Shown here: positions 1 to 64,000 of the stretch, in pieces | Layout: each line of letters starts with the position of its first letter | Numbering within the stretch: the first letter of the stretch is position 1 | DNA from: Antedon mediterranea | Lineage: Eukaryota; Echinodermata; Crinoidea; Comatulida; Antedonidae | DNA: 64,000 nt | Direction of reading: 5' to 3' | Assembly: GCF_964355755.1 (NCBI RefSeq) | Contig: NC_092680.1 | Coordinates: forward strand, 18,825,001-18,889,000 | Translations under genes and position numbers: made by a program | Notes under the pieces: generated by a model | The model's input: only the letters and a program-made list of their open reading frames with translations | Database searches by the model: none | Told to the model about the DNA's origin: nothing

Positions 1-3000
1 GAATTCATAAAGCGTCCACAGTTGTAATTGCACTCTAGTGTATAGCTGAAATTTAAAAATGTTAAATTAAGTACTGAAAGAAATACAAAACATTTTTTCA
101 GCCGTAATCTCTTCAGGGTAATTTGTTTCTCAACACACTTAGCATGTTAACACCATAGCTACTAAAAATGTGATCAGTCATATGTAGAATCTACTAATCC
201 CTTTTTGTAAGTGTAAAATTTAGGCCTAGTCGCATCATGAAATTACGTTTCTTGTCCACAGTATATAATCCACTTGTCTTATCATGAAAGCTATAAAAAC
301 AGGTACAGCTATGAAACAGGGTGACCAAAATTTGTTTTACCCAGTTTAATTTAAGTACTACTATTCTCTCAGCACTCACTACACTCGTCGATCCTATTTT
401 CATCAACCTGCTGCTAAATCTGGGTACCTACATTTTTAGAAGAGAACCCAATCTGTTTGTAGCTGCAGTACATTTTGTTTACCTGTGTATTATTCCTGTT
501 GCTTTATACATAGCGACTCTTCCGCTACCTTCTTTTGACATTCCATCTCGTTTATCTTTGGTGTACATATTCCTCTCGGAGAAATTACATCCATCAAAAT
601 CAAAATGGGCTGTGTTCATGGATACAAGCTTTGGGTATAGTAAATTTTCAACTTGTTTTTCTTCCTCCTCGAAATGATTACCATAAATAAAACAGCCACG
701 TTTCGAGGCGTGGCCGTGTAGGTCAACATAAAATGCAATTCCGCTCTCATTTGGTGGTATAGAAAGTGCGGTATCTTCGTTATTTATATCATTAGTGATA
801 CTACTGGATTTGGCTACATCAATTTGTATATCAGTAGAACTGTGTTGGACATCAGATAAAATACTATCTGTGCTTATTGTTGGACTGGATATTGTGTCTA
901 GCACACTTGAGGTTGTTTGGAGCGTTTCTTCTGACTTGACCCCGTTTAGCACCATATTAGTAGTTTCAACGGATTGTGAGATAGGGGTAGAGGTTGATGT
1001 TTCAAGATCAACAACCTCAGCAGTGTCTGGTATATTATTATGAGCACCTACAATAACATTTGGTGTGTTCATATCTGGACGGCATAATTCTGTAGCATCT
1101 TGTAAAACATTTAGTTTCTCAGTGTCTTTGGAATTGCACTGTTTATCTTTAATTATTGCATGTGGATCTTTTTTACATAAGCGTGAGTTCACATGGTGAT
1201 GAATGAAAACAGACTTAGCTGCAAAGATTGTGGGATGCGTTTCAAAGTGTGGATCAGTGTAAACCCGGTTTAAGTTGACTCCTCGCTGATCTGTTCGGTA
1301 GTGGCCACGCATTACACCATCTGGGTTTAATAACGGGATAAGCTTGAAGACATATTGTTTACGTAGTTGTACGGCTCGTGGATCAGTTGGACGTAGAATG
1401 AAGTCTAGAAATCCATTAAATACAAAACTTGCAGGGGTTTCTCCAGGATGGACACGGCTACTTAGAAAGAAGACCTAGATAAAAGCAAACAAAAGTTACT
1501 GAACATGAAACAAATATGTCCCAGACATGCTAGGTCAGATGTTTGTTATGTGTTTAGGAGGTTAGGGCAGGTTTGGAGTATTCTACTTGTGCATCATATC
1601 TGGACAATTAAATCCTTGATAACATAACAACCCTTCACTCACTCTCTCCAGTCTCAAGCCCTGTCTACACTATCAAACTAGTTTGATAAAAAAAGTCTGA
1701 TGTGCCTAAATATGGTAGTGATGTGCCCAAATATGGTAGTGATATGACATCATCGTGACCAAATATGAGCACATCAAATTTTTTTGTCACAAAAAGTTTG
1801 ATAGTGTAGACAGAGATTTAGCTTCCTGATATTTTGTGTGCTCTTCCATTTCTCACTATAATAATAATAATTTATTTGGAGATTACACTTTTACAACAGT
1901 GGCACTCGACCAAATGGAAGGTGCATCCAAAAGAAATGTACAAAAAAAATAAACAACAAGATATAGAAAGTAACAATTACAAAAGATCATCACTAAAGAT
2001 GCTATTTCTCCCAATTGTTTTCGATATGCTACTACCACTGTAGGCCTTTTTTGCAACTCATTTTCCTCAAACTTGAAACTTGGCATATCCACTGTTTACT
2101 ATACTGTAGATGCTGATGCCTAAGGTTTTTTAAATAGCGTCTATTTTTTAAAGTCTCACAATATTCATTTTCTAGAGTTAGGATCTCTGAAAAGGTATTA
2201 AAAGCCATAGGTAGATCCTGCCCTACCCCTTAAACTTGAATGTCACCATGCAAACAATAGGAAATTAAGTTGTTATGGTTAATTTAAAATTGTTATGACC
2301 TGGGCTCTCCCTATTTAAAAAATCTTTGATCCGCCACTGAAAGTTGTGTATAAAATATTTACCCGCTTCTTTTCAAATACACAGGCGCGTGGTGTATGTA
2401 TATCCGGAAACAAATTTGTTAACCTAGGCTCTCTTTTGTTTGTAATACCATGATGTGAAGTTATAGTAATCAGGTCTACTCGTAGCTTGTCCAGGCTGTG
2501 GCATAACAGTTCTCGATGGTAGTAGATATCATCTGGTAGGCTAAAAATATAAAACAGATTACTTTAAATAATGCAAAAGTTTCCAATGCCAAATGCTTCA
2601 ACCTGCACACAGTACAGAGTTTGTAAGTTTGCATAGAAAAATCTTTCCACAGCTTAGTCTACACCTTCAAACTAGTTTGATCAAAAAAAAAGTGTTATGT
2701 GCCCAAATATGGTAGCAATATGCTTAAATATGGTAGTGATATGACATTATCATGTCCATATATATGGGCACATCACATTTTTATATTATTATATTATATA
2801 AAATGTAATAGCGTTGACAGAGCTTATGACTAAGGAAGAAAATAGATTTGGTGGAGGCATTTAAATGCTACACTCAAATTTTATTTCTCTTCCACAAAGA
2901 GAAGGCTTCAGAGGCCATTCAATTAACATTTATAAAAGGTAGGCAAGGATACACTATAATATCAAAATAATGACAAATATTTATAAAAGTGAAATAACTC

Positions 3001-5116
3001 ACTTTTTATTCACTGGTTGTTTACTAAACCGACACTCAATTGCTTCAAACTTCTGCTGGTATTCCGTGTATGAAAATGGATAACAAAACGCAAAGTAAAC
3101 GCTTGAGAATCGGTGCTCAAAACGATACATAAATGATAAAATAAACTGACCATCAACATTCTATAAAAAAAATGACAATTTAAATATATATGTGTGATGA
3201 TTCCTTTTTTAAATACCCAATTTTCATCTGTAAAGCCCTGTCTACACTATCAAACTTTATGCGACAAAAAATGTGATGTGACCATAATATGGACATGTCA
3301 TACCTCATCCATACATCCCAATTTTTTTGTCAAGCTAAATGTCCCTGTTCAATCATTAATAACTTTAAAATTATCTTAGGACTGATCCACCAAAAAAATC
3401 AGTAATTTTGAAAAAGAGATCAGCTTCATTAAGTCCAACCCGTAAACTAAACATACAAAGAGGAGTTAGTTAAGAAACGGACAGTGAAACTGAAAAGAAG
3501 CAAGTGGGACGAAGACGAGTTAAATCATATTACTACCATATTTGGGAACAACACACTTTTTTTTCAAACTAGTTTGATATTGTAGCCAGATCTTAACAAA
3601 TTGTTACGATGTCTTCTGGGTTACAATGCTTTCACACGCTTATTTGATACTGTGTATGTTGTGTAATCAACATGTAAAAAACTCATTAAAATAAAAAGAC
3701 ATGCAGGTACTGTAAGCATACTGCTGTTGTGTATTACATTGATGTTTTATCGACATAGCGAGGCCTGTAAAGATGACAAATATGCAATTGTACATTGATT
3801 TTATTTCAATTTTATTCGATACTGATGCCATCAAGGACAAATATCTGCATAAACAGACAAAACAATATAAATGCTGTAGATAAAAAAAAATTAAAAAATT
3901 ACAATTATTTACAATTCAGTGTAATTATCGTCTTATAGAAAAGGGGCTAATATGAATTGCTGTATAGGTGAGAGAGAGGGAATGGTGAAGGATAGAGAGG
4001 TGGAATCGGAGATGAGAGGAATGTGATTTTTGTATGTGAATGTGGTATTATTAGTCATTATTTATACAATATTTTACCTCAAATGTTGGTCTTTCCCTGA
4101 TACGCTCCCATTTTGGTTTCTGCGGAAGTACCTTAACCATGGGTGTCATGCCTTGGTTGTAGAGTTTCCCCTGCCGATTCATATTCATTATGTTTATCTT
4201 TATCAGCTTGTTCATTGGTCCTCCTTTCACAGCGAAATGGAACCATGACCTGTAAGAATAACAATTATAAATGTACTTGTATTAAAACAATGACAATCTT
4301 TGATTGAAGGCACTGTTTCAAATATTGCTATTCCAAAAGCATTGTGAATATATTAAATGCATACTTTTGAATGAGAACATATTAATGTATATTTCATCAT
4401 TTAATATCAAATATTATTGCTATTCAAATACATGTATTAGTTAGATTGCATATTCAATGACAAACAACAATGCTTGGACATATTAATGCACTAAAATATT
4501 CTCTTGTTAAAGCATAAACAAACTAATTCCCTGATTATTGATCAAGCATTGCCACTGACCTTGCTATGTAAATAACAATACCCTTTTTAAAGTAGTTATA
4601 TCAGCTGCTGCTTGTAAGGATTTTTTAGAGAGCTTTTATAACTTTCGTAAGTCCTTGATTGACACCGAAGTGTTTAAGGTGATGTCGTGAATAATGATGT
4701 CGTGAATAATGTTGCCGTAAAGCAGCAGCTGATATAAGCTACTTAAAAAATTGCAAAACGTTCGAGATTCCAACATGAACAATACAATTCATTGAAACAA
4801 AATGTTATTAAATTTGACCTTATGTAATGAATTTGATTAGGGTTTGGAGAATACTACAGATTCCAATTTAATATATTTCTTTGTTTTTTTCTACAAATGA
4901 ATTATTTAATATTCACCTATTTCCATTTTCAAATTCTGTGCCTTCACAGTCAGGTGATGTCCATACTTTAAATTCGTAATCTGGAACTGGAGTAAGATCA
5001 CCGATCCTAGAAATGATGGCAGTGTCTTCATCTTCATTTGACACTCGCTCCACACGAGCTAAATTTCCAGAATCAAACTTGGAGGTGAAGAGAAGTCCTC
5101 CAGATCGACACTCCAT
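1..5116 (-). CDS. AGBL5: AGBL5 / cytosolic carboxypeptidase 5 (CCP5), 3' end cut by window
   Basis: M14-family metallocarboxypeptidase of the cytosol and cilia; CCP5 in animals removes the branch-point glutamate from polyglutamylated tubulin. Coding exons on the minus strand: 4917-5116, 4078-4249, 3003-3160, 2363-2540, 483-1474 and 1-45 (continues off the left edge). All junctions are GT-AG and phase-consistent; about 581 codons are visible. The N-terminus [20 protein letters not shown] and the ENGNRSWFHF junction are typical CCP5. The zinc ligands are seen as RVHPGE (H245, E248) and DLHGH (H489); the catalytic glutamate is in YTLECNYN (about E571), in the last visible exon. A low-complexity Ser/Thr/Asp-rich insertion of about 140 residues (roughly 335-478) lies between ligands, where vertebrate CCP5 also has a variable insert. 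The start is the ATG at 5116, which gives the family N-terminus. Identification is firm; the C-terminal tail cannot be assessed. Confidence 0.95.
1656..1818. mobile_element. MITE family 1 copy (TIR AAGCTCTGTCTACACTATC)
   Basis: Inverted-repeat element in an AGBL5 intron. Left end reads AAGCCCTGTCTACACTATC, right end GATAGTGTAGACAGAGATT. The interior has the shared ATGTGCCCAAATATGGTAGT and its inverse. Full copies of this family seen in the window run from 84 to 184 bp; no coding capacity. Copies elsewhere: 2650, 3233, 20173, 22834, 23211, 30733, 32804, 33225, 45865, 50553, 55332, 59743, 60126 and 63938. Confidence 0.85.
2650..2825. mobile_element. MITE family 1 copy
   Basis: Same terminal repeats and ATGTGCCCAAATATGG core as the copy at 1656, more diverged at both ends (AGCTTAGTCTACACC on the left, GTTGACAGAGCTT on the right). 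Lies in an AGBL5 intron. Confidence 0.8.
3233..3594. mobile_element. MITE family 1 copy, disrupted
   Basis: A family-1 left half (AAGCCCTGTCTACACTATC) starts at 3233. A matching right half with CAAACTAGTTTGATA ends near 3594. About 200 bp of unrelated sequence sits between, so this is either an interrupted copy or two partial copies. Confidence 0.6.
4583..4750. mobile_element. Inverted-repeat element, unrelated to the other families
   Basis: Imperfect inverted repeat: TTAAAGTAGTTATATCAGCT on the left and AGCTGATATAAGCTACTTAA on the right, arms of about 30 bp with the GCAGCAG box inside. The centre holds a direct duplication of ATGTCGTGAATAAT. Lies in AGBL5 intron 1. Probably a MITE; only one copy is seen here. 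Confidence 0.55.
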
Positions 5117-5256
5117 TTTTTCCTCTAATTGATGGTTATTAAAGAATGAATCAAAAACAAGAAGGTGATTGATGCTACATTTCCAGGATCTTTTCTCTCA
5201 CTTCTCTTTCCTCCAATCTGTAAGATATTGCAAAGATTTCTTCTCAATAATAATAA

Positions 5257-5431
5257 TGCACTGTCAATTGTATGACCCACTAGCTATACGACCCCCGGGA
5301 GAGGTGCGTCAATTGTCCAATAAGGTTTTTTGACGCACCCCTGCGTCAGTAATTATTTGTTAATGACGCACCCATAACACACCTCTCCCGGGGCTCGTAT
5401 AGTATAGTGGGTCATACAATTGACAAGTGCA
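5257..5431. mobile_element. MITE family 2 copy, TAA target duplication
   Basis: 175-bp element flanked by TAA on both sides (5254-5256 and 5432-5434). Termini are TGCACTTGTCAATTG-like, followed by TATGACCCACTATACGACC and CCCGGGAGAGGTGCGTCA on both arms inverted. A 339-bp relative with the same ends and TAA flanks is at 46012-46350. TWA target duplications fit PIF/Harbinger-type elements; that assignment is inference. It lies just upstream of the AGBL5 first coding exon. Confidence 0.8.
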
Positions 5432-5434
5432 TAA

Positions 5435-8060
5435 ACATAGACTTGGAAGAGAGAGAGTGAAAATAACTTTGTTTTTGCCATATGTTCACCTCACTCAGCT
5501 CAGCAGGGATCCTCTCTAAATTAACCAACCATGCACTGTTAAGGTTGCAGAGTTTGACAGATGACCTCACACTTTTGCTCCACTCAATTAAAACATTTTT
5601 TATCTTGTGCGTGGATCTGTATTGTGTGCCTAAATACGAACACCCTGAATACTAGCCTAGACTACTACGAACGTAATTTCCTAGAGTCTACAGTATTACT
5701 TACGCCTTCACCCTCCTGTTAGAACTGTATGCTAGGCCTAAGCTAGGCCGATGGATGCTACACTAACAAAACAATGGACGGCGTCAAGGCCACGTCGAAT
5801 GCTAGCAAGTCTTGTCAATAGAAAATGAAAAGAATGCGAATGCGGCCTAACAAAACAATACAAAAAATACGGGTTTAGGCGCTACTGCAATTTATAAATT
5901 ACGTATGCATATAATCACGGTCAAAATGAGAAATTTTATCTCTACCTCCATAAATATTTCGGTTTTAAACTTGGTATTTTGACGAAAGAAATTTCAAGAG
6001 GCAATTTCAAGTTACTTGGTTAAAAAAAAACAGACTGCTATGGTTGCAGTCACTTGACCTAAATACTTGTTTTCAATTGGTCAATTTAGTAATCCACTAA
6101 TCCATTCAATCATTTCTATTGGTTGATTACAAATAAAGTTGGTGTAGTTTTTTAGGATAGACTTTTTTATGCGTAATTTTAAATTTAATTGATCATTTGA
6201 ATAAATTATTGAAGGGATATAATTTTTGTCATAGTTATATTATTTTTCTTCATTTCTTTTTTAATTATTATTGCTTCATATGTTCATTTATTAGGGGTAT
6301 CCCTTAAGGTCGAACTTAAGTACAGTGTTTTGGTACATGAGTAAACTGCTGTTACTTTATTAATGTTATTATTTAATATTATGTCGCTGAATACAGTATT
6401 TACAGTATATAAATGCGATTTGAAAATTATATAATTACATAATTACCGTATATTTATTATCAAAACACATGCGCCTTATATTGTATAAGAATCGGAACTC
6501 ATTGGTGGTCTTAAGTCAGTTCCCACCATTTTTCTGAAAATCGTTGGAAATTGGGTAACCATACCAAATTATTAAAAAGAATGCATTTATTACGGTTAAA
6601 ACTCATTTTTTAGGCCTATTTCTCCATATATTATATTTGATTTTCTCATTCTTCCTTTACCGCACCCGGTACATCTAGCCTATATGATATCGACTGTCGC
6701 AAGATTCGTTAAACATAACCTTATAAGAGTAGACTGCTGGGGATCAATGTTAAACACCTAGTTAGAAGATAACAGCACAAAATATCAACAAAAACATTCA
6801 GCATTGTACATTGCCATTTATTTAATCAAATAAACATAATGTCATATTTAATGAATGTTCATATCATTTCTCACATTTATTTTATAACGGATTTGTATAG
6901 TACAGAACATTATCAGATGATGTATAAAGTTTGTGGTACCACATGTAGAGCTCGACGTTTCGATCAATATACTTCGATCGTTATTGTGAGAGAGTAGGCT
7001 ACATGTAGTGATCCAGAAAAATGTATTTTAACGCAATCAAAAAGCACGATTATTGTTATACGCTTTATTTTTTTTTTCTACCTTTTATTTCAGGTGTGAT
7101 GTGAAACATTTAAAATACGTTACATAGTTAAGTTACAAACTTAAGGTAAACTATGAAATACTATATGTTATAATCAGTGTCATGGTTCGTTTTAGATGAA
7201 GTAAGTTCATTACATCACTTGGTCAAACATGTTTACAACCCTTTATGATGCATACAAACTGTAGGCGTAGGTTGAATATGATGTATTTAGTATTATGACG
7301 CTCATAGTCGACGAGAATTTCTTTTGCGTCGACGCAACAGCCTTGTGCTAGCTTCGTCAACCCCATGCACCATTATTCCATATTGGAAGAGATTTGTCTA
7401 AAGGCTTCTGTTTGATCTTTGTACACTTCGCATGCAAAAAGACATCCCCTTTTCCGTGTAGTCCGACAATCTTCCGATCACACGTTCTCTATGGAGTACC
7501 AGGAGAGCTGTCCAGTCGATGACACGGGTGACTCGGGTGGGCCTTAGGGCTGTTGTGTGGGTGGTGGTGATCGTAGTTTGGATAGTGACCGTAATGATGA
7601 CATAGTTCTTCACCATTTACATTCTTTTTTACCTAAAAAAATATAATATAGATCTATTGTGATATGCTATTAATTAAAGAGGCATTCCTATCCCCAAAAT
7701 ATGAAAGAACAATCGAATCAAACAAATTAATGTCAATTTTAATAACTTATACCGCGTTTACGTTAATAACATTGCAGTAGTTGTTGTTGTTGAATAATTT
7801 ATGTTGGCAAGGAATTAAGGGTGAATAAGATATAACTTTAAATCTTGGCAAAGTATCACATAAGCGATCCTCCAGGGTAGCACGGAAGTTCTAACTCAGC
7901 TGATGGAAATTTACAAACTTCGGTCAGTCTATTTGAAGGGATTTGTACGTCATATGCCTATTATTTACCAGCAGCCATCAAAATAGGAGTTACATGTAAT
8001 GTAATGTATCGATCAGTGAACATCCTGCAACATGCAAGTTATTGCCCCATTTCACCGCCC
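5435..8060. other. AGBL5 upstream spacer, no gene seen
   Basis: No conserved coding exon or RNA gene was recognised. The interval at 5700-5760 carries TAGGCCTAAGCTAGGCCG-type words like those at the other gene starts, so the AGBL5 transcription start probably lies between 5.2 and 5.8 kb. At 6955-6990 there is a short relic of the GACGTTTCGATCAATATACT hairpin that recurs at 37.02 kb. A 72-codon frame at 7398-7616 has no family features. Confidence 0.5.
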
Positions 8061-8132
8061 CTCTCCCACCATTTCCCATCCTCCCTCTCCCACCATTTCC
8101 CATCCTCCCTTTCCCACCATTTCCCATCCTCC
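8061..8132. repeat. 24-bp tandem repeat, 3 copies
   Basis: Three adjacent copies of a pyrimidine-rich 24-bp unit (CTCTCCCACCATTTCCCATC plus CTCC), nearly identical. It sits immediately 5' of the SINE at 8180. Confidence 0.85.
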
Positions 8133-8179
8133 CTCTAAATTTCGAAAAATTTCGGTGCAAAAATATGCAGGCACTTTTA

Positions 8180-8475
8180 AGGGCGTGTGTGGGACGTTGA
8201 ACTACCGATCGTCAGACCGAGATTCAAATCCAACTCTCGCCGCAATGCTTATATATCCGTAGGCAAGATACTTTACTTATGTTTGCCTCTCTCCACCCAG
8301 GTGTATAAATGGGTACCCGGTTAGATCAAGACATAACTTTGCGCTGAATACTAGCTGCATTATGGGAGTATGTTTCCATACGTGTTTGATCCAAAAAAAT
8401 GACTGGGGTGATAATGTTCAGCGCATTGAGAGCTTGCTTATAATGTGCTATATAAGAATGAACAATTATTACTCC
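8180..8475 (+). mobile_element. tRNA-derived SINE, type B
   Basis: The head has a tRNA-like B box (GAGATTCAAATCC). The body includes GTGTATAAATGGGTACCCGG, a word widespread in marine-invertebrate SINEs. The tail ends TGCTATATAAGAATGAAC and an A/T-rich stretch. Non-coding. The family name is not resolved. Confidence 0.65.
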
Positions 8476-9060
8476 TCCTCCCCTTTCAAAATAATAACGA
8501 TATCTAGATAGTATACCTTTACATTTTGTATAATAGGCCTATGACAAAAAGTCAATGGCTCTTTTTTGTCATTTTTGTTAGGCGAGTTTCGATTTCTTTA
8601 AAAAAAAAACCCACCCGTATCGTAGCGCCTACGTCAGAGCAAGGCAATCTAATCAGAGCCTGGCCTATTTCATTTATCATTTATCTTTTTATTTCGGAAT
8701 ATCATGGTGACATAATATTATATCCATAGTAAAAGAGAGAAAAAAAAATCTTAATCTAACAGCTCATAGAACAAAAACAAAGATATGTAAATATATAAAG
8801 TCAATGCAACAAAGCATTCCATTGTATGTGCATTCTTGACACATTAAGAACGTGGCGATTAATGGCCATGATCAAGGAATTACTACTTGCGTTCACACGA
8901 TATTTAAAACTAAAAAAACAGATTTTCCAATGAACTCATCAAAGGATGGGACGTCATTTAAGACAAACATCATGCTTGCACTACAATGTCTAGGCTGCTT
9001 CAGCAGCAAACGTAAGGCATTGTTATAACATAGGCCTACTTTCAGTGATCTCAGAGTGCT
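8476..9060. other. Spacer with nothing recognised
   Basis: AT-rich sequence with short A/T runs. No splice-consistent conserved exon, RNA gene or repeat family was recognised. Confidence 0.4.
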
Positions 9061-9067
9061 CTATTAT

Positions 9068-9312
9068 ATCTACCATGACCTCAGTATCTTAACTACAGGT
9101 GAAGGGGTACCCCTGTCAATTAGGGTCTTGAAAAGTGTCCAGTGGTTCACTTTATCAAAGGCTTTGCTAGCGTCCAAGAAACAGCAATAAACATGGGCTA
9201 CCATGATTGTTGTAATGTAATGCTCGATAATCTGTTTAAGAGCAAATATACACAGTTCGGTTGAGTGACCAGATTTGAAGGCAAACTGGTTGTCATGGGA
9301 GTCCAGTGAATT
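9068..9312 (-). pseudogene. Non-LTR retrotransposon (LINE) reverse-transcriptase fragment
   Basis: Read on the minus strand, this encodes about 70 residues of a LINE reverse transcriptase: QFAFKSGHSTELCIFALKQ, then the A-motif block CCFLDASKAFDKVNHWTLF and LIDRGTP. The A motif contains the F-x-D...AFD signature of the RT palm. In-frame stops follow (LRSW then stop), and no other RT motifs or endonuclease are nearby. It is a dead, truncated fragment. Clade assignment (CR1, Jockey or Rex-like) needs a search. Confidence 0.85.
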
Positions 9313-9402
9313 ACCACTATATGTATATCAAATATATTAATTAATATTATTAGGTTATGCCTATACTACTGAATTGTTGTAAATATAAATGGTAACTTAC
9401 GT

Positions 9403-9664
9403 CGGATGGCTTTGTATTTCTTCGCTCGGGTGGTGATCCAGAACCTGCAGAGGAAGAAGATTGATCATGACTAATGTTTGTATATTAATGTTCACAATAA
9501 TAGCAGCAGACGTTTCGTAAAACTAAACTTAAATTTCAGTATAGTTGAGATCGAATCAAATAATACAAATCAATTAATCTATCACAACAAAGGTCATAAC
9601 TTACCTTTCTCAATTCTGTCCATAATTGTCGAGTTTGTGATACCGTACTTGTAGAACTAGAACT
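9403..9664 (-). other. Possible exon pair of an unidentified minus-strand gene
   Basis: Two segments have good splice signals on the minus strand. 9607-9664 reads TVSQTRQLWTELRK and ends at AAG|gtaagt. 9403-9446 is preceded by cctctgcag, reads VLDHHPSEEIQSHP in the phase set by the first segment, and ends at AC|gtaagt. A candidate acceptor near 7633 would give an immediate stop. No family is recognised and no clear ATG exon was found upstream, so this may be chance or a fragment of a lineage-specific gene. Confidence 0.2.
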
Positions 9665-10249
9665 TCCAATATTGTTTGTAGATATACAAAATCTTATGTG
9701 CGGGGTGATGAAATTCAATAATATTTATAAGATTCGTAGTAGCCAAGTCCATTTGTATACGGGGTACGCCACAATTTCAACTCTGCATGAGCTAATCATC
9801 CTAAAAAGGTTATTTCCCAATGACATGATCTGAACGTTAGTAGTGCAATAGTATATCATTAACTAATTAACAAATAATTATGTAACTGATTTTACTAACG
9901 TTTTATTTGTCAACCTTAACTATAATGATCCCCATATGAAAGTGAAATAATCCGTGTCTACATGATGATACGGGATCAACAGCACGTAGGCAAATGAACA
10001 AATATAAATGGTAAATATTATCATAAAATTGTTAGCCTTATGACGAATTTGGATAACTATAATCATATAATAAATACAGTATTATATTGTCAACAATTGT
10101 ATGAAAATAAAATATAATTTTGCAGCGGATGCAGGTTATTGTGGGGGTTGGTGAGTTCAGTGACTAGCGGGCCAAAAATTGAATCAGAGATACCTCCATA
10201 TGAGTCAACTATTTAGTGAAATTGAATCTAATGTTTTTATCTTTTTGTA

Positions 10250-10429
10250 AAGCGTGGTTCCCACTAGCGACGCAACGTAATGCAATCTACGCAACGCAAG
10301 CAAAGCCTTCTAATAATTATATTTGCCCCCGCCTGCGTGAAATCAAACCTGCGATGTTTGCAGCACTATTGCGTCGTCGGTTCCCACTTGTGATTACGCA
10401 ATACAGCACCTTGCGTCAATACCACGCTT
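10250..10429. mobile_element. MITE family 3 copy (TIR AAGCGTGGTTCCCACTAG)
   Basis: Left end AGCGTGGTTCCCACTAGCGA followed by CGCAACG repeats; the right end has TTGCGTCAATACCACGCTTT. An internal GTTCCCACTTG is a further terminus-like word. Diverged copy. Confidence 0.7.
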
Positions 10430-11569
10430 TATGGTTTATATTCCCGAAGAATCGGTACACGCACTCATAGTACCGTACCCCGTAAATGCGGCAACCCCCC
10501 CCCCCACCCCTCATCATGTATAGGCAATTTAAGAGAGACCCCGGGACTGATCGTGTATGTATTTTTATTTAGAGACGTTCCAATGGTTCCCTTTTACTTT
10601 GCTTACACTGATGACAATTCGCACATTGCAAAAAAATATGTTGACCCGACCCAGTTGTCCAAGAAATAACCGAAACGATTATTGGAAAAATAACAAAAAT
10701 GCAGACCTACTGTAGTCTTCAACATGGTAAAACCGGAACTCTGGATCGTTTTTTGTTTGTTTTTTAATGGGAAGTGAAAGTAATTTAGTTTCAATAGTTT
10801 AAAATCTTTGGTATTAATGTTTGTATTCATATTATTTACCAAGCACACATTAAACAGGTTGATATTGTGTATATTGCCCAGTTTATATATTGCATAAATT
10901 TTTTTTATAAACTCAGCTTTCATTGTGTCAACACGTATTATCGATACCAGTCGTAAGAAGTTACGTGCCAGTAATCGCGTCAAACAAACACTAGTGACGT
11001 CATATAAATTTATGACCTTCAATGAAAAAACAGTGACCCCCCAAAATCTGGTCAACAATCAACGGAGAAAACGAAGCAGGGCCCTAATTTGTTATCAAAT
11101 CAAATACACGCAATATAGGCCTACTTCTTTCAATTCAAACTAAACTCTACTTTTTTTTTAAAGTTCGTTTAGTTTATATAGTGAATACGGTAAAAAAGAC
11201 GTCATATGCCGTTTGGGAATTTTTACCATATTCTCTTTTTTGTAATAAAACAATACTTATATTTATTTTGTTTAATGAATACAAATGTGAATTATAGAGG
11301 GTTGGAGGAGTCGTATCTGTTTCATAAGTGAGCCCGGTATGTATTTACAATATCACTTAACTCAATGTCACTTCCAAAGTCAATCAGATAAGATATTTGA
11401 CGGCAGCCCAATTGTGACTGTTGAGGATTTCACAGATATGCCATATTTTATAAACAATATACAATACATATTTATAATAATATAAAAATATTGAAACCTG
11501 AATAAATAAATAAAACTAACAAGCTCTATAATAATAGATGTTTCGAAACAAATTCAAAATGTTGCCCTT
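10430..11569. other. Spacer, no convincing gene
   Basis: Contains a run of C (10494-10507) and a 151-codon open frame on the minus strand (10603-11058) with no recognisable domain. Its composition matches the surrounding AT-rich DNA, so it is treated as chance. Confidence 0.4.
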
Positions 11570-11703
11570 AAGCTTGGTTCACACTAGCGACGCAACGTAA
11601 CGCAATCTACGCAACGTAATAGAATGCCCATCCAATCATTGTGATTACGCAATACAGCACTTTGCGTCAATACTGCGTTGCGTCTCTAGTGGGAACGACG
11701 CTT
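11570..11703. mobile_element. MITE family 3 copy
   Basis: Left end AAGCTTGGTTCACACTAGCG; right end GCGTCTCTAGTGGGAACGAC then GCTTTA. CGCAACG-rich arms. 78 bp from the next copy. Confidence 0.75.
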
Positions 11704-11780
11704 TACATAATTTTGCATTGACATAGATTCGAATAGCAAAAACACCTTTCTTTTTTTCGAATTTAGTGAATTGTTTTATT

Positions 11781-11961
11781 AAGCGTGGTTCCCACTAGCG
11801 ACGCAACGCAAGGACGTAACGCAACGCAAGTGAATTGACCAATCACAAGCGATGGCTTATTCGCTTGTGATTGTTAACTGTCTATATTTTCGCTTGTCAT
11901 TGGTTAAAACGCTTGCGTTGCGTTTACGTCCTTGCGTTACGTTCTAGTGGGAACCAAGCTT
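11781..11961. mobile_element. MITE family 3 copy, well preserved
   Basis: About 181 bp with inverted arms: AAGCGTGGTTCCCACTAGCG ... AGTGGGAACCAAGCTT. CGCAAGGACGTAACGCAACG is mirrored by CGTTGCGTTTACGTCCTTGC, and the central AATCACAAGCGATGG is mirrored too. Flanked by TTA. Near-identical copies are at 51725-51905 and 54757-54912. Confidence 0.85.
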
Positions 11962-12685
11962 TAGACCCATAGAGCCTAATTTTCTTGTTCTCTGGCCCAA
12001 ACCGAAATTGCACAAGTTTCGAGTTTAAACAATTTTAATTAATAGAAATTTTGTAGGATTTCAAAGACAAGTATGCTGTAGGTAAGTGGTTGGATCTCTG
12101 AAGATATAAATAAAATTAGTAGAGGCTCTGAATCAAGGTAATATAAAGCGGCTATCAGAAGAGAGAAATACGAAATAGAAAGCAGTCCAAGTATAGCTGC
12201 CGGCCATGAGTGGATTAGAAACGAGGAAAGTAGAATTCTGTTTCACCAAATTCAATTTATTGACACAGATTGCTGTAGTCGTCAACAACAAAATGTAGTC
12301 ACGTAGGCTGGGATAAATATGACCTTAAGTGGAAAATAACTGACCTGAAAACACGAGGGTCACTATCAGTACCATGGTCAATATCATCAACTTATCTGAT
12401 TAAGTGGGACGTCATAGCTTATCACATCAAAACGAGTAAATACATAGAGTCTGTAAACAGAATATTGGTGATTACCCGATAGATGATCTTGTCTGTTGCA
12501 ACTCGGGCACTGGTTGCATAATATTTGTCTTCCTCAAAAAGTTTCTTACATATCAACAGTAAGAATATAATGTATTCTAATAATATTACTGAAAAAAATG
12601 ACAATGCTGTGGGTATCAGTGACTTTATCTCAATGGAGATACAAAATAAAATAAGCAAAAACTGAATCAAAACGATAAAGTAAAA
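11962..12685. other. Spacer with nothing recognised
   Basis: AT-rich DNA. Open frames such as 12422-12670 show no domain or splice support. Confidence 0.35.
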
Positions 12686-12696
12686 CAGCGAGAAAA

Positions 12697-12745
12697 AGTA
12701 GCAGAGCTTTCGGGCAACACTAGTCCTTCATCAGTGCAAGTACTT
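12697..12745 (-). ncRNA. Hammerhead-ribozyme-like motif, probably a retroelement relic
   Basis: Minus strand reads GCACTGATGAAGGACTAGTG then TTGCCCGAAAGCTCTGCTA. This contains the two invariant hammerhead blocks, CUGAUGA and GAAA, bracketing a segment that would form stem II if GGAC/GCCC is read as a decayed GGGC/GCCC. GC-UCU-GC after GAAA could form a short stem III followed by UA. Penelope-like retroelements carry such minimal hammerheads. Stem I is weak, so this copy is probably inactive. Confidence 0.4.
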
Positions 12746-13989
12746 AGACAAAGTAGCTAGTATTAAGCAGAAAAGCGCTACCCGAGTGGACTGGAATAAA
12801 AGAAATAAAAACAAAGGCGGCACAGGCTGGTGAATAGAGAGAGTAAGTGTAGAAAATTGATAGCTTGGTAAATATAAACAATTTTGGAATGGAACTAAAA
12901 ATACAGCTTTAATATTGTAACTTAAATTAATACTTTTGGTTGGTCAAATGTAGAGAACAGTTACAATAGTTGATATTGCGAGGGAATCCAAGCCACGACT
13001 AGCTTGGCGTCCATACACTAACTCTAACCTTTACAACCATACCAAATAACACATCATGGCAAACATTATTTACAAAATTCAGTTTATTTTGATTAATAAT
13101 AAATATACACATCTGCTGTAATAATACATATTAACAAATTTAGGAATGTAAAAATGATTTTGGTATTGTGTCCAAGTGGTGATTTTGTTTTAGAAAGTGT
13201 AGAAAAAACGTAGGATAAAACGTTTTTATGTTATTCTTGGCCTGAGCATATGTGCATAATATAATTATGCTGTTTATAGCCAACAACATGTCAAATGAAA
13301 TTGAAAATGACTGATGAAGTTGGCAAGTCCTAACCAAAGCATTATACATCAATTATCTAATAATTTAAAGGTTTTTTGGTGGTTAGACATCAATACAGAG
13401 CACTATAAATAATCTATCTCAGTGTAACATCAAATATTATTACCGTATTTATTCGAATAGAAGCCCCAGGGCATTTATTGTTCAGGAGGGTTTTTGGGGG
13501 GAATTTATTCGAGGGAGGCGTTTAATTGAATAAACTAGAAAATCAACTCTAACAAAAATATATCTCAAAAAGTCATCATATGGAAAGGGACAATAATAAG
13601 GCTGGTACTAATTGGTAAATTGGATACAGCAGTTTGAAGTCATGCCTTTACTTTGTCATGCACTATGCCTCTGTTACAACATATTAATGTGAGAACGTAT
13701 TCTTTTATGATCCTTTTACGCAAACATTTAAGATCTTAGTCTTATGTATATACTGTTCAAAAGATATGTATTTTTTTAACAATGTACCTTATAAATAAGA
13801 GAATTATATAAATGTGCATATATACATATATTATTTATATTTATAGAACTATAATAAAAGTGGGACGAACCCACACAAGACAAAAAAAAAAACCATTTAA
13901 GATTTTTACCAAGAAATTATTCATGTTATTGCAATTAACCATATATAATTAATATTAATATATATAGAATTCTTAAATACCACACTGTC
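12746..13989. other. Region downstream of RBBP8, nothing recognised
   Basis: AT-rich. It probably contains the RBBP8 3' UTR at its right end; minus-strand AATAAA words occur at 13448 and 13083, but neither is clearly the functional poly(A) signal. Confidence 0.35.
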
Positions 13990-16900
13990 CTATTTTTGTT
14001 TAGATGTTGATTCTGTTTTACTTTTGAAATTTCTTTTATATTTTTTCCTCCTACCAAGTAGCTTGCGTGTTTCCTCAGCTGTTTCCTCTTCCTCCTTGGA
14101 CGCGTTGTTAATATAACCTGTGACAAAAAAAATAGTTTAACCATAAATGTACACAAACACATAACAAAAATGTATGCACTTTTGTCAACCTAATCATTTT
14201 TTAAATAATAATGTATATTTATTTTTGTGTGTTTTCTTGTTGACACAAAATCAATTTAATGTCACTTTTGAAGGAATATGAACAAAAATTCGCTCAATTT
14301 CAACAATAGGGTCTATTCAGACCTACAGAATTATGGTTTTGTAATGTATGCAGCATACAACACCATAGGTCCTATTCAGACCTACAGAGTTATGGTTTTG
14401 TACTATATGCAGCATACAGTCCAGGTCTTTTTCAGAGTGAGTGGCAAAACACTTAAGACAGTGGAACCGTAATACCTTGCCATATTAACATCGACAAGAG
14501 TTCGAGCCTCACTCGCTCCATGGTTCTGGTGGTAGAATAAGTCTTCCCGGATAAGGACTATAAACTGTAGGTCCAGTGTACACATCATGTGCACTTTAAA
14601 GAACCTAGTACATCTTTCGAGATGAGTAGGGGGTTACCCCGGTGTACTAGTATACACACAGCCACTGTCCTCATCAAGAGGGCCCCTTGATTGTCAGCAT
14701 ATGCTGTTTAGGGTCACCCTCTATAAATAAGGTGTAATAAAAAAATAAAATAAAAACGACCTACAGGAGAGTTATGGTGTTGTAATGTATGCAGCATACA
14801 ACTCCATACAGTAGGTCTTTTTCAGACCTACAGAGGTATGGTTTTGTACTGTATGCAGCATACAAGTTCCAGTTCAGACCTTCAGAGTTTTTAAACATAA
14901 AAACAGAACAAGAGTAGGATTACTTAAAAGTAATTCTACTCTTGTTCTGTTTTTATGTTGTACATTCTGTAAATTGGCAAAATAAATAATGACAATTTTT
15001 GCCCTTTCCTGGAAAAAAGAACCACTTCCCCTATTCATTGATTATTAGATAATTGTCAAGAACCATTACCTTTTTGAAGGCATATCTGTGTATTAGGGAA
15101 GTCAACATCCCAATAATGAGGTTGAGTAGCAGGGGGAGAGTAATGACCTCTGTGACGTGAACAAGCCTTCATACGATCAGCCTTTTGTGAATCTGTCAAA
15201 TCCATCGTACTGAAATACTTTAGGAGAAAAAAATGCAAGTTCAGAAACAATATTGTAAAAGCAAATAAAGAGCAAGTCCTCAACAATGTACAATAAAAAA
15301 TAGTGAACACCAACACTTTCGATTCACACAACTAAATTTTCCTGTAGAATACTTAGTTTACTACAGTAGAACTCATCCGTGTGGGACACCTACATTATAT
15401 GTAATGAAAGAGAAGCAAAATATATTTTTATTGCCAAACCTCCACCACCAGAATCATGGAGTGAGTGAGCCTCGAACCCCTGCCGATGTTATGGCAACGT
15501 AATTACGGTTCCACTGTCTTAACCGCTCGGCCACTCACTCACTATGTTATTGTTATACTGATAAAGGGGTCACGACTTAAAATTCAATGAACTTACTGCA
15601 ACCTCCATCCACCCATAATATACACTGTATACTTATATGTTTGTTTAAATTCATTTAAATGCTTTGAAAATAAATGAAATAGAGGAATACACAAACAATA
15701 CATACCGCTTCACAGTCTTTGCATTCAAAGCCTCTTAGTTTCCTCCTGTCTGCCTGCTTACGTACTACTTCTACGTACTTATAAGTGGGCTTCTCTTCAG
15801 CTACTGATGGCACCCTGTAGGAATTGCATACAAAATATGTTAATATCATCAGGTTTAAATTGTTTGCATTTAGTATCTATACAGTAAAGCCTCTAATTTT
15901 GCTCTTTCCAATTATGGCGACACCCTTCGAGGGGAACTTTCCTGTGAAACGGACAAGGGCAAATATATCATATATGACCAACACATATTCAGGGGACACT
16001 CCCTATAAATGAACGTGTCCTTTTAATAGAGATTCTACTCTAATCTTCACCAACCATGACGCGATAGATTGTCCAAACTGGTTTTTTTTTTCAATATTTA
16101 ACACAGAGGCACCTTAGCTTCAAGGCGCCTCGGATCAGCAAAGAAAAATCAATCAAATCTTCCAGAATTAACATGAAATTGTCACAAGTCAAAAGAAATC
16201 TGAAATGTTGTTTGTGATTGGTCAACTCACTTTAATTGTGCCTACGTCCTTGAATTATATCCAAGTGGGAATCAAACTAATATTACCATGCTAAAGAGGG
16301 ACAATAATATGATGATCAACCAAGTTGGTCAGACAATAAATAAAAATGTAACACATTAGTACTGTACAAGAAAAAAAATAATTACACATCGTAATCTTTG
16401 ATGAAAGAATCAACAGGTAGCTTCTTTGGTTTCTCATCTTCAACAACATTGGCCATATCTGTGGAAAAGGTAACATAACATAATGAACAAAATAAAATGT
16501 CATGATGACATTTCCAGCAATATACCTCCCTAATCTATTTTTGTGACTTTCCAGACATAGAAAATATTATAGTAAAGTTCCATTAATTTTCATAAAGACC
16601 TATACAGTACAAACTCTGTGTGGTATAGAGGATGAGAAAATGTGAGATTGAATTTAGTACAGTAAATTCAATTGTTATAAAAAAAAAAACTACCTCCATC
16701 ATGTTCCTCATATTCCTCATTGACACCAAACATATCATCTTCGCTTAAATTCTCAACATCCTTATCAACCATCAAAGAATGAACAGCATCACCTTCTTGC
16801 ATGTTAGTAGCAAAGGTATCATCTAGAATGCATGGCACCTCTTTGACAATGCAAACTGTGCCAGACTTTATTAAAACAGGTTTATGATTGGCAAGATCAT

Positions 16901-19900
16901 TTGTCTGTGGAGTATTCTTGTCAAATTCGCTAAGATCAATGGCAGGATCTATAGTACCATTTAGAAAACTGTGATCAATTTCAATGTCTTCTTTTTTGCG
17001 ATCAATTTCACGGTCTTCTTTTCTGCGATCAATTTTACTGTCTTCTTTTCTGCGATCAATTTCACTTCCATCTTTTTGGTCATCATATAAAGTTCTTCTT
17101 TTAACAGGTACAAAGGGTTTCTTGAATTCTGATGTCTTAAAATCTTTCAGAGACTGTTTAACAGCTTCTTGAAAATAGATGTCTTGCTGAGTGTCATCAC
17201 AAGTGATACTGCCTTTGTTACTGGTTCTAATGTCAGAGCTACCTTTATTACTGCCATTAAAACATGACAGAGTTTTTTGGACAAGTCTGTGTTTTGCTGG
17301 AGAGTTTAAATTCATTTCCTTTTCAGTATTATCTTCTCTGTATCTTCTTTTGCTTTCCACAATATTTTTTGAATCGGTATTTTCATCAATAAGCTTACGT
17401 TTCTTACTAGTCGAAGGTGTTTCTTCTTCCATTTCTTGTTTTGAAGTTTTGTCAAACAATCTGATTTTCTGAAAATCAATTTTAGGTTCTCTTAACAACA
17501 ATGGTGATTCATCAGACATGTAGCTTTCATCCCCTATCAGAGAAGCTGAAGAAGGAGTCTTTAGGGCCATAGATATCGAGGAAGATACAGGGGTCTTTTG
17601 AGTAACAACGGAAGGTGTTTTCTGGACAGAAAATTCAAGAACTCTGCTAGCATTCTTAGCTTTTTCTTCATCTTCTTTTGTAAGAACTGCTGAGATGTCT
17701 CGTTGGAATGTTGGTGAAGGAATCTGTGTACTATTAAGATCGACCGGATACTGTGATTCTGACCTTGGCAATGAGGTGCAACGGTCAGCAGCCCACTTTG
17801 TTTGACCATCTCCATTCTTTTGTTTGTCTTGCTTACTAACCATCTGTCGTGCCTTCTTAATCTTTGGTATGTTTGGTGTACTGCTTAATGGTGGTACCTT
17901 CAACACTCTGCTCTGAGATTGAATCATTGTCAGATCATAATCTTCCATTTGCGAAGGATTTTCTTTACGTAAATTAAGAGAATTATCTTCTAGTTGAGGG
18001 GCAATCTGTGTGCTGGTGTATTGTGGGCCGTCCACCTTATCTTGTGTATTAAACACTGTTCCTTCATCATCTGGAAACGTGCATGTATCTGGTATTGACA
18101 CCGACATGATATCTCTTCCCATAATGCCTTTCACATCAGGTGTTTTAATATCAGAATCATCTATTAACGGTATGTTAATCTCATCAGAAATGTCTAACGA
18201 CATATCAGATGGAAAGGTATCTGGAACAAAAGCCATTTTTAAATTGTCACCTTTTGCACCAATGTAATAGTCACTTTCATTGAATCTTCCTTCTGTTGCT
18301 ATCTTAGTATTACTTTCTTTTGAACTTTGACCTGTGATTGGTATAACTAGAGGTTTTGTCATCAACACACTCACTGCTACAGAACTTACTCCTTTCTTTC
18401 TTCTAAGCTTCCCTTTAGGCTTTTTAACTGGAGATAAATTAGATCCAATTGTGGAAGATACCACTGATGAGGGGAAATCTATAAACAATATAATAGTTTG
18501 CAATTTAATTAATAAAGATTCAATATACCAATATACTTTTTAGTAAAACTTCCATGACTTTTGAACAGTGTTACATAAATTGTGCATGAATGGTTTCCAA
18601 TAAAAATGTAAATTGTTTTCATCTTATGGTGTATACAAATAACTCTCCGATCATATTATATACTCTATCCATGACTTTTTAATGATAGCCATAAATTTTG
18701 AGGTGGGGACAATTTTTTAAATTATAATTCCATGATTTAAGTAATACAGTAGTATGATCCTTATATATTACTGATACTAGATGATAGCCTACTCTGAAGT
18801 ACTGTATTGAATAAAGGGGTATAAATAGCAAAACTTCCTAATAATTCCAAACTAATAGGCTTACTTTCTGTTGAAGCATCTACACATGTTTTATGTTGAT
18901 CTGTTGTCTCTTTACACTTTTTACATATTCTGTATAAAAAAAATAGCAGGTTTCTGAATGAACATCAAGGTGGTCATATTATTAATATTTGCCGCGTAAT
19001 AGCTATTCATATTTTGCACAGATCTGAAATTTCTTGTCAGATCTGAACGATTATTATTTGATGGCAACATATGCATGTTTACAGCTTTTACTTTTTATAA
19101 ATCCAAATCTCACCAACAAATGAGTTTGACATTAAAAGTAAGGGTCAAAGGTTGGGCAGGAGGTATGTACTCTAGTATTATACATGTGTTTTACTTACTT
19201 ATCTTTCATTAGCTCTTGCATCTTTGTCTTCATCATCTCGCGTTCATTTAGCATTAATTTACATTTTGTGTAATATTTCTTCGCATAATGAGCACTCCTT
19301 TATTAAGAAAAATATATTCAATATCAATCTAATTAACAAAAGACAAACAATTTAGACATTTAACTAATCACAAGGATTTATTTAGTCTTTGTTAGGGACA
19401 GACCATAAATATATTCTGCAGTTACTACATCTAGAAAAATAAAAGCCATTGAAAAAACAGAAAAGAATGTAGAGATTTTGTGAGGTGTGAGCCAAGGGCA
19501 ACCTAGGTGGAGGAGAATACATGAATCTCTTCCTTCATCAGCCTTCATCAGTGGAAATTTACTTCCATTTATTGTCATTTGCATATAAAATATACATAGA
19601 AATTATGTTTGCTCTGAGATATACAAAAACAGATATATGAAAATTACAAATGACAACAACAACGAGGCTGTATTTAAGTAAAGTACGCAATTAGCAAACT
19701 TTTTTATACACGCTTTGCTGTTTATTACAACTAAAACCATATGTTACTTTAGTAAATATATGAACATTGTAGAATTACTTACTGATTTGCATTGGTGTGA
19801 ACTTTTTGGTATCTTGTTGTTATCATGCATACCTCATCTTTTAATTCTATTTAGAACAAAAAAATTAAATAATAACAATTACTTACATTTATTTATCAAA

Positions 19901-20368
19901 TGGAAGTTATTTAAACTAATTTTGTAACATAAAAGTACAAGTGTCATTTAATATACTGTTAATATTACAGATATTTTGTTCAATAAAGTTAGTTTTATAT
20001 GTATGTTTTAAGTTCTGTTTGCATGGTAACAGCAAATGCTAAACGCATCACTTAATGATACAGCTTAAATTATCTGTTTTTTGCTAATATCAGGAAACAA
20101 ACATATTGTATAATATACTATTATAATTATTTAGTAAAAATGTTTTACTTCTTCAAATGTATGCTTGATCTAAAGCTTTGTCTACATTATCAAACTTTAT
20201 GTGAAAAAAAAAATGTGATGAATTTAACTATATTTTTGATAGTGTAGACCGAGCTTTATATTAAATTTTGAGGCAGCAATTAAAAATAAAATTACTTTTC
20301 ACAATCTGCAAATGTGCTTCTTGTAGTTTTAACAGACAGCTCATAAATTGATTATCATCATTTGCCAT
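13990..20368 (-). CDS. RBBP8: RBBP8 / CtIP DNA-end resection factor
   Basis: CtIP (Sae2/Ctp1 family) works with MRE11-RAD50-NBS1 in the nucleus to start resection of DNA double-strand breaks. Exons: 20296-20368, 19783-19846, 19199-19297, 18865-18929, 16694-18478, 16386-16458, 15706-15814, 15070-15217, 13990-14117. All are GT-AG and phases agree; 2544 nt, 847 residues (human 897). The N-terminal part looks helical and holds CKKC (C81/C84) followed by H, like the zinc motif of CtIP. The 595-residue central exon is disordered. The C-terminal domain is the clear match: YKYVEVVRKQADRRKLRGFE, CKDCEA, ACSRHRGHYSPPATQ, DFPNTQIC. Oddities: a tandem EIDRRKED-type repeat (about four copies, DNA 16980-17060), and T787, aligned with the human CDK site T847, is followed by Q instead of P. 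Exon 8 uses the acceptor at 15218, which restores EAYFSTMD. The start is the ATG at 20368; exon 2 is short and was placed by phase. Confidence 0.9.
14305..14435. repeat. Tandem repeat of about 65 bp, left part
   Basis: Units of the type CAGACCTACAGAGTTATGGT then TTTGTAATGTATGCAGCATA. Two units lie here and about two more at 14758-14895, with a SINE between them. In RBBP8 intron 8. Confidence 0.75.
14436..14757 (+). mobile_element. tRNA-derived SINE, type A, near full length
   Basis: Head resembles a class II (Ser/Leu-like) tRNA: GTGAGTGGC...TTAAGACAG (A box) and GAGTTCGAGCCTC (B box). Body: GGTTCTGGTGGTAGAA, AAGGACTATAAACTGTAGG, GAACCTAGTACATCTTTCGA and GGGTTACCCCGGTGTACTAG. Tail is TATAAATAAGGTGTAATAAA. 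Inserted within the tandem repeat on either side. A second long copy is at 42835. Confidence 0.8.
14758..14895. repeat. Tandem repeat of about 65 bp, right part
   Basis: Continues the units seen at 14305-14435 (GACCTACAG...GTATGCAGCATACAA), interrupted by the SINE. It is followed at 14898-14958 by a hairpin: CATAAAAACAGAACAAGAGT and its near-perfect inverse. Confidence 0.7.
15441..15545 (-). mobile_element. SINE type A head fragment
   Basis: Reverse complement gives GTGAGTGGCCGAGCGGTTAA, GACAGTGGAACCGTAATTAC and GGGGTTCGAGGCTCACTCAC. This is the best preserved A and B boxes of the family in this window. In RBBP8 intron 7. Confidence 0.75.
20173..20256. mobile_element. MITE family 1, short copy
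   Basis: Only 84 bp: AAGCTTTGTCTACATTATC to GATAGTGTAGACCGAGCTT, flanked by TA on both sides. In RBBP8 intron 1; an internally deleted copy. Confidence 0.75.
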
Positions 20369-21976
20369 TTTCTTCTGTGTTTCTCTTTTTACTAAACCTT
20401 AAAAAATAAAATAATTATTTCTAACTAGGGAGGAGGTAGGGCCCGGGAAGGCGATCGGGACTAACAGACATAAAAAACAACCAGTTTTTATAGGTCTGAG
20501 ATTTCGTCTTTTTTTAAAACTTGTGCATTATTGGGTCCTCAGTCGCAGTTTGGGGTACGTTCTTGGTGTTGACATGGTTATGACCATCTCAGTCACTTTT
20601 TCCATGTGTGTCATGTCAAGCGAAGCTCCTAAACCTAGCCCTATTTATTATAATAATTAATTAAGGTATCTAGCCTAGGCCTACCTATTAGGCTATAGGT
20701 ATAGGCCTAGCCTCCCAATATGTTATTATATATTATTAATTAATTATTATTAAATAATAATTATTATAAATTAACTACTATTATTAGGCTAGTAATGTAG
20801 CTAGGCCTATCACATCTTTCTACTCAATAAAGACGATGAGTAAATTATGACGAATAATAACGAATTTAGGCGCTCTATAACGAGCGGCCGACCTAACTAA
20901 ATGGCCACCGAAATAATCAAACAACACCAACAGGCTGGCCTAGTCCCGACATACCTTACCTTACCAGGTCCAAGCAAGGCTAGCCGCGCCTATATATAGA
21001 CTTACTTTTTTGGGCCTACAAAAAGGGTCTTAATAAAATTGTACCTTTATCAAGCAACACAAGTATGCAGTGAACACATTTATAAAGTATTCTAAGATAA
21101 CTGTTTAGTAAAATACTGCTTTCCCAGCGATGTCTGGAATGTATTTTAGGCCTAGGCCTAGGCTTTGCTAGTTAGCTAGTATCGTGTCGTCTTTTGAAAA
21201 ACCCGCAGTATTTATCAAGTGTTGCCAGATAATTTATGACATGTAATTACGTTGTTGTCGTCGATATTAATCTATAATTTTCTATATTATAAAACCAGGG
21301 AGTTGTAAAATACCCCCTGATAAAACTAAGATGGAAAAAATAATTTTTATTTATAGTTAAAATTCATTTCTAATGTATATGATGTATATGTAAAACGTGT
21401 AAATGTAAATACAGTTTTAATTTTAAACACAGTGTAATGCACAGTGCTTTCTGCCAATATTCCATTTTGATCTACCCCATAGGTGGCGCTATTATGAAAT
21501 AACAAAATGTCAACATCAACATGTGTTGTTGGGTCTTTGATCTGTTTTTTTGGTTTGTGCATTTCTGTATAACAACTCTAATTTAATTCTTTATGGTTTT
21601 TTTTCTGTATATTTATAATATAACTAATGAAGTTAATCACTAGGCTGTCTCATCTTTTTTGGAAGCCTTGCCTTCTTATTTTATGATTACTGTATTGTAA
21701 TAAATAATTAATAATATTAATAAGGCCTAGCTCTATAAAAAGCTAGGCCTAGGCTATGTTATGTTATTTATTGAATGTTTACTTATTAAAAAGGTGCTAG
21801 GAATAGGATGTAGTAGTAGTAGTAGTAGTAGTAATCAGGTTTACAGCAACATTCTTTTTTACCACCTGGCAAAATGTTTGATCCTAATCAACAACTTGTT
21901 TTTGTATCATATTTTATTTATATTATAGCAATGCAAAATGTGAGCTGAAATTATATAGAAGTATTGAAATTGAATA
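20369..21976. promoter_or_regulatory. Divergent promoter region of RBBP8 and WRAP53
   Basis: The two ATGs are 1.6 kb apart and point away from each other. The interval holds dense TAGGCCTA-type words (20670-20715, 20795-20810, 21147-21180). An acceptor-like ttatattatag at 21918-21928 upstream of the WRAP53 ATG suggests a 5' UTR intron. A TAG trinucleotide run is at 21811-21833. A 32-codon frame at 20901-20999 could be an upstream ORF, unproven. Promoter function is inferred from gene geometry. Confidence 0.5.
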
Positions 21977-24900
21977 ATGTCAGACAAAACAGCAGTTCAA
22001 GATGCGGATGAGGAGGAGGTAGTCAGTTGCACACCAGATGATCAAGCACTTAACATTGATCAAAGCCAACCTGAACATGAAGCAAAGACTACTAACGAAA
22101 CCAGTGAGGAACCCAGAGAGGTTGTAATGGAGTCATCGGAAGAACCCACTATTGATGTTGATGCAGAAGATACACAGACTATGGATACAAGGTACAAATA
22201 AGATACATCAAGGAAATCTTAAAAGAATGCTGATCTCTGGAGATAAAAGGGTTTATCTGTGTCTGTGACACAATCAGTTCCACCTCCCTTAACAGACACC
22301 CCACGCCACAGAGAATATGAACACGTAGTACAGTACTGTTCGTATTTGTTGCAGCCAGACATAAGATTAAAGGACTATTATGAGTTCCTATCTTGTTAAG
22401 GCGAGTTCAGTGTATTGTTGTTAGATTGCCTTAGATACATTAAACCCTAATATTGTAGTAATCTTTCAGATCGTTGTTGATTTGTTCGTATTTTAAGTCA
22501 AAACAGTAACATTTCAGGAAATTTGAGTACAATTTCTAGCTACAGGAAGAATTAAATTCCCTCTTACAAATGTTTTTTTATCGTTTTAGCTTGTACAAGC
22601 CTGATTGGACGAAAGAACCATACACACTAATTAACACAAAATCAGAATTTCTAACCAAAAAGGAAAACTTCCTAAAAGGTTGTAAATGGTAAGATTATTA
22701 TTATTTTATGGCTAGGCTATCTTAAATAAATGTTTGTCAAACAATTTGAGCAATGTTATTGTTATTATTATTTTAGATTTTGACAATAAAGCCTCTCCAA
22801 GGCCGATAAAGATGAACTGGCTTCGTTCATGTTAAACTCTGTCTACACTATCAAACAAGTTCGACAAAAAAGTGTGATGTGCCCAAATATGGTAATTAAT
22901 ATAACATCATCATGTTCATGGGCATATCACATTTTGTTGTCACATAAAGTTTGATAGTGTAGAGTACTCTTATGTCATGTTTTCTTCTACAGGGCTCCAG
23001 ATGGCTCTTGTATCCTAACAAACAGTGATGATAACACGCTCCGTCTCTTCAACCTTCCACCTGAATTATGGGAGGAAAACAGAGATGGTGACTTACCAGA
23101 GTGGGAATCTGTCCTAAAGATGCCGGAGGGAGAGTTGATTTACGATTACTGCTGGTATCCAACAATGAGCTCAATGGACCCATCTTCAGCTTGGTATTTA
23201 AAATTATTCTAAATATGGTATTGATATGACTATCATCATGCATATAGGCACATCACATTTGTTTGTCACATAAAGTTTGATAGTGTAGACAGAGCTTTAT
23301 ACAGTATATCATATAACAAATCAATTGTGTGCAAACAAGAGGGTTATAGTGTTTATTTTGTATTCTGTGAAATATTTATGTACTTGTTTTTACATAGTCT
23401 GGGTTCCAGACGGAGTTTTGTCTTAATATTAGTAAAAAGATATATATTTTGGCACATATGGCGTTTCATACGTATACTACTTGATTTTGTATTTTCAGAC
23501 AAAAATCGCGGTCGAAATAAAAAAAAAAAAATAAAAAAAAAAAGATAATACAGACTTGGGGAAAGTCTAGTTTTTACATTACAATTTTTTTTTATACGCA
23601 TTCAACAGCAGGCAACTTGTCTAACCTATTACTTAATATAAAAAAAGTTTTCAGGGTAATATTGTTTAGACTGAGAGAATGAATAAGTGGTTGATCCACC
23701 CAGAAAAATGCTATACTTATGACTTGTATGTTTCTGCTTTAGTTTGGTGTCAACATCGCGAGACCATCCAATTCATTTATGGGATGCCTTCACTGGTGAG
23801 TTACGGTGCACTTACAGACCGTACAACCACTTGGTAAGTTTTATATTATTTTGTGAAAAGAAATTGCTGGTTATTCACATTTGTGACGCAATAGGGTACT
23901 GTATTTCAGTACAACAGCTCCTTTGGGACGCTCCTATTCAGAGGACACAGCTTTTAAATAAGTAATGCAATATAACTATATCCACTCCTTATTCAGAGGG
24001 TTTACTTTTTTAATCCTGAAGGTGTCCCCTTAAAAGAGGTTCTATTGTGTTTGGTTTGTGTATGCGTAAGACGGATCGTGGACAGGAAATGAAAATTAAT
24101 AATGAAAAACAATGTTTTAAATTTTACCTGAAACACTGTTAATACATAACTTGGAATGTTCATTTACTCTAGTAATTACTGTTAATACAGTAATGGATAT
24201 TTTGAATGTAACAGCTCTTTCAAATCTTTTTCTATAAATTTTGGTTGAAAATATAATGAATATACAGTATATAATTAACCATTCCTTTAGGATGAAGTAA
24301 CAAGTGCTCTGTCTGTAGCCTTCAGTCCTGATGGTTCAAAACTGTATGCTGGTTTTAAGAAGATGATTCGTGTGTTTTATACAGATAGGCCTGGTAGAGA
24401 ATGTGAAGAGAGACCAACACTAGGTAACTAGTCAATTCCCTTTTCGTTCTTTCATGTTTGTGACAGCCACTGTAACAAATTCATCATAGTACACCCTAAC
24501 TGTACACTGGGCCCTCTTGGAGAACAGTTATTGACTGAAGAGGCTACCCAGTATAAAGAATAAAGAATAATATTTTAGTCATATTGACAATACTTAAGTA
24601 AATTTAATCACTGTCTGAATAGTGTTGAAATATATTGAAAGATACTCTATATAACAACGTAATAATAATATTTTGGAGTGGAGTTTGTTTATATGTTGAA
24701 ACATCAAAGCACCATTAATCATAGTTAAAAACAATAAAAAAAAAAACACAATACGTTAAAAAAATATAGTAATATATTCACATCGGCTCATTTCAACTAT
24801 TTCACCATTTTTTATGCTGACAACCAACAGCTATGATCATGTGAAATTTCGAAATTTAATTTATTATTAACATTTTATGATATAATAAAAAGTACCTTGG

Positions 24901-27046
24901 ACTCGCATGTTAAATGTCAAAAATGGTATTGAGGTGAACCTAAATTTTATTATTATACTACTGCTATATATAAATGTCTTCTATATTCACATATTTTTTT
25001 AAATAAAATAAGAAAAATTTATTCCAGTGAATGGAATTGGACAGTCTGGAATTATTTCATGTTTTGCGATGGATGAAATTGGTGGACTGTACGCAGCTGG
25101 TTCATATTCAAAATCAAGTAGGTGGTTACCTTAACTGGAATCACATCATTAGAACACTATTCCTATGCCTACAGTATTTTCATTAATTCATTGTGGTCAG
25201 TGTCTTATAACATAACATTCAGTATCAAAAGTTATCCCTTATAATTGATATGCTTTTTAGTATCACCTTTCCAGTGATCACCGCACAAGCAACACCTTGC
25301 CTTCTTATTTCCCCTTACCACAACTTGGCAACAAAATAATTGCATGCCTTTTTACACTATGACTTGTTTTCATCAGTGCAACTCAAAAGTACTGTACTGA
25401 AATAGTAATTATAGATTTACAACAACTAACATTATCAGAATACATTAATGGAAAATACTTGCAAAACTTCTATAAATTTAAATTACAGAATGAAACAACT
25501 TTTTTTATATTATAGTTGGTGTTTACTGTGAGGAGACTGGGACTCAATTTTGTGTACTAGAAGGTCACGTTGGTGGAGTTACACAACTTATGTTTTCACC
25601 AGATGGAACAAAGCTGTACAGTGGAGCAAGAGTGGTAACATTTTGTTTCATTATTTAATTGTGTAAAAAATAATAACTTTTAACATCAGTAGACTATGAT
25701 CACACCCTCGAACACCTTGTGTTGTATATATACCTTAATATACCTGATCGTGAGATATTTCAGACTGTGCCAAGAATAAACCATTTAAGGAGAAAACATA
25801 TTGTGGTCAGACCAGCTTAAACTGGTTGACTTGACAGATGCAGGAAGTGATTATTATTCTTATTATTAATAAGAAATGTTTTTTTTATAGGATCCTGAAA
25901 TAATTTGTTGGGATGTGCGCAAACCAGGTGTAATTCTGTACAGAATGCAACGAGAGGTTACCACTAATCAACGAATGTATTTTGACCTGGATAGGTGTGC
26001 AATCATTTCAAAATTATAATAGTTTGTGAAGTGAAGCTAAAACAGACCCCCTAGTTTATTGAAATACTGTATCAACATTTTATCAACTTTATTATAATAA
26101 ATCCTACGGAATTCTTAAGCTATTAAATTGAAATAGATAAGCGCATCATCAGTGGTGTAACATAGAGACCTAAGGTCCTTCAATGCTTTCCCTCATCAGT
26201 GCAACCAACTATGACGCTCTCCCCTTTGCTACAACAGCACTGTTGCTTACATTATGGTAGATTTCATAAAAAATCTTCAGTATTAATAACAAACATTTGT
26301 TTTTTTAAAGCACTGGTCAATATCTTATATCTGGTAATCAGTCTGGTTATGTGACAGTCTATGATACAATTTCAGCACCTAGTACATATGAAGAACCAAT
26401 GCTTCAACCTCTCACTACTTTCAAGGCACATGATGATGCAGTAAATGGTATCAGGTAAGTTTAAACAAGAAATATTTCTTACAAAAAAACGCCGCTCATC
26501 TGGCGATAACTACCGTCTCTAACTACATGCATCTTAATATTTATTTGTTTTCATAGACTCTCTTTTCCCAGACATGCTCTGGGGTGTACCACACCAAGTC
26601 TGTGTTTCCAAAAACCCATTTTTTTAGCAGTAGTAACTATAAGCTACTGCATGGTAACTGTTTCCTAATACTTCTGTTCTCTTGAATATAACTGCCTGAC
26701 GGAGCAGCGCGAAAACCCAACATTTGATTTTAATAAATAAAGTAGAGCCAACTTGTTTTTTAAAGACTCTACTGTAAAGTATATGAATTATATTTTCGGA
26801 TGAAAAATGCAGTAAATTGATTTATAATAAAAATACATGCTTTTGATGCCTGTACAGTACTATACTTATAATACTATACAATGACTTTCACATCTTTTCA
26901 GCTACCATCCAACTATGCCTATGCTAGCCACTGCATCAGGTCAACGCAAGTTCATAACCCCTATGATTGACAACGATGAACAGGATGAAGACCTTATCAC
27001 TGATAAAACTTTTGAACATACTCTTCGACTGTGGTCTTTATATTAA
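21977..27046 (+). CDS. WRAP53: WRAP53 / TCAB1, WD40 telomerase Cajal-body protein
   Basis: WD40 protein that binds the CAB box of scaRNAs and telomerase RNA and brings them to Cajal bodies. Exons: 21977-22191, 22590-22688, 22993-23193, 23743-23833, 24291-24423, 25028-25117, 25516-25634, 25891-25994, 26311-26454, 26902-27046. All are GT-AG, with matching phases; 1341 nt, 446 residues (human 548). An acidic, disordered N-terminus of about 75 residues precedes family blocks NNFLKGCKW-like [60 protein letters not shown] and [10 protein letters not shown]. These cover the whole propeller. The C-terminus ends soon after the last blade, so it is shorter than in mammals. Introns hold family-1 MITEs and a SINE piece. 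Convergent with DNAAF11. Identification is secure. Confidence 0.95.
22834..22966. mobile_element. MITE family 1 copy
   Basis: AAACTCTGTCTACACTATC to GATAGTGTAGAGTACTC with the ATGTGCCCAAATATGG core; the right terminus is slightly eroded. It ends 26 bp before the acceptor of WRAP53 exon 3. Confidence 0.75.
23211..23297. mobile_element. MITE family 1 right-end fragment
   Basis: Begins inside the element (AAATATGGTATTGATATGAC) and keeps the right terminus AGTGTAGACAGAGCTT. It starts about 17 bp after the donor of WRAP53 exon 3. Confidence 0.7.
24490..24572 (+). mobile_element. SINE type A 3'-end fragment
   Basis: Contains ACTGGGCCCTCTTGGAGAAC and GACTGAAGAGGCTACCCAGT then ATAAAGAATAAAG. This matches the tail of the SINE at 42835-43160. 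In a WRAP53 intron. Confidence 0.6.
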
Positions 27047-27514
27047 GAAATGAAAACTGCTTTTGATTTTGTATTTCTCGGTAACCAGAAACCTGGTGAT
27101 CTTTTGACTTAGGCGGGCTTGATCTGGGTCGGCAATCGATATATATAAACATTCCAAAAAGTTAGGCCGGCCCTGATGCTGGACCACTTCTTGAGGTAGG
27201 TTCAGGAGCGGCTTTCATGTTTGGGCCAGCCCAAGCAATTCGATGAGCATGCAGTGAACAATGTTCAATGGATTGAAAAATGAATTCAATGAAACATCAG
27301 GACTATCACTTGGAATGAGAGTGTACACATGTAGGATCAGATCCAACAAATGTACTAAGCTGTAGGTAGAAGTTCAAACCTCTTACTTCCAATGGAACTT
27401 GGCAGAACACGGTCTGGCAATAACAGCAAATATTGAAATGGAGCAGATATCTTGCAAAATAGCATGAAATGCCTTGGAATGTAATTTGTTTATGATGGAA
27501 AAATATTTAGTTGT
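27047..27514. other. Tail-to-tail gap between WRAP53 and DNAAF11
   Basis: 468 bp between the two stop codons. It must hold both 3' UTRs or their overlap. No canonical AATAAA was seen on either strand within it, so the polyadenylation sites remain unplaced. Confidence 0.5.
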
Positions 27515-30500
27515 TCATATTAACGGAGGTACATCAGGATCATCGACAAAATCGTGACTGTTTGGACGTTCAGTTGCTTGTGTACGTTTACCAGTATATG
27601 GTCCAAGTCCATTAGTGGACATTGTCTTAGTTTTAGTGACCAGTAGATCAATTTTCTTTGCTGCTGTTGGATCAACTTCCAGGTGTTCTATTTCATTTCT
27701 AGAATAAAAAAAAGATTGAAAAATGTATTTATATACAATAATGTTTTCAGTGCGAGGAAATCTGTTGCTTGCCTGCGAAAAATAAAAAATATCATAATAA
27801 AGGTGTATACAGAAATGTATGACAAATTCAATATATTAGAGATATAATGAAATAAATCAAAACTTACCTTTTCTTTTTTTCAATGTTTTCCTTATTTTTA
27901 TCTTCGTTTAGTGATAGTTTCAAAGGTTTCCTTGGATAAAGCTGGCATGAAAACAAACAGACATTATGCAGTTTAAAGGCCAATTTACACAGACGAGTGG
28001 TAACAGTCATAAAAATATAGAATCTATGTTATTCCTTATGACCATTTACACACAACGCGGAGCGGACAGGCAGTTTCTGCTCAGGATAGATACAGATTCT
28101 ACATGGGTCAAGCTATCGTTACATCTGTGTAAATTGGCCTTAAGGTTATTTTAATTGTATATCATTTAATACATGTGTACTGGTTAAGTTGCCCTTGTCC
28201 AACATTATCATTTTTTATATGTTACAGTATATTGTACATGAAATGAAGCAATTTTTGTATCACTAATAAAAGTATTTGATTTATTTGTTTTATTTATTGT
28301 GTTCTTACTTTTGGCATCTCAATGACAAGGTGACCTGTAGTCTGTGACCTTTTTGCTGTACTTGAATCTGGTTTAACTTCCTCTGATAAAACAACTTGCA
28401 ATACCTAAAATAAAATTAAAACGAAAACAGTGAAATAATTCATAATTCTAAATTGTATTAACATTTATACTGTAACATTAATCAAGGATTAAATATGGTT
28501 TTCCACTTGGTGAATTTTTTCGCTTGAATCAAAAGTGTATTCATATTTCTATCTTCCCTATAGTTCCTTGAGCTTTTAGCTTCGTATTTTTCAACCAATC
28601 AGAGCTCTGGAAAAGGTCACACATTCATGAACACATTCAAATGAAACAGGTCAGCAAGCGATGGCCTAGAAATAAAAATTACAGCTATTCGCAGTGGAAA
28701 GCAGTATTTTTTTTCTCTGCTAAAACATTGAATTCATGCGACTAAATTACCCTGGTGGAAAACAGACTTCAGTGTAGGATTGTGGTAAACACTCGAAAGG
28801 AGAATAGTTGAGGTATGTCTTGACATTTCGTTATTGTACTACAATCATGTTTTGAAAGATTTTACATAACTTTTTAATATAGATAATCCAAATTATGATC
28901 AAATATTGGTAGTTTTATTTACCTTCCCTTTAACAGTAACTTTGACATAATGTGGTTGAACATCAGCATCCAATAATGAAGTGTCTAAGTATTTATAGCA
29001 TCCAACATCTAGAACCACACAACTGCCGTCTTCACTATCTCCTAATGTAAAATCCAATCTAAAAATAAAACGTCAACTTAATTATTAATTTTTTCTACAG
29101 TTCTAAGTATGTTAAAAAGTACTTTGTTTATGCCCTGTGTAGATGTGAAACCAGAAAGTAAAATACAGAATATGCAGACCCTAACTAACGTATTACCGGA
29201 AGTAAATTATTCACTGTCCTATTCAGATAGGTGGTAATCCCCCTCACAAGACTTGTTCCACCACCAGAACTAGGAGCGAGTTGGCCTCAAACCTTTGCTG
29301 AAAGTCTGGGCTCTTTAGGTACGGTAATTTGGCTCTATGAACACTATGTTTTTAAGTTTTTTTTTGTACTGCGGCATATTTAATAAGGAGATATTTATAC
29401 TTACTTTGCTTCATTTACATTCAATATTCTACCGTCGTCTCCAACTAATCGTACCACACGTTTCTTTGGTTCAGGACCATTTCTAAAATGAAAAACAAAA
29501 GCATATCATACATTACTTTGATGTGGCACCAGATATCCACGCTTGCTTTTACCAAACCCAAGAAAAAACAAATTCTGGCCAACCTGTTTCTCGTAATTAG
29601 AAGAGCATCACTAACCTCATAAGATATTTAGTTCTGAAATTGTGTGTATAACAGACAAGGGATCATTGAAAATGTTCTGGATTCTACTATATAATATTGT
29701 ATTCAATGATGTGGGTAGGTATTTAAGGGGGTGCTCAATCTAAACATAGGGTTGGTTCCTAACTACAAGGCCCCAGACTTGTAAGTAGTAGTTCCTGGTT
29801 GTCATGTATATAAAAGTCTACAAAAACAAATGACAATTTGATATTCTAAAAGCATATGCATGTGCATTAAGTATTTTACAATCTGCAAATTAAATAGTTA
29901 ACATACATATAGAAATATAAATATTTAACTAACCTTTTAATATCTTCCTTTTCTCGTTGTTTTTTTACATGCTCATGAACTTCTTTTCTGGACTCTGGAG
30001 TAAAGGCTACTTTTTCCTCCCAAAATCTAAATTGTATATAAAGTATATTTTTAAAGGAATCTGAATTCATTCATATACAGTATACATATACAGTATATTT
30101 ATTTATGTAGTGCCTCTTGTGTGTATGTGTTGCCATTTGGACAGATTATTAAATTCAGCATTATGTTCACTTACTTGCTATTTTCCTGATCATTCTTATC
30201 ATTCTCTGTTTTATCTTCCTCTTCCACATCTTGTTCTTTACTACATTACAACCAAAATGAAATAAAATACCATATTGAGAATATGAAATAAATCAGGGGC
30301 GTGGACGTTAGAGGGATATACCCAAATCCAGCAAGTTTTAAATTCATGGTTTGTCAAAAAATTGCGACCAAAACCATTTTATTTCACGAACTAAGTATTT
30401 GTTGAAAGAAACATGCATCAATACCTTTGTGCATCTATATCTGTATACCATCTACCATCAAATCCTGGCTTCTTGTTTGATTTCTTTGTCTGTTTTTCAA

Positions 30501-33500
30501 TTTCTTCTCTTTTTTCTCTTTCCTTTTAATAAAAGATACAACAGTTCCATAAAGACACAGAGCGTAAATATAAAAAACACATTGACCCTGTTAAAAACCA
30601 ACAAAAGTGCTCAGGTTTTGTCGATTTATTAGAATGTGGATAAAACAAAAGCAGTCTTGAGAGTATAGAAATATAGAGTAGCTTTAGTAATTTTAAAATG
30701 CTAATGTAAAAGAATAATCTCTCCATCTACTAAAGCTCTGTCTACACATCAAGCTTTATGTGACAAAAAATATGATGTGCCCATATATGGACATGATGAT
30801 GTCATATCACTACCATATTTGGCTACACTTTTTGTCACATAAGATAGTGTAGACAGAGCTTGAGAATAGAACAACATGCATTACCCTTTTTTGACAGTAT
30901 TCTTCTTGTTGCATAAGTATACTAGCTCTGATCACTGGATAATCCTGGACCGCCTTGATTCTTGCTGATTTCTCAATCTCATTACCATCAAGTCGCTAAC
31001 AAATTCAAAGATTCAGTTACAATGCATATTATTTCAAAGATATATTGTCCCCTAAACAATTTTTGTTGAATATGCCATTTTAATGTCACATAAAACTGGA
31101 TCAAAAAAATGTTGTTACCTGAAAAAAATGTAATTTAAAGCAAAAAATACTTAAATTGAAATATGAAATATTGTTTAGGGTTGTGGTGGTGGTAGTTGTG
31201 AGTAATAAGTAAAGGTAGCTACTAAAAGAAACAGTCAAATTGTTTTAAATTTTGAAAGAAACAGCCAATTAAAGTGAGCATCTCTGGTCTTGATTTAACA
31301 AATTATTTTACATAATAAATGTATGCAATTAATCTAATTAATGTTTGGAGTATTAGACCTGATTCCTGATTGGAAATGCTAAGTGATTAGAAAAGTTCAT
31401 ATTCATTTTGATTTGCTGTAACTGTATTTTGTCTTTTATGTGTAAACTGACTTTGGGGTTGGGTTAACCGGCTCAGCTACAGTGATTCAGTTCACTTAGG
31501 TTGACCCTGGTCTCCCCAATTTCAGTTTTTTTTGTTATGTATATACTCAAATAGACCAAATAAATAATGAAATGAAAACCTCTACCTTAAATCATACATA
31601 ATACATTTATTTTGTAATGTATTCATTAATTTTACACAAATACTAGCAAATGCAGATGTATTCATGTTAACAATCAAACAATGTGTAAATATTTAATAAT
31701 TCACCTTCAGTTGTGATAATGTTGCAGTCACGTATTCACGATAACCATCAAAATCAACACATGGGTTTCCAGTTAAGAACCTACAGTATGATAAATGAAT
31801 AATAAATGAATAATATAATATTCTAATAATAAAATTATACAGTGTAACAAAACTCAATCATTGTTGATATACAGAAAGGGCCATACTTAACTTAATACAC
31901 AATAATAATAATAGGATCATGCCTATAAACCAAAAGTCAAGTGTACACATCTGGCTCATGTGAACCTAGTACATCTTTTAAGACGAGTAGTGGTTTTCCC
32001 GGTGTACTAGTATAAACACACGGCCACTGTCACACACAGACACTTATCATAACTCATCATGAGGGCCCCTTGATTGTCAGCATATGCTTTATAAGGTCAC
32101 CCTTTATACGCTGTTTAGGGTCACCCTTTATAAATAAGTTAAATAAATAAAAAGCATAATCAAATGAATACCTAATACCACAAAAGAAATAGCAAATAAA
32201 TAATAAAATAAGTAAACATAAACATTACTTACAATTCCTCTAAATTATAGTTCTGTTTTAGACAATCTATACTTGTTAACTCCCCTACAAAATTAATGGT
32301 CAAATCCAATTTCTTTAACGACTCACAACCTGTTGACATGAAACAAATATAACCTCATTGTCGTTAATGAAACCACTTTTAATAATTTAGTTTCTTCATC
32401 ATTGTACTGTATAGGTTTACATTCTGTTCACTTCTTTGTATTTATAAATTAGATCACAGAGTTTAATATCAAAATATAGTACTGTAGTTTGTAAAAAAAC
32501 TTATAACAATGTATTGTCAGTATTTTTCCTTTATCTAATTACCTTCAAGATTCTCTATTCTTTCAATGTTATTTAAAGCAAGATTTAGGTATTCCAATTG
32601 CTTTAATCGTTTCACATTCTCTAAAATAAAAAAAAAATAAAAATACCAGTGAGTATTACAATACTATACATGTAACAGTAATTAGCAATATAATTAGAGA
32701 TACAGAAACTTTTGACATATAAAGACATGTTATAGATATTGAGAATTGATTAAATAAAATGAATGTGAATCTTTTGGGAGTTTTATCCTTATTTGATCAT
32801 TTTAAGCTCTGTCTACACTATCTAACTTTATGTGATGTGTCCATATATGGACAAGATGATGTCATATCACTACCTTTTTTGGGAATATAACTACCATATT
32901 TGGGCACATGCCACTTTTTTTTATCAAACTAGTTTGATAGTGTAGACAGAGATTTAGGTGGAATTTTAAATAACGATGATACTAAAAATTAGTAATAATA
33001 CAAATTTAGGTTGTAATAACCCAGCTGTTGCAAGTCTTGGAACTAGGATAAAAACATTAAACAAATTATTATTACCTATTTTTGGGATCAGGTTACTTTG
33101 TAGGTAAACAATCTTCAGGTTCCTACAAACTTTATCAAGCAATTCAATCCTAAAAAAAAAATAAAAATACCAAAAAATCAACTAGTAATTTTTCTAAAAT
33201 AAGATAATATGTCAGGATAAATTGAAGCTCTGTCTACACTATCAAACTAGTTTGACAAAAATGTGATGTGCCCAAATATGGTAGTCACTAGTGATATGAC
33301 ATCATCATGTCCATATATGGACATTATATACATTTTTTGTCACATAAAGTTTGATAGTGTAGACAGGGCTTTAAGACGGAAATGTATATCATAAGAAAGG
33401 AAGGAGAAAGCTTCATTGGAAGAAATTTAATATTAATTATTAATTGTCCTTAAACACTAGGAAATAAGGAAATTCTGATAGGCCTTTTACGGACCTACCT

Positions 33501-34012
33501 ATGGCAGCAGCAGAGTAGTGCCTACAGATGCCCATCACTTACTCTTATAAATTTGAAATGTTATGCACCCTGTCTTACTTTTCAATGTCTTGTTGATGTA
33601 GGGAGATTTCTTCCAAAGTAGACAACTCCATATTATTGTGCTCTGCACGACGCCTCAACAGATCTTCAGTGACTATCATCCAAAAGACAAATAACAATTA
33701 ATTCAGGTATACAATTTCATTACTTATTATAACATTGTCATCATTCTTCAACCTTCACGTTGAGAGTATAGTAAATGGTATATTATATTGTTACAAAATT
33801 GATATGTATAAAAAATATAGCATTACAATATCACATTGCAAGACCGTAGCCACCAGTATAGTTGGTAAGGTTTCAACCTAACCACTTTTTCACAGAGGTC
33901 TTTGAAAACCCTGTGGTTGCACAGGGAGGGGATTGTTGTCCTGCATTATAATGGACTGGGAAGAGTTTATATTATAGTAGCTATGTAGATATGTTCACTT
34001 ACTTTGTACCAT
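27515..34012 (-). CDS. DNAAF11: DNAAF11 / LRRC6, dynein arm assembly factor
   Basis: Cytoplasmic factor needed to pre-assemble ciliary dynein arms. Exons: 34003-34012, 33579-33672, 33076-33149, 32543-32620, 32233-32329, 31705-31780, 30885-30995, 30425-30522, 30175-30240, 29934-30026, 29405-29482, 28923-29058, 28309-28404, 27868-27941, 27515-27698. All are GT-AG with matched phases; 1365 nt, 454 residues (human 466). The first coding exon is only ten nt (MVQ plus one base), and joins to [13 protein letters not shown] as in the family. LRR blocks: [47 protein letters not shown]. The LRR cap is [17 protein letters not shown] charged coiled coil follows, then [18 protein letters not shown], a CS/p23-like domain ([33 protein letters not shown]) and the C-terminus DPDVPPLI. 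Two family-1 MITEs flank exon 3. Identification is secure. Confidence 0.95.
27975..28143. mobile_element. MITE family 4 copy (TIR AAAGGCCAATTTACACAGACG)
   Basis: Left end AAAGGCCAATTTACACAGAC, right end CATCTGTGTAAATTGGCCTT. In a DNAAF11 intron. Relatives at 51245-51329 and 56938-57175. Confidence 0.8.
29225..29345 (-). mobile_element. Degenerate SINE type A fragment
   Basis: Reverse complement keeps AGGTTTGAGGCCAACTCGCT and GTTCTGGTGGTGGAACAAGT, aligned with the B-box region and following body of the type A SINE. In a DNAAF11 intron. Confidence 0.5.
30733..30861. mobile_element. MITE family 1 copy
   Basis: AAGCTCTGTCTACACATCAA to GATAGTGTAGACAGAGCTT; preceded by TA. In DNAAF11 intron 7, near exon 7. 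Confidence 0.8.
31930..32135 (+). mobile_element. SINE type A, 5'-truncated
   Basis: Starts in the body (AAGTGTACACATCTGGCTC), then AACCTAGTACATCTTTTAAG, CCCGGTGTACTAGTATAAAC and GGGCCCCTTGATTGTCAGCA. The terminal TAGGGTCACCCTTTATAAAT motif is partly duplicated. In a DNAAF11 intron. Confidence 0.7.
32804..32954. mobile_element. MITE family 1 copy
   Basis: AAGCTCTGTCTACACTATC to CTAGTTTGATAGTGTAGACA then GAGATT. Between DNAAF11 exons 3 and 4. Confidence 0.8.
33225..33371. mobile_element. MITE family 1 copy, near consensus
   Basis: AAGCTCTGTCTACACTATCA then AACTAGTTTGACAAAAATGT; the right end is AAAGTTTGATAGTGTAGACA then GGGCTT. Between DNAAF11 exons 2 and 3. One of the best templates for the family. 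Confidence 0.85.
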
Positions 34013-35220
34013 AATGAACAATAACTAGTAGTCAGTCTCTGTAAGATTTCTGTTCAGAATAAAAATTAGTATTAATATTGAGTTGAGAATAATATGGTAG
34101 ATTTATCAATCGTAAAAGACACATTGTATTAGAGGAGCTCAAAACAATAATTTTTACAGTATGATCTTCATGAAAATGTGACTTGTTCAATTATGCAATT
34201 TTTTATTAAATTTTTTTTATTGCATGGTTCGTGTGTTCATCTATCTATTATGTAAGGCCTAGGAAACCTCCTCCTTCTTAGCCTACAGTAGCTATGTTAT
34301 ACACTAATTTAGGCCGGGTCAGGAAAGCTGGCTGTTGCCTTATATTTTCCCTGTTTAGTTTAGATGGGTAAGTTTAGGCGTCCCTCCTGGGAATTACTGT
34401 CCCTGGCCGGGGCTGGGTAGTAGTAGGCTACTACTAGGCTAGGGGCCTACTTTAAAAGTAGGCCTAGGCCCCTCTAGACTACTAGTAGTAGCCTATAGGT
34501 CTTTGTCTTTGAAAGGTTTAGGCCAGTTAGTAACCTCTACCTACCTACCTACCTATCCACTACTACTACTAGGCCTAGTCTCCCTATCTAGACTATACTA
34601 GGCCTAAGCTTAATAGTAATATTAAGCCCATATTATAGATCTTAGAGCCTACTAGGAGGCCTAGCCTCCTAGCCTAGTAGCTAGATAGAGAGGCCTAACT
34701 AAAAAAGGTTTAGCCTAGCCTAGAGGCCTAGGCCTAGTTAATTGTGCCTCATTTTCCTCAATTGATTAACTAACTAGGCTAATATTCATAATAAAATGCT
34801 TCATTAATATGAATTATATTGTATAAAAAACTAACTAATAAGTATAAAAATAGACACGATATGAAGATTCCTTTTTCACAAAACATAAATAGTTTTGGTT
34901 ACGCTCGAGTTCTATTTGAACGGCAATTGTAGATATCAAAATGCACAACAACATATCCATGAATTTCCAGATCCCCGGATAAATAGATAGCATCACTGTG
35001 GAAACCACAAAGCTTATACAAATTTTATTTTCAAATTATTTCAAAACAATACTTTGTAATAATCACCTTTCTGTTTATTTAGTAAATACCCTAGTATGTA
35101 ATATAATAATTTGTTTAACAAAAGTTTTATTTTTAATATATATTATGATACAATTATCAAACACAAATATAAACTATTGTGCAGATAAGCAGACGGAATT
35201 TGACGTCTGCTACCGTCAAA
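34013..35220. promoter_or_regulatory. Divergent promoter region of DNAAF11 and the DUF389 gene
   Basis: 1.2 kb between two outward-facing ATGs. 34254-34745 is very rich in AGGCCTA, CCTAGGC and CTAGGCT words, many self-complementary, with short ACTACTACT and CTACCTACC runs. This is the densest such block in the window. Promoter function is inferred from gene geometry; no TATA box is evident. Confidence 0.5.
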
Positions 35221-38200
35221 ATGGCTGCTCATATGTTTATTATAAAGTTTCCCGTTGAAAACAATGGTAAACAGAAGGATAACAAAGATAAAACACAAAA
35301 TGGACAAGCAGAAAAAACGGATGAAAAAAGTTTTGTTGCTCATGATAATGTAACACAGGTAGGAAGATATCAGAAAACCCTTTCCCCCAATGTTTTAGTT
35401 AGGCCAAGAAAGTAGGCCTGAGTGAGTAGACTAGAGTTGTAGTTGTAGTTAGGCGGCGGCAGGCCCAACCTCTCGGCCTAGCTAATTAGCTAAAGGAAAA
35501 GATCACCAACTTGGTTTTGAGTGCATAGGCCTACTCTAGTCAATACACATAATATGAATATTTGCCTAAAATTATGATTAAATAATGTCTACCATTTCAA
35601 ATTACGTGGGCAAAGTTAAGTATTTTTTCAATAAATATTTATGAAACCTCTTTATTATTAATAATACTAAATAATATTTAAATAATATTTATAATTTAAT
35701 AGTATTTTTCACAAATTTACACATTTTTAGCTCAGCCAACTCACTGATGGAAAATGTAATGATGTTTATTTGGCATGAGGCTATTGGCACAGCCAACATG
35801 TGTGTCGTATTACTAAACCGTGCCGATAGTAAATAGTGAAACTTGACAGGACATTATACGGTTTTTGATGATACCAATAACAAATTATTTTCAATAAATA
35901 AAAAATAATACAGAATAGTTTTTCTTTTAGATTTTAAAAACTGTACTGCCCTCTATAGGAATCAAAAAGCAAGTGACAACAATCTCTGAAAACAAACTTT
36001 GGGTACAAATGACATTTATCTGTAGCACTGCAGAACTTACGGAGAAAGCTTTGAATTCTCTATCAGAACAGGGTATTGGAAAAAACTTCCAGTCTTCTCT
36101 CAGGTACGGTACATTAAATTTATTTACTATTTATTTTCTTTAAAATTTATTTATAATTTATAATACAGCCAACTCTCATCATCCTACATTGATAAAAACT
36201 TGCAGGTAAAAACCATGAACAAGTCAAAAGAAACAGTTTATTTTAACCAAAAACCATTGTGTGACAGACAATTTAAGTATTTTTTGCTTTAAATAACATT
36301 TTTTTCAGGTAAATATTTTTTGTTCGATCCAGTTTTTGGTTAAAGTGAATAACATAGTCTTTTATAGCGATATTTTTTTGCTTTTTGACAATCCGCCAGG
36401 ATAGTGTTCTGCGCTTTTTCTCTGCTTGTTGTTGTTCTATGTAATTTATGCTTTTTGTATTGTTTTTGTTTTATTTTTCTGGATAATAAATGAATATGAA
36501 TATGAACATATCTTTAAAATACTATAATGTAATTTAAGCCTTAATGATGTGTTTTTCTTTGTTTATTTAGTGTTATTCCAGTTCCAATTCATATTGCTGA
36601 CAACAGTGTAACAGGGTCTCAGGAAGACCTTACACACAAAAAAGATGAAACACAAAAAGATAAGAAAGTTAAAAACTTTGTCAAGTCAATTCGTTCCAGA
36701 TTGATTGTGGCTCAGGTAAGTTTAAATATACAGTATAACAAATTTGTTAAGAATACTCAAATAGAGAAAAACCCCTAAAAATGACCTAGCAAAGTTTACA
36801 CTATTCCAGTCTGATGGTTGCATAACAAATGGGGAGTGTGTGTTAACACATGTATGTTCACACTAACGTACGTTCACACTAATGTACGTTCACACTAATA
36901 AGTTAGTAGTTACCAGATCTGGAAGTATATTGTTTGAAGGTTTGCATGGCGAAATCAAATGTTAATATAAAATTTGCGGTACACCACATGTATTAGTTCT
37001 GAAAAGAACTGTTGAGTTTCTCGACGTTTCGATCAATATACTTTGATCGTCCTCACGAGAAACTCAACAGTTCTTTTCAGAACTAATACACGTGGTGTAC
37101 CGCAAACTTTATATCAACAGATCTGGAAGATTAACAACAATTCCAGTTAAAACAAATAGACATAAATTTTCATTCTTACCTAGCGCTATTAGACTACACA
37201 ACAATGAGTTCCAAAGATAGGTCATTAGGTCTTTTTGTATTTTATATTGCGTGATCAGTTGTTAGTTCCATGTTGATCACAAATGTAAATATTGTGTGTA
37301 TTGTTTTGTTTGTGTTTTTCTGCTAATTATACTATGTATGAATGACTTAATAAATCAAATCTGAATCTGAATCTGAATGTACATGATCAATAGGCGTAAC
37401 ATATAGCCCACCAGACCAAATTCTGGTTGAACATCTTAATACAGTTGGTGTGTCCCCTGAATAAGCATATAGCATAGAATAGCATTAAAACATAAATAGC
37501 CTCTTGTTTGTTTCATGGGAATGTGTTTCGTAAATAGGTGTGTCCCCTGAATGACCATAGCATTAAAGCATTGTCTCATGTTCATTTCATAGGACTTTCC
37601 ATGTGTCTTAATTTTGAATAATATATTTCTTTTGTTTTTAAGGTTGTGGAAGAAGTCAAAAGTTCATCAAATCTAACATTTGATTTTGTACTACTGATTA
37701 TATTAGCAAGGTAAAATTATTAAAAAGAAATTAAAGTTTTTGTTTGTAACTGTATATATATCATGTATAAACATATAAATTAATTATAGAAACATTTCTC
37801 AATTTAGAAATGATTGTAGGAATTGAGTGTTTCAGTCAAACTGCATTTTATTGTACATTACGTTTCCTCTTTGTTAGTTTGATATCTGCGATTGGTTTGT
37901 CAGAGAATAGTTCTGTGATTTTGGTTGCAAGTATGTTAATATCTCCATTAATGGTAAGCAATTGTTAATATTACTTTTACTATCTAAAATGTATACAAAC
38001 ATTAGAATTCAGTGTTTGCAAACTGTCTAGTTAAAAAAACAGGTTTATCAAAGCCTTAAATAAAATTATAGGGAGCACATTTATTATACCCATATCAACA
38101 AGATTTTCATTATTAAATTTATTACAGTTCAATTGAAAATGAAATAGAGATATTTACCAAATATACTGAGGATGTCCACTACTTTGTGGATAACATGGGC

Positions 38201-41200
38201 ACCGATGCATATGAACAGTCTGAAATGGTTTTACTAAACACCACATGCACATTATACATATTAATAGCACCACATGCACCAATAGGGACTTTATTTATTA
38301 AAATGATGTGACCTGAAAATTGGGGTAGAGAATGCATACTCAATCAATCAATCAATCAGATTTATATAGCGCCGGTATCCATACAAATAATGTTCAAAGG
38401 CGCTTGACAAAGTTAAGCAGGAAATGCCTCTGTGTAAAAATGGGTTTTTAGTTGTGTTTTGAAAGTGTTTTCAGATGTCTTTATGTCGATATGACTCTCC
38501 CAACATTCCTGACACAACACCACACCTTGCAAGCACCCAATAGTTACTTATACCAGGGAGTACAACTCCCTGCTTATACGGGTATTTGTTTTATTACTTT
38601 TCTTAGGGGCCTATCATGGGAGGCACATTTGGTATTGTGATCAAACACAATCCATTACGCAATAACGGAATTAAAACTGAAGTTGTTGGTTTACTCATGT
38701 GTGTTTTATGCGGTAGGTAAATTAACATAATTTGGTTATATTAACATAATTTGGTTAAATTAACATAATTTAGTTAAATTAACATAATTTGTTTAAATTA
38801 ACATAATTTGGTTAAATTAACATAATTTGGGTAAATTAACATAATTTGGTTATATTAACATAATTTGGTTAAATTGACATAATTTGGTTAAATTAACATA
38901 ATTTGGTTAAATTAACATAATTTGGTTAAATTAACATAATTTGGTTAAATTAGCACAATTTTGTTAAATCAACATAATTTGGTTACCTTTTGCAGTCTCA
39001 TATTTTACAGATATTGGATAAAGGTTTAAAATCATTTGAATTTTATGCAAACAATTTTACAATAAACAGGTTTGAAAATTAATTTTCAAAATCAAAATTG
39101 ATTATTTTTTTAGGACTGTTATTTGGTTTTGTGGCTTATCCGGTGTTAGGTAAAGACGTATGGCCAACTTTTGAGATGACAAGCAGGTAAAACATTATCA
39201 ATTTAATTATGCACTGTTGACATTGGGTCCATGGAGGACCTGCACCTATTGCAAATTTCGAATATGCGGATGATTATAAATTACATTTACAGTACATTTA
39301 CATTTATTTAGATAAAGAGAGATAGAGTCAAATAGTGGAGGGAACGTTATCTTTCAATCAGAGATGACAATTTTAACTGTGGTTTTTTTTTCAGAGGTGA
39401 ATCAAGGAGTCTTTTAATTGGTCTGTTTATAGCTTTACCATCTGGTGCTGGAGTGGCATTATCAATCTTAAGCAATAACACTGGCTCTCTGATTGGGGTT
39501 GCCATATCTGCCTCCTTACTGCCACCTGCTGTAAATGCAGTAAGTTACCCTCACATTGATGTTTTAATAAAATAAACTATAGGGAAGTTTCGCAAGGCTA
39601 CGAATATGAAAACGAAAATGCATAAATCATACGAACGTATTCCTTTTTGTAAGCAAGTAAATATCTGTTTTGCATGGCAATGAAATATTGAGGACGCTGC
39701 CCAAAATATGACTGTGGTAAATTTTAACGAAGTGCAGGTACTTGTTGCTTACCTGCCTAGGCCTAGCTTAACATCACTACTGTAGGTAAAAAGAAACACA
39801 AATATTGTGTAGTGTGACTATATTTTTTTATTATTAGGGAATGTTGTGGGCAACATCTATAATCAAAGCATGTCAATCTGCAATGGATGATGCATTGGTC
39901 AACACTACGGACGATGTATTTGCAATGAACGATGCATCAGACCTGGCAGTGGCTGGTACACTCAGTTTAACACTTACACTTCTAAATATTGTATGTGTTT
40001 TTCTGATGGCCGTTTTAGTTATGAAGGTACTGTACATTTATCTGCAATTCTTTGATACGTTTACATGATAAAATAAGTTCATACCAAGTCCCAGTTTTTT
40101 GTTCTCATTTACTTAACCTAATGTAATTGATTCATATTTTAATACCATATATCCTCGGGTATAATCCTTAGAACACTTAATTAGGTGAACTTTGGGATGT
40201 GGGGGATTATACCCGGGAAACCTTGGTTCAGAATGATTGGTAAGCATTTCTTGTAAAAACTCATATGAACTGGCTAGAGAGAGGCCCGGAAATATGCCTG
40301 TTTGTGAAGTCAGTAGGGAGTGGAATTAAACCCAAAGTGGGATTATACCCAAGGATATACGGTAGTAGATTTTGTTTCATTTAATAATGAATAATTACTC
40401 TGCTTAAAACTCAATATGCCTATGACTGCTCTATTTCAAATATATATATATATATATAACGTATAATGCAGTCAATGTTACAACTCCTGAAATATTCTCA
40501 CCATTCATTATTTGTATAACATTTGTGTTTTTAAATATTTTTTTACAATCAAGATTAAAGAAGTGGCCCCTAAAACCAGTACCGCTGCCACACTTCAGTT
40601 TTGGAAGAATGACATTAAGGTAAGCTTATTTTGTTTGTTTTTTTTATTTAAATACTTTGTGTTGCAATGTTATACTGCCTAGTGGAAGAACTCCTTTCTG
40701 GTGAACGAGTTTTTTCCATTGCGAAAATAAATATTTTTCACATAATCCTTGTATTTCTGTCTTGCTGCTGGAATTTTGATATTGATTTTACTATATAAGA
40801 CTTGTTATTATTTAATAAATTTAGAATTAATTCAATTCAATAAAACTTTATTATCCCAAACTCTGGGGAAATTTATTTGTGGTAGTACAAAGATTCATAA
40901 AACATTTTAAAAAGTACACAAAGAGGCAAGCAAAAGCACAACAATAGTATAAATCTAAAATAAATAAATGAGTGTTTAATGATCGTTGGAAACTTTAACC
41001 TAGAATTTAGCAATGAAATGTAAGAAGAATATATAAATATTTTGTTTATTTTTCCTTAAAGGTTGCCAGGGAGTACTATGATGTCATTGGTGGAAATGCA
41101 GAGCGACAAAACATTGGAAAGAAGTTATTCCAAGATTTTCAAGAAGTAAAAAAACTCTTTAAATATTGTTTTCAAGAAAAAAGTATATTAACAAAGTTAA

Positions 41201-42457
41201 CTTGTAATTTTAATCTCCAAAGATGTTTTTGTTTTTATCCCCCAGATTTTATGAAATGTTGTGACTCGCTCCCTCCCCCCCCCCTCCAAAAAAAAACTTG
41301 TAACAATTTGTTATTATTTACAAAATACTGACAACTTGTAACAAGTTGATAATTTGTGAAATTTCATTCCATTCATTTCACTATGTATTCGGTCCTTTTC
41401 AGTATTAGTACTTAACAAAAAAAAACCAGGGCCAACCTAAAGTAAACTAAATCACTGTAGCTGAGCCGTTTGACCTCAATTCAGTTTATGCCTTAAAACA
41501 CCACAACATAAAAAAAAAGAAAAATGGGGAACAAAAATAATTGTGATATGTTGTGTGAGACAAGTTAATGTTGAGGTATACTGCATGATACGTTTATATT
41601 TTGTATTTATTTTGAACCTTTTTTTATTCACAGACTATGCAAAAAATAGACAAGGCTGAAGGATCCGCAATTGACACCCTAAAAGGTCCAAAAGCAGCCA
41701 GTATTGCAAGAGATTTTAAGGTGTTGCTTGGTGAACTAGAGAGGGAGCCACCTTATCAGGATTTTGTACAGAAGCTTCAGGATCCGCAGTTGGTATGTTT
41801 CTTTTTCTTAAGCTGTTCAATATATTTATGTTCTACTCCTTTTCTGTTAAAGTAGTTTAAAGTTTAAAATAAAAATAAAGCTGGAAGGTGATCTACTTCC
41901 ACCTATATCAAGAGCATTTTTTTGCTGGAGTGTAACCAATGGTCCTTGAATGGATGTTCTGCTGTGCGTAATACACAGTATTGTTTTAATTTCTTGATCA
42001 ATCAGGAAATTGTTAGTAGGATGTAGTTAATTTTTTTGTACATTTTTGGGGAGAAAATTGATCAAGCTTATTTCAGTGTGTTTCTTTTTCATCTCTTTAT
42101 TCACTTTATCATGTATTTGAAGAATAAAGAATTTGTTTATTTGTTTTGAAACAAATTAATTAATCATCAATGACTGAAAATTCTTTTCTCTTTATCTTAA
42201 AGAATGTATCCAGTCAGATTCCAATAGCACCAAGCACACCAGAATGGATAGGAAACATAGACTGGAAGTCAAAGCAAACCCCAGCAGGATCACAACCAGT
42301 GCCGAAGCGCAATGGAGCACTTCACCGACTTATTTCACAAGAAACATTTATGTCTCCTTTTAATCAACCAATTAACACAGATGAACCAGTGAATGATGGC
42401 TTAAAAGGGTCATATTCAAAAATTGCAATTGACGAACCCAAAGATGAACCAGTGTGA
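35221..42457 (+). CDS. DUF389-family multi-pass membrane protein
   Basis: Unnamed membrane protein with the conserved hydrophobic DUF389 domain, known mainly from bacteria and archaea; its biochemical role is unknown. Exons: 35221-35358, 35931-36103, 36571-36715, 37643-37710, 37878-37953, 38607-38712, 39114-39186, 39395-39539, 39838-40026, 40554-40619, 41062-41145, 41634-41792, 42203-42457. All are GT-AG, phases agree; 1677 nt, 558 residues. Residues 1-150 are soluble, with a Lys/Asp/Gln-rich stretch. About six hydrophobic segments follow: 165-182, 187-212 (ASMLISPLMGPIMG at 192-205, the family signature), about 230-250, 266-285, 290-312 (LIGVAISASLLPPAVNAG) and 350-371. The tail from 372 is charged and disordered. 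The ATG at 35221 has a strong context (AAAATGG); an in-frame ATG at 35179 would add 14 residues. Poly(A) signals AATAAA at 42701 and 43631. Thirteen introns-era exons argue for long residence in an animal genome. Confidence 0.85.
36380..36510 (+). mobile_element. LINE 3'-end fragment with ATGAAT tail
   Basis: AT-rich sequence ending TGGATAATAAATGAATATGA then ATATGAAC, the short-repeat 3' terminus typical of some non-LTR elements. No coding sequence recognised. In a DUF389-gene intron. Confidence 0.4.
36962..37117. mobile_element. 156-bp palindrome with hammerhead-like centre
   Basis: Long arms of about 62 bp: TTAATATAAAATTTGCGGTA, CACCACATGTATTAGTTCTG and AAAAGAACTGTTGAGTTTCT on the left, with near-perfect inverses on the right (differences such as CATG/CGTG). 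The loop holds GACGTTTCGATCAATATAC then TTTGATCGTC, a 7-bp hairpin CGATCAA/TTGATCG. On the minus strand TGAGGA, the hairpin and GAAAC resemble a decayed hammerhead. A similar hairpin relic is at 6955-6990. Confidence 0.7.
37150..37380 (+). mobile_element. LINE 3' end (last codons of ORF2 and tail)
   Basis: The frame at about 37166-37216 reads FSFLPSAIRLHNNEFQR then stop, like the end of many LINE ORF2 proteins. It is followed by 3' UTR and a TCTGAATCTGAATCTGAATG tail. In a DUF389-gene intron, just after the palindrome. Confidence 0.6.
38340..38412. repeat. Repeat fragment with CAAT run and TATATAGCGC word
   Basis: (CAAT)n then CAGATTTATATAGCGCCGGT ... TTCAAAGGCGCTTGAC. This block recurs at ends of dispersed elements in marine-invertebrate genomes; the parent element is not identified here. 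Confidence 0.4.
38718..38988. repeat. 19-bp minisatellite, about 14 copies
   Basis: Unit ATTAACATAATTTGGTTAA, with spacing of 19 bp between copies and scattered single-base changes. The array starts six bases after the donor of DUF389-gene exon 6. Confidence 0.9.
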
Positions 42458-42834
42458 GGTCATAGGTAATTAATGGTTGTCTAGCTATACCACTCTCATA
42501 GGAAGACCAGTAAAACTACCACTGCTTTCATAACAGTTAAAACATACTTAGAGGTTGGTAAATGGTGCAATACACAGATTGAACATATATGTTTTAACCT
42601 TATATTATTTCAATAGTATGGTAATCCCAGGTTTTAATATTTTCTTTAATGTATTCTCTATGAACAGTACTAACCATGGAGGTTTTTAGATGATTTTGGT
42701 AATAAATTTATGTGAATAGTAAGCTAATAAAACTACAATAGAAACTGCATTAATAGAGGTGTTCTACAGTAGAATCTAGCTGTTACCCAAAGGTGTGTAT
42801 AATTATAAGGGTATATGTAATAAAGTAGGGTGGG
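42458..42834. other. Probable 3' UTR of the DUF389 gene
   Basis: AT-rich non-coding sequence after the stop codon, with AATAAA at 42701-42706 and again near 42727. Other AATAAA words farther on (43631) are possible but would place the SINE inside the UTR. Confidence 0.45.
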
Positions 42835-43160
42835 TGGGTGGGTGAGTGGCCGAGCAGTTAAGACAGTGGAACCGTAATCATGTAGCCATAACATCGGCAG
42901 GGGTTCGAGGCTCACTCACTCCATGGTTCTGGTGGTAGAACGAGTCTTCTCGGATAAGGACTATAAACCGTAGGTCCAGTGTACACATCTAGCTCGTGTG
43001 CACTTTAAAGAACCTAGTACATCTTTCGAGACGAGTAGGGGGTTACCCCGGTGTATTAGTACATCACAGCCACTGATCACCAACTGGGCCCTCTGGGAGA
43101 TCAGTCTTTGACTGAAGAGGTCACCCAGTATAAAGATAAAAAAAACAACAAAAAAAACAA
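42835..43160 (+). mobile_element. tRNA-derived SINE, type A, longest copy
   Basis: Head GTGAGTGGCCGAGCAGTTAA then GACAGTGGAACCGTAATCAT; B box GGGGTTCGAGGCTCACTCAC. Body and 3' part as at 14436, but with the alternative tail CTGGGCCCTCTGGGAGATCA then GACTGAAGAGGTCACCCAGT and A-rich ATAAAAAAAACAACA. Two tail subtypes therefore exist (compare 14436 with 24490 and 42835). Confidence 0.85.
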
Positions 43161-43795
43161 ACAATAATAATTTGCTGTACGTTCTGGCAGGACTGCCTGT
43201 TTATGGATGTAGTCTGTAATAATGGTGATGGTTTAATAAGATTCTTATGCATCAAGTCTGAATAGCTTATAGTGATGCCCGATTCAATCAATCAATATAT
43301 AACTTTTGCTTATAACCATGTTCAACTGTAGGCCGCTGCCAATACAGTAATCTTCCTAAACACTGCTACTTTTAATACTTACAATATTATATGTTTTCAT
43401 CTTTTCCATTGATTGTAAACCTCTAATTAAACTTTTCAGTATTTTATTATTCAACTTCTGTTTCCAATAATAGTCAATATAAACAATTAATTTTTATTAT
43501 TATCATTACTGTAAATAATCATTGTATATATTTTATAATTAATATTTATATTGGTCTTGTTTTTTGTAAAAATCTACTGTAATATTATACCTTATTGTAG
43601 TTACCATTATAACAAATGTACGATTGATTGAATAAAGTTCACATATATATAAAAATCTACATCATGTGGTAAGGTAGTTTTAGGCAGTAACTAGGTAGCG
43701 ATGAACAAGGTCATATGTCTACTATGAGGCACCTTAAGGGCCTTACAGAATAATATCTATTTTCACAAGAGGTATATATTTACAGTGTTAACCAA
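43161..43795. other. Spacer with nothing recognised
   Basis: AT-rich DNA between the two SINEs; contains an AATAAA at 43631. No exon recognised. Confidence 0.35.
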
Positions 43796-44230
43796 TCAAA
43801 TTTGAAAGCCCCAGTGGTCTAATGGTTAGGACATCTGCATATCATCAAGCAGAAGGTTCTGGGTTTGATCTCGGTTTGGGTGGCTTTTCTCATTCTCACA
43901 GATCTTTATTGTTTTGAATGAAAAAAAAAATGTCAAGTACTATATCACAAGGTGGTTTAGAATTAATGTTCTGTGCATGTGATGTTTATAATAAGGATAG
44001 ATATTTACTGTATTTATCATATGTATAAATGGTTGCTACTAATACTATGGTAATCTGCATATCATCAAGCAGAATGTTCTGGGTTCGATCTTGGTTGGAG
44101 CAGGTTTTTCTCATTCACAGACCTTTATTGTTTTAAATTAATTTCCAGTACTATATCACCGAACAGTTTATAATTAATGTTCTGTGCATGTTTATAATAA
44201 GTGCATATACTGTATAATTACTTTATTCAT
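43796..44230 (+). mobile_element. tRNA-derived SINE, type C, in tandem
   Basis: The first copy (43805-43995) has A box CAGTGGTCTAATGGTTAGGA and B box GTTCTGGGTTTGATCTC. Its body is CACAGATCTTTATTGTTTTG and AGTACTATATCAC, with TTAATGTTCTGTGCATG near the end. A second copy (about 44050-44225) repeats CTGCATATCATCAAGCAGAA and the same body without the first 40 bp. This looks like a local duplication. An intact tRNA gene is unlikely because the acceptor stem does not pair. Confidence 0.65.
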
Positions 44231-44842
44231 CATGAAATGGTAACTTGATTTAATTAATTTGTAGTACTAATTATACCTTATAAAATGTATTTTCTCTGTG
44301 TGTTGTAGAAATGTACTGTACATATTCCATTCACATTAAATGTACGTTAGTGCCTTAATAATATTTAAAATATTAGTTGCAGATAAGAAACAAATTACAT
44401 TTCATAAATTGTTCATTTTTTTGTATTGGAGTATATTTAAATAAATGATATTGGCTAAATTTTAAATGATTTTGTCTGATCTTGGATATAATGGATTAAA
44501 ATTAACAAGTATTAAAGTCCGCCCTCAATTAAAACTTGTCACGCCTCAACGCACTTGCTCAACCATGGCGACATGACGCTCTACTTTCCGCTTAGGCCTA
44601 ACCTAGTAGACAAACGGGTTTTAAACTACTAGGAGCCTATTATTTCAATAAAATACTGTTTTTGTATTTGGAAGATTATGTAGGTCAGGCATGTAAATTC
44701 TACAAAAATGCTAGTTAAATCCTAGGGCGGCCTACCTTAACCTTACGAAAACACTAACACTTATTCTTAATAAATAGCCTAGCCTAGAAAATACTGGCTA
44801 GGAAGAGACCTGCTGCTGCCTGGGCCTACTACCAATACAACA
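44231..44842. promoter_or_regulatory. Upstream region of the ANKRD66-like gene
   Basis: No coding exon seen. From 44590 to 44790 it holds GCTTAGGCCTAACCTAGTAG and TAGCCTAGCCTAGAAA words like those at the other gene starts. Promoter role is inferred from position only. Confidence 0.35.
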
Positions 44843-46855
44843 ATGGAGGTGCACGAAGCTGCATCAAATGGGGATAGTGATCAAATTGAAGCATTAATGA
44901 AGACGGCTAGATACGATGTGAATCTACCAGATCTAGAATGGGATAGTCGTACACCTTTACATTGGGCAGCAATAAAAGGCAAGCTAGCTGCTGTAGTGTA
45001 GGCTAGGCCTATTTTATTAGTCATCCATGCATGGCCAGCCTATCATTCTAAATGCCTAATCTTATGAGAGAGAGGTGCATGATTTAAAACATTGAACATG
45101 ACAGGAACTTAACTTACTAGCCCAGAGGCCTAGCACTTTTAACCTAATCCATAAGGGTCCCCATGGTTCTAAGCCTTGTCCATTAAAGATAACAACCCTC
45201 CGAAGTAATTTATTATTTTATTTTGCTTACTATTAACACAGGAACAAAGTTCCCACTTTCTTACAGGCAATGTTTAACAAAAATATAATATTAAAAAATA
45301 TTCAAAATTTAGATAAAATAACCTGCCCACCACCCACATAATTATTAATATAACTAAACATAAAACATAACAAAGATGTTAAAGGAAGGCTTAAGGACAA
45401 TTGACAACAAAGAAATGATACATGGTAGACAGACAATAAAATAATATTATATTCCTATATAATATGCCTACTAAGAATAACCTATGAGATGTACTGATGA
45501 TGCATTTGTACACAATATGCCTAATATTTGACTGTTGTGTTTACATGTTAATTGGAATTATTATTTTCAGGCCATGCTGAGTGTACAAGGGTGTTGTTGG
45601 ACAATGGCGCTGATCCTCGAATGGCAACAGAGAGTGGTTGGACGGCTGCACACTTTGCGGCTGAGATTGGTAAAGTCGGCGTTCTTCGTGTCTTACAAAA
45701 GTTCAAAGCTCCGATGAACATGCAAGACAATTCTGGGGATACACCCAGAGACATCGCACAGTTGTACGGCCATTATGAATGTGTTGATTATTTTGATATG
45801 TAAGTAATGTATTATAATTAATTTACTGTAATTAACTTACAGTATTTCATTTATATTTGGAGTAAAGCTCTGTCTACATCAAACTTTATGTGACAAAAAA
45901 GTGTGATGTGCCCATATATGGAGCATATCACACTTTTCTTGTTAAACTAGTTTGATAGTGTAGACAGAGCTTTAAAACAAATATATCAATTTAAATGTCA
46001 TGGCTAGCTAATGCACTTGTCAATTGCATGACCCACTATACGACCCCCGGGAGAGGTGCGTCATTTGTCCGATGTGCGTCATACTTTTGAATACCATGAC
46101 GCACCCGTGCGTCAAAAAAGGTGACTTACCTTTAGGTGACCATGACGCACCCATTTTGACGCACTGTGACCATGTTGTTTATGATATGGTGGGTGGTAAA
46201 GTGACGGTCATTGACACACCTTGTTCATTGATGCGACGTACCATCTAGGTTTTTTGACGCACCCCTGCGTCAGTAATTATTTGTAAATGACGCACCCATG
46301 ACGCACCTCTCCCGGGGGTCGTATAGTGGGTCATACAATTGACAAGTGCATAAGTGATCCAGTATATATATTTCGTTTAACTTTTACGTGTAAAGTTTGT
46401 TTTTATTATCTAAAATTTAATTTAAAAATATTTTAAACCTGACAGGACCAATTTGAACGTTATTGAAAATGCAATCCAATAACAACCTAAGAGTAAACCT
46501 GAAAAATAAATTGTCAAAATATATTATCGAGTTTGTTTACATTTTATAAAAGTGGATTATAAAATAACAAAACACTTATTGAAGTAATATTAATTATCAC
46601 TAAGTAAACTTCTCTCATGATTAAATTGTAAATAAGCTGCTGTTTTTATCTTTTGTGTACAATATTAATGCCAATTATAATTGTTGATTGTTTTATTATT
46701 ATAGATTAGAACATGAAGCGGTCGAGAAAGAGCTGCAAGAATTAGAAGATGAAAGAATTAGCAACTTTGAACAAATGTCAAAAAAGAAAAAAGGAAAGAA
46801 ACCAAATTCAGCATCAAAAACCAAAATTTCAAATAGTTCGGAAAATGTTTTATAA
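44843..46855 (+). CDS. ANKRD66: ANKRD66-like ankyrin-repeat protein
   Basis: Small ankyrin-repeat protein of unknown function. Exons: 44843-44978, 45571-45799, 46705-46855; 516 nt, 171 residues. The reading phase is exact across both junctions. About three ankyrin repeats cover residues 1-125: SRTPLHWAAIKGHAECTRVL, LDNGADPRMATESGWTAAHF, AAEIGKVGVLRVLQKF and SGDTPRDIAQLYGHYECVDY. A charged coiled coil (EAVEKELQELEDERI) and a lysine-rich tail (KKKKGKK) follow. Human ANKRD66 has the same DWNDRTPLHWAA-type start and GDTPKRIAQIYG block. Intron 1 has a GC donor (AAAAG|gcaagc) and a normal AG acceptor. The 34-bp satellite begins right after the stop; AATAAA is at 47794. The orthology call rests on recall of the vertebrate sequence; the family call is certain. 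Confidence 0.85.
45865..45972. mobile_element. MITE family 1 copy with TA flanks
   Basis: AAGCTCTGTCTACATCAAAC to GATAGTGTAGACAGAGCTT, 108 bp, TA on both sides. In ANKRD66 intron 2, 39 bp from the family-2 MITE. Confidence 0.8.
46012..46350. mobile_element. MITE family 2, longer copy with TAA flanks
   Basis: 339 bp, flanked by TAA (46009-46011 and 46351-46353). Ends as at 5257: TGCACTTGTCAATTG and CGACCCCCGGGAGAGGTGCG, mirrored on the right. The interior contains several GACGCACC words in both orientations. Confidence 0.85.
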
Positions 46856-46867
46856 AAAAAGAATATT

Positions 46868-47707
46868 TATAGTTTATATTATTATGCATTTTATATTATA
46901 TTTATAGTGCCTTTTTTAGTATCTTTATATTATATTTATAGTGCCTTTTTTAGTATCTTTATATTATATTTATAGTGCCTTTTTTAGTATCTTTATATTA
47001 TATTTATAGTGCCTTTTTTAGTATCTTTATATTATATTTATAGTGCCTTTTTTAGTATCTTTATATTATATTTATAGTGCCTTTTTTAGTATCTTTATAT
47101 TATATTTATAGTGCCTTTTTTAGTATCTTTATATTGTATTTATAGTGCCTTTTTTAGTATCTTTATATTGTATTTATAGTGCCTTTTTTAGTATCTTTAT
47201 ATTATATTTATAGTGCCTTTTTTAGTATCTTTATATTATATTTATAGTGCCTTTTTTAGTATCTTTATATTATATTTATAGTGCCTTTTTTAGTATCTTT
47301 ATATTATATTTATAGTGCCTTTTTTAGTATCTTTATATTATATTTATAGTGCCTTTTTTAGTATCTTTATATTATATTTATAGTGCCTTTTTTAGTATCT
47401 TTATATTATATTTATAGTGCCTTTTTTAGTATCTTTATATTATATTTATAGTGCCTTTTTTAGTATCTTTATATTATATTTATAGTGCCTTTTTTAGTAT
47501 CTTTATATTATATTTATAGTGCCTTTTTTAGTATCTTTATATTATATTTATAGTGCCTTTTTTAGTATCTTTATATTATATTTATAGTGCCTTTTTTAGT
47601 ATCTTTATATTATATTTATAGTGCCTTTTTTAGTATCTTTATATTATATTTATAGTGCCTTTTTTAGTATCTTTACATTATATTTATAGTGCCTTTTTTA
47701 GTATCTT
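46868..47707. repeat. 34-bp satellite, 24 copies
   Basis: Head-to-tail array. GTGCC occurs at 46907, 46941, 46975 and so on every 34 bp to 47689, giving 24 units. Unit: TTATATTTATAGTGCCTTTT then TTAGTATCTTTATA. Only a few single-base changes are seen (GTATT for ATATT, ACATT), so the array is young. It lies between the ANKRD66-like stop and the first AATAAA. Confidence 0.97.
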
Positions 47708-47960
47708 GTATGTAGTATTCTTCAGAATCAAGTAAATGCAACAATTTTAAACTGTCTGTTCAGATTTTAACGTACTGTAATTCTTAATATTGTAATAAAA
47801 TATAGAGCAAAAATGGTAGAAATGGGTTGACATATATATTGTAGTTAGTATATACTGTAGTTCTGGATGCAAAGAGATATTTTTTTCAAATATTGTAGTT
47901 TTTTTATATCAATTATTTATGCACTAATATTGCTATATAACTTGCCATATCACATCATGG

Positions 47961-48325
47961 TGTCATAGGACAAAGTTATGTCAAAAAATAAAAGTGTCGT
48001 TTGACATTTGATAAAATACGCTAATATTGCGATTGTCATCTTATAGTGTCAAATTACGAAGTTATATCGCAAAATAAAACTGTAACAATTTTCCAATTTC
48101 TTGACGAAATCTCAATACTATAGTACAGTATCATGGTAACGGTGTCATAGGACAAAGTTATGTCAAAAAATAAGAGGGTTGCAATTTGACAAATTGCTAC
48201 ATATGCACATACTTGCCTTATTGTCATCTGATACAGTGTCAAATGATGAAGTTATATCAAAAAATAAAACGGTAACAATTTTCCAATTTCTTGACGAAAT
48301 CTTGGTACTAGAGTACAGTACATGT
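47961..48325. repeat. Tandem duplication, 182-bp period
   Basis: Two copies beginning TGTCATAGGACAAAGTTATG at 47961 and 48143; both end GTAACAATTTTCCAATTTCT then TGACGAAATCT. Diverged by perhaps 10-15 percent. Within each copy GTTATATCAAAAAATAAAAC echoes an earlier word, so older nested duplication is likely. Confidence 0.85.
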
Positions 48326-49891
48326 ATTTTTTCAAAAGAACACCCAAAATACAAATGAATGTAATCAAATTACATCTATGCTTGAATCATCAAAATCATG
48401 CTTAAGAAAATATTACAGTAGAGAAAACAATTCAATATTTAGAACACTTTTATTGAGGCAAGCAATAATATAGACTGAGTATTGTGTGATTTAAATCAAA
48501 TGAAATAAATACACAAAAAAAACACGCTATTAAATAGAATAGACTAAAATGATTAAAATAAGTTCACATTTTTGCATCAAATAAAATAGTATTGTATTCA
48601 GATATTCAATATGATAATTATTATATTACATTCATTATTAATTCATTTTTTGATGGTAATTGATATATTAATTATGTAATCATTCGAAAACATACAATTT
48701 ACAATGCTTTTCTGCATCTAAAAGTGAACCTGTATTTAGTACTGTAAATATTTACCTAGGTTATTTACCTGGACTCAATTGCGACTTATTCAATGCTCAA
48801 ACCAAAAACATTTTCAGATAATTTATTCTCTCTATTTTTAATTTATTCACCCCATTCAAACAATTTTTAAAATAATATAAAACAATATTTATTAATAATA
48901 TACATATCAAATACAATATTCTCTATTTTAAAAACATGATTTAATGAGATGTTTGTCAAAGGCTGGTAAATGAATGTTCTTACAATTACATAGAATTAAA
49001 TTAGCAGCTGTATCATTGATTTAATGTGATTAGGAAGCATAACCCTGTGTCTAGATATTAAGTAAAATCAACTGTAATTGTTTTGACAGACCTGCAAAAG
49101 AAGCTTTTATTAAAGGTGGTCAACATACAGATAAACCCATGGATAAAACAACGATTTGTAATAGTTGGTAACTCCATGTATAACAAAAAAGAGCTACAAT
49201 TGTATCCGAAATAAATTGTACCCCCAAATTTATTGAATACAACATGGTGACTTTTTGATTTTACAATCGATCACAGTATCAAGTCTAACAATCATTCTGC
49301 ACATGTTCATGCGTTTCTGATTGTGGCCAGAATGACTTGGTATAGACTTTGTCAATATACTAAAATGCAGTGAAAAATTATATATTATATTTAAATTAAG
49401 GTAAAATTGTTCAATGATGCATGTCAATTACATTTTAACAAATTTATTATCATTCCTCCTCCATTTGCTTCCGTCCTCATTTCTCTCAACATTTTGGTCC
49501 GATAATTAATTTTAGAGGGCACACAAATCATTCAATCAATGAATCAAAAATATTTCCACTTCCATTTTTACGTTGTTTATTGCGAAAATGAGCGAATAGC
49601 GCCACAAGTAGTGCGTTTTTTTTGTATACGAATAGTAAGAGGAATCTAGACTATTTTGTTACGCATGAAAACACACATAACAAACAGCAGATCTACCAGT
49701 AAACGTATGAATTTCAGTTAAATAAGGTAAGTACATAATCCGGATTGATGTCGTTAATAAAAACAAAATGATATATACAAATATTGCCCCGGGTGCAATA
49801 GAGACTGGTCAGCTGAAATGTCTGTGTATTAATAAAGGCTGTCATGTGCTAAAGTAGGTAGCAACCGAGTGAAGGTATACACATCTTTAAC
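48326..49891 (-). other. HBS1L: Probable 3' UTR of HBS1L
   Basis: No coding exon. On the minus strand an AATAAA (48448-48453) sits about 1.4 kb beyond the predicted HBS1L stop codon at 49892. This would give a 3' UTR ending close to 48.43 kb, converging on the ANKRD66-like gene. Inferred from sequence only. Confidence 0.5.
48448..48453 (-). terminator. Candidate poly(A) signal for HBS1L
   Basis: Minus-strand AATAAA in CCTCAATAAAAGTG. It is the best placed hexamer downstream of the predicted last exon. Confidence 0.45.
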
Positions 49892-52800
49892 TCATTTTAA
49901 AATCTAGAAAAACAAAGAAAGAGTTTATATAAATACAGCCATACTGTAGTGTCTATTGAAACAATTGTAAGCTCAAATGATGTATACAGACATGTGAAAG
50001 CATAGTGCATTGTCAGCTTGTCTTGTGGCAGTTATTGATACTAATTTATAGTTACAGAGGCAACATATATTAACATTAACACTGTACTCATGTTTGAATT
50101 ACAACTCAAATAGGATTTCCTAGTTCTCAATGGCTTTTGGTATTATTATAAGTTAAGAGGATACGAGATAGTTTTAACCAGGATAAACAGAAAAGCATAA
50201 GATCATTGAATTTCCTCATTAGTGAGTCTTCACTTTTTGTTATTGTTGTTGATAAATATGTCAGCTATTCCTTGACATTTTTTTTAAAACCATATTTAAT
50301 GAGGGTGATCCATCCAGCTATTGTTGATCATTAGGGACCCTCAGAGGTTCACAAGACAAACATTATATACAAGATGCTTTACATAAACAAAGTCTTATTA
50401 CAAGCCTTTGGGAGAGGAGTTGTAATTTAGTCCTTTGAAAAAATCCTGACATGTGACGGGACTTGAACCCAGGACCCTTGGGGTGGTAGCCAAGCATCAT
50501 AACCACCAAGCCACAACTCCACATTGATGATTTAAACAAAGCAGATTTCCTAAAGTTCTTTCTATACTATCAAACTAGTTTGACAAAACAAGTGTGATGT
50601 GCCCAAATATGGACATGATGATGACATATCACTAGCATATTTGGGCATATAACTGCCATAGTTGGGCACATCACTGCCATATTTGGGCACATCACATTTT
50701 TTTGTTCCATAAAGTTTTATAGTGTAGACAGAGCTTAAGGTTGACTTACATCAATTACCACCCCAGCAGCTATCGTTGATCCACTATATCGTAACATAAA
50801 TCGTCCAAGGTCTTTATAGTCTTTGTACAACTCTAAACTTATTGGTCGTGAAACGTCAATTTCTATTACGGCATTCGTTTGTTTGGTTAGACATCTGCGA
50901 ATAAATATGCAACAATAAAATGACATCGATATCTTACTGTGAACGACCTTATTAAAGTAATAATGTAGGTTTTTTCCTCAAACCAATCTGGCAGTGCTTT
51001 AGTGTTATGCATAACAACATTTCTTTTGCAAAGAAAACACCTGTATTTACCTTGGTCTCTGTTTGAGTACTTCACCGGTGCTTTTATGCAATATACTTAT
51101 TAGTTTTCGGACTGTAGCGGGTTCACTTAACGTCTGGTAGTGCATTAGCACCTGCACAATTAAACAAATATTCAAAACGTTTAGCAATTAAAGCAAATTT
51201 ACAGATGAGCAGGAACAGTAAGCAAAAAAAAAAAACACTATGCTTGTCTACGTGTGTAAATGGCCAATATAGATTCAATGTTTTTTCCCCGTTTACAGTT
51301 TACCGCTCGTCTGTGTAAATTGGCCTTTAGGCTAATATTTTATCAAAACTATATGACAATCACTTCCTAATGAATACCGGAAACGGAAAAAGTTTGATTT
51401 CTGACTTACAATTCTAGAGAATAAAAAGTGATGTTACATAAAACAAACACTGATTGTTTTGTAATTTATAATATTACTGTATCATTCTTGGATTATTAAA
51501 AGATTGTACATATAATATAAACATATAATATATATAAAAAAAAACATTTATTAGCTTAAATTTAAATACCTGAAATCCTTTTGTTATTGGTATATCTAAA
51601 TTAAAAGTAATGACTCTTGCTCTAAAACGAACACAAGACGTAATTGGTTGATCAGCACTACATAGAATGTTACCAACGCTAGAAAGAAAAACAAATTGAA
51701 ACAAATCAATTTGATATTCCTATAAAGCGTGGTTCCCACTAGCGACGCAACGCAAGGACGTAACGCAACGCAAGTGCATTGACCCATCACAAGCGATGGC
51801 TTATTCGTTTGTGATTGCTAACTGTATATAACTTCGCTTGTCATTGGTTAACACGCTTGCGTTGCGTTTACGTCCTTGCGTTACGTTCTAGTGGGAACCA
51901 AGCTTCAAGATGCTTTGAATTTAAGTTGGTTAAAATGGTTGTTAATCCTCTGGCCCATAGAGTTATTACACTATCTATTATACCAGCTATGTGGTTGCTG
52001 TTGGATGTGTTGCGAGGTAATTTCCTGCATGATAGCAATCAAAAACGGTACTGGGTTTGGTCTACTAGCGTTCCTGCTGCCAACTAGTCATCCATTCACA
52101 GAAGCGTTGATGAAGCAAGCCTACCTGGTTGTGACTATAAAGTTATTACACATCTATTATACTAGATATATGGTCGCTGTTGGATGTGTTCTGAAATACA
52201 ATAAAACCCCTAAAAGGGACACCTTTGGAAACAAGTGTGTAGAGTGTCCCATGAATAGAAGTTGGCATTGTGTAAAACATGTATTTTCACTTCATTTGTT
52301 ATGGAAGTTTCCCCTTAATAGATAGGAGGAGTAGCTAGGCATGATGATGAATGAGACAACCCTAGGGTAGTAAGCTTAGGGTAGGCCTAGGTTGGTTTGT
52401 TTTATTTGATTTCCACAAAAATACATAAAAATAATATTTCTTTATAAAGGTCTCTAGGCAGTAGACCCCAGCTAGCTAGACTAAAAGGTATATTTCCATT
52501 AAATAAACGTTCGGGACTTTTGTTCAATTTTGTATAAATCGGTTAAAAAAAATAAAGTATAGAGCCAACTAAATCGTGTCTTATGAATAGAGGTAGGTTA
52601 TAGTGTCAACAAACTTTAATAGGGGTGTAGGAAAAGAAGGGGTTCAACTGTAATTGATAAATAGAGAATAGAAACTTACGTGACATTCATCTGGTCTATT
52701 CCAGTTATTGTTAGTGTGGTGTGGTCCCCTGCACACGCCCACTTCACATCCTCTTCATGGATAAACACAGCTGTACAAACATGTGTAAATAATTAACTAA

Positions 52801-55800
52801 ACTAACTAACTTTACGAATTAATAGACGCTTCTTATATAACTTTACAAAAAAATGTAATGACAAAAAACAAAAAGATCGACGTTTCAGAACCATCATGAA
52901 ACTATTTTCAAGATCAAGTGATTAAATAATACAAAAACAACAAACACCAATGGGTGACAGGAAATACTAATTAATTGGTTAATTAACTTCAAAGATGGCC
53001 TACAATACTAAGAAATTAAGTATCAATTAAACTTGATATTGAAAATGGTATGTATACTAAAATAAACCAAACACTGTATTATTTTTAAGACTTTAATCTA
53101 ATTTAAGATTATATAATTCAAGTAGAGTAATTCATATTGAAAGTGACACCACCAAATAAAGCACTAATATTTAAAATCATTAGAGTATTAAAATTACCAC
53201 CATATTCTCTGTACTCTATCTCCACATATGGCATTTATGTCCAGTATCTATAATACAGTTTCACATATGTATCGCATATGGCGCCTGTATTACGTTACTG
53301 TTATGTTCCGTTATATAGGCATCACATGTGATAAATATGTGACAATGTATTATTCTCTGTACTGTACCTCCACATGGCATGTATGTGCAGCCTGTATTTT
53401 GCTACAGTTATGTTCTATAAGCATCATATGTGATACATGACACTGTATTACAGAATTTTCCTATGATGATCGACAAATTATAAATACAGTATTACTAATT
53501 ACTGTCTAATATTTGGAATACCTACATTTAACAACTCCAGTATCTCCAGCTGGCATGACCACTACTTTCTGTCCAGCCTGTACACTACCAGAGACTATCT
53601 TACCACTTAGACTAAAACCAGATCCCATACCTTGAAGAACAATTTATTATAATTAATTGATACCTCAGAAGATAACCTATGAAATAATAGTTACAATCAT
53701 ACAGCAATCGGCTGATTTGGACCAGCTGTATTGTGAGATGGTTTGGGTTATCAATAATTTGGTATTACAAAATAAAACAATGGCAAAAATACTTGAAATA
53801 AGAAGTTGCTCATTTAGACAAATAATAAATATAATCATGTTACCTTTGAATACATCAGAAACACATAGCCTAAATGGTTTGTCTATTGACCGCTTTGGAG
53901 GTTTCAAAGAGTCTGGAAAAAAAAGTCACAAAAACCCATTACATACCATCTAAATGTTTTAAACTTTAACAACAATAAGTAGGAGTGGAGGGTTCACTGT
54001 TATAAGAATATTATCCATTTCACATTTCCTAACAAAGCACATGGCATACAAAACACTGGTGTTAATTTATGTGGAGCATCTTGTACAGTGGCATAATGCA
54101 GAGGTCAAAGGCCTCTGGTTTAGGAACCCTAAGTGGCCATCCAACGCTGGAGGCTACTGGAATTTTTTTAGCCTTTTTCGACATATTTTAATGCCTGTTT
54201 TTTTTCTCTTGACACTGCTCAGAGGCCTCCATGAGCTCCGGGGCCTCTAGGTTTAGTCAGTGAGCGCTCATAGCCGATACACCACTGATCTTGTGTGTAT
54301 GTTTGGGAATGGATTATCAACAATAAGTTTGAACAGACAGTGATAACATTCATTATTGCCAATTCACCTAAATACATAAGTACATGATTTCTTTTTGGTA
54401 AAATTGAAAGTGCTCCTTGAAAAGCATACACACAAAACCTCATTAGTTTTCATATAACGTAATCAAATATCCTACCTATATATTCTAGCAAACATTTATT
54501 CTTGTACCATTGTCGTAGCAGTTTCTCATGTGTTCTTTTAGCTAGGTTTTCTCCTGTTAAGCCACTGCAAGGCACATATACTAAATCGGATTCCTGAAGT
54601 ATTAACAACATTTGATAGTAAACAATTTAAAAAGATCAACTTAATAATTTAAAAAGGAATGGGGTACCATACCTATCTCATCATTAATTCATATTAGTGA
54701 CTTGACTAAAAATAACAGTTTTAATAAGGAAAACATAAAAATAAATATAAACAGCAGGACAAGGATGTAACGCAACGCAAGTGAATTGACCAATCACAAG
54801 CGATGGCTTATTCGCTTGTGATTGCTAACTGTCTATAACTTGGCTTGTCATTGGTCAACACGCTTGCGTTGCGTTTACGTCCTTGCGTTATGTTCTAGTG
54901 GGAACCAAGCTTAAGGGACTCTTTCCTGTGAAACGAAGGGGAAACATGCGTCTTAACAATACAGTTGACCCTTATTAAGGGGACACATTGCTGGGTCCCA
55001 ACGTATCTCCTTAATAGAGGCTCAACTGTATATAAAATGTATTAAGAACAATTACCTTAAATCCTGCAACCTGTTTCAGGAACTGACTTAATTTGTTTAC
55101 AATTTCAGTAAATCTATCTTCAGACCAATCCACTGTGTCTAACTTATTGACAGCCACTACAAGCTGCGTGACCCCTAATGACCTGACAAGCATGGCATGT
55201 TCTCGGGTCTGACCTCCAGAATCAAAACCGGTCTCAAACTCTCCTCGAGTTGCATCAACTACTAATACAGCGACATCAGCCTTAAAAAGAGAAATGTGAT
55301 AAATTATCAGAATATAATCCTATATGATTGTAAATCTGTCTCCACTATCACAATAAATAATGTGCTCAAATATGGTAGTAATATGACATCATTATGGGCA
55401 CATAACATCTTTTTGTCGCATAAGGTTTGATAGTGTAGACAGAGTATTAGAAAATCAATTTGTTCGTCAATTTTGAGATTTTTATTTTTAATGTAAATAA
55501 CATTTAAACAAATTTCAAACAATACACACTACAACAAGAACAAGTTAAGTATCCAACTAAACTAAAATTAAACTGATTTTTATAATAGCATTTATTTAAA
55601 AAAAAAATAAAATCAAGAAATTAATAAAAGTGAAGCTTACCTGTGCAGCACCTGTGATCATGTTTGGTATAAAATCTTTGTGTCCAGGTGCATCAAGAAG
55701 AGTGATTATTCTGTGCTCAGTCTCAAACTTATTAATACCCACATCCATGGTGATTCCTCTACACAACAAAAAACACAATGATTATATGAATGACATTTTG

Positions 55801-58800
55801 AAGAGTTAAATCGGTCTATACTAGTATAAAAGGATAGCAGGTTTATTAGACAACTGAACTTTACCTATACATAGGGAAACTCTGTAATACAGCATCTTAT
55901 GTATTTCTCATGTGATGCCTGTATCATGGAAGGTTAGGTTACCAGTTAGGTTATGGTCTAAAATACAGGCTTCACATGTGATGCTGTATCATAGAATTTG
56001 CCTATGATACAAGGCAAATTAATACCTCTGTCTTTCTTCACCAGTTTCATCTAAAACCCATGCATATGCAAATGAGGCTTTGCCTTGTTTCTTTGATTCT
56101 TGTTCATATTTATGCATTGTTTTTTGGTTAACGTTACCCAGCTGGTGTAGCAAGTGGCCCATCAATGTTGACTTGCCCGCATCTACATGCCCGATGACTA
56201 CAAGATTTAGGAGTGGCTTGCCAGATTGCCTTTCTTCAAAGGCCTTAGAAATGTCTATGCTCTGCGAAAAAATAAAATATATCTTCTGTATATTTTTTTC
56301 GTATTCTTATCTCGATTACTACAATATCTGAAATTGACATAGATCTTAGTATATCCATTTAAAAGCTTGATAGTCCAGTCAAAAAATCACCCTCACCATG
56401 GTATAAAGTGCGCCCTCATTTAAAAGCTTGATAGTCCAGTCAAAAATCACCCTCACCATGGTATAAAGTGCGCCCTCATTTAAAAGCTTGATAGTCCAGT
56501 CAAAAATCACCCTCACCATGGTATAAAGTGCGCCCCCATTTAAAAGCTTGATAGTCCAGTCAAAAATCACCCTCACCCTGGTATAAAGTGCGCCCTCATT
56601 TAAAAGCTTGAGTATTTATACAAAAGTAAATAACCACCATAAGTTAACAATTTTCTTTTATAGAGTGAAAACTATTATTATAAAAATGATTACCAATTTG
56701 CCACTTTTGTTTTTTGGAATTGTTGATCCTGCCATAGAGAGCAAATCTGGTGTGCTTCGTACTGTTGGTAGCTTTGGATGTCTGAAAATGTAAAACAGTT
56801 AAAACTGTTACAAGTAATAGTAGGTATATGCAAAATAAGGATGTTTGGAAACAGTGCTGTGAGGCTATAAATCAGGGTTCACACATACTTTTGTTTATTA
56901 ATTTCCATGACCTTTCCTAACCAGAATAAAGGCCAATTTACACAGACGAGCGGTAACGGTATGTGTGTGGTAGGCTACTGCTCTAGGCCTACTGACAGTC
57001 AGTCATATTAGGCTAGTATAGGTCAGCAGTGCTTGCAACATGCAGTAGCCTCAAGGCCTACAAGCACCTACTTTCTGCCACACTGCTCGCAAATTCCACG
57101 CGCTGTGTAAATGGGACAAGCTACACGGTTTTTGCTTACCATTACCGCTTACCATTCGTCTGTAAATTGGCCTTTATGACGAATTCAGTCCTGGAAATTA
57201 CTTATAAGAAATAATGTCAGGCTTTTTCCAGCTTTTCAATGACCACACACATGAATCCTGTAAAATGCTACTTACGCCAATAGCTCTGCCTTTCTTCCAG
57301 AATCCACAGAGAAGCGCTTACCCATTCCTGAGTCATCAGAGGTGACATTAAAGCCCCTGGTGACACTCCTTGTGGGAGAGGTGACATTCTTCTTGGTGGG
57401 AGGGGGCTGCAAAGGTACAGTAAGTGCACTATCTGATGTTGTAACATTCACGCCTTCAGAGAGAATGGTTAAATAGAAACTAATACATATTTAATTTAGA
57501 TAAAACATGAATGTGATTAAATCATGACTTTTATGAATAACAAATAAATACTGTAATAAATTAAAAAATTTAAATATAACAATTTTCTATTTCATTCTTA
57601 AGGGCCACAAGGAAATATGTTTGACCATTGGTTACTTTTTGTGCTACCCTGAATTCATTCCTATACTATTTTTTAATGTTATTATTGTTTTGAATTCGAA
57701 TAAAAAAATGGAAATTGAAACCCAATTACTAGTCACTAATTCTATTAGCCTAAACGATAGGAACATTTTGTGCTCAACTTAAAATCTGTTAAGTATGTTT
57801 TCTAATCAAATGGTAAAACTTGTTTTGAATGATGAAAATGCCAAATTTTTAAAAAGGATAATCCTCTTTTCACCTGTGAAGTGAAAAATGATTTGATATT
57901 GTGAAATATGATCTTTACTCTTCTAGGTCCAATAAAGTGAAATATGATCTTTACTCTTCCAGGTCAAATAAAAAGTACTCTTTGTGTGTATTAATTTGAT
58001 TTATCAAACAGCTACAACAAAATGTCCTAACAATACTTACTATCTCCCTTGGTTCTTTTAAAAGCTTTACTTTGTCTTTCTTTAATGATGTCATCAGGAG
58101 AGGGAGTTAAAAAATCAAACGGAACAATTGCTTTATAACTTTGATACAAGTTCTCTGACAACTGCCTTTTATATTGAAATGTGTCAGCGCATGGCAGCTC
58201 TGGTGGGCTGAGTGACTGATGGTAAGGTGATGTTGACAGTGACTGCAGATGTCCAGGAAGAACTCTGGTTTGAAGTTCTGCACATACAGCTTTTGAGAAG
58301 GCAGACATCCGAGCCATCAGAGCTGGTTCGGATTCCTGTTCGTTAAAAATCTGTGGAATGATTTTTGGTTGGTTTCCTATTTCGACTACCATCTGGTCTT
58401 TTTCTTTCTGGTGACCTTTCTGTCGTCTTCTTCTAGCATTTCTTGGTCGGTGAGTCACTGTTTCTTCCGGACTGCTACTGGATTGACAGTCAATGGTTGA
58501 CTTCTTAAGAGCGATAATACTGGTTTGTGTAGTCTTGGTAATTTTAGGTACAGGAATTGATTGTTCTTTATTAAGGTGAGTAGTCGCTAAAGCATTCAAT
58601 GACGCACCACCTCCAGGTGAACCAAATTGAACACCTCCAACAATTTTATTTTGAGGACTACCCGACAGATGATTGGAAGCTAGTGCACTTAATGATACTG
58701 CTTTAGCAGACGTTTGCCCATTTGAATCTTTTTCTGAACAGCTTTTCCCACTGCTGTGAAAGCGTACATTAGCTAAGGCAGAAAGTGATTGCCCTCTGCC

Positions 58801-61393
58801 AGGGTTAGCTTTAGGCCCAGAGCCTAGATGCATTTTAGCCAAGTTGCATAACGGTGTTGCACTAACATGCCTAGTCTTTTTACCTAAATTTGCTAATGGT
58901 ACAATTTGTCCTCCTAGCCCTTCTTTTCCCAATGTAGTGCCATCATAAGAGCCAACTTCCTTATTTCGATTTCCTTCTTTTCCTTTTAATTTACTTTGAT
59001 TCAAAAGGCTGACAAGGGAAGAAGTAGGCTTAGGTGGGGAATGAAGGTTAACTACCGAGCTAGGTGGAGTCATTAAACCAGAAGGATTTAACAAAGAAAA
59101 ACCTAGGCCTCCTTACCTTATACCATAGCAAAAGATATCAGCAGATGAGGTATTGTGGGAAGGTCGCAGTGTGGAAGGCAGGCAGGACAAGTAGAGGAAA
59201 ACATGAAAAGGAAACAAAGATGCTTTCAGTTAGCAAAAACAATAAATTAAAATATTGAAAACATGTTGAATATATATTTCTATATCAACCAAATGGTATA
59301 TAAAAAGCATGAGTGCCATTCTTTAACCTTGATCATGAGAAAATTATGGGATGCCAAGGATTATTAATAGTCATCACAACCCATAAACATTTTTGTCTTT
59401 GTAAAGAAAACTTTTCATTAAAAATTTAATAACTAATTCGTTAGATGTGATTGTACCTTATGCTAAGTACATATTGAGAAAAACTAAATTGCAAGTAATA
59501 CTTTGGTGGGACTCGTACCAATGACTTCCTGGTGATAAACATCTGAACATTAGTTTGATTAGCTATGTTAATTGGTCAGATGTACTCTTTTACTCCGGCG
59601 TATTTGTTCTTTATACAAAATTCTTAGTATAAAGTGCTATTACAATAGAGTAGGATAACCAAATGACCAATTTACCATGGTATTGCTAGGCAAACATCAT
59701 AAACAACTTACTGTAACTTTACTGACAAGAAATTGGCACCTGTATAAAGCTCAAACTTTATGTGACAAAAAATGTGATGTGCCCATATACGGACATGATG
59801 TCATATCACAACCATATTTGGGCACATCAAAACAAAAACAAAAACATTTAGTAAACGTTATGCTATACCAACCTGTTCTTTGTGGGTTCTTAGGCTTAGC
59901 ACCTGGTCCTAGGAGCAAGACATCTGGTACCGGTTTCTTACTAGGTTCTTTAGCTTGGGTATGCAGAATAGAATCAAGAGCTTTCTCAAGGTTGAAATTG
60001 CTTTTGATAATCATATCTGTCATAATATGCTCTGGTACACTATCACCCATTACATTGCGAATGCCATCTATGCAAGAGTTTAAAAGAGCTGAAAAATACA
60101 AATGCATTTGAAATTGTCAGGTTTAAAGCTGTCTACACTATCAAACTAGTTTTAACAAAAAAGTGGGATGTGCCCAAATATGGTAGTAATATGCCAAAAT
60201 ATGTTAGTGATATGACATCATCATGTGCATACACTATACGGGCACATCACATTTCAAAGTGTCATAGTGTAGACAGAGCTTTAGTAAGTCAAAGAACTGA
60301 AATTAAGACAGAAGAATTTTTGTTTAAAAGAGTCTCACATAGCTTATTTAAAGCAAATATAACACTTCAGTCCTACCCATACTCCAATGTATGTAACAAT
60401 TTTAGATGATTATTATTTTTTTTTTACTGTAGTTATTATAATAGTAGTCTATTATAGATAAAATAAATGTGCTGGTTATATTACCCTGATCATCATCACT
60501 AAGCTTAGGTCTTTTGAAGTCTTTAGAATCTTGCAGTGGTTGTTCCTCTTCACTTTCATTGGCCTTTTCTTCCTCTTCTGCATCTCCTTCTCCTATCTTA
60601 TCCAAATAATGTGATAAGCTAGTGTCATGATGCCCACGATGGAACATAAACTGACGTTCTGAAAGAAAGACGAGAAATCACTTAAAAACGATCAAAATAA
60701 GCCGTCTCTAACTAGCTAGGCCTAGTGCCTTCTTTCATGAGCAGCCTGATTGCACCATCTGATATTCTACTACAGTAATTGAAGTTTCAACACTTACCCG
60801 TCGAGGGTGACACACCAACACCATAATCATCTTCTACTGAATGCCCATAAACATCATAGTAACCATCATACTCTGAAAGAAAATAAAATTACTGTAGTTA
60901 CAAAGGTACGTATAGCCAGGGTCAGTGACCGCCAGACTAATCTAGTTAGTCTAGGCCTATATTATAGCTAGGCCTAGTAGGCTAGTAGTAGTAGAGTAGG
61001 CTCTACTTTTTATTTTCATTTACCAATTTGAAATTTTACAAAAAAGGGAAAGACATTGGAGTTGGTTGTATTATAACGTTCATTTAATGTATTTATTATG
61101 CCTTTTAGCCCAGCTAGCTGAAGTCTACTGCTTTTTGAGACCTTAGGCCTACCCTCTACTAGGCTTGCCTCGTTCATCATCATGCCTAGCTAGAATGGCT
61201 AGGCCTAGGCCCAACCTATCTATCAATCCTAGCTACCTCTAAGATTAAGAAGGCCTCAGACAGAGGCCTACTAGGAGGAGTAGGTAGGAGGCTAGGCTAG
61301 CTAGCCTAGCCCACGTCACAAAATGTTACGGTGTTATAACTTATGGTTACCTTCTCCGTAGTCCATGCTACGGACATTTCTATGTCGTGACAT
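49892..61393 (-). CDS. HBS1L: HBS1L, ribosome-rescue GTPase (HBS1/SKI7 locus)
   Basis: eEF1A/eRF3-like GTPase that acts with Pelota on stalled ribosomes. Exons: 61351-61393, 60798-60872, 60485-60658, 59873-60088, 57276-57453, 56694-56781, 56026-56261, 55641-55758, 55056-55280, 54476-54593, 53844-53912, 53526-53630, 52680-52770, 51570-51678, 51051-51151, 50750-50894, 49892-49903. All GT-AG, phases agree; 2103 nt, 700 residues (human 684). N-terminus [14 protein letters not shown] and [15 protein letters not shown]; a helical segment near 100-150. GTPase: GHVDAGKS (282-289), ITMD, DAPGH (359-363), NKLD (421-424), CSGL. Then beta-barrel domains to [18 protein letters not shown]. The last exon (ILK stop) has a strong acceptor, tttgtttttctag. 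Without that splice, the frame runs on to DVSQP and a stop at 50735. An alternative exon (58041-59102) is listed separately. Confidence 0.9.
50285..50522 (-). mobile_element. tRNA-derived SINE, type D
   Basis: Reverse complement head GGAGTTGTGGCTTGGTGGTT then ATGATGCTTGGCTACCACCC; B box TGGGTTCAAGTCCC. The body ends with ATAATGTTTGTCTTGTGAAC then CTCTGAGGGTCCCTAATGAT. In the last HBS1L intron; unlike types A to C. Confidence 0.65.
50553..50736. mobile_element. MITE family 1 copy touching the HBS1L coding end
   Basis: AAGTTCTTTCTATACTATCA to TTATAGTGTAGACAGAGCTT, 184 bp, with an extra internal repeat of GCCATATTTGGGCACATCAC-type words. Its right terminus is 13 bp from the HBS1L donor at 50749. 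If that donor is not used, the first in-frame stop (50735-50737) is made at the element edge. Confidence 0.85.
51245..51329. mobile_element. MITE family 4 fragment
   Basis: Right end TACCGCTCGTCTGTGTAAAT then TGGCCTTT; the left side has a partial GTGTGTAAATGGCC. In an HBS1L intron. Confidence 0.65.
51725..51905. mobile_element. MITE family 3 copy
   Basis: Near-identical to the copy at 11781, 181 bp: AAGCGTGGTTCCCACTAGCG ... GTTCTAGTGGGAACCAAGCT. In HBS1L intron, 46 bp upstream of the exon starting at 51678. Confidence 0.85.
52865..52930 (-). mobile_element. Penelope-like terminal relic, tentative
   Basis: Reverse complement CACTTGATCTTGAAAATAGT then TTCATGATGGTTCTGAAACG and TCGATC. This is close to words found at ends of Penelope-like elements, with a GAAACGTCGA block shared with the hairpins at 6955 and 37020. 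Identification is tentative. Confidence 0.3.
53225..53470. repeat. Diverged repeat related to the element at 55870
   Basis: Two loosely repeated halves (TCTCTGTACT...CCACATATGGCAT and TCTCTGTACTGTACCTCCAC), with GCATCACATGTGAT and a right end TGTATTACAGAATTTTCCTA like the terminus at 55.87-56.0 kb. In an HBS1L intron. Confidence 0.5.
54757..54912. mobile_element. MITE family 3 copy, left end lost
   Basis: Begins at AGGATGTAACGCAACGCAAG and keeps the right arm to TTCTAGTGGGAACCAAGCTT. In an HBS1L intron. Confidence 0.8.
55332..55447. mobile_element. MITE family 1 copy, diverged
   Basis: AAATCTGTCTCCACTATCAC to GGTTTGATAGTGTAGACAGA. In an HBS1L intron. Confidence 0.7.
55870..56005. mobile_element. 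Inverted-repeat element, family 5
   Basis: Left CATAGGGAAACTCTGTAATA then CAGCATC; right GATGCTGTATCATAGAATTT then GCCTATG, with the next 25 bp also paired (TGTGATGCCTGTAT and ATACAGGCTTCACA). Just downstream of HBS1L exon 7. Confidence 0.65.
56358..56611. repeat. 60-bp minisatellite, about 4.2 copies
   Basis: Unit CATTTAAAAGCTTGATAGTC, CAGTCAAAAATCACCCTCAC, CATGGTATAAAGTGCGCCCT. Copies differ by one or two bases. In an HBS1L intron. Confidence 0.93.
56938..57175. mobile_element. MITE family 4 copy with GC-richer interior
   Basis: AAAGGCCAATTTACACAGAC then GAGCGGTAACGG; right end TACCATTCGTCTGTAAATTG then GCCTTTA. In an HBS1L intron. Confidence 0.75.
58027..59102 (-). CDS. HBS1L: SKI7-like alternative exon of HBS1L
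   Basis: Large exon between HBS1L exons 4 and 5. The acceptor cctag gives first base 59102, so exon 4 (ACA G) plus GT TTT TCT reads [20 protein letters not shown] strong donor (GAT A|gtaagt) ends it at 58041, making 1062 nt, divisible by three. If that donor is skipped, the frame reads GDSKYC and stops at 58027. Recurrent SLSALAxxHL-type motifs appear about five times ([29 protein letters not shown]). The C-terminal [17 protein letters not shown] resembles the exosome-binding region of vertebrate HBS1L isoform 3, the Ski7 equivalent. Possible products: Hbs1 (700 aa, skipped), Ski7-like (527 aa, terminal) or fusion (1054 aa). Functional motif assignment is from memory of the family. Confidence 0.8.
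59743..59830. mobile_element. MITE family 1 fragment
   Basis: AAGCTCAAACTTTATGTGAC then the ATGTGATGTGCCCATATACG core and CATATTTGGGCACATC; outer ends lost. Ends about 43 bp from HBS1L exon 4. Confidence 0.65.
60126..60282. mobile_element. MITE family 1 copy
   Basis: AAGCTGTCTACACTATCAAA to AGTGTCATAGTGTAGACAGA then GCTTTA. In HBS1L intron 3. Confidence 0.8.
60900..61350 (-). promoter_or_regulatory. TAGGCCTA-rich 5' intron of HBS1L
   Basis: HBS1L intron 1, with words such as GGCCTATATTATAGCTAGGC, AATGGCTAGGCCTAGGCCCA and GGAGGCTAGGCTAGCTAGCC. The composition resembles the spacers at 20.7, 34.5 and 44.7 kb. Regulatory role is a guess based on position. Confidence 0.3.
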
Positions 61394-62689
61394 TTTGCAC
61401 TATTTAAACTGTTTATATTGCAATGAAATCCATTTATTTTAACAGCCAATATACTTGTCTGTATTTTGGAGAAATTTCCAGGATGGTACATTTTGTAGTG
61501 GCTGCCATTTTAAAAGGAAGTGCGCCCTCTAGAAGAGAATTGAAGTTTGTATATGATGGGCATAGCAGCAGCCTGGATGAATCGCACATTTCAACCCCCT
61601 CCCCCCGCCCAATAAAAAAAAACAGCAATTGGATGACATGTAATTTAAGCCAAATCAAAATAATTTTTGCTATCTTCAAATACACATAATTACAATAACA
61701 AACATGTACTAAAATAAGGATACGGTACGATTTTTAAAACCAAAATTACCAAAATAAAAAGGAAATATTACACAGATAAAATTCATGGAATAAATATAAA
61801 TAGGCCTAGGCCTACTGTAATAAGATAATGAAAGTAGGCTATAACCATCATGAGGAAAACCGTTTCTCTATTCAGGGGATACTTTGTTGGGTCGTCCAAT
61901 CAATCCCCGGTGTTGTTCCCTGTAAGGGTCCTTGTCAACATTTACTCATCTAATTATCAGTAACGTGGTAATTAATAGAATATTTCCGGACACGTGACAG
62001 TTATGAGTTATTGACTAGAGTTCATGTCGTCAATTATTTATCAGGAGATGTATCACTTAATTCCGAACCTGCTTAATTGCATGATCGCAGCAGATTCATC
62101 TCATGTATGCTTTGTTCAACAACAACAAACTGCAAAACTCCGAATTTAATGTCTTATTTATTTATAAATAGGCCTATGTGGGTGTCTATTTTGATGTCTG
62201 ATGCCCGGCCTGATGCCCTTATTTTTCCTTTCCTAATGACCATCTCTCTCACCCCAAATTATTTTATCACTAGCCTACGTTATAGGCCTACGCCCCTTGT
62301 CAATACACTTTCTTCTATACAATTAATGGAGTAAATACATTAAGCATAATTTATATTGTCTTTCTAATATTTTAAACTTGTTTTAAAATATGATTTTGTG
62401 TGTGGCCTACATGTGGAAAATAATTGAAGATGAATATTCAGATGATATCAACACGAGTAACTCTTATTTTACAATTCACACAAAACGAATTATTCCGGAA
62501 TAATCAAAACAATTGTTTAAAAACTAGATTTTAATTCGTCACTTTTACGAATTAATGTGATCTTTGTGATAGAAGATAATTTTACCGACGTTCTACGAAT
62601 AAAATTAAGATTTGATAGGCTGTACTCAATCTTCCTCCTATGCGCATGTTTTTTTGTTTTGTTTTTATTTTATTAATGAGCTTTCTTAA
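61394..62689. other. HBS1L upstream spacer, no gene
   Basis: No exon recognised. Contains short AT-rich frames on both strands and a C run (61597-61607). The HBS1L 5' UTR and promoter should lie at its left end. Confidence 0.4.
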
Positions 62690-63294
62690 CACGTTCACTG
62701 CCAAGGCATTTTCCGTAATTTCTGTCCCAGTGCCAAGTCCCGTTTACATATTAAATTACAGTTTGAAAGTGTAACATCTGGTCACAGACTATCATGATGT
62801 CATTCAAAATACGATGGCGGGAAAAACCGTTGAGACGTATAAATACGTCACTGGCAATGGTCCAACAATTTTATTGACTTTGCCAGGAACGTAAATATAC
62901 GTCGGGGATTTTCCGCGCTAAAATCGGTCAAACCTATCATCGAGAGATAAAAACAGTAAACCACACTGAATCATTTCATCCTTTATTATTTTTATTTACT
63001 ATTAGCGCAATTTATGACATGTTTGAGATGATTATATTGAGTGTGAGGGCGCCATCGTATCAACCATATTCAATGCATGAGGGAATAAACACAAACAAAC
63101 ATATGACATTTATTTTTAGATTATCGTTTACGTACATCATTCATAAACTGCCATGCGATAATTCCTGTTCCAATCACCACTGCCAGCGATTCTACATACA
63201 ATACAAAAGTGCTACGATTTTGACGTAGTATTACGTCTTGGCAAGTAGCGACACGCAATTTTTGACGTATAAATACGCCGTGGCAGTGAACGTG
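62690..63294. mobile_element. 605-bp inverted-repeat element flanked by TTAA
   Basis: Left: TTAA then CACGTTCACTGCCA. Right: TGGCAGTGAACGTG then TTAA (62686-62689 and 63295-63298). Subterminal GACGTATAAATACG words occur in both orientations. TTAA duplication and the terminal type fit a piggyBac-derived MITE. No transposase frame is seen. Confidence 0.75.
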
Positions 63295-63298
63295 TTAA

Positions 63299-63937
63299 TC
63301 ACATTACAACCGGATACAAACAGGAGATAATAGGAGATTTTAACATTTAGAAGTTCTCTTTGTATTTTTTGTTTAATTTGACTTCAAACGGGTACCGCAA
63401 CCAACCAGGTACGGATTGCTCATCACCAACAATAATATAACAGATAACAAAGATGTAACGCGAGGGTTAAAGACTCAACGGAACCACAACATTAGCAAGT
63501 CATTGTATTCAGAATTTGCTAACTTCATTGACCAATCAACACTCATTGTCTAATGTACGTCATGCTGTGTTATAAAACTTGTTGTTTTTAAAATAGTAAA
63601 GGCCACATTATTATATACCAAAGTAGGTTTAAAATAAATTCTCTATTGTAAAACTCTCAATTTGAAAAATTCGAAAGACACACACAGCATAGGCCTAAAT
63701 TTGATTTTTTTTAAATTAAATTTCAGGGAAATTATGAAAATGATCACCTATAATTCGTCAAAGTGACGAATTAAATGCTAGTTCTTCGTATTATTTCTCT
63801 CTGTGTAACAATTATCTCAAAATTTCACAACACAAATACCGAATTGATACAATCTTTAGTCGAAATATCGATGGTAAAACAGGTAAGAATAATTAATGTA
63901 TACATAATTTCAGTTATTCGCGTGATTCCATGGCCTG
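63299..63937. other. Spacer with nothing recognised
   Basis: AT-rich; no gene, RNA or repeat family recognised. Confidence 0.35.
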
Positions 63938-64000
63938 AAGCTCTGCCTACACTATCAAACTTTACATCTCCCTGTATGGACATGATGATGTCATATCACT
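63938..64000. mobile_element. MITE family 1 copy, cut by window edge
   Basis: AAGCTCTGCCTACACTATCA then TGTATGGACATGATGATGTC; right half lies outside the window. Confidence 0.75.

Follow-up and report, generated by a model that had tools for sequence, protein, structure and literature searches.

A phase-symmetric SKI7 exon in the HBS1L gene of the crinoid Antedon mediterranea and the possibility of a Ski7 that retains the GTPase

Introduction

Hbs1 is a GTPase that acts with Pelota to split stalled ribosomes, and metazoan SKI7 is characterized by binding to the exosome (EXO9/CSL4) and to SKI3. The Ski7 isoforms of plants and most fungi consist of a Ski7 segment together with the GTPase, whereas the Ski7 of vertebrates, and perhaps also that of some basidiomycetes, is without the GTPase (PMC6143672; PMC3597508). 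The timing of the loss of the GTPase from animal Ski7 was an open question in 2018, when echinoderm SKI7-like proteins were reported (PMC6143672).

Here, we describe HBS1L in a 64 kb stretch of the Antedon mediterranea genome (contig NC_092680.1, positions 18,825,001 to 18,889,000), referred to below as the window, and compare its SKI7 exon with those of the systems listed above. The SKI7 exon is numbered e5 and the next exon is exon 6, which was exon 5 in the preliminary description of this DNA.

Results

HBS1L was assembled from the raw sequence of the window as a 17-exon gene on the minus strand (61393–50735; Table 1) that ends in a TAA stop codon at 50737–50735. With e5 skipped, it encodes a 701 aa Hbs1 with no internal stops. 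Residues 1–699 of this protein match mammalian HBS1L, with 5lzw_jj the best match in the PDB (E = 3.3e-229), and the GTPase (G) motifs are intact in a predicted protein whose homology to Hbs1 spans its full length. When AGs were scored with a simple matrix, the top 5% included 11 of the HBS1L acceptors other than that of e5, and we conclude that the gene model is sound. Exon 4 ends in phase 1 and has a weak donor (CAG/GTTGGT).

Table 1. Features of HBS1L in the 64 kb window (a slash marks the splice junction)
Feature	Position	Strand	Basis or remark
HBS1L coding exon 1 (ATG)	61351..61393	-	translation matches mammalian HBS1L from first residue
HBS1L exon 2	60798..60872	-	gene model and mammalian HBS1L match
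HBS1L exon 3 (acidic stretch)	60485..60658	-	gene model and mammalian HBS1L match
HBS1L exon 4, HBS1_N/UBA-like domain	59873..60088	-	Pfam HBS1_N, E 9e-7
AG-free pyrimidine-rich tract, 104 nt, before SKI7 exon	59119..59222	-	AG-AG gap statistics
AG/GTAAGG, first AG past tract, recursive-splice-like	59111..59118	-	highest donor-like score in the stretch from exon 4 to exon 6
SKI7 exon e5, 1062 nt, phase 1/1	58041..59102	-	alternative in-frame starts 59108, 59111
Donor GTAAGT and read-through codons to TAG (Ski7-like stop)	58027..58040	-	
Exon 6 (linker), starts in phase 1, first after SKI7 exon	57276..57453	-	
Exon 7 (linker)	56694..56781	-	gene model
Exons 8-17, translational GTPase and beta-barrel domains	50735..56261	-	full-length match to 5lzw_jj

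The e5 exon has phase 1 at both ends, which is the phase of the junction between exons 4 and 6, and its frame is open throughout, confirming the preliminary description of a 1062 nt exon that joins in frame to both of its neighbours. At the level of the reading frame, inclusion of e5 gives an open 1055 aa fusion of the Ski7-like segment and the GTPase, one residue longer than the 1054 first counted. Reading through the e5 donor gives a 527 aa Ski7-like protein whose last residues, SKYC, are all that the read-through contributes before a TAG that ends at 58027, where the stop had been placed. The earlier proposal of three products, by skipping, read-through and inclusion, is sound in its logic at this level (701, 527 and 1055 aa, respectively).

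When the PDB was searched with phmmer, the last 48 residues of e5 returned a single match, to the human SKI7 chain 9g8m_E (E = 2.9e-4); alignment with vertebrate HBS1L isoform 3 had been put forward as a check. Inside this match falls a Patch-4-like motif that agrees at 13/17 positions with the metazoan consensus IaPF[D/R]F[K/D][S/T]aSPDDIV+A (PMC6143672), one further position being changed from V to I. The SKI7-like motif, for which the metazoan consensus is A+PShFAahL (RxxxFxxxL) (PMC6143672), is partial in e5, with A, R, S and F kept, and P changed to M, A to S and L to V. The exon sits between exon 4, which encodes HBS1_N, and the GTPase exons. From the match to human SKI7, the agreement with the published motif consensus and the location of e5, with the shared N-terminus before it and the GTPase exons after it, we assign e5 as the SKI7 exon of HBS1L, as had been suggested for it.

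In the structure of the human exosome with the ribosome, the corresponding parts of SKI7 contact RRP43/MTR3 and CSL4, and residues 617–632 form a helix that reaches SKI2 (PMC11540850). The construct stated for the human SKI7 structure is 369–632 and the chain length is 274, which would place the end of human SKI7 approximately one residue past KAFTR. The e5 donor lies 13 nt past KAFKR, near this end. A gene for CSL4, the Patch-4 partner, was found in the genome.

Four L-x-x-L-A units are present in e5; in 5000 shuffled versions of the protein encoded by the exon, the motif never occurred more than once. The repeated motifs and the block of 12 protein letters in the preliminary description were both found. 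The part of the protein that bears these repeats is long and probably disordered. A profile built from the four repeats had no match in the PDB, and for the middle of e5 none could be detected, either to the human SKI7 chain or elsewhere in the PDB. A tie between the repeats and the SKI3-binding helix of human SKI7 is unproven.

As e5 is single-copy in the genome, and the other HBS1L-like matches there share 52–59% identity, as expected of eRF3/EF1A-type GTPases, one locus must supply both Hbs1 and Ski7. An HBS1L paralogue was sought in the genome and no clear one was seen, and a processed copy containing e5, which would be a record of splicing, was not found there. We infer that e5 is used alternatively. 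A Bindin gene with a B18-type peptide (LGLLLRHLRHHSDLLANI) is also present in the genome and identifies it as that of an echinoderm; a search there for COX1, as a mitochondrial marker, gave no match.

The e5 donor (ATA/GTAAGT) is perfect from +1 to +6 and has T and A at -2 and -1. Its score is the median for the gene on a human-type matrix and low on a small matrix derived from the other introns of the gene. It is therefore moderate, not strong as first described, and the argument that a strong donor makes inclusion believable was overstated. The chance of an in-phase donor of such quality within the 25 nt before a stop is approximately 0.01 using the donor density of the human-type matrix (1.1 per kb) and 0.07 using the gene-trained, 14-intron matrix. 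The finding was also one chosen for its neat look. A genome pattern search for GTAAGT(N8)TAA returned thousands of matches and was uninformative.

The phase symmetry of e5, the position of its donor right past the conserved helix, the absence of AATAAA downstream and the GTPase-retaining isoforms of plants and fungi together favour a fused form, and we consider it rather probable that a 1055 aa Ski7–GTPase protein is made by cells. The moderate donor, weak in-frame acceptors (see below), an ATTAAA at 57677 in intron 5 and the fact that vertebrate Ski7 ends in the SKI7 exon count against it. Were e5 to serve, as in vertebrates, solely as an alternative last exon, polyadenylation would occur inside intron 5, the product would be the 527 aa Ski7, and the in-frame donor would be vestigial or seldom used. 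Human and zebrafish Ski7 are made in this way (PMC6143672; PMC3597508), and the ATTAAA and a read-through that adds just four residues fit such an arrangement. However, it has no need for an in-phase donor exactly at the end of the conserved segment. The 587 nt of intron 5 downstream of e5 contain no AATAAA, where approximately 1.2 are expected at the density of the window (p ~0.3 for the absence). Furthermore, a stop lies within five codons of 31% of random points in this AT-rich intron, hence read-through gains no support from the stop right past the donor. We regard use of e5 as a last exon alone as possible, but on the unlikely side.

Upstream of e5, the 104 nt tract is AG-free and 73% pyrimidine, and only 2/6772 AG–AG gaps in the window reach its length and pyrimidine richness. 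We read it as the signature of a genuine acceptor whose branch point lies far away. A branch-like TGCTAAC (59235–59229) lies upstream of the tract and a TGCTGAT (59143–59137) within it. Past the tract are four clustered AGs that end at 59117, 59112, 59109 and 59103. Exon starts at 59111, 59108 and 59102 all hold the SKI7 frame, and retention of e5 from 59116 leads to a stop after KEA. Within the cluster, AG59117 scores highest as an acceptor; the AGs that keep the frame make weak acceptors, that at 59102 being poor in its own -20 window. The start of 59102 given in the preliminary description is thus in frame but has a weak acceptor, and the true 5' end is uncertain by 0–9 nt.

An alternative model would make 59222–59117 a small coding exon with its donor at 59117, separated by a 108 nt intron from a SKI7 exon that starts from an acceptor at 59008. 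The donor (7.4) and acceptor (7.0) for this intron are strong, the phases agree and the reading frame stays open, but codon scoring disfavours the model, and we rejected it. By its codons the 59103–59011 segment resembles coding sequence, with a score reached by just 1.7% of intron windows free of stops, and 59223–59122 is intron-like, with scores at least as high in 40% of intron windows and in every exon window. In addition, a further repeat-like unit, SLVSLL, crosses the proposed junction at 59008. The extra exon is very improbable.

At 59117/59116 (AAG/GTAAGG), the acceptor AG abuts sequence that rebuilds a strong 5' splice site. On the human-type matrix the rebuilt CAG/GTAAGG reaches 7.5, whereas the native donor of exon 4 scores 1.4 and that of e5 3.3; on the gene-trained matrix the rebuilt donor again ranks first (5.1, with the other two at 2.1 and -0.8). 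The arrangement is that of recursive-splice exons, which are known in species from sea urchin to human (PMC6224609), and a choice of acceptor involving recursive splicing could decide between Hbs1 and Ski7. Use of AG59117 would join exon 4 to GTAAGG and rebuild the strong donor; once this donor was spliced to exon 6, e5 would be lost and Hbs1 made. Use of a later in-frame AG (59112 or 59103) would retain e5 and give Ski7. This choice is compatible with the fused form. The rank of the tract (2 of 6772), the standing of AG59117 in its cluster, the top score of the rebuilt donor on both matrices and the rarity of AGGTAAG (0.11 per kb per strand) point towards it. Its basis is purely sequence, however, the intron is short, e5 kept from 59116 would hit the stop after KEA, and direct skipping from exon 4 to exon 6 would do equally well. 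We offer it tentatively, as an unlikely arrangement. It is quite improbable that two things should both hold, namely an animal protein in which a Ski7 segment is fused to the Hbs1 GTPase, and a recursive-splice choice between Hbs1 and Ski7 at tandem acceptors.

Several repeats were seen in and around HBS1L. Upstream of the gene, an element of ~610 bp (62686–63298) has 27 nt inverted ends (TTAACACGTTCACTGCCA.../...TGGCAGTGAACGTGTTAA) and, with its TTAA ends, looks like a non-autonomous piggyBac-type transposon. A tandem array of a 60 bp unit, with four near-identical copies and a partial one, occupies 56355–56626 in intron 7, and two tandem 36 nt copies are found in intron 5 (57896–57967), just downstream of the SKI7 exon. 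Short MITE-like inverted-repeat elements, with cores GATGTGCCCAAATATGG / CCATATTTGGGCACATC and ends CTGTCTACACTAT...ATAGTGTAGACAG, recur in introns and flanks at 60130–60270, 59770–59830, 55340–55440 and 50560–50735. A repeated element with GGTTCCCACTAGAACRTAACGCAAGGACGTAAACGCAACGCAAGCGTGTT ends is present in two HBS1L introns (54760–54920 and 51725–51910). Neighbouring genes on the minus strand include a CtIP/SAE2 C-terminal exon (15059–15331; Pfam SAE2, E 6e-8) and an M14-type zinc carboxypeptidase (479–1474; E 1.5e-9) that is probably AGBL-like.

Discussion

Skipping of e5 would produce Hbs1, the ribosome-splitting GTPase, and its inclusion would produce a Ski7 composed of the shared N-terminus, a long repeat part and a C-terminal exosome-binding part, in which the SKI7-like motif would be followed by the Patch-4-like motif and helix. 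Given the symmetric phase and a usable donor past the conserved helix, the likeliest Ski7 product would retain the GTPase (1055 aa), and where the e5 donor went unused, the shorter, vertebrate-like protein of 527 aa would result. This presumes that e5 is transcribed, that its donor is used and that the product binds the exosome and the SKI complex, all of which is inferred. If true, a protein with both activities would physically tie ribosome splitting to exosome recruitment.

The presence of a symmetric SKI7 exon in an echinoderm suggests that the fused form of plants and fungi persisted into deuterostomes. The vertebrate short form may have arisen via the loss of one donor; the end of human SKI7 appears to coincide almost exactly with the e5 donor. 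The survey of Ski7 splicing by Marshall et al. (PNAS, 2018) may already include echinoderms. A fused form was initially called unusual, which holds relative to vertebrates but not relative to plants and most fungi, where the GTPase is kept (PMC6143672; PMC3597508). Its kind is already known, and what would be new is its occurrence in an animal; it could plausibly be a retained ancestral form.

The e5 exon shares with the alternative exon 5 of vertebrate SKI7/HBS1LV3 the same gene, the same position past the shared N-terminus, and a large single SKI7 exon with a Patch-4-like motif and helix and, in part, the SKI7-like motif. However, the vertebrate exon ends the protein, so that the GTPase is absent, while the donor of e5 is in phase with the GTPase exons, and e5 bears a set of L-x-x-L-A repeats. 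The HBS1/SKI7 cassette exon of Arabidopsis AT5G10630 resembles e5 in that in-frame inclusion gives a Ski7 retaining the GTPase, but the cassette of the plant is short, with the Patch-4 motif located after it, whereas e5 contains the two motifs along with a long additional segment. In Lachancea kluyveri SKI7/HBS1 and Saccharomyces cerevisiae Ski7, as in the proposed fusion, a single protein has an exosome-binding segment ahead of a GTPase domain or one resembling it; fungi mostly rely on a choice among 3' splice sites or on duplication of the gene, in contrast to the cassette-type exon described here. Finally, the region before e5 is like recursive-splice exons, or ratchet points, in having an AG followed directly by GTAAGG that would rebuild a donor for the preceding exon. 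It differs from them in that the coding exon would begin, in frame, 5–14 nt further downstream.
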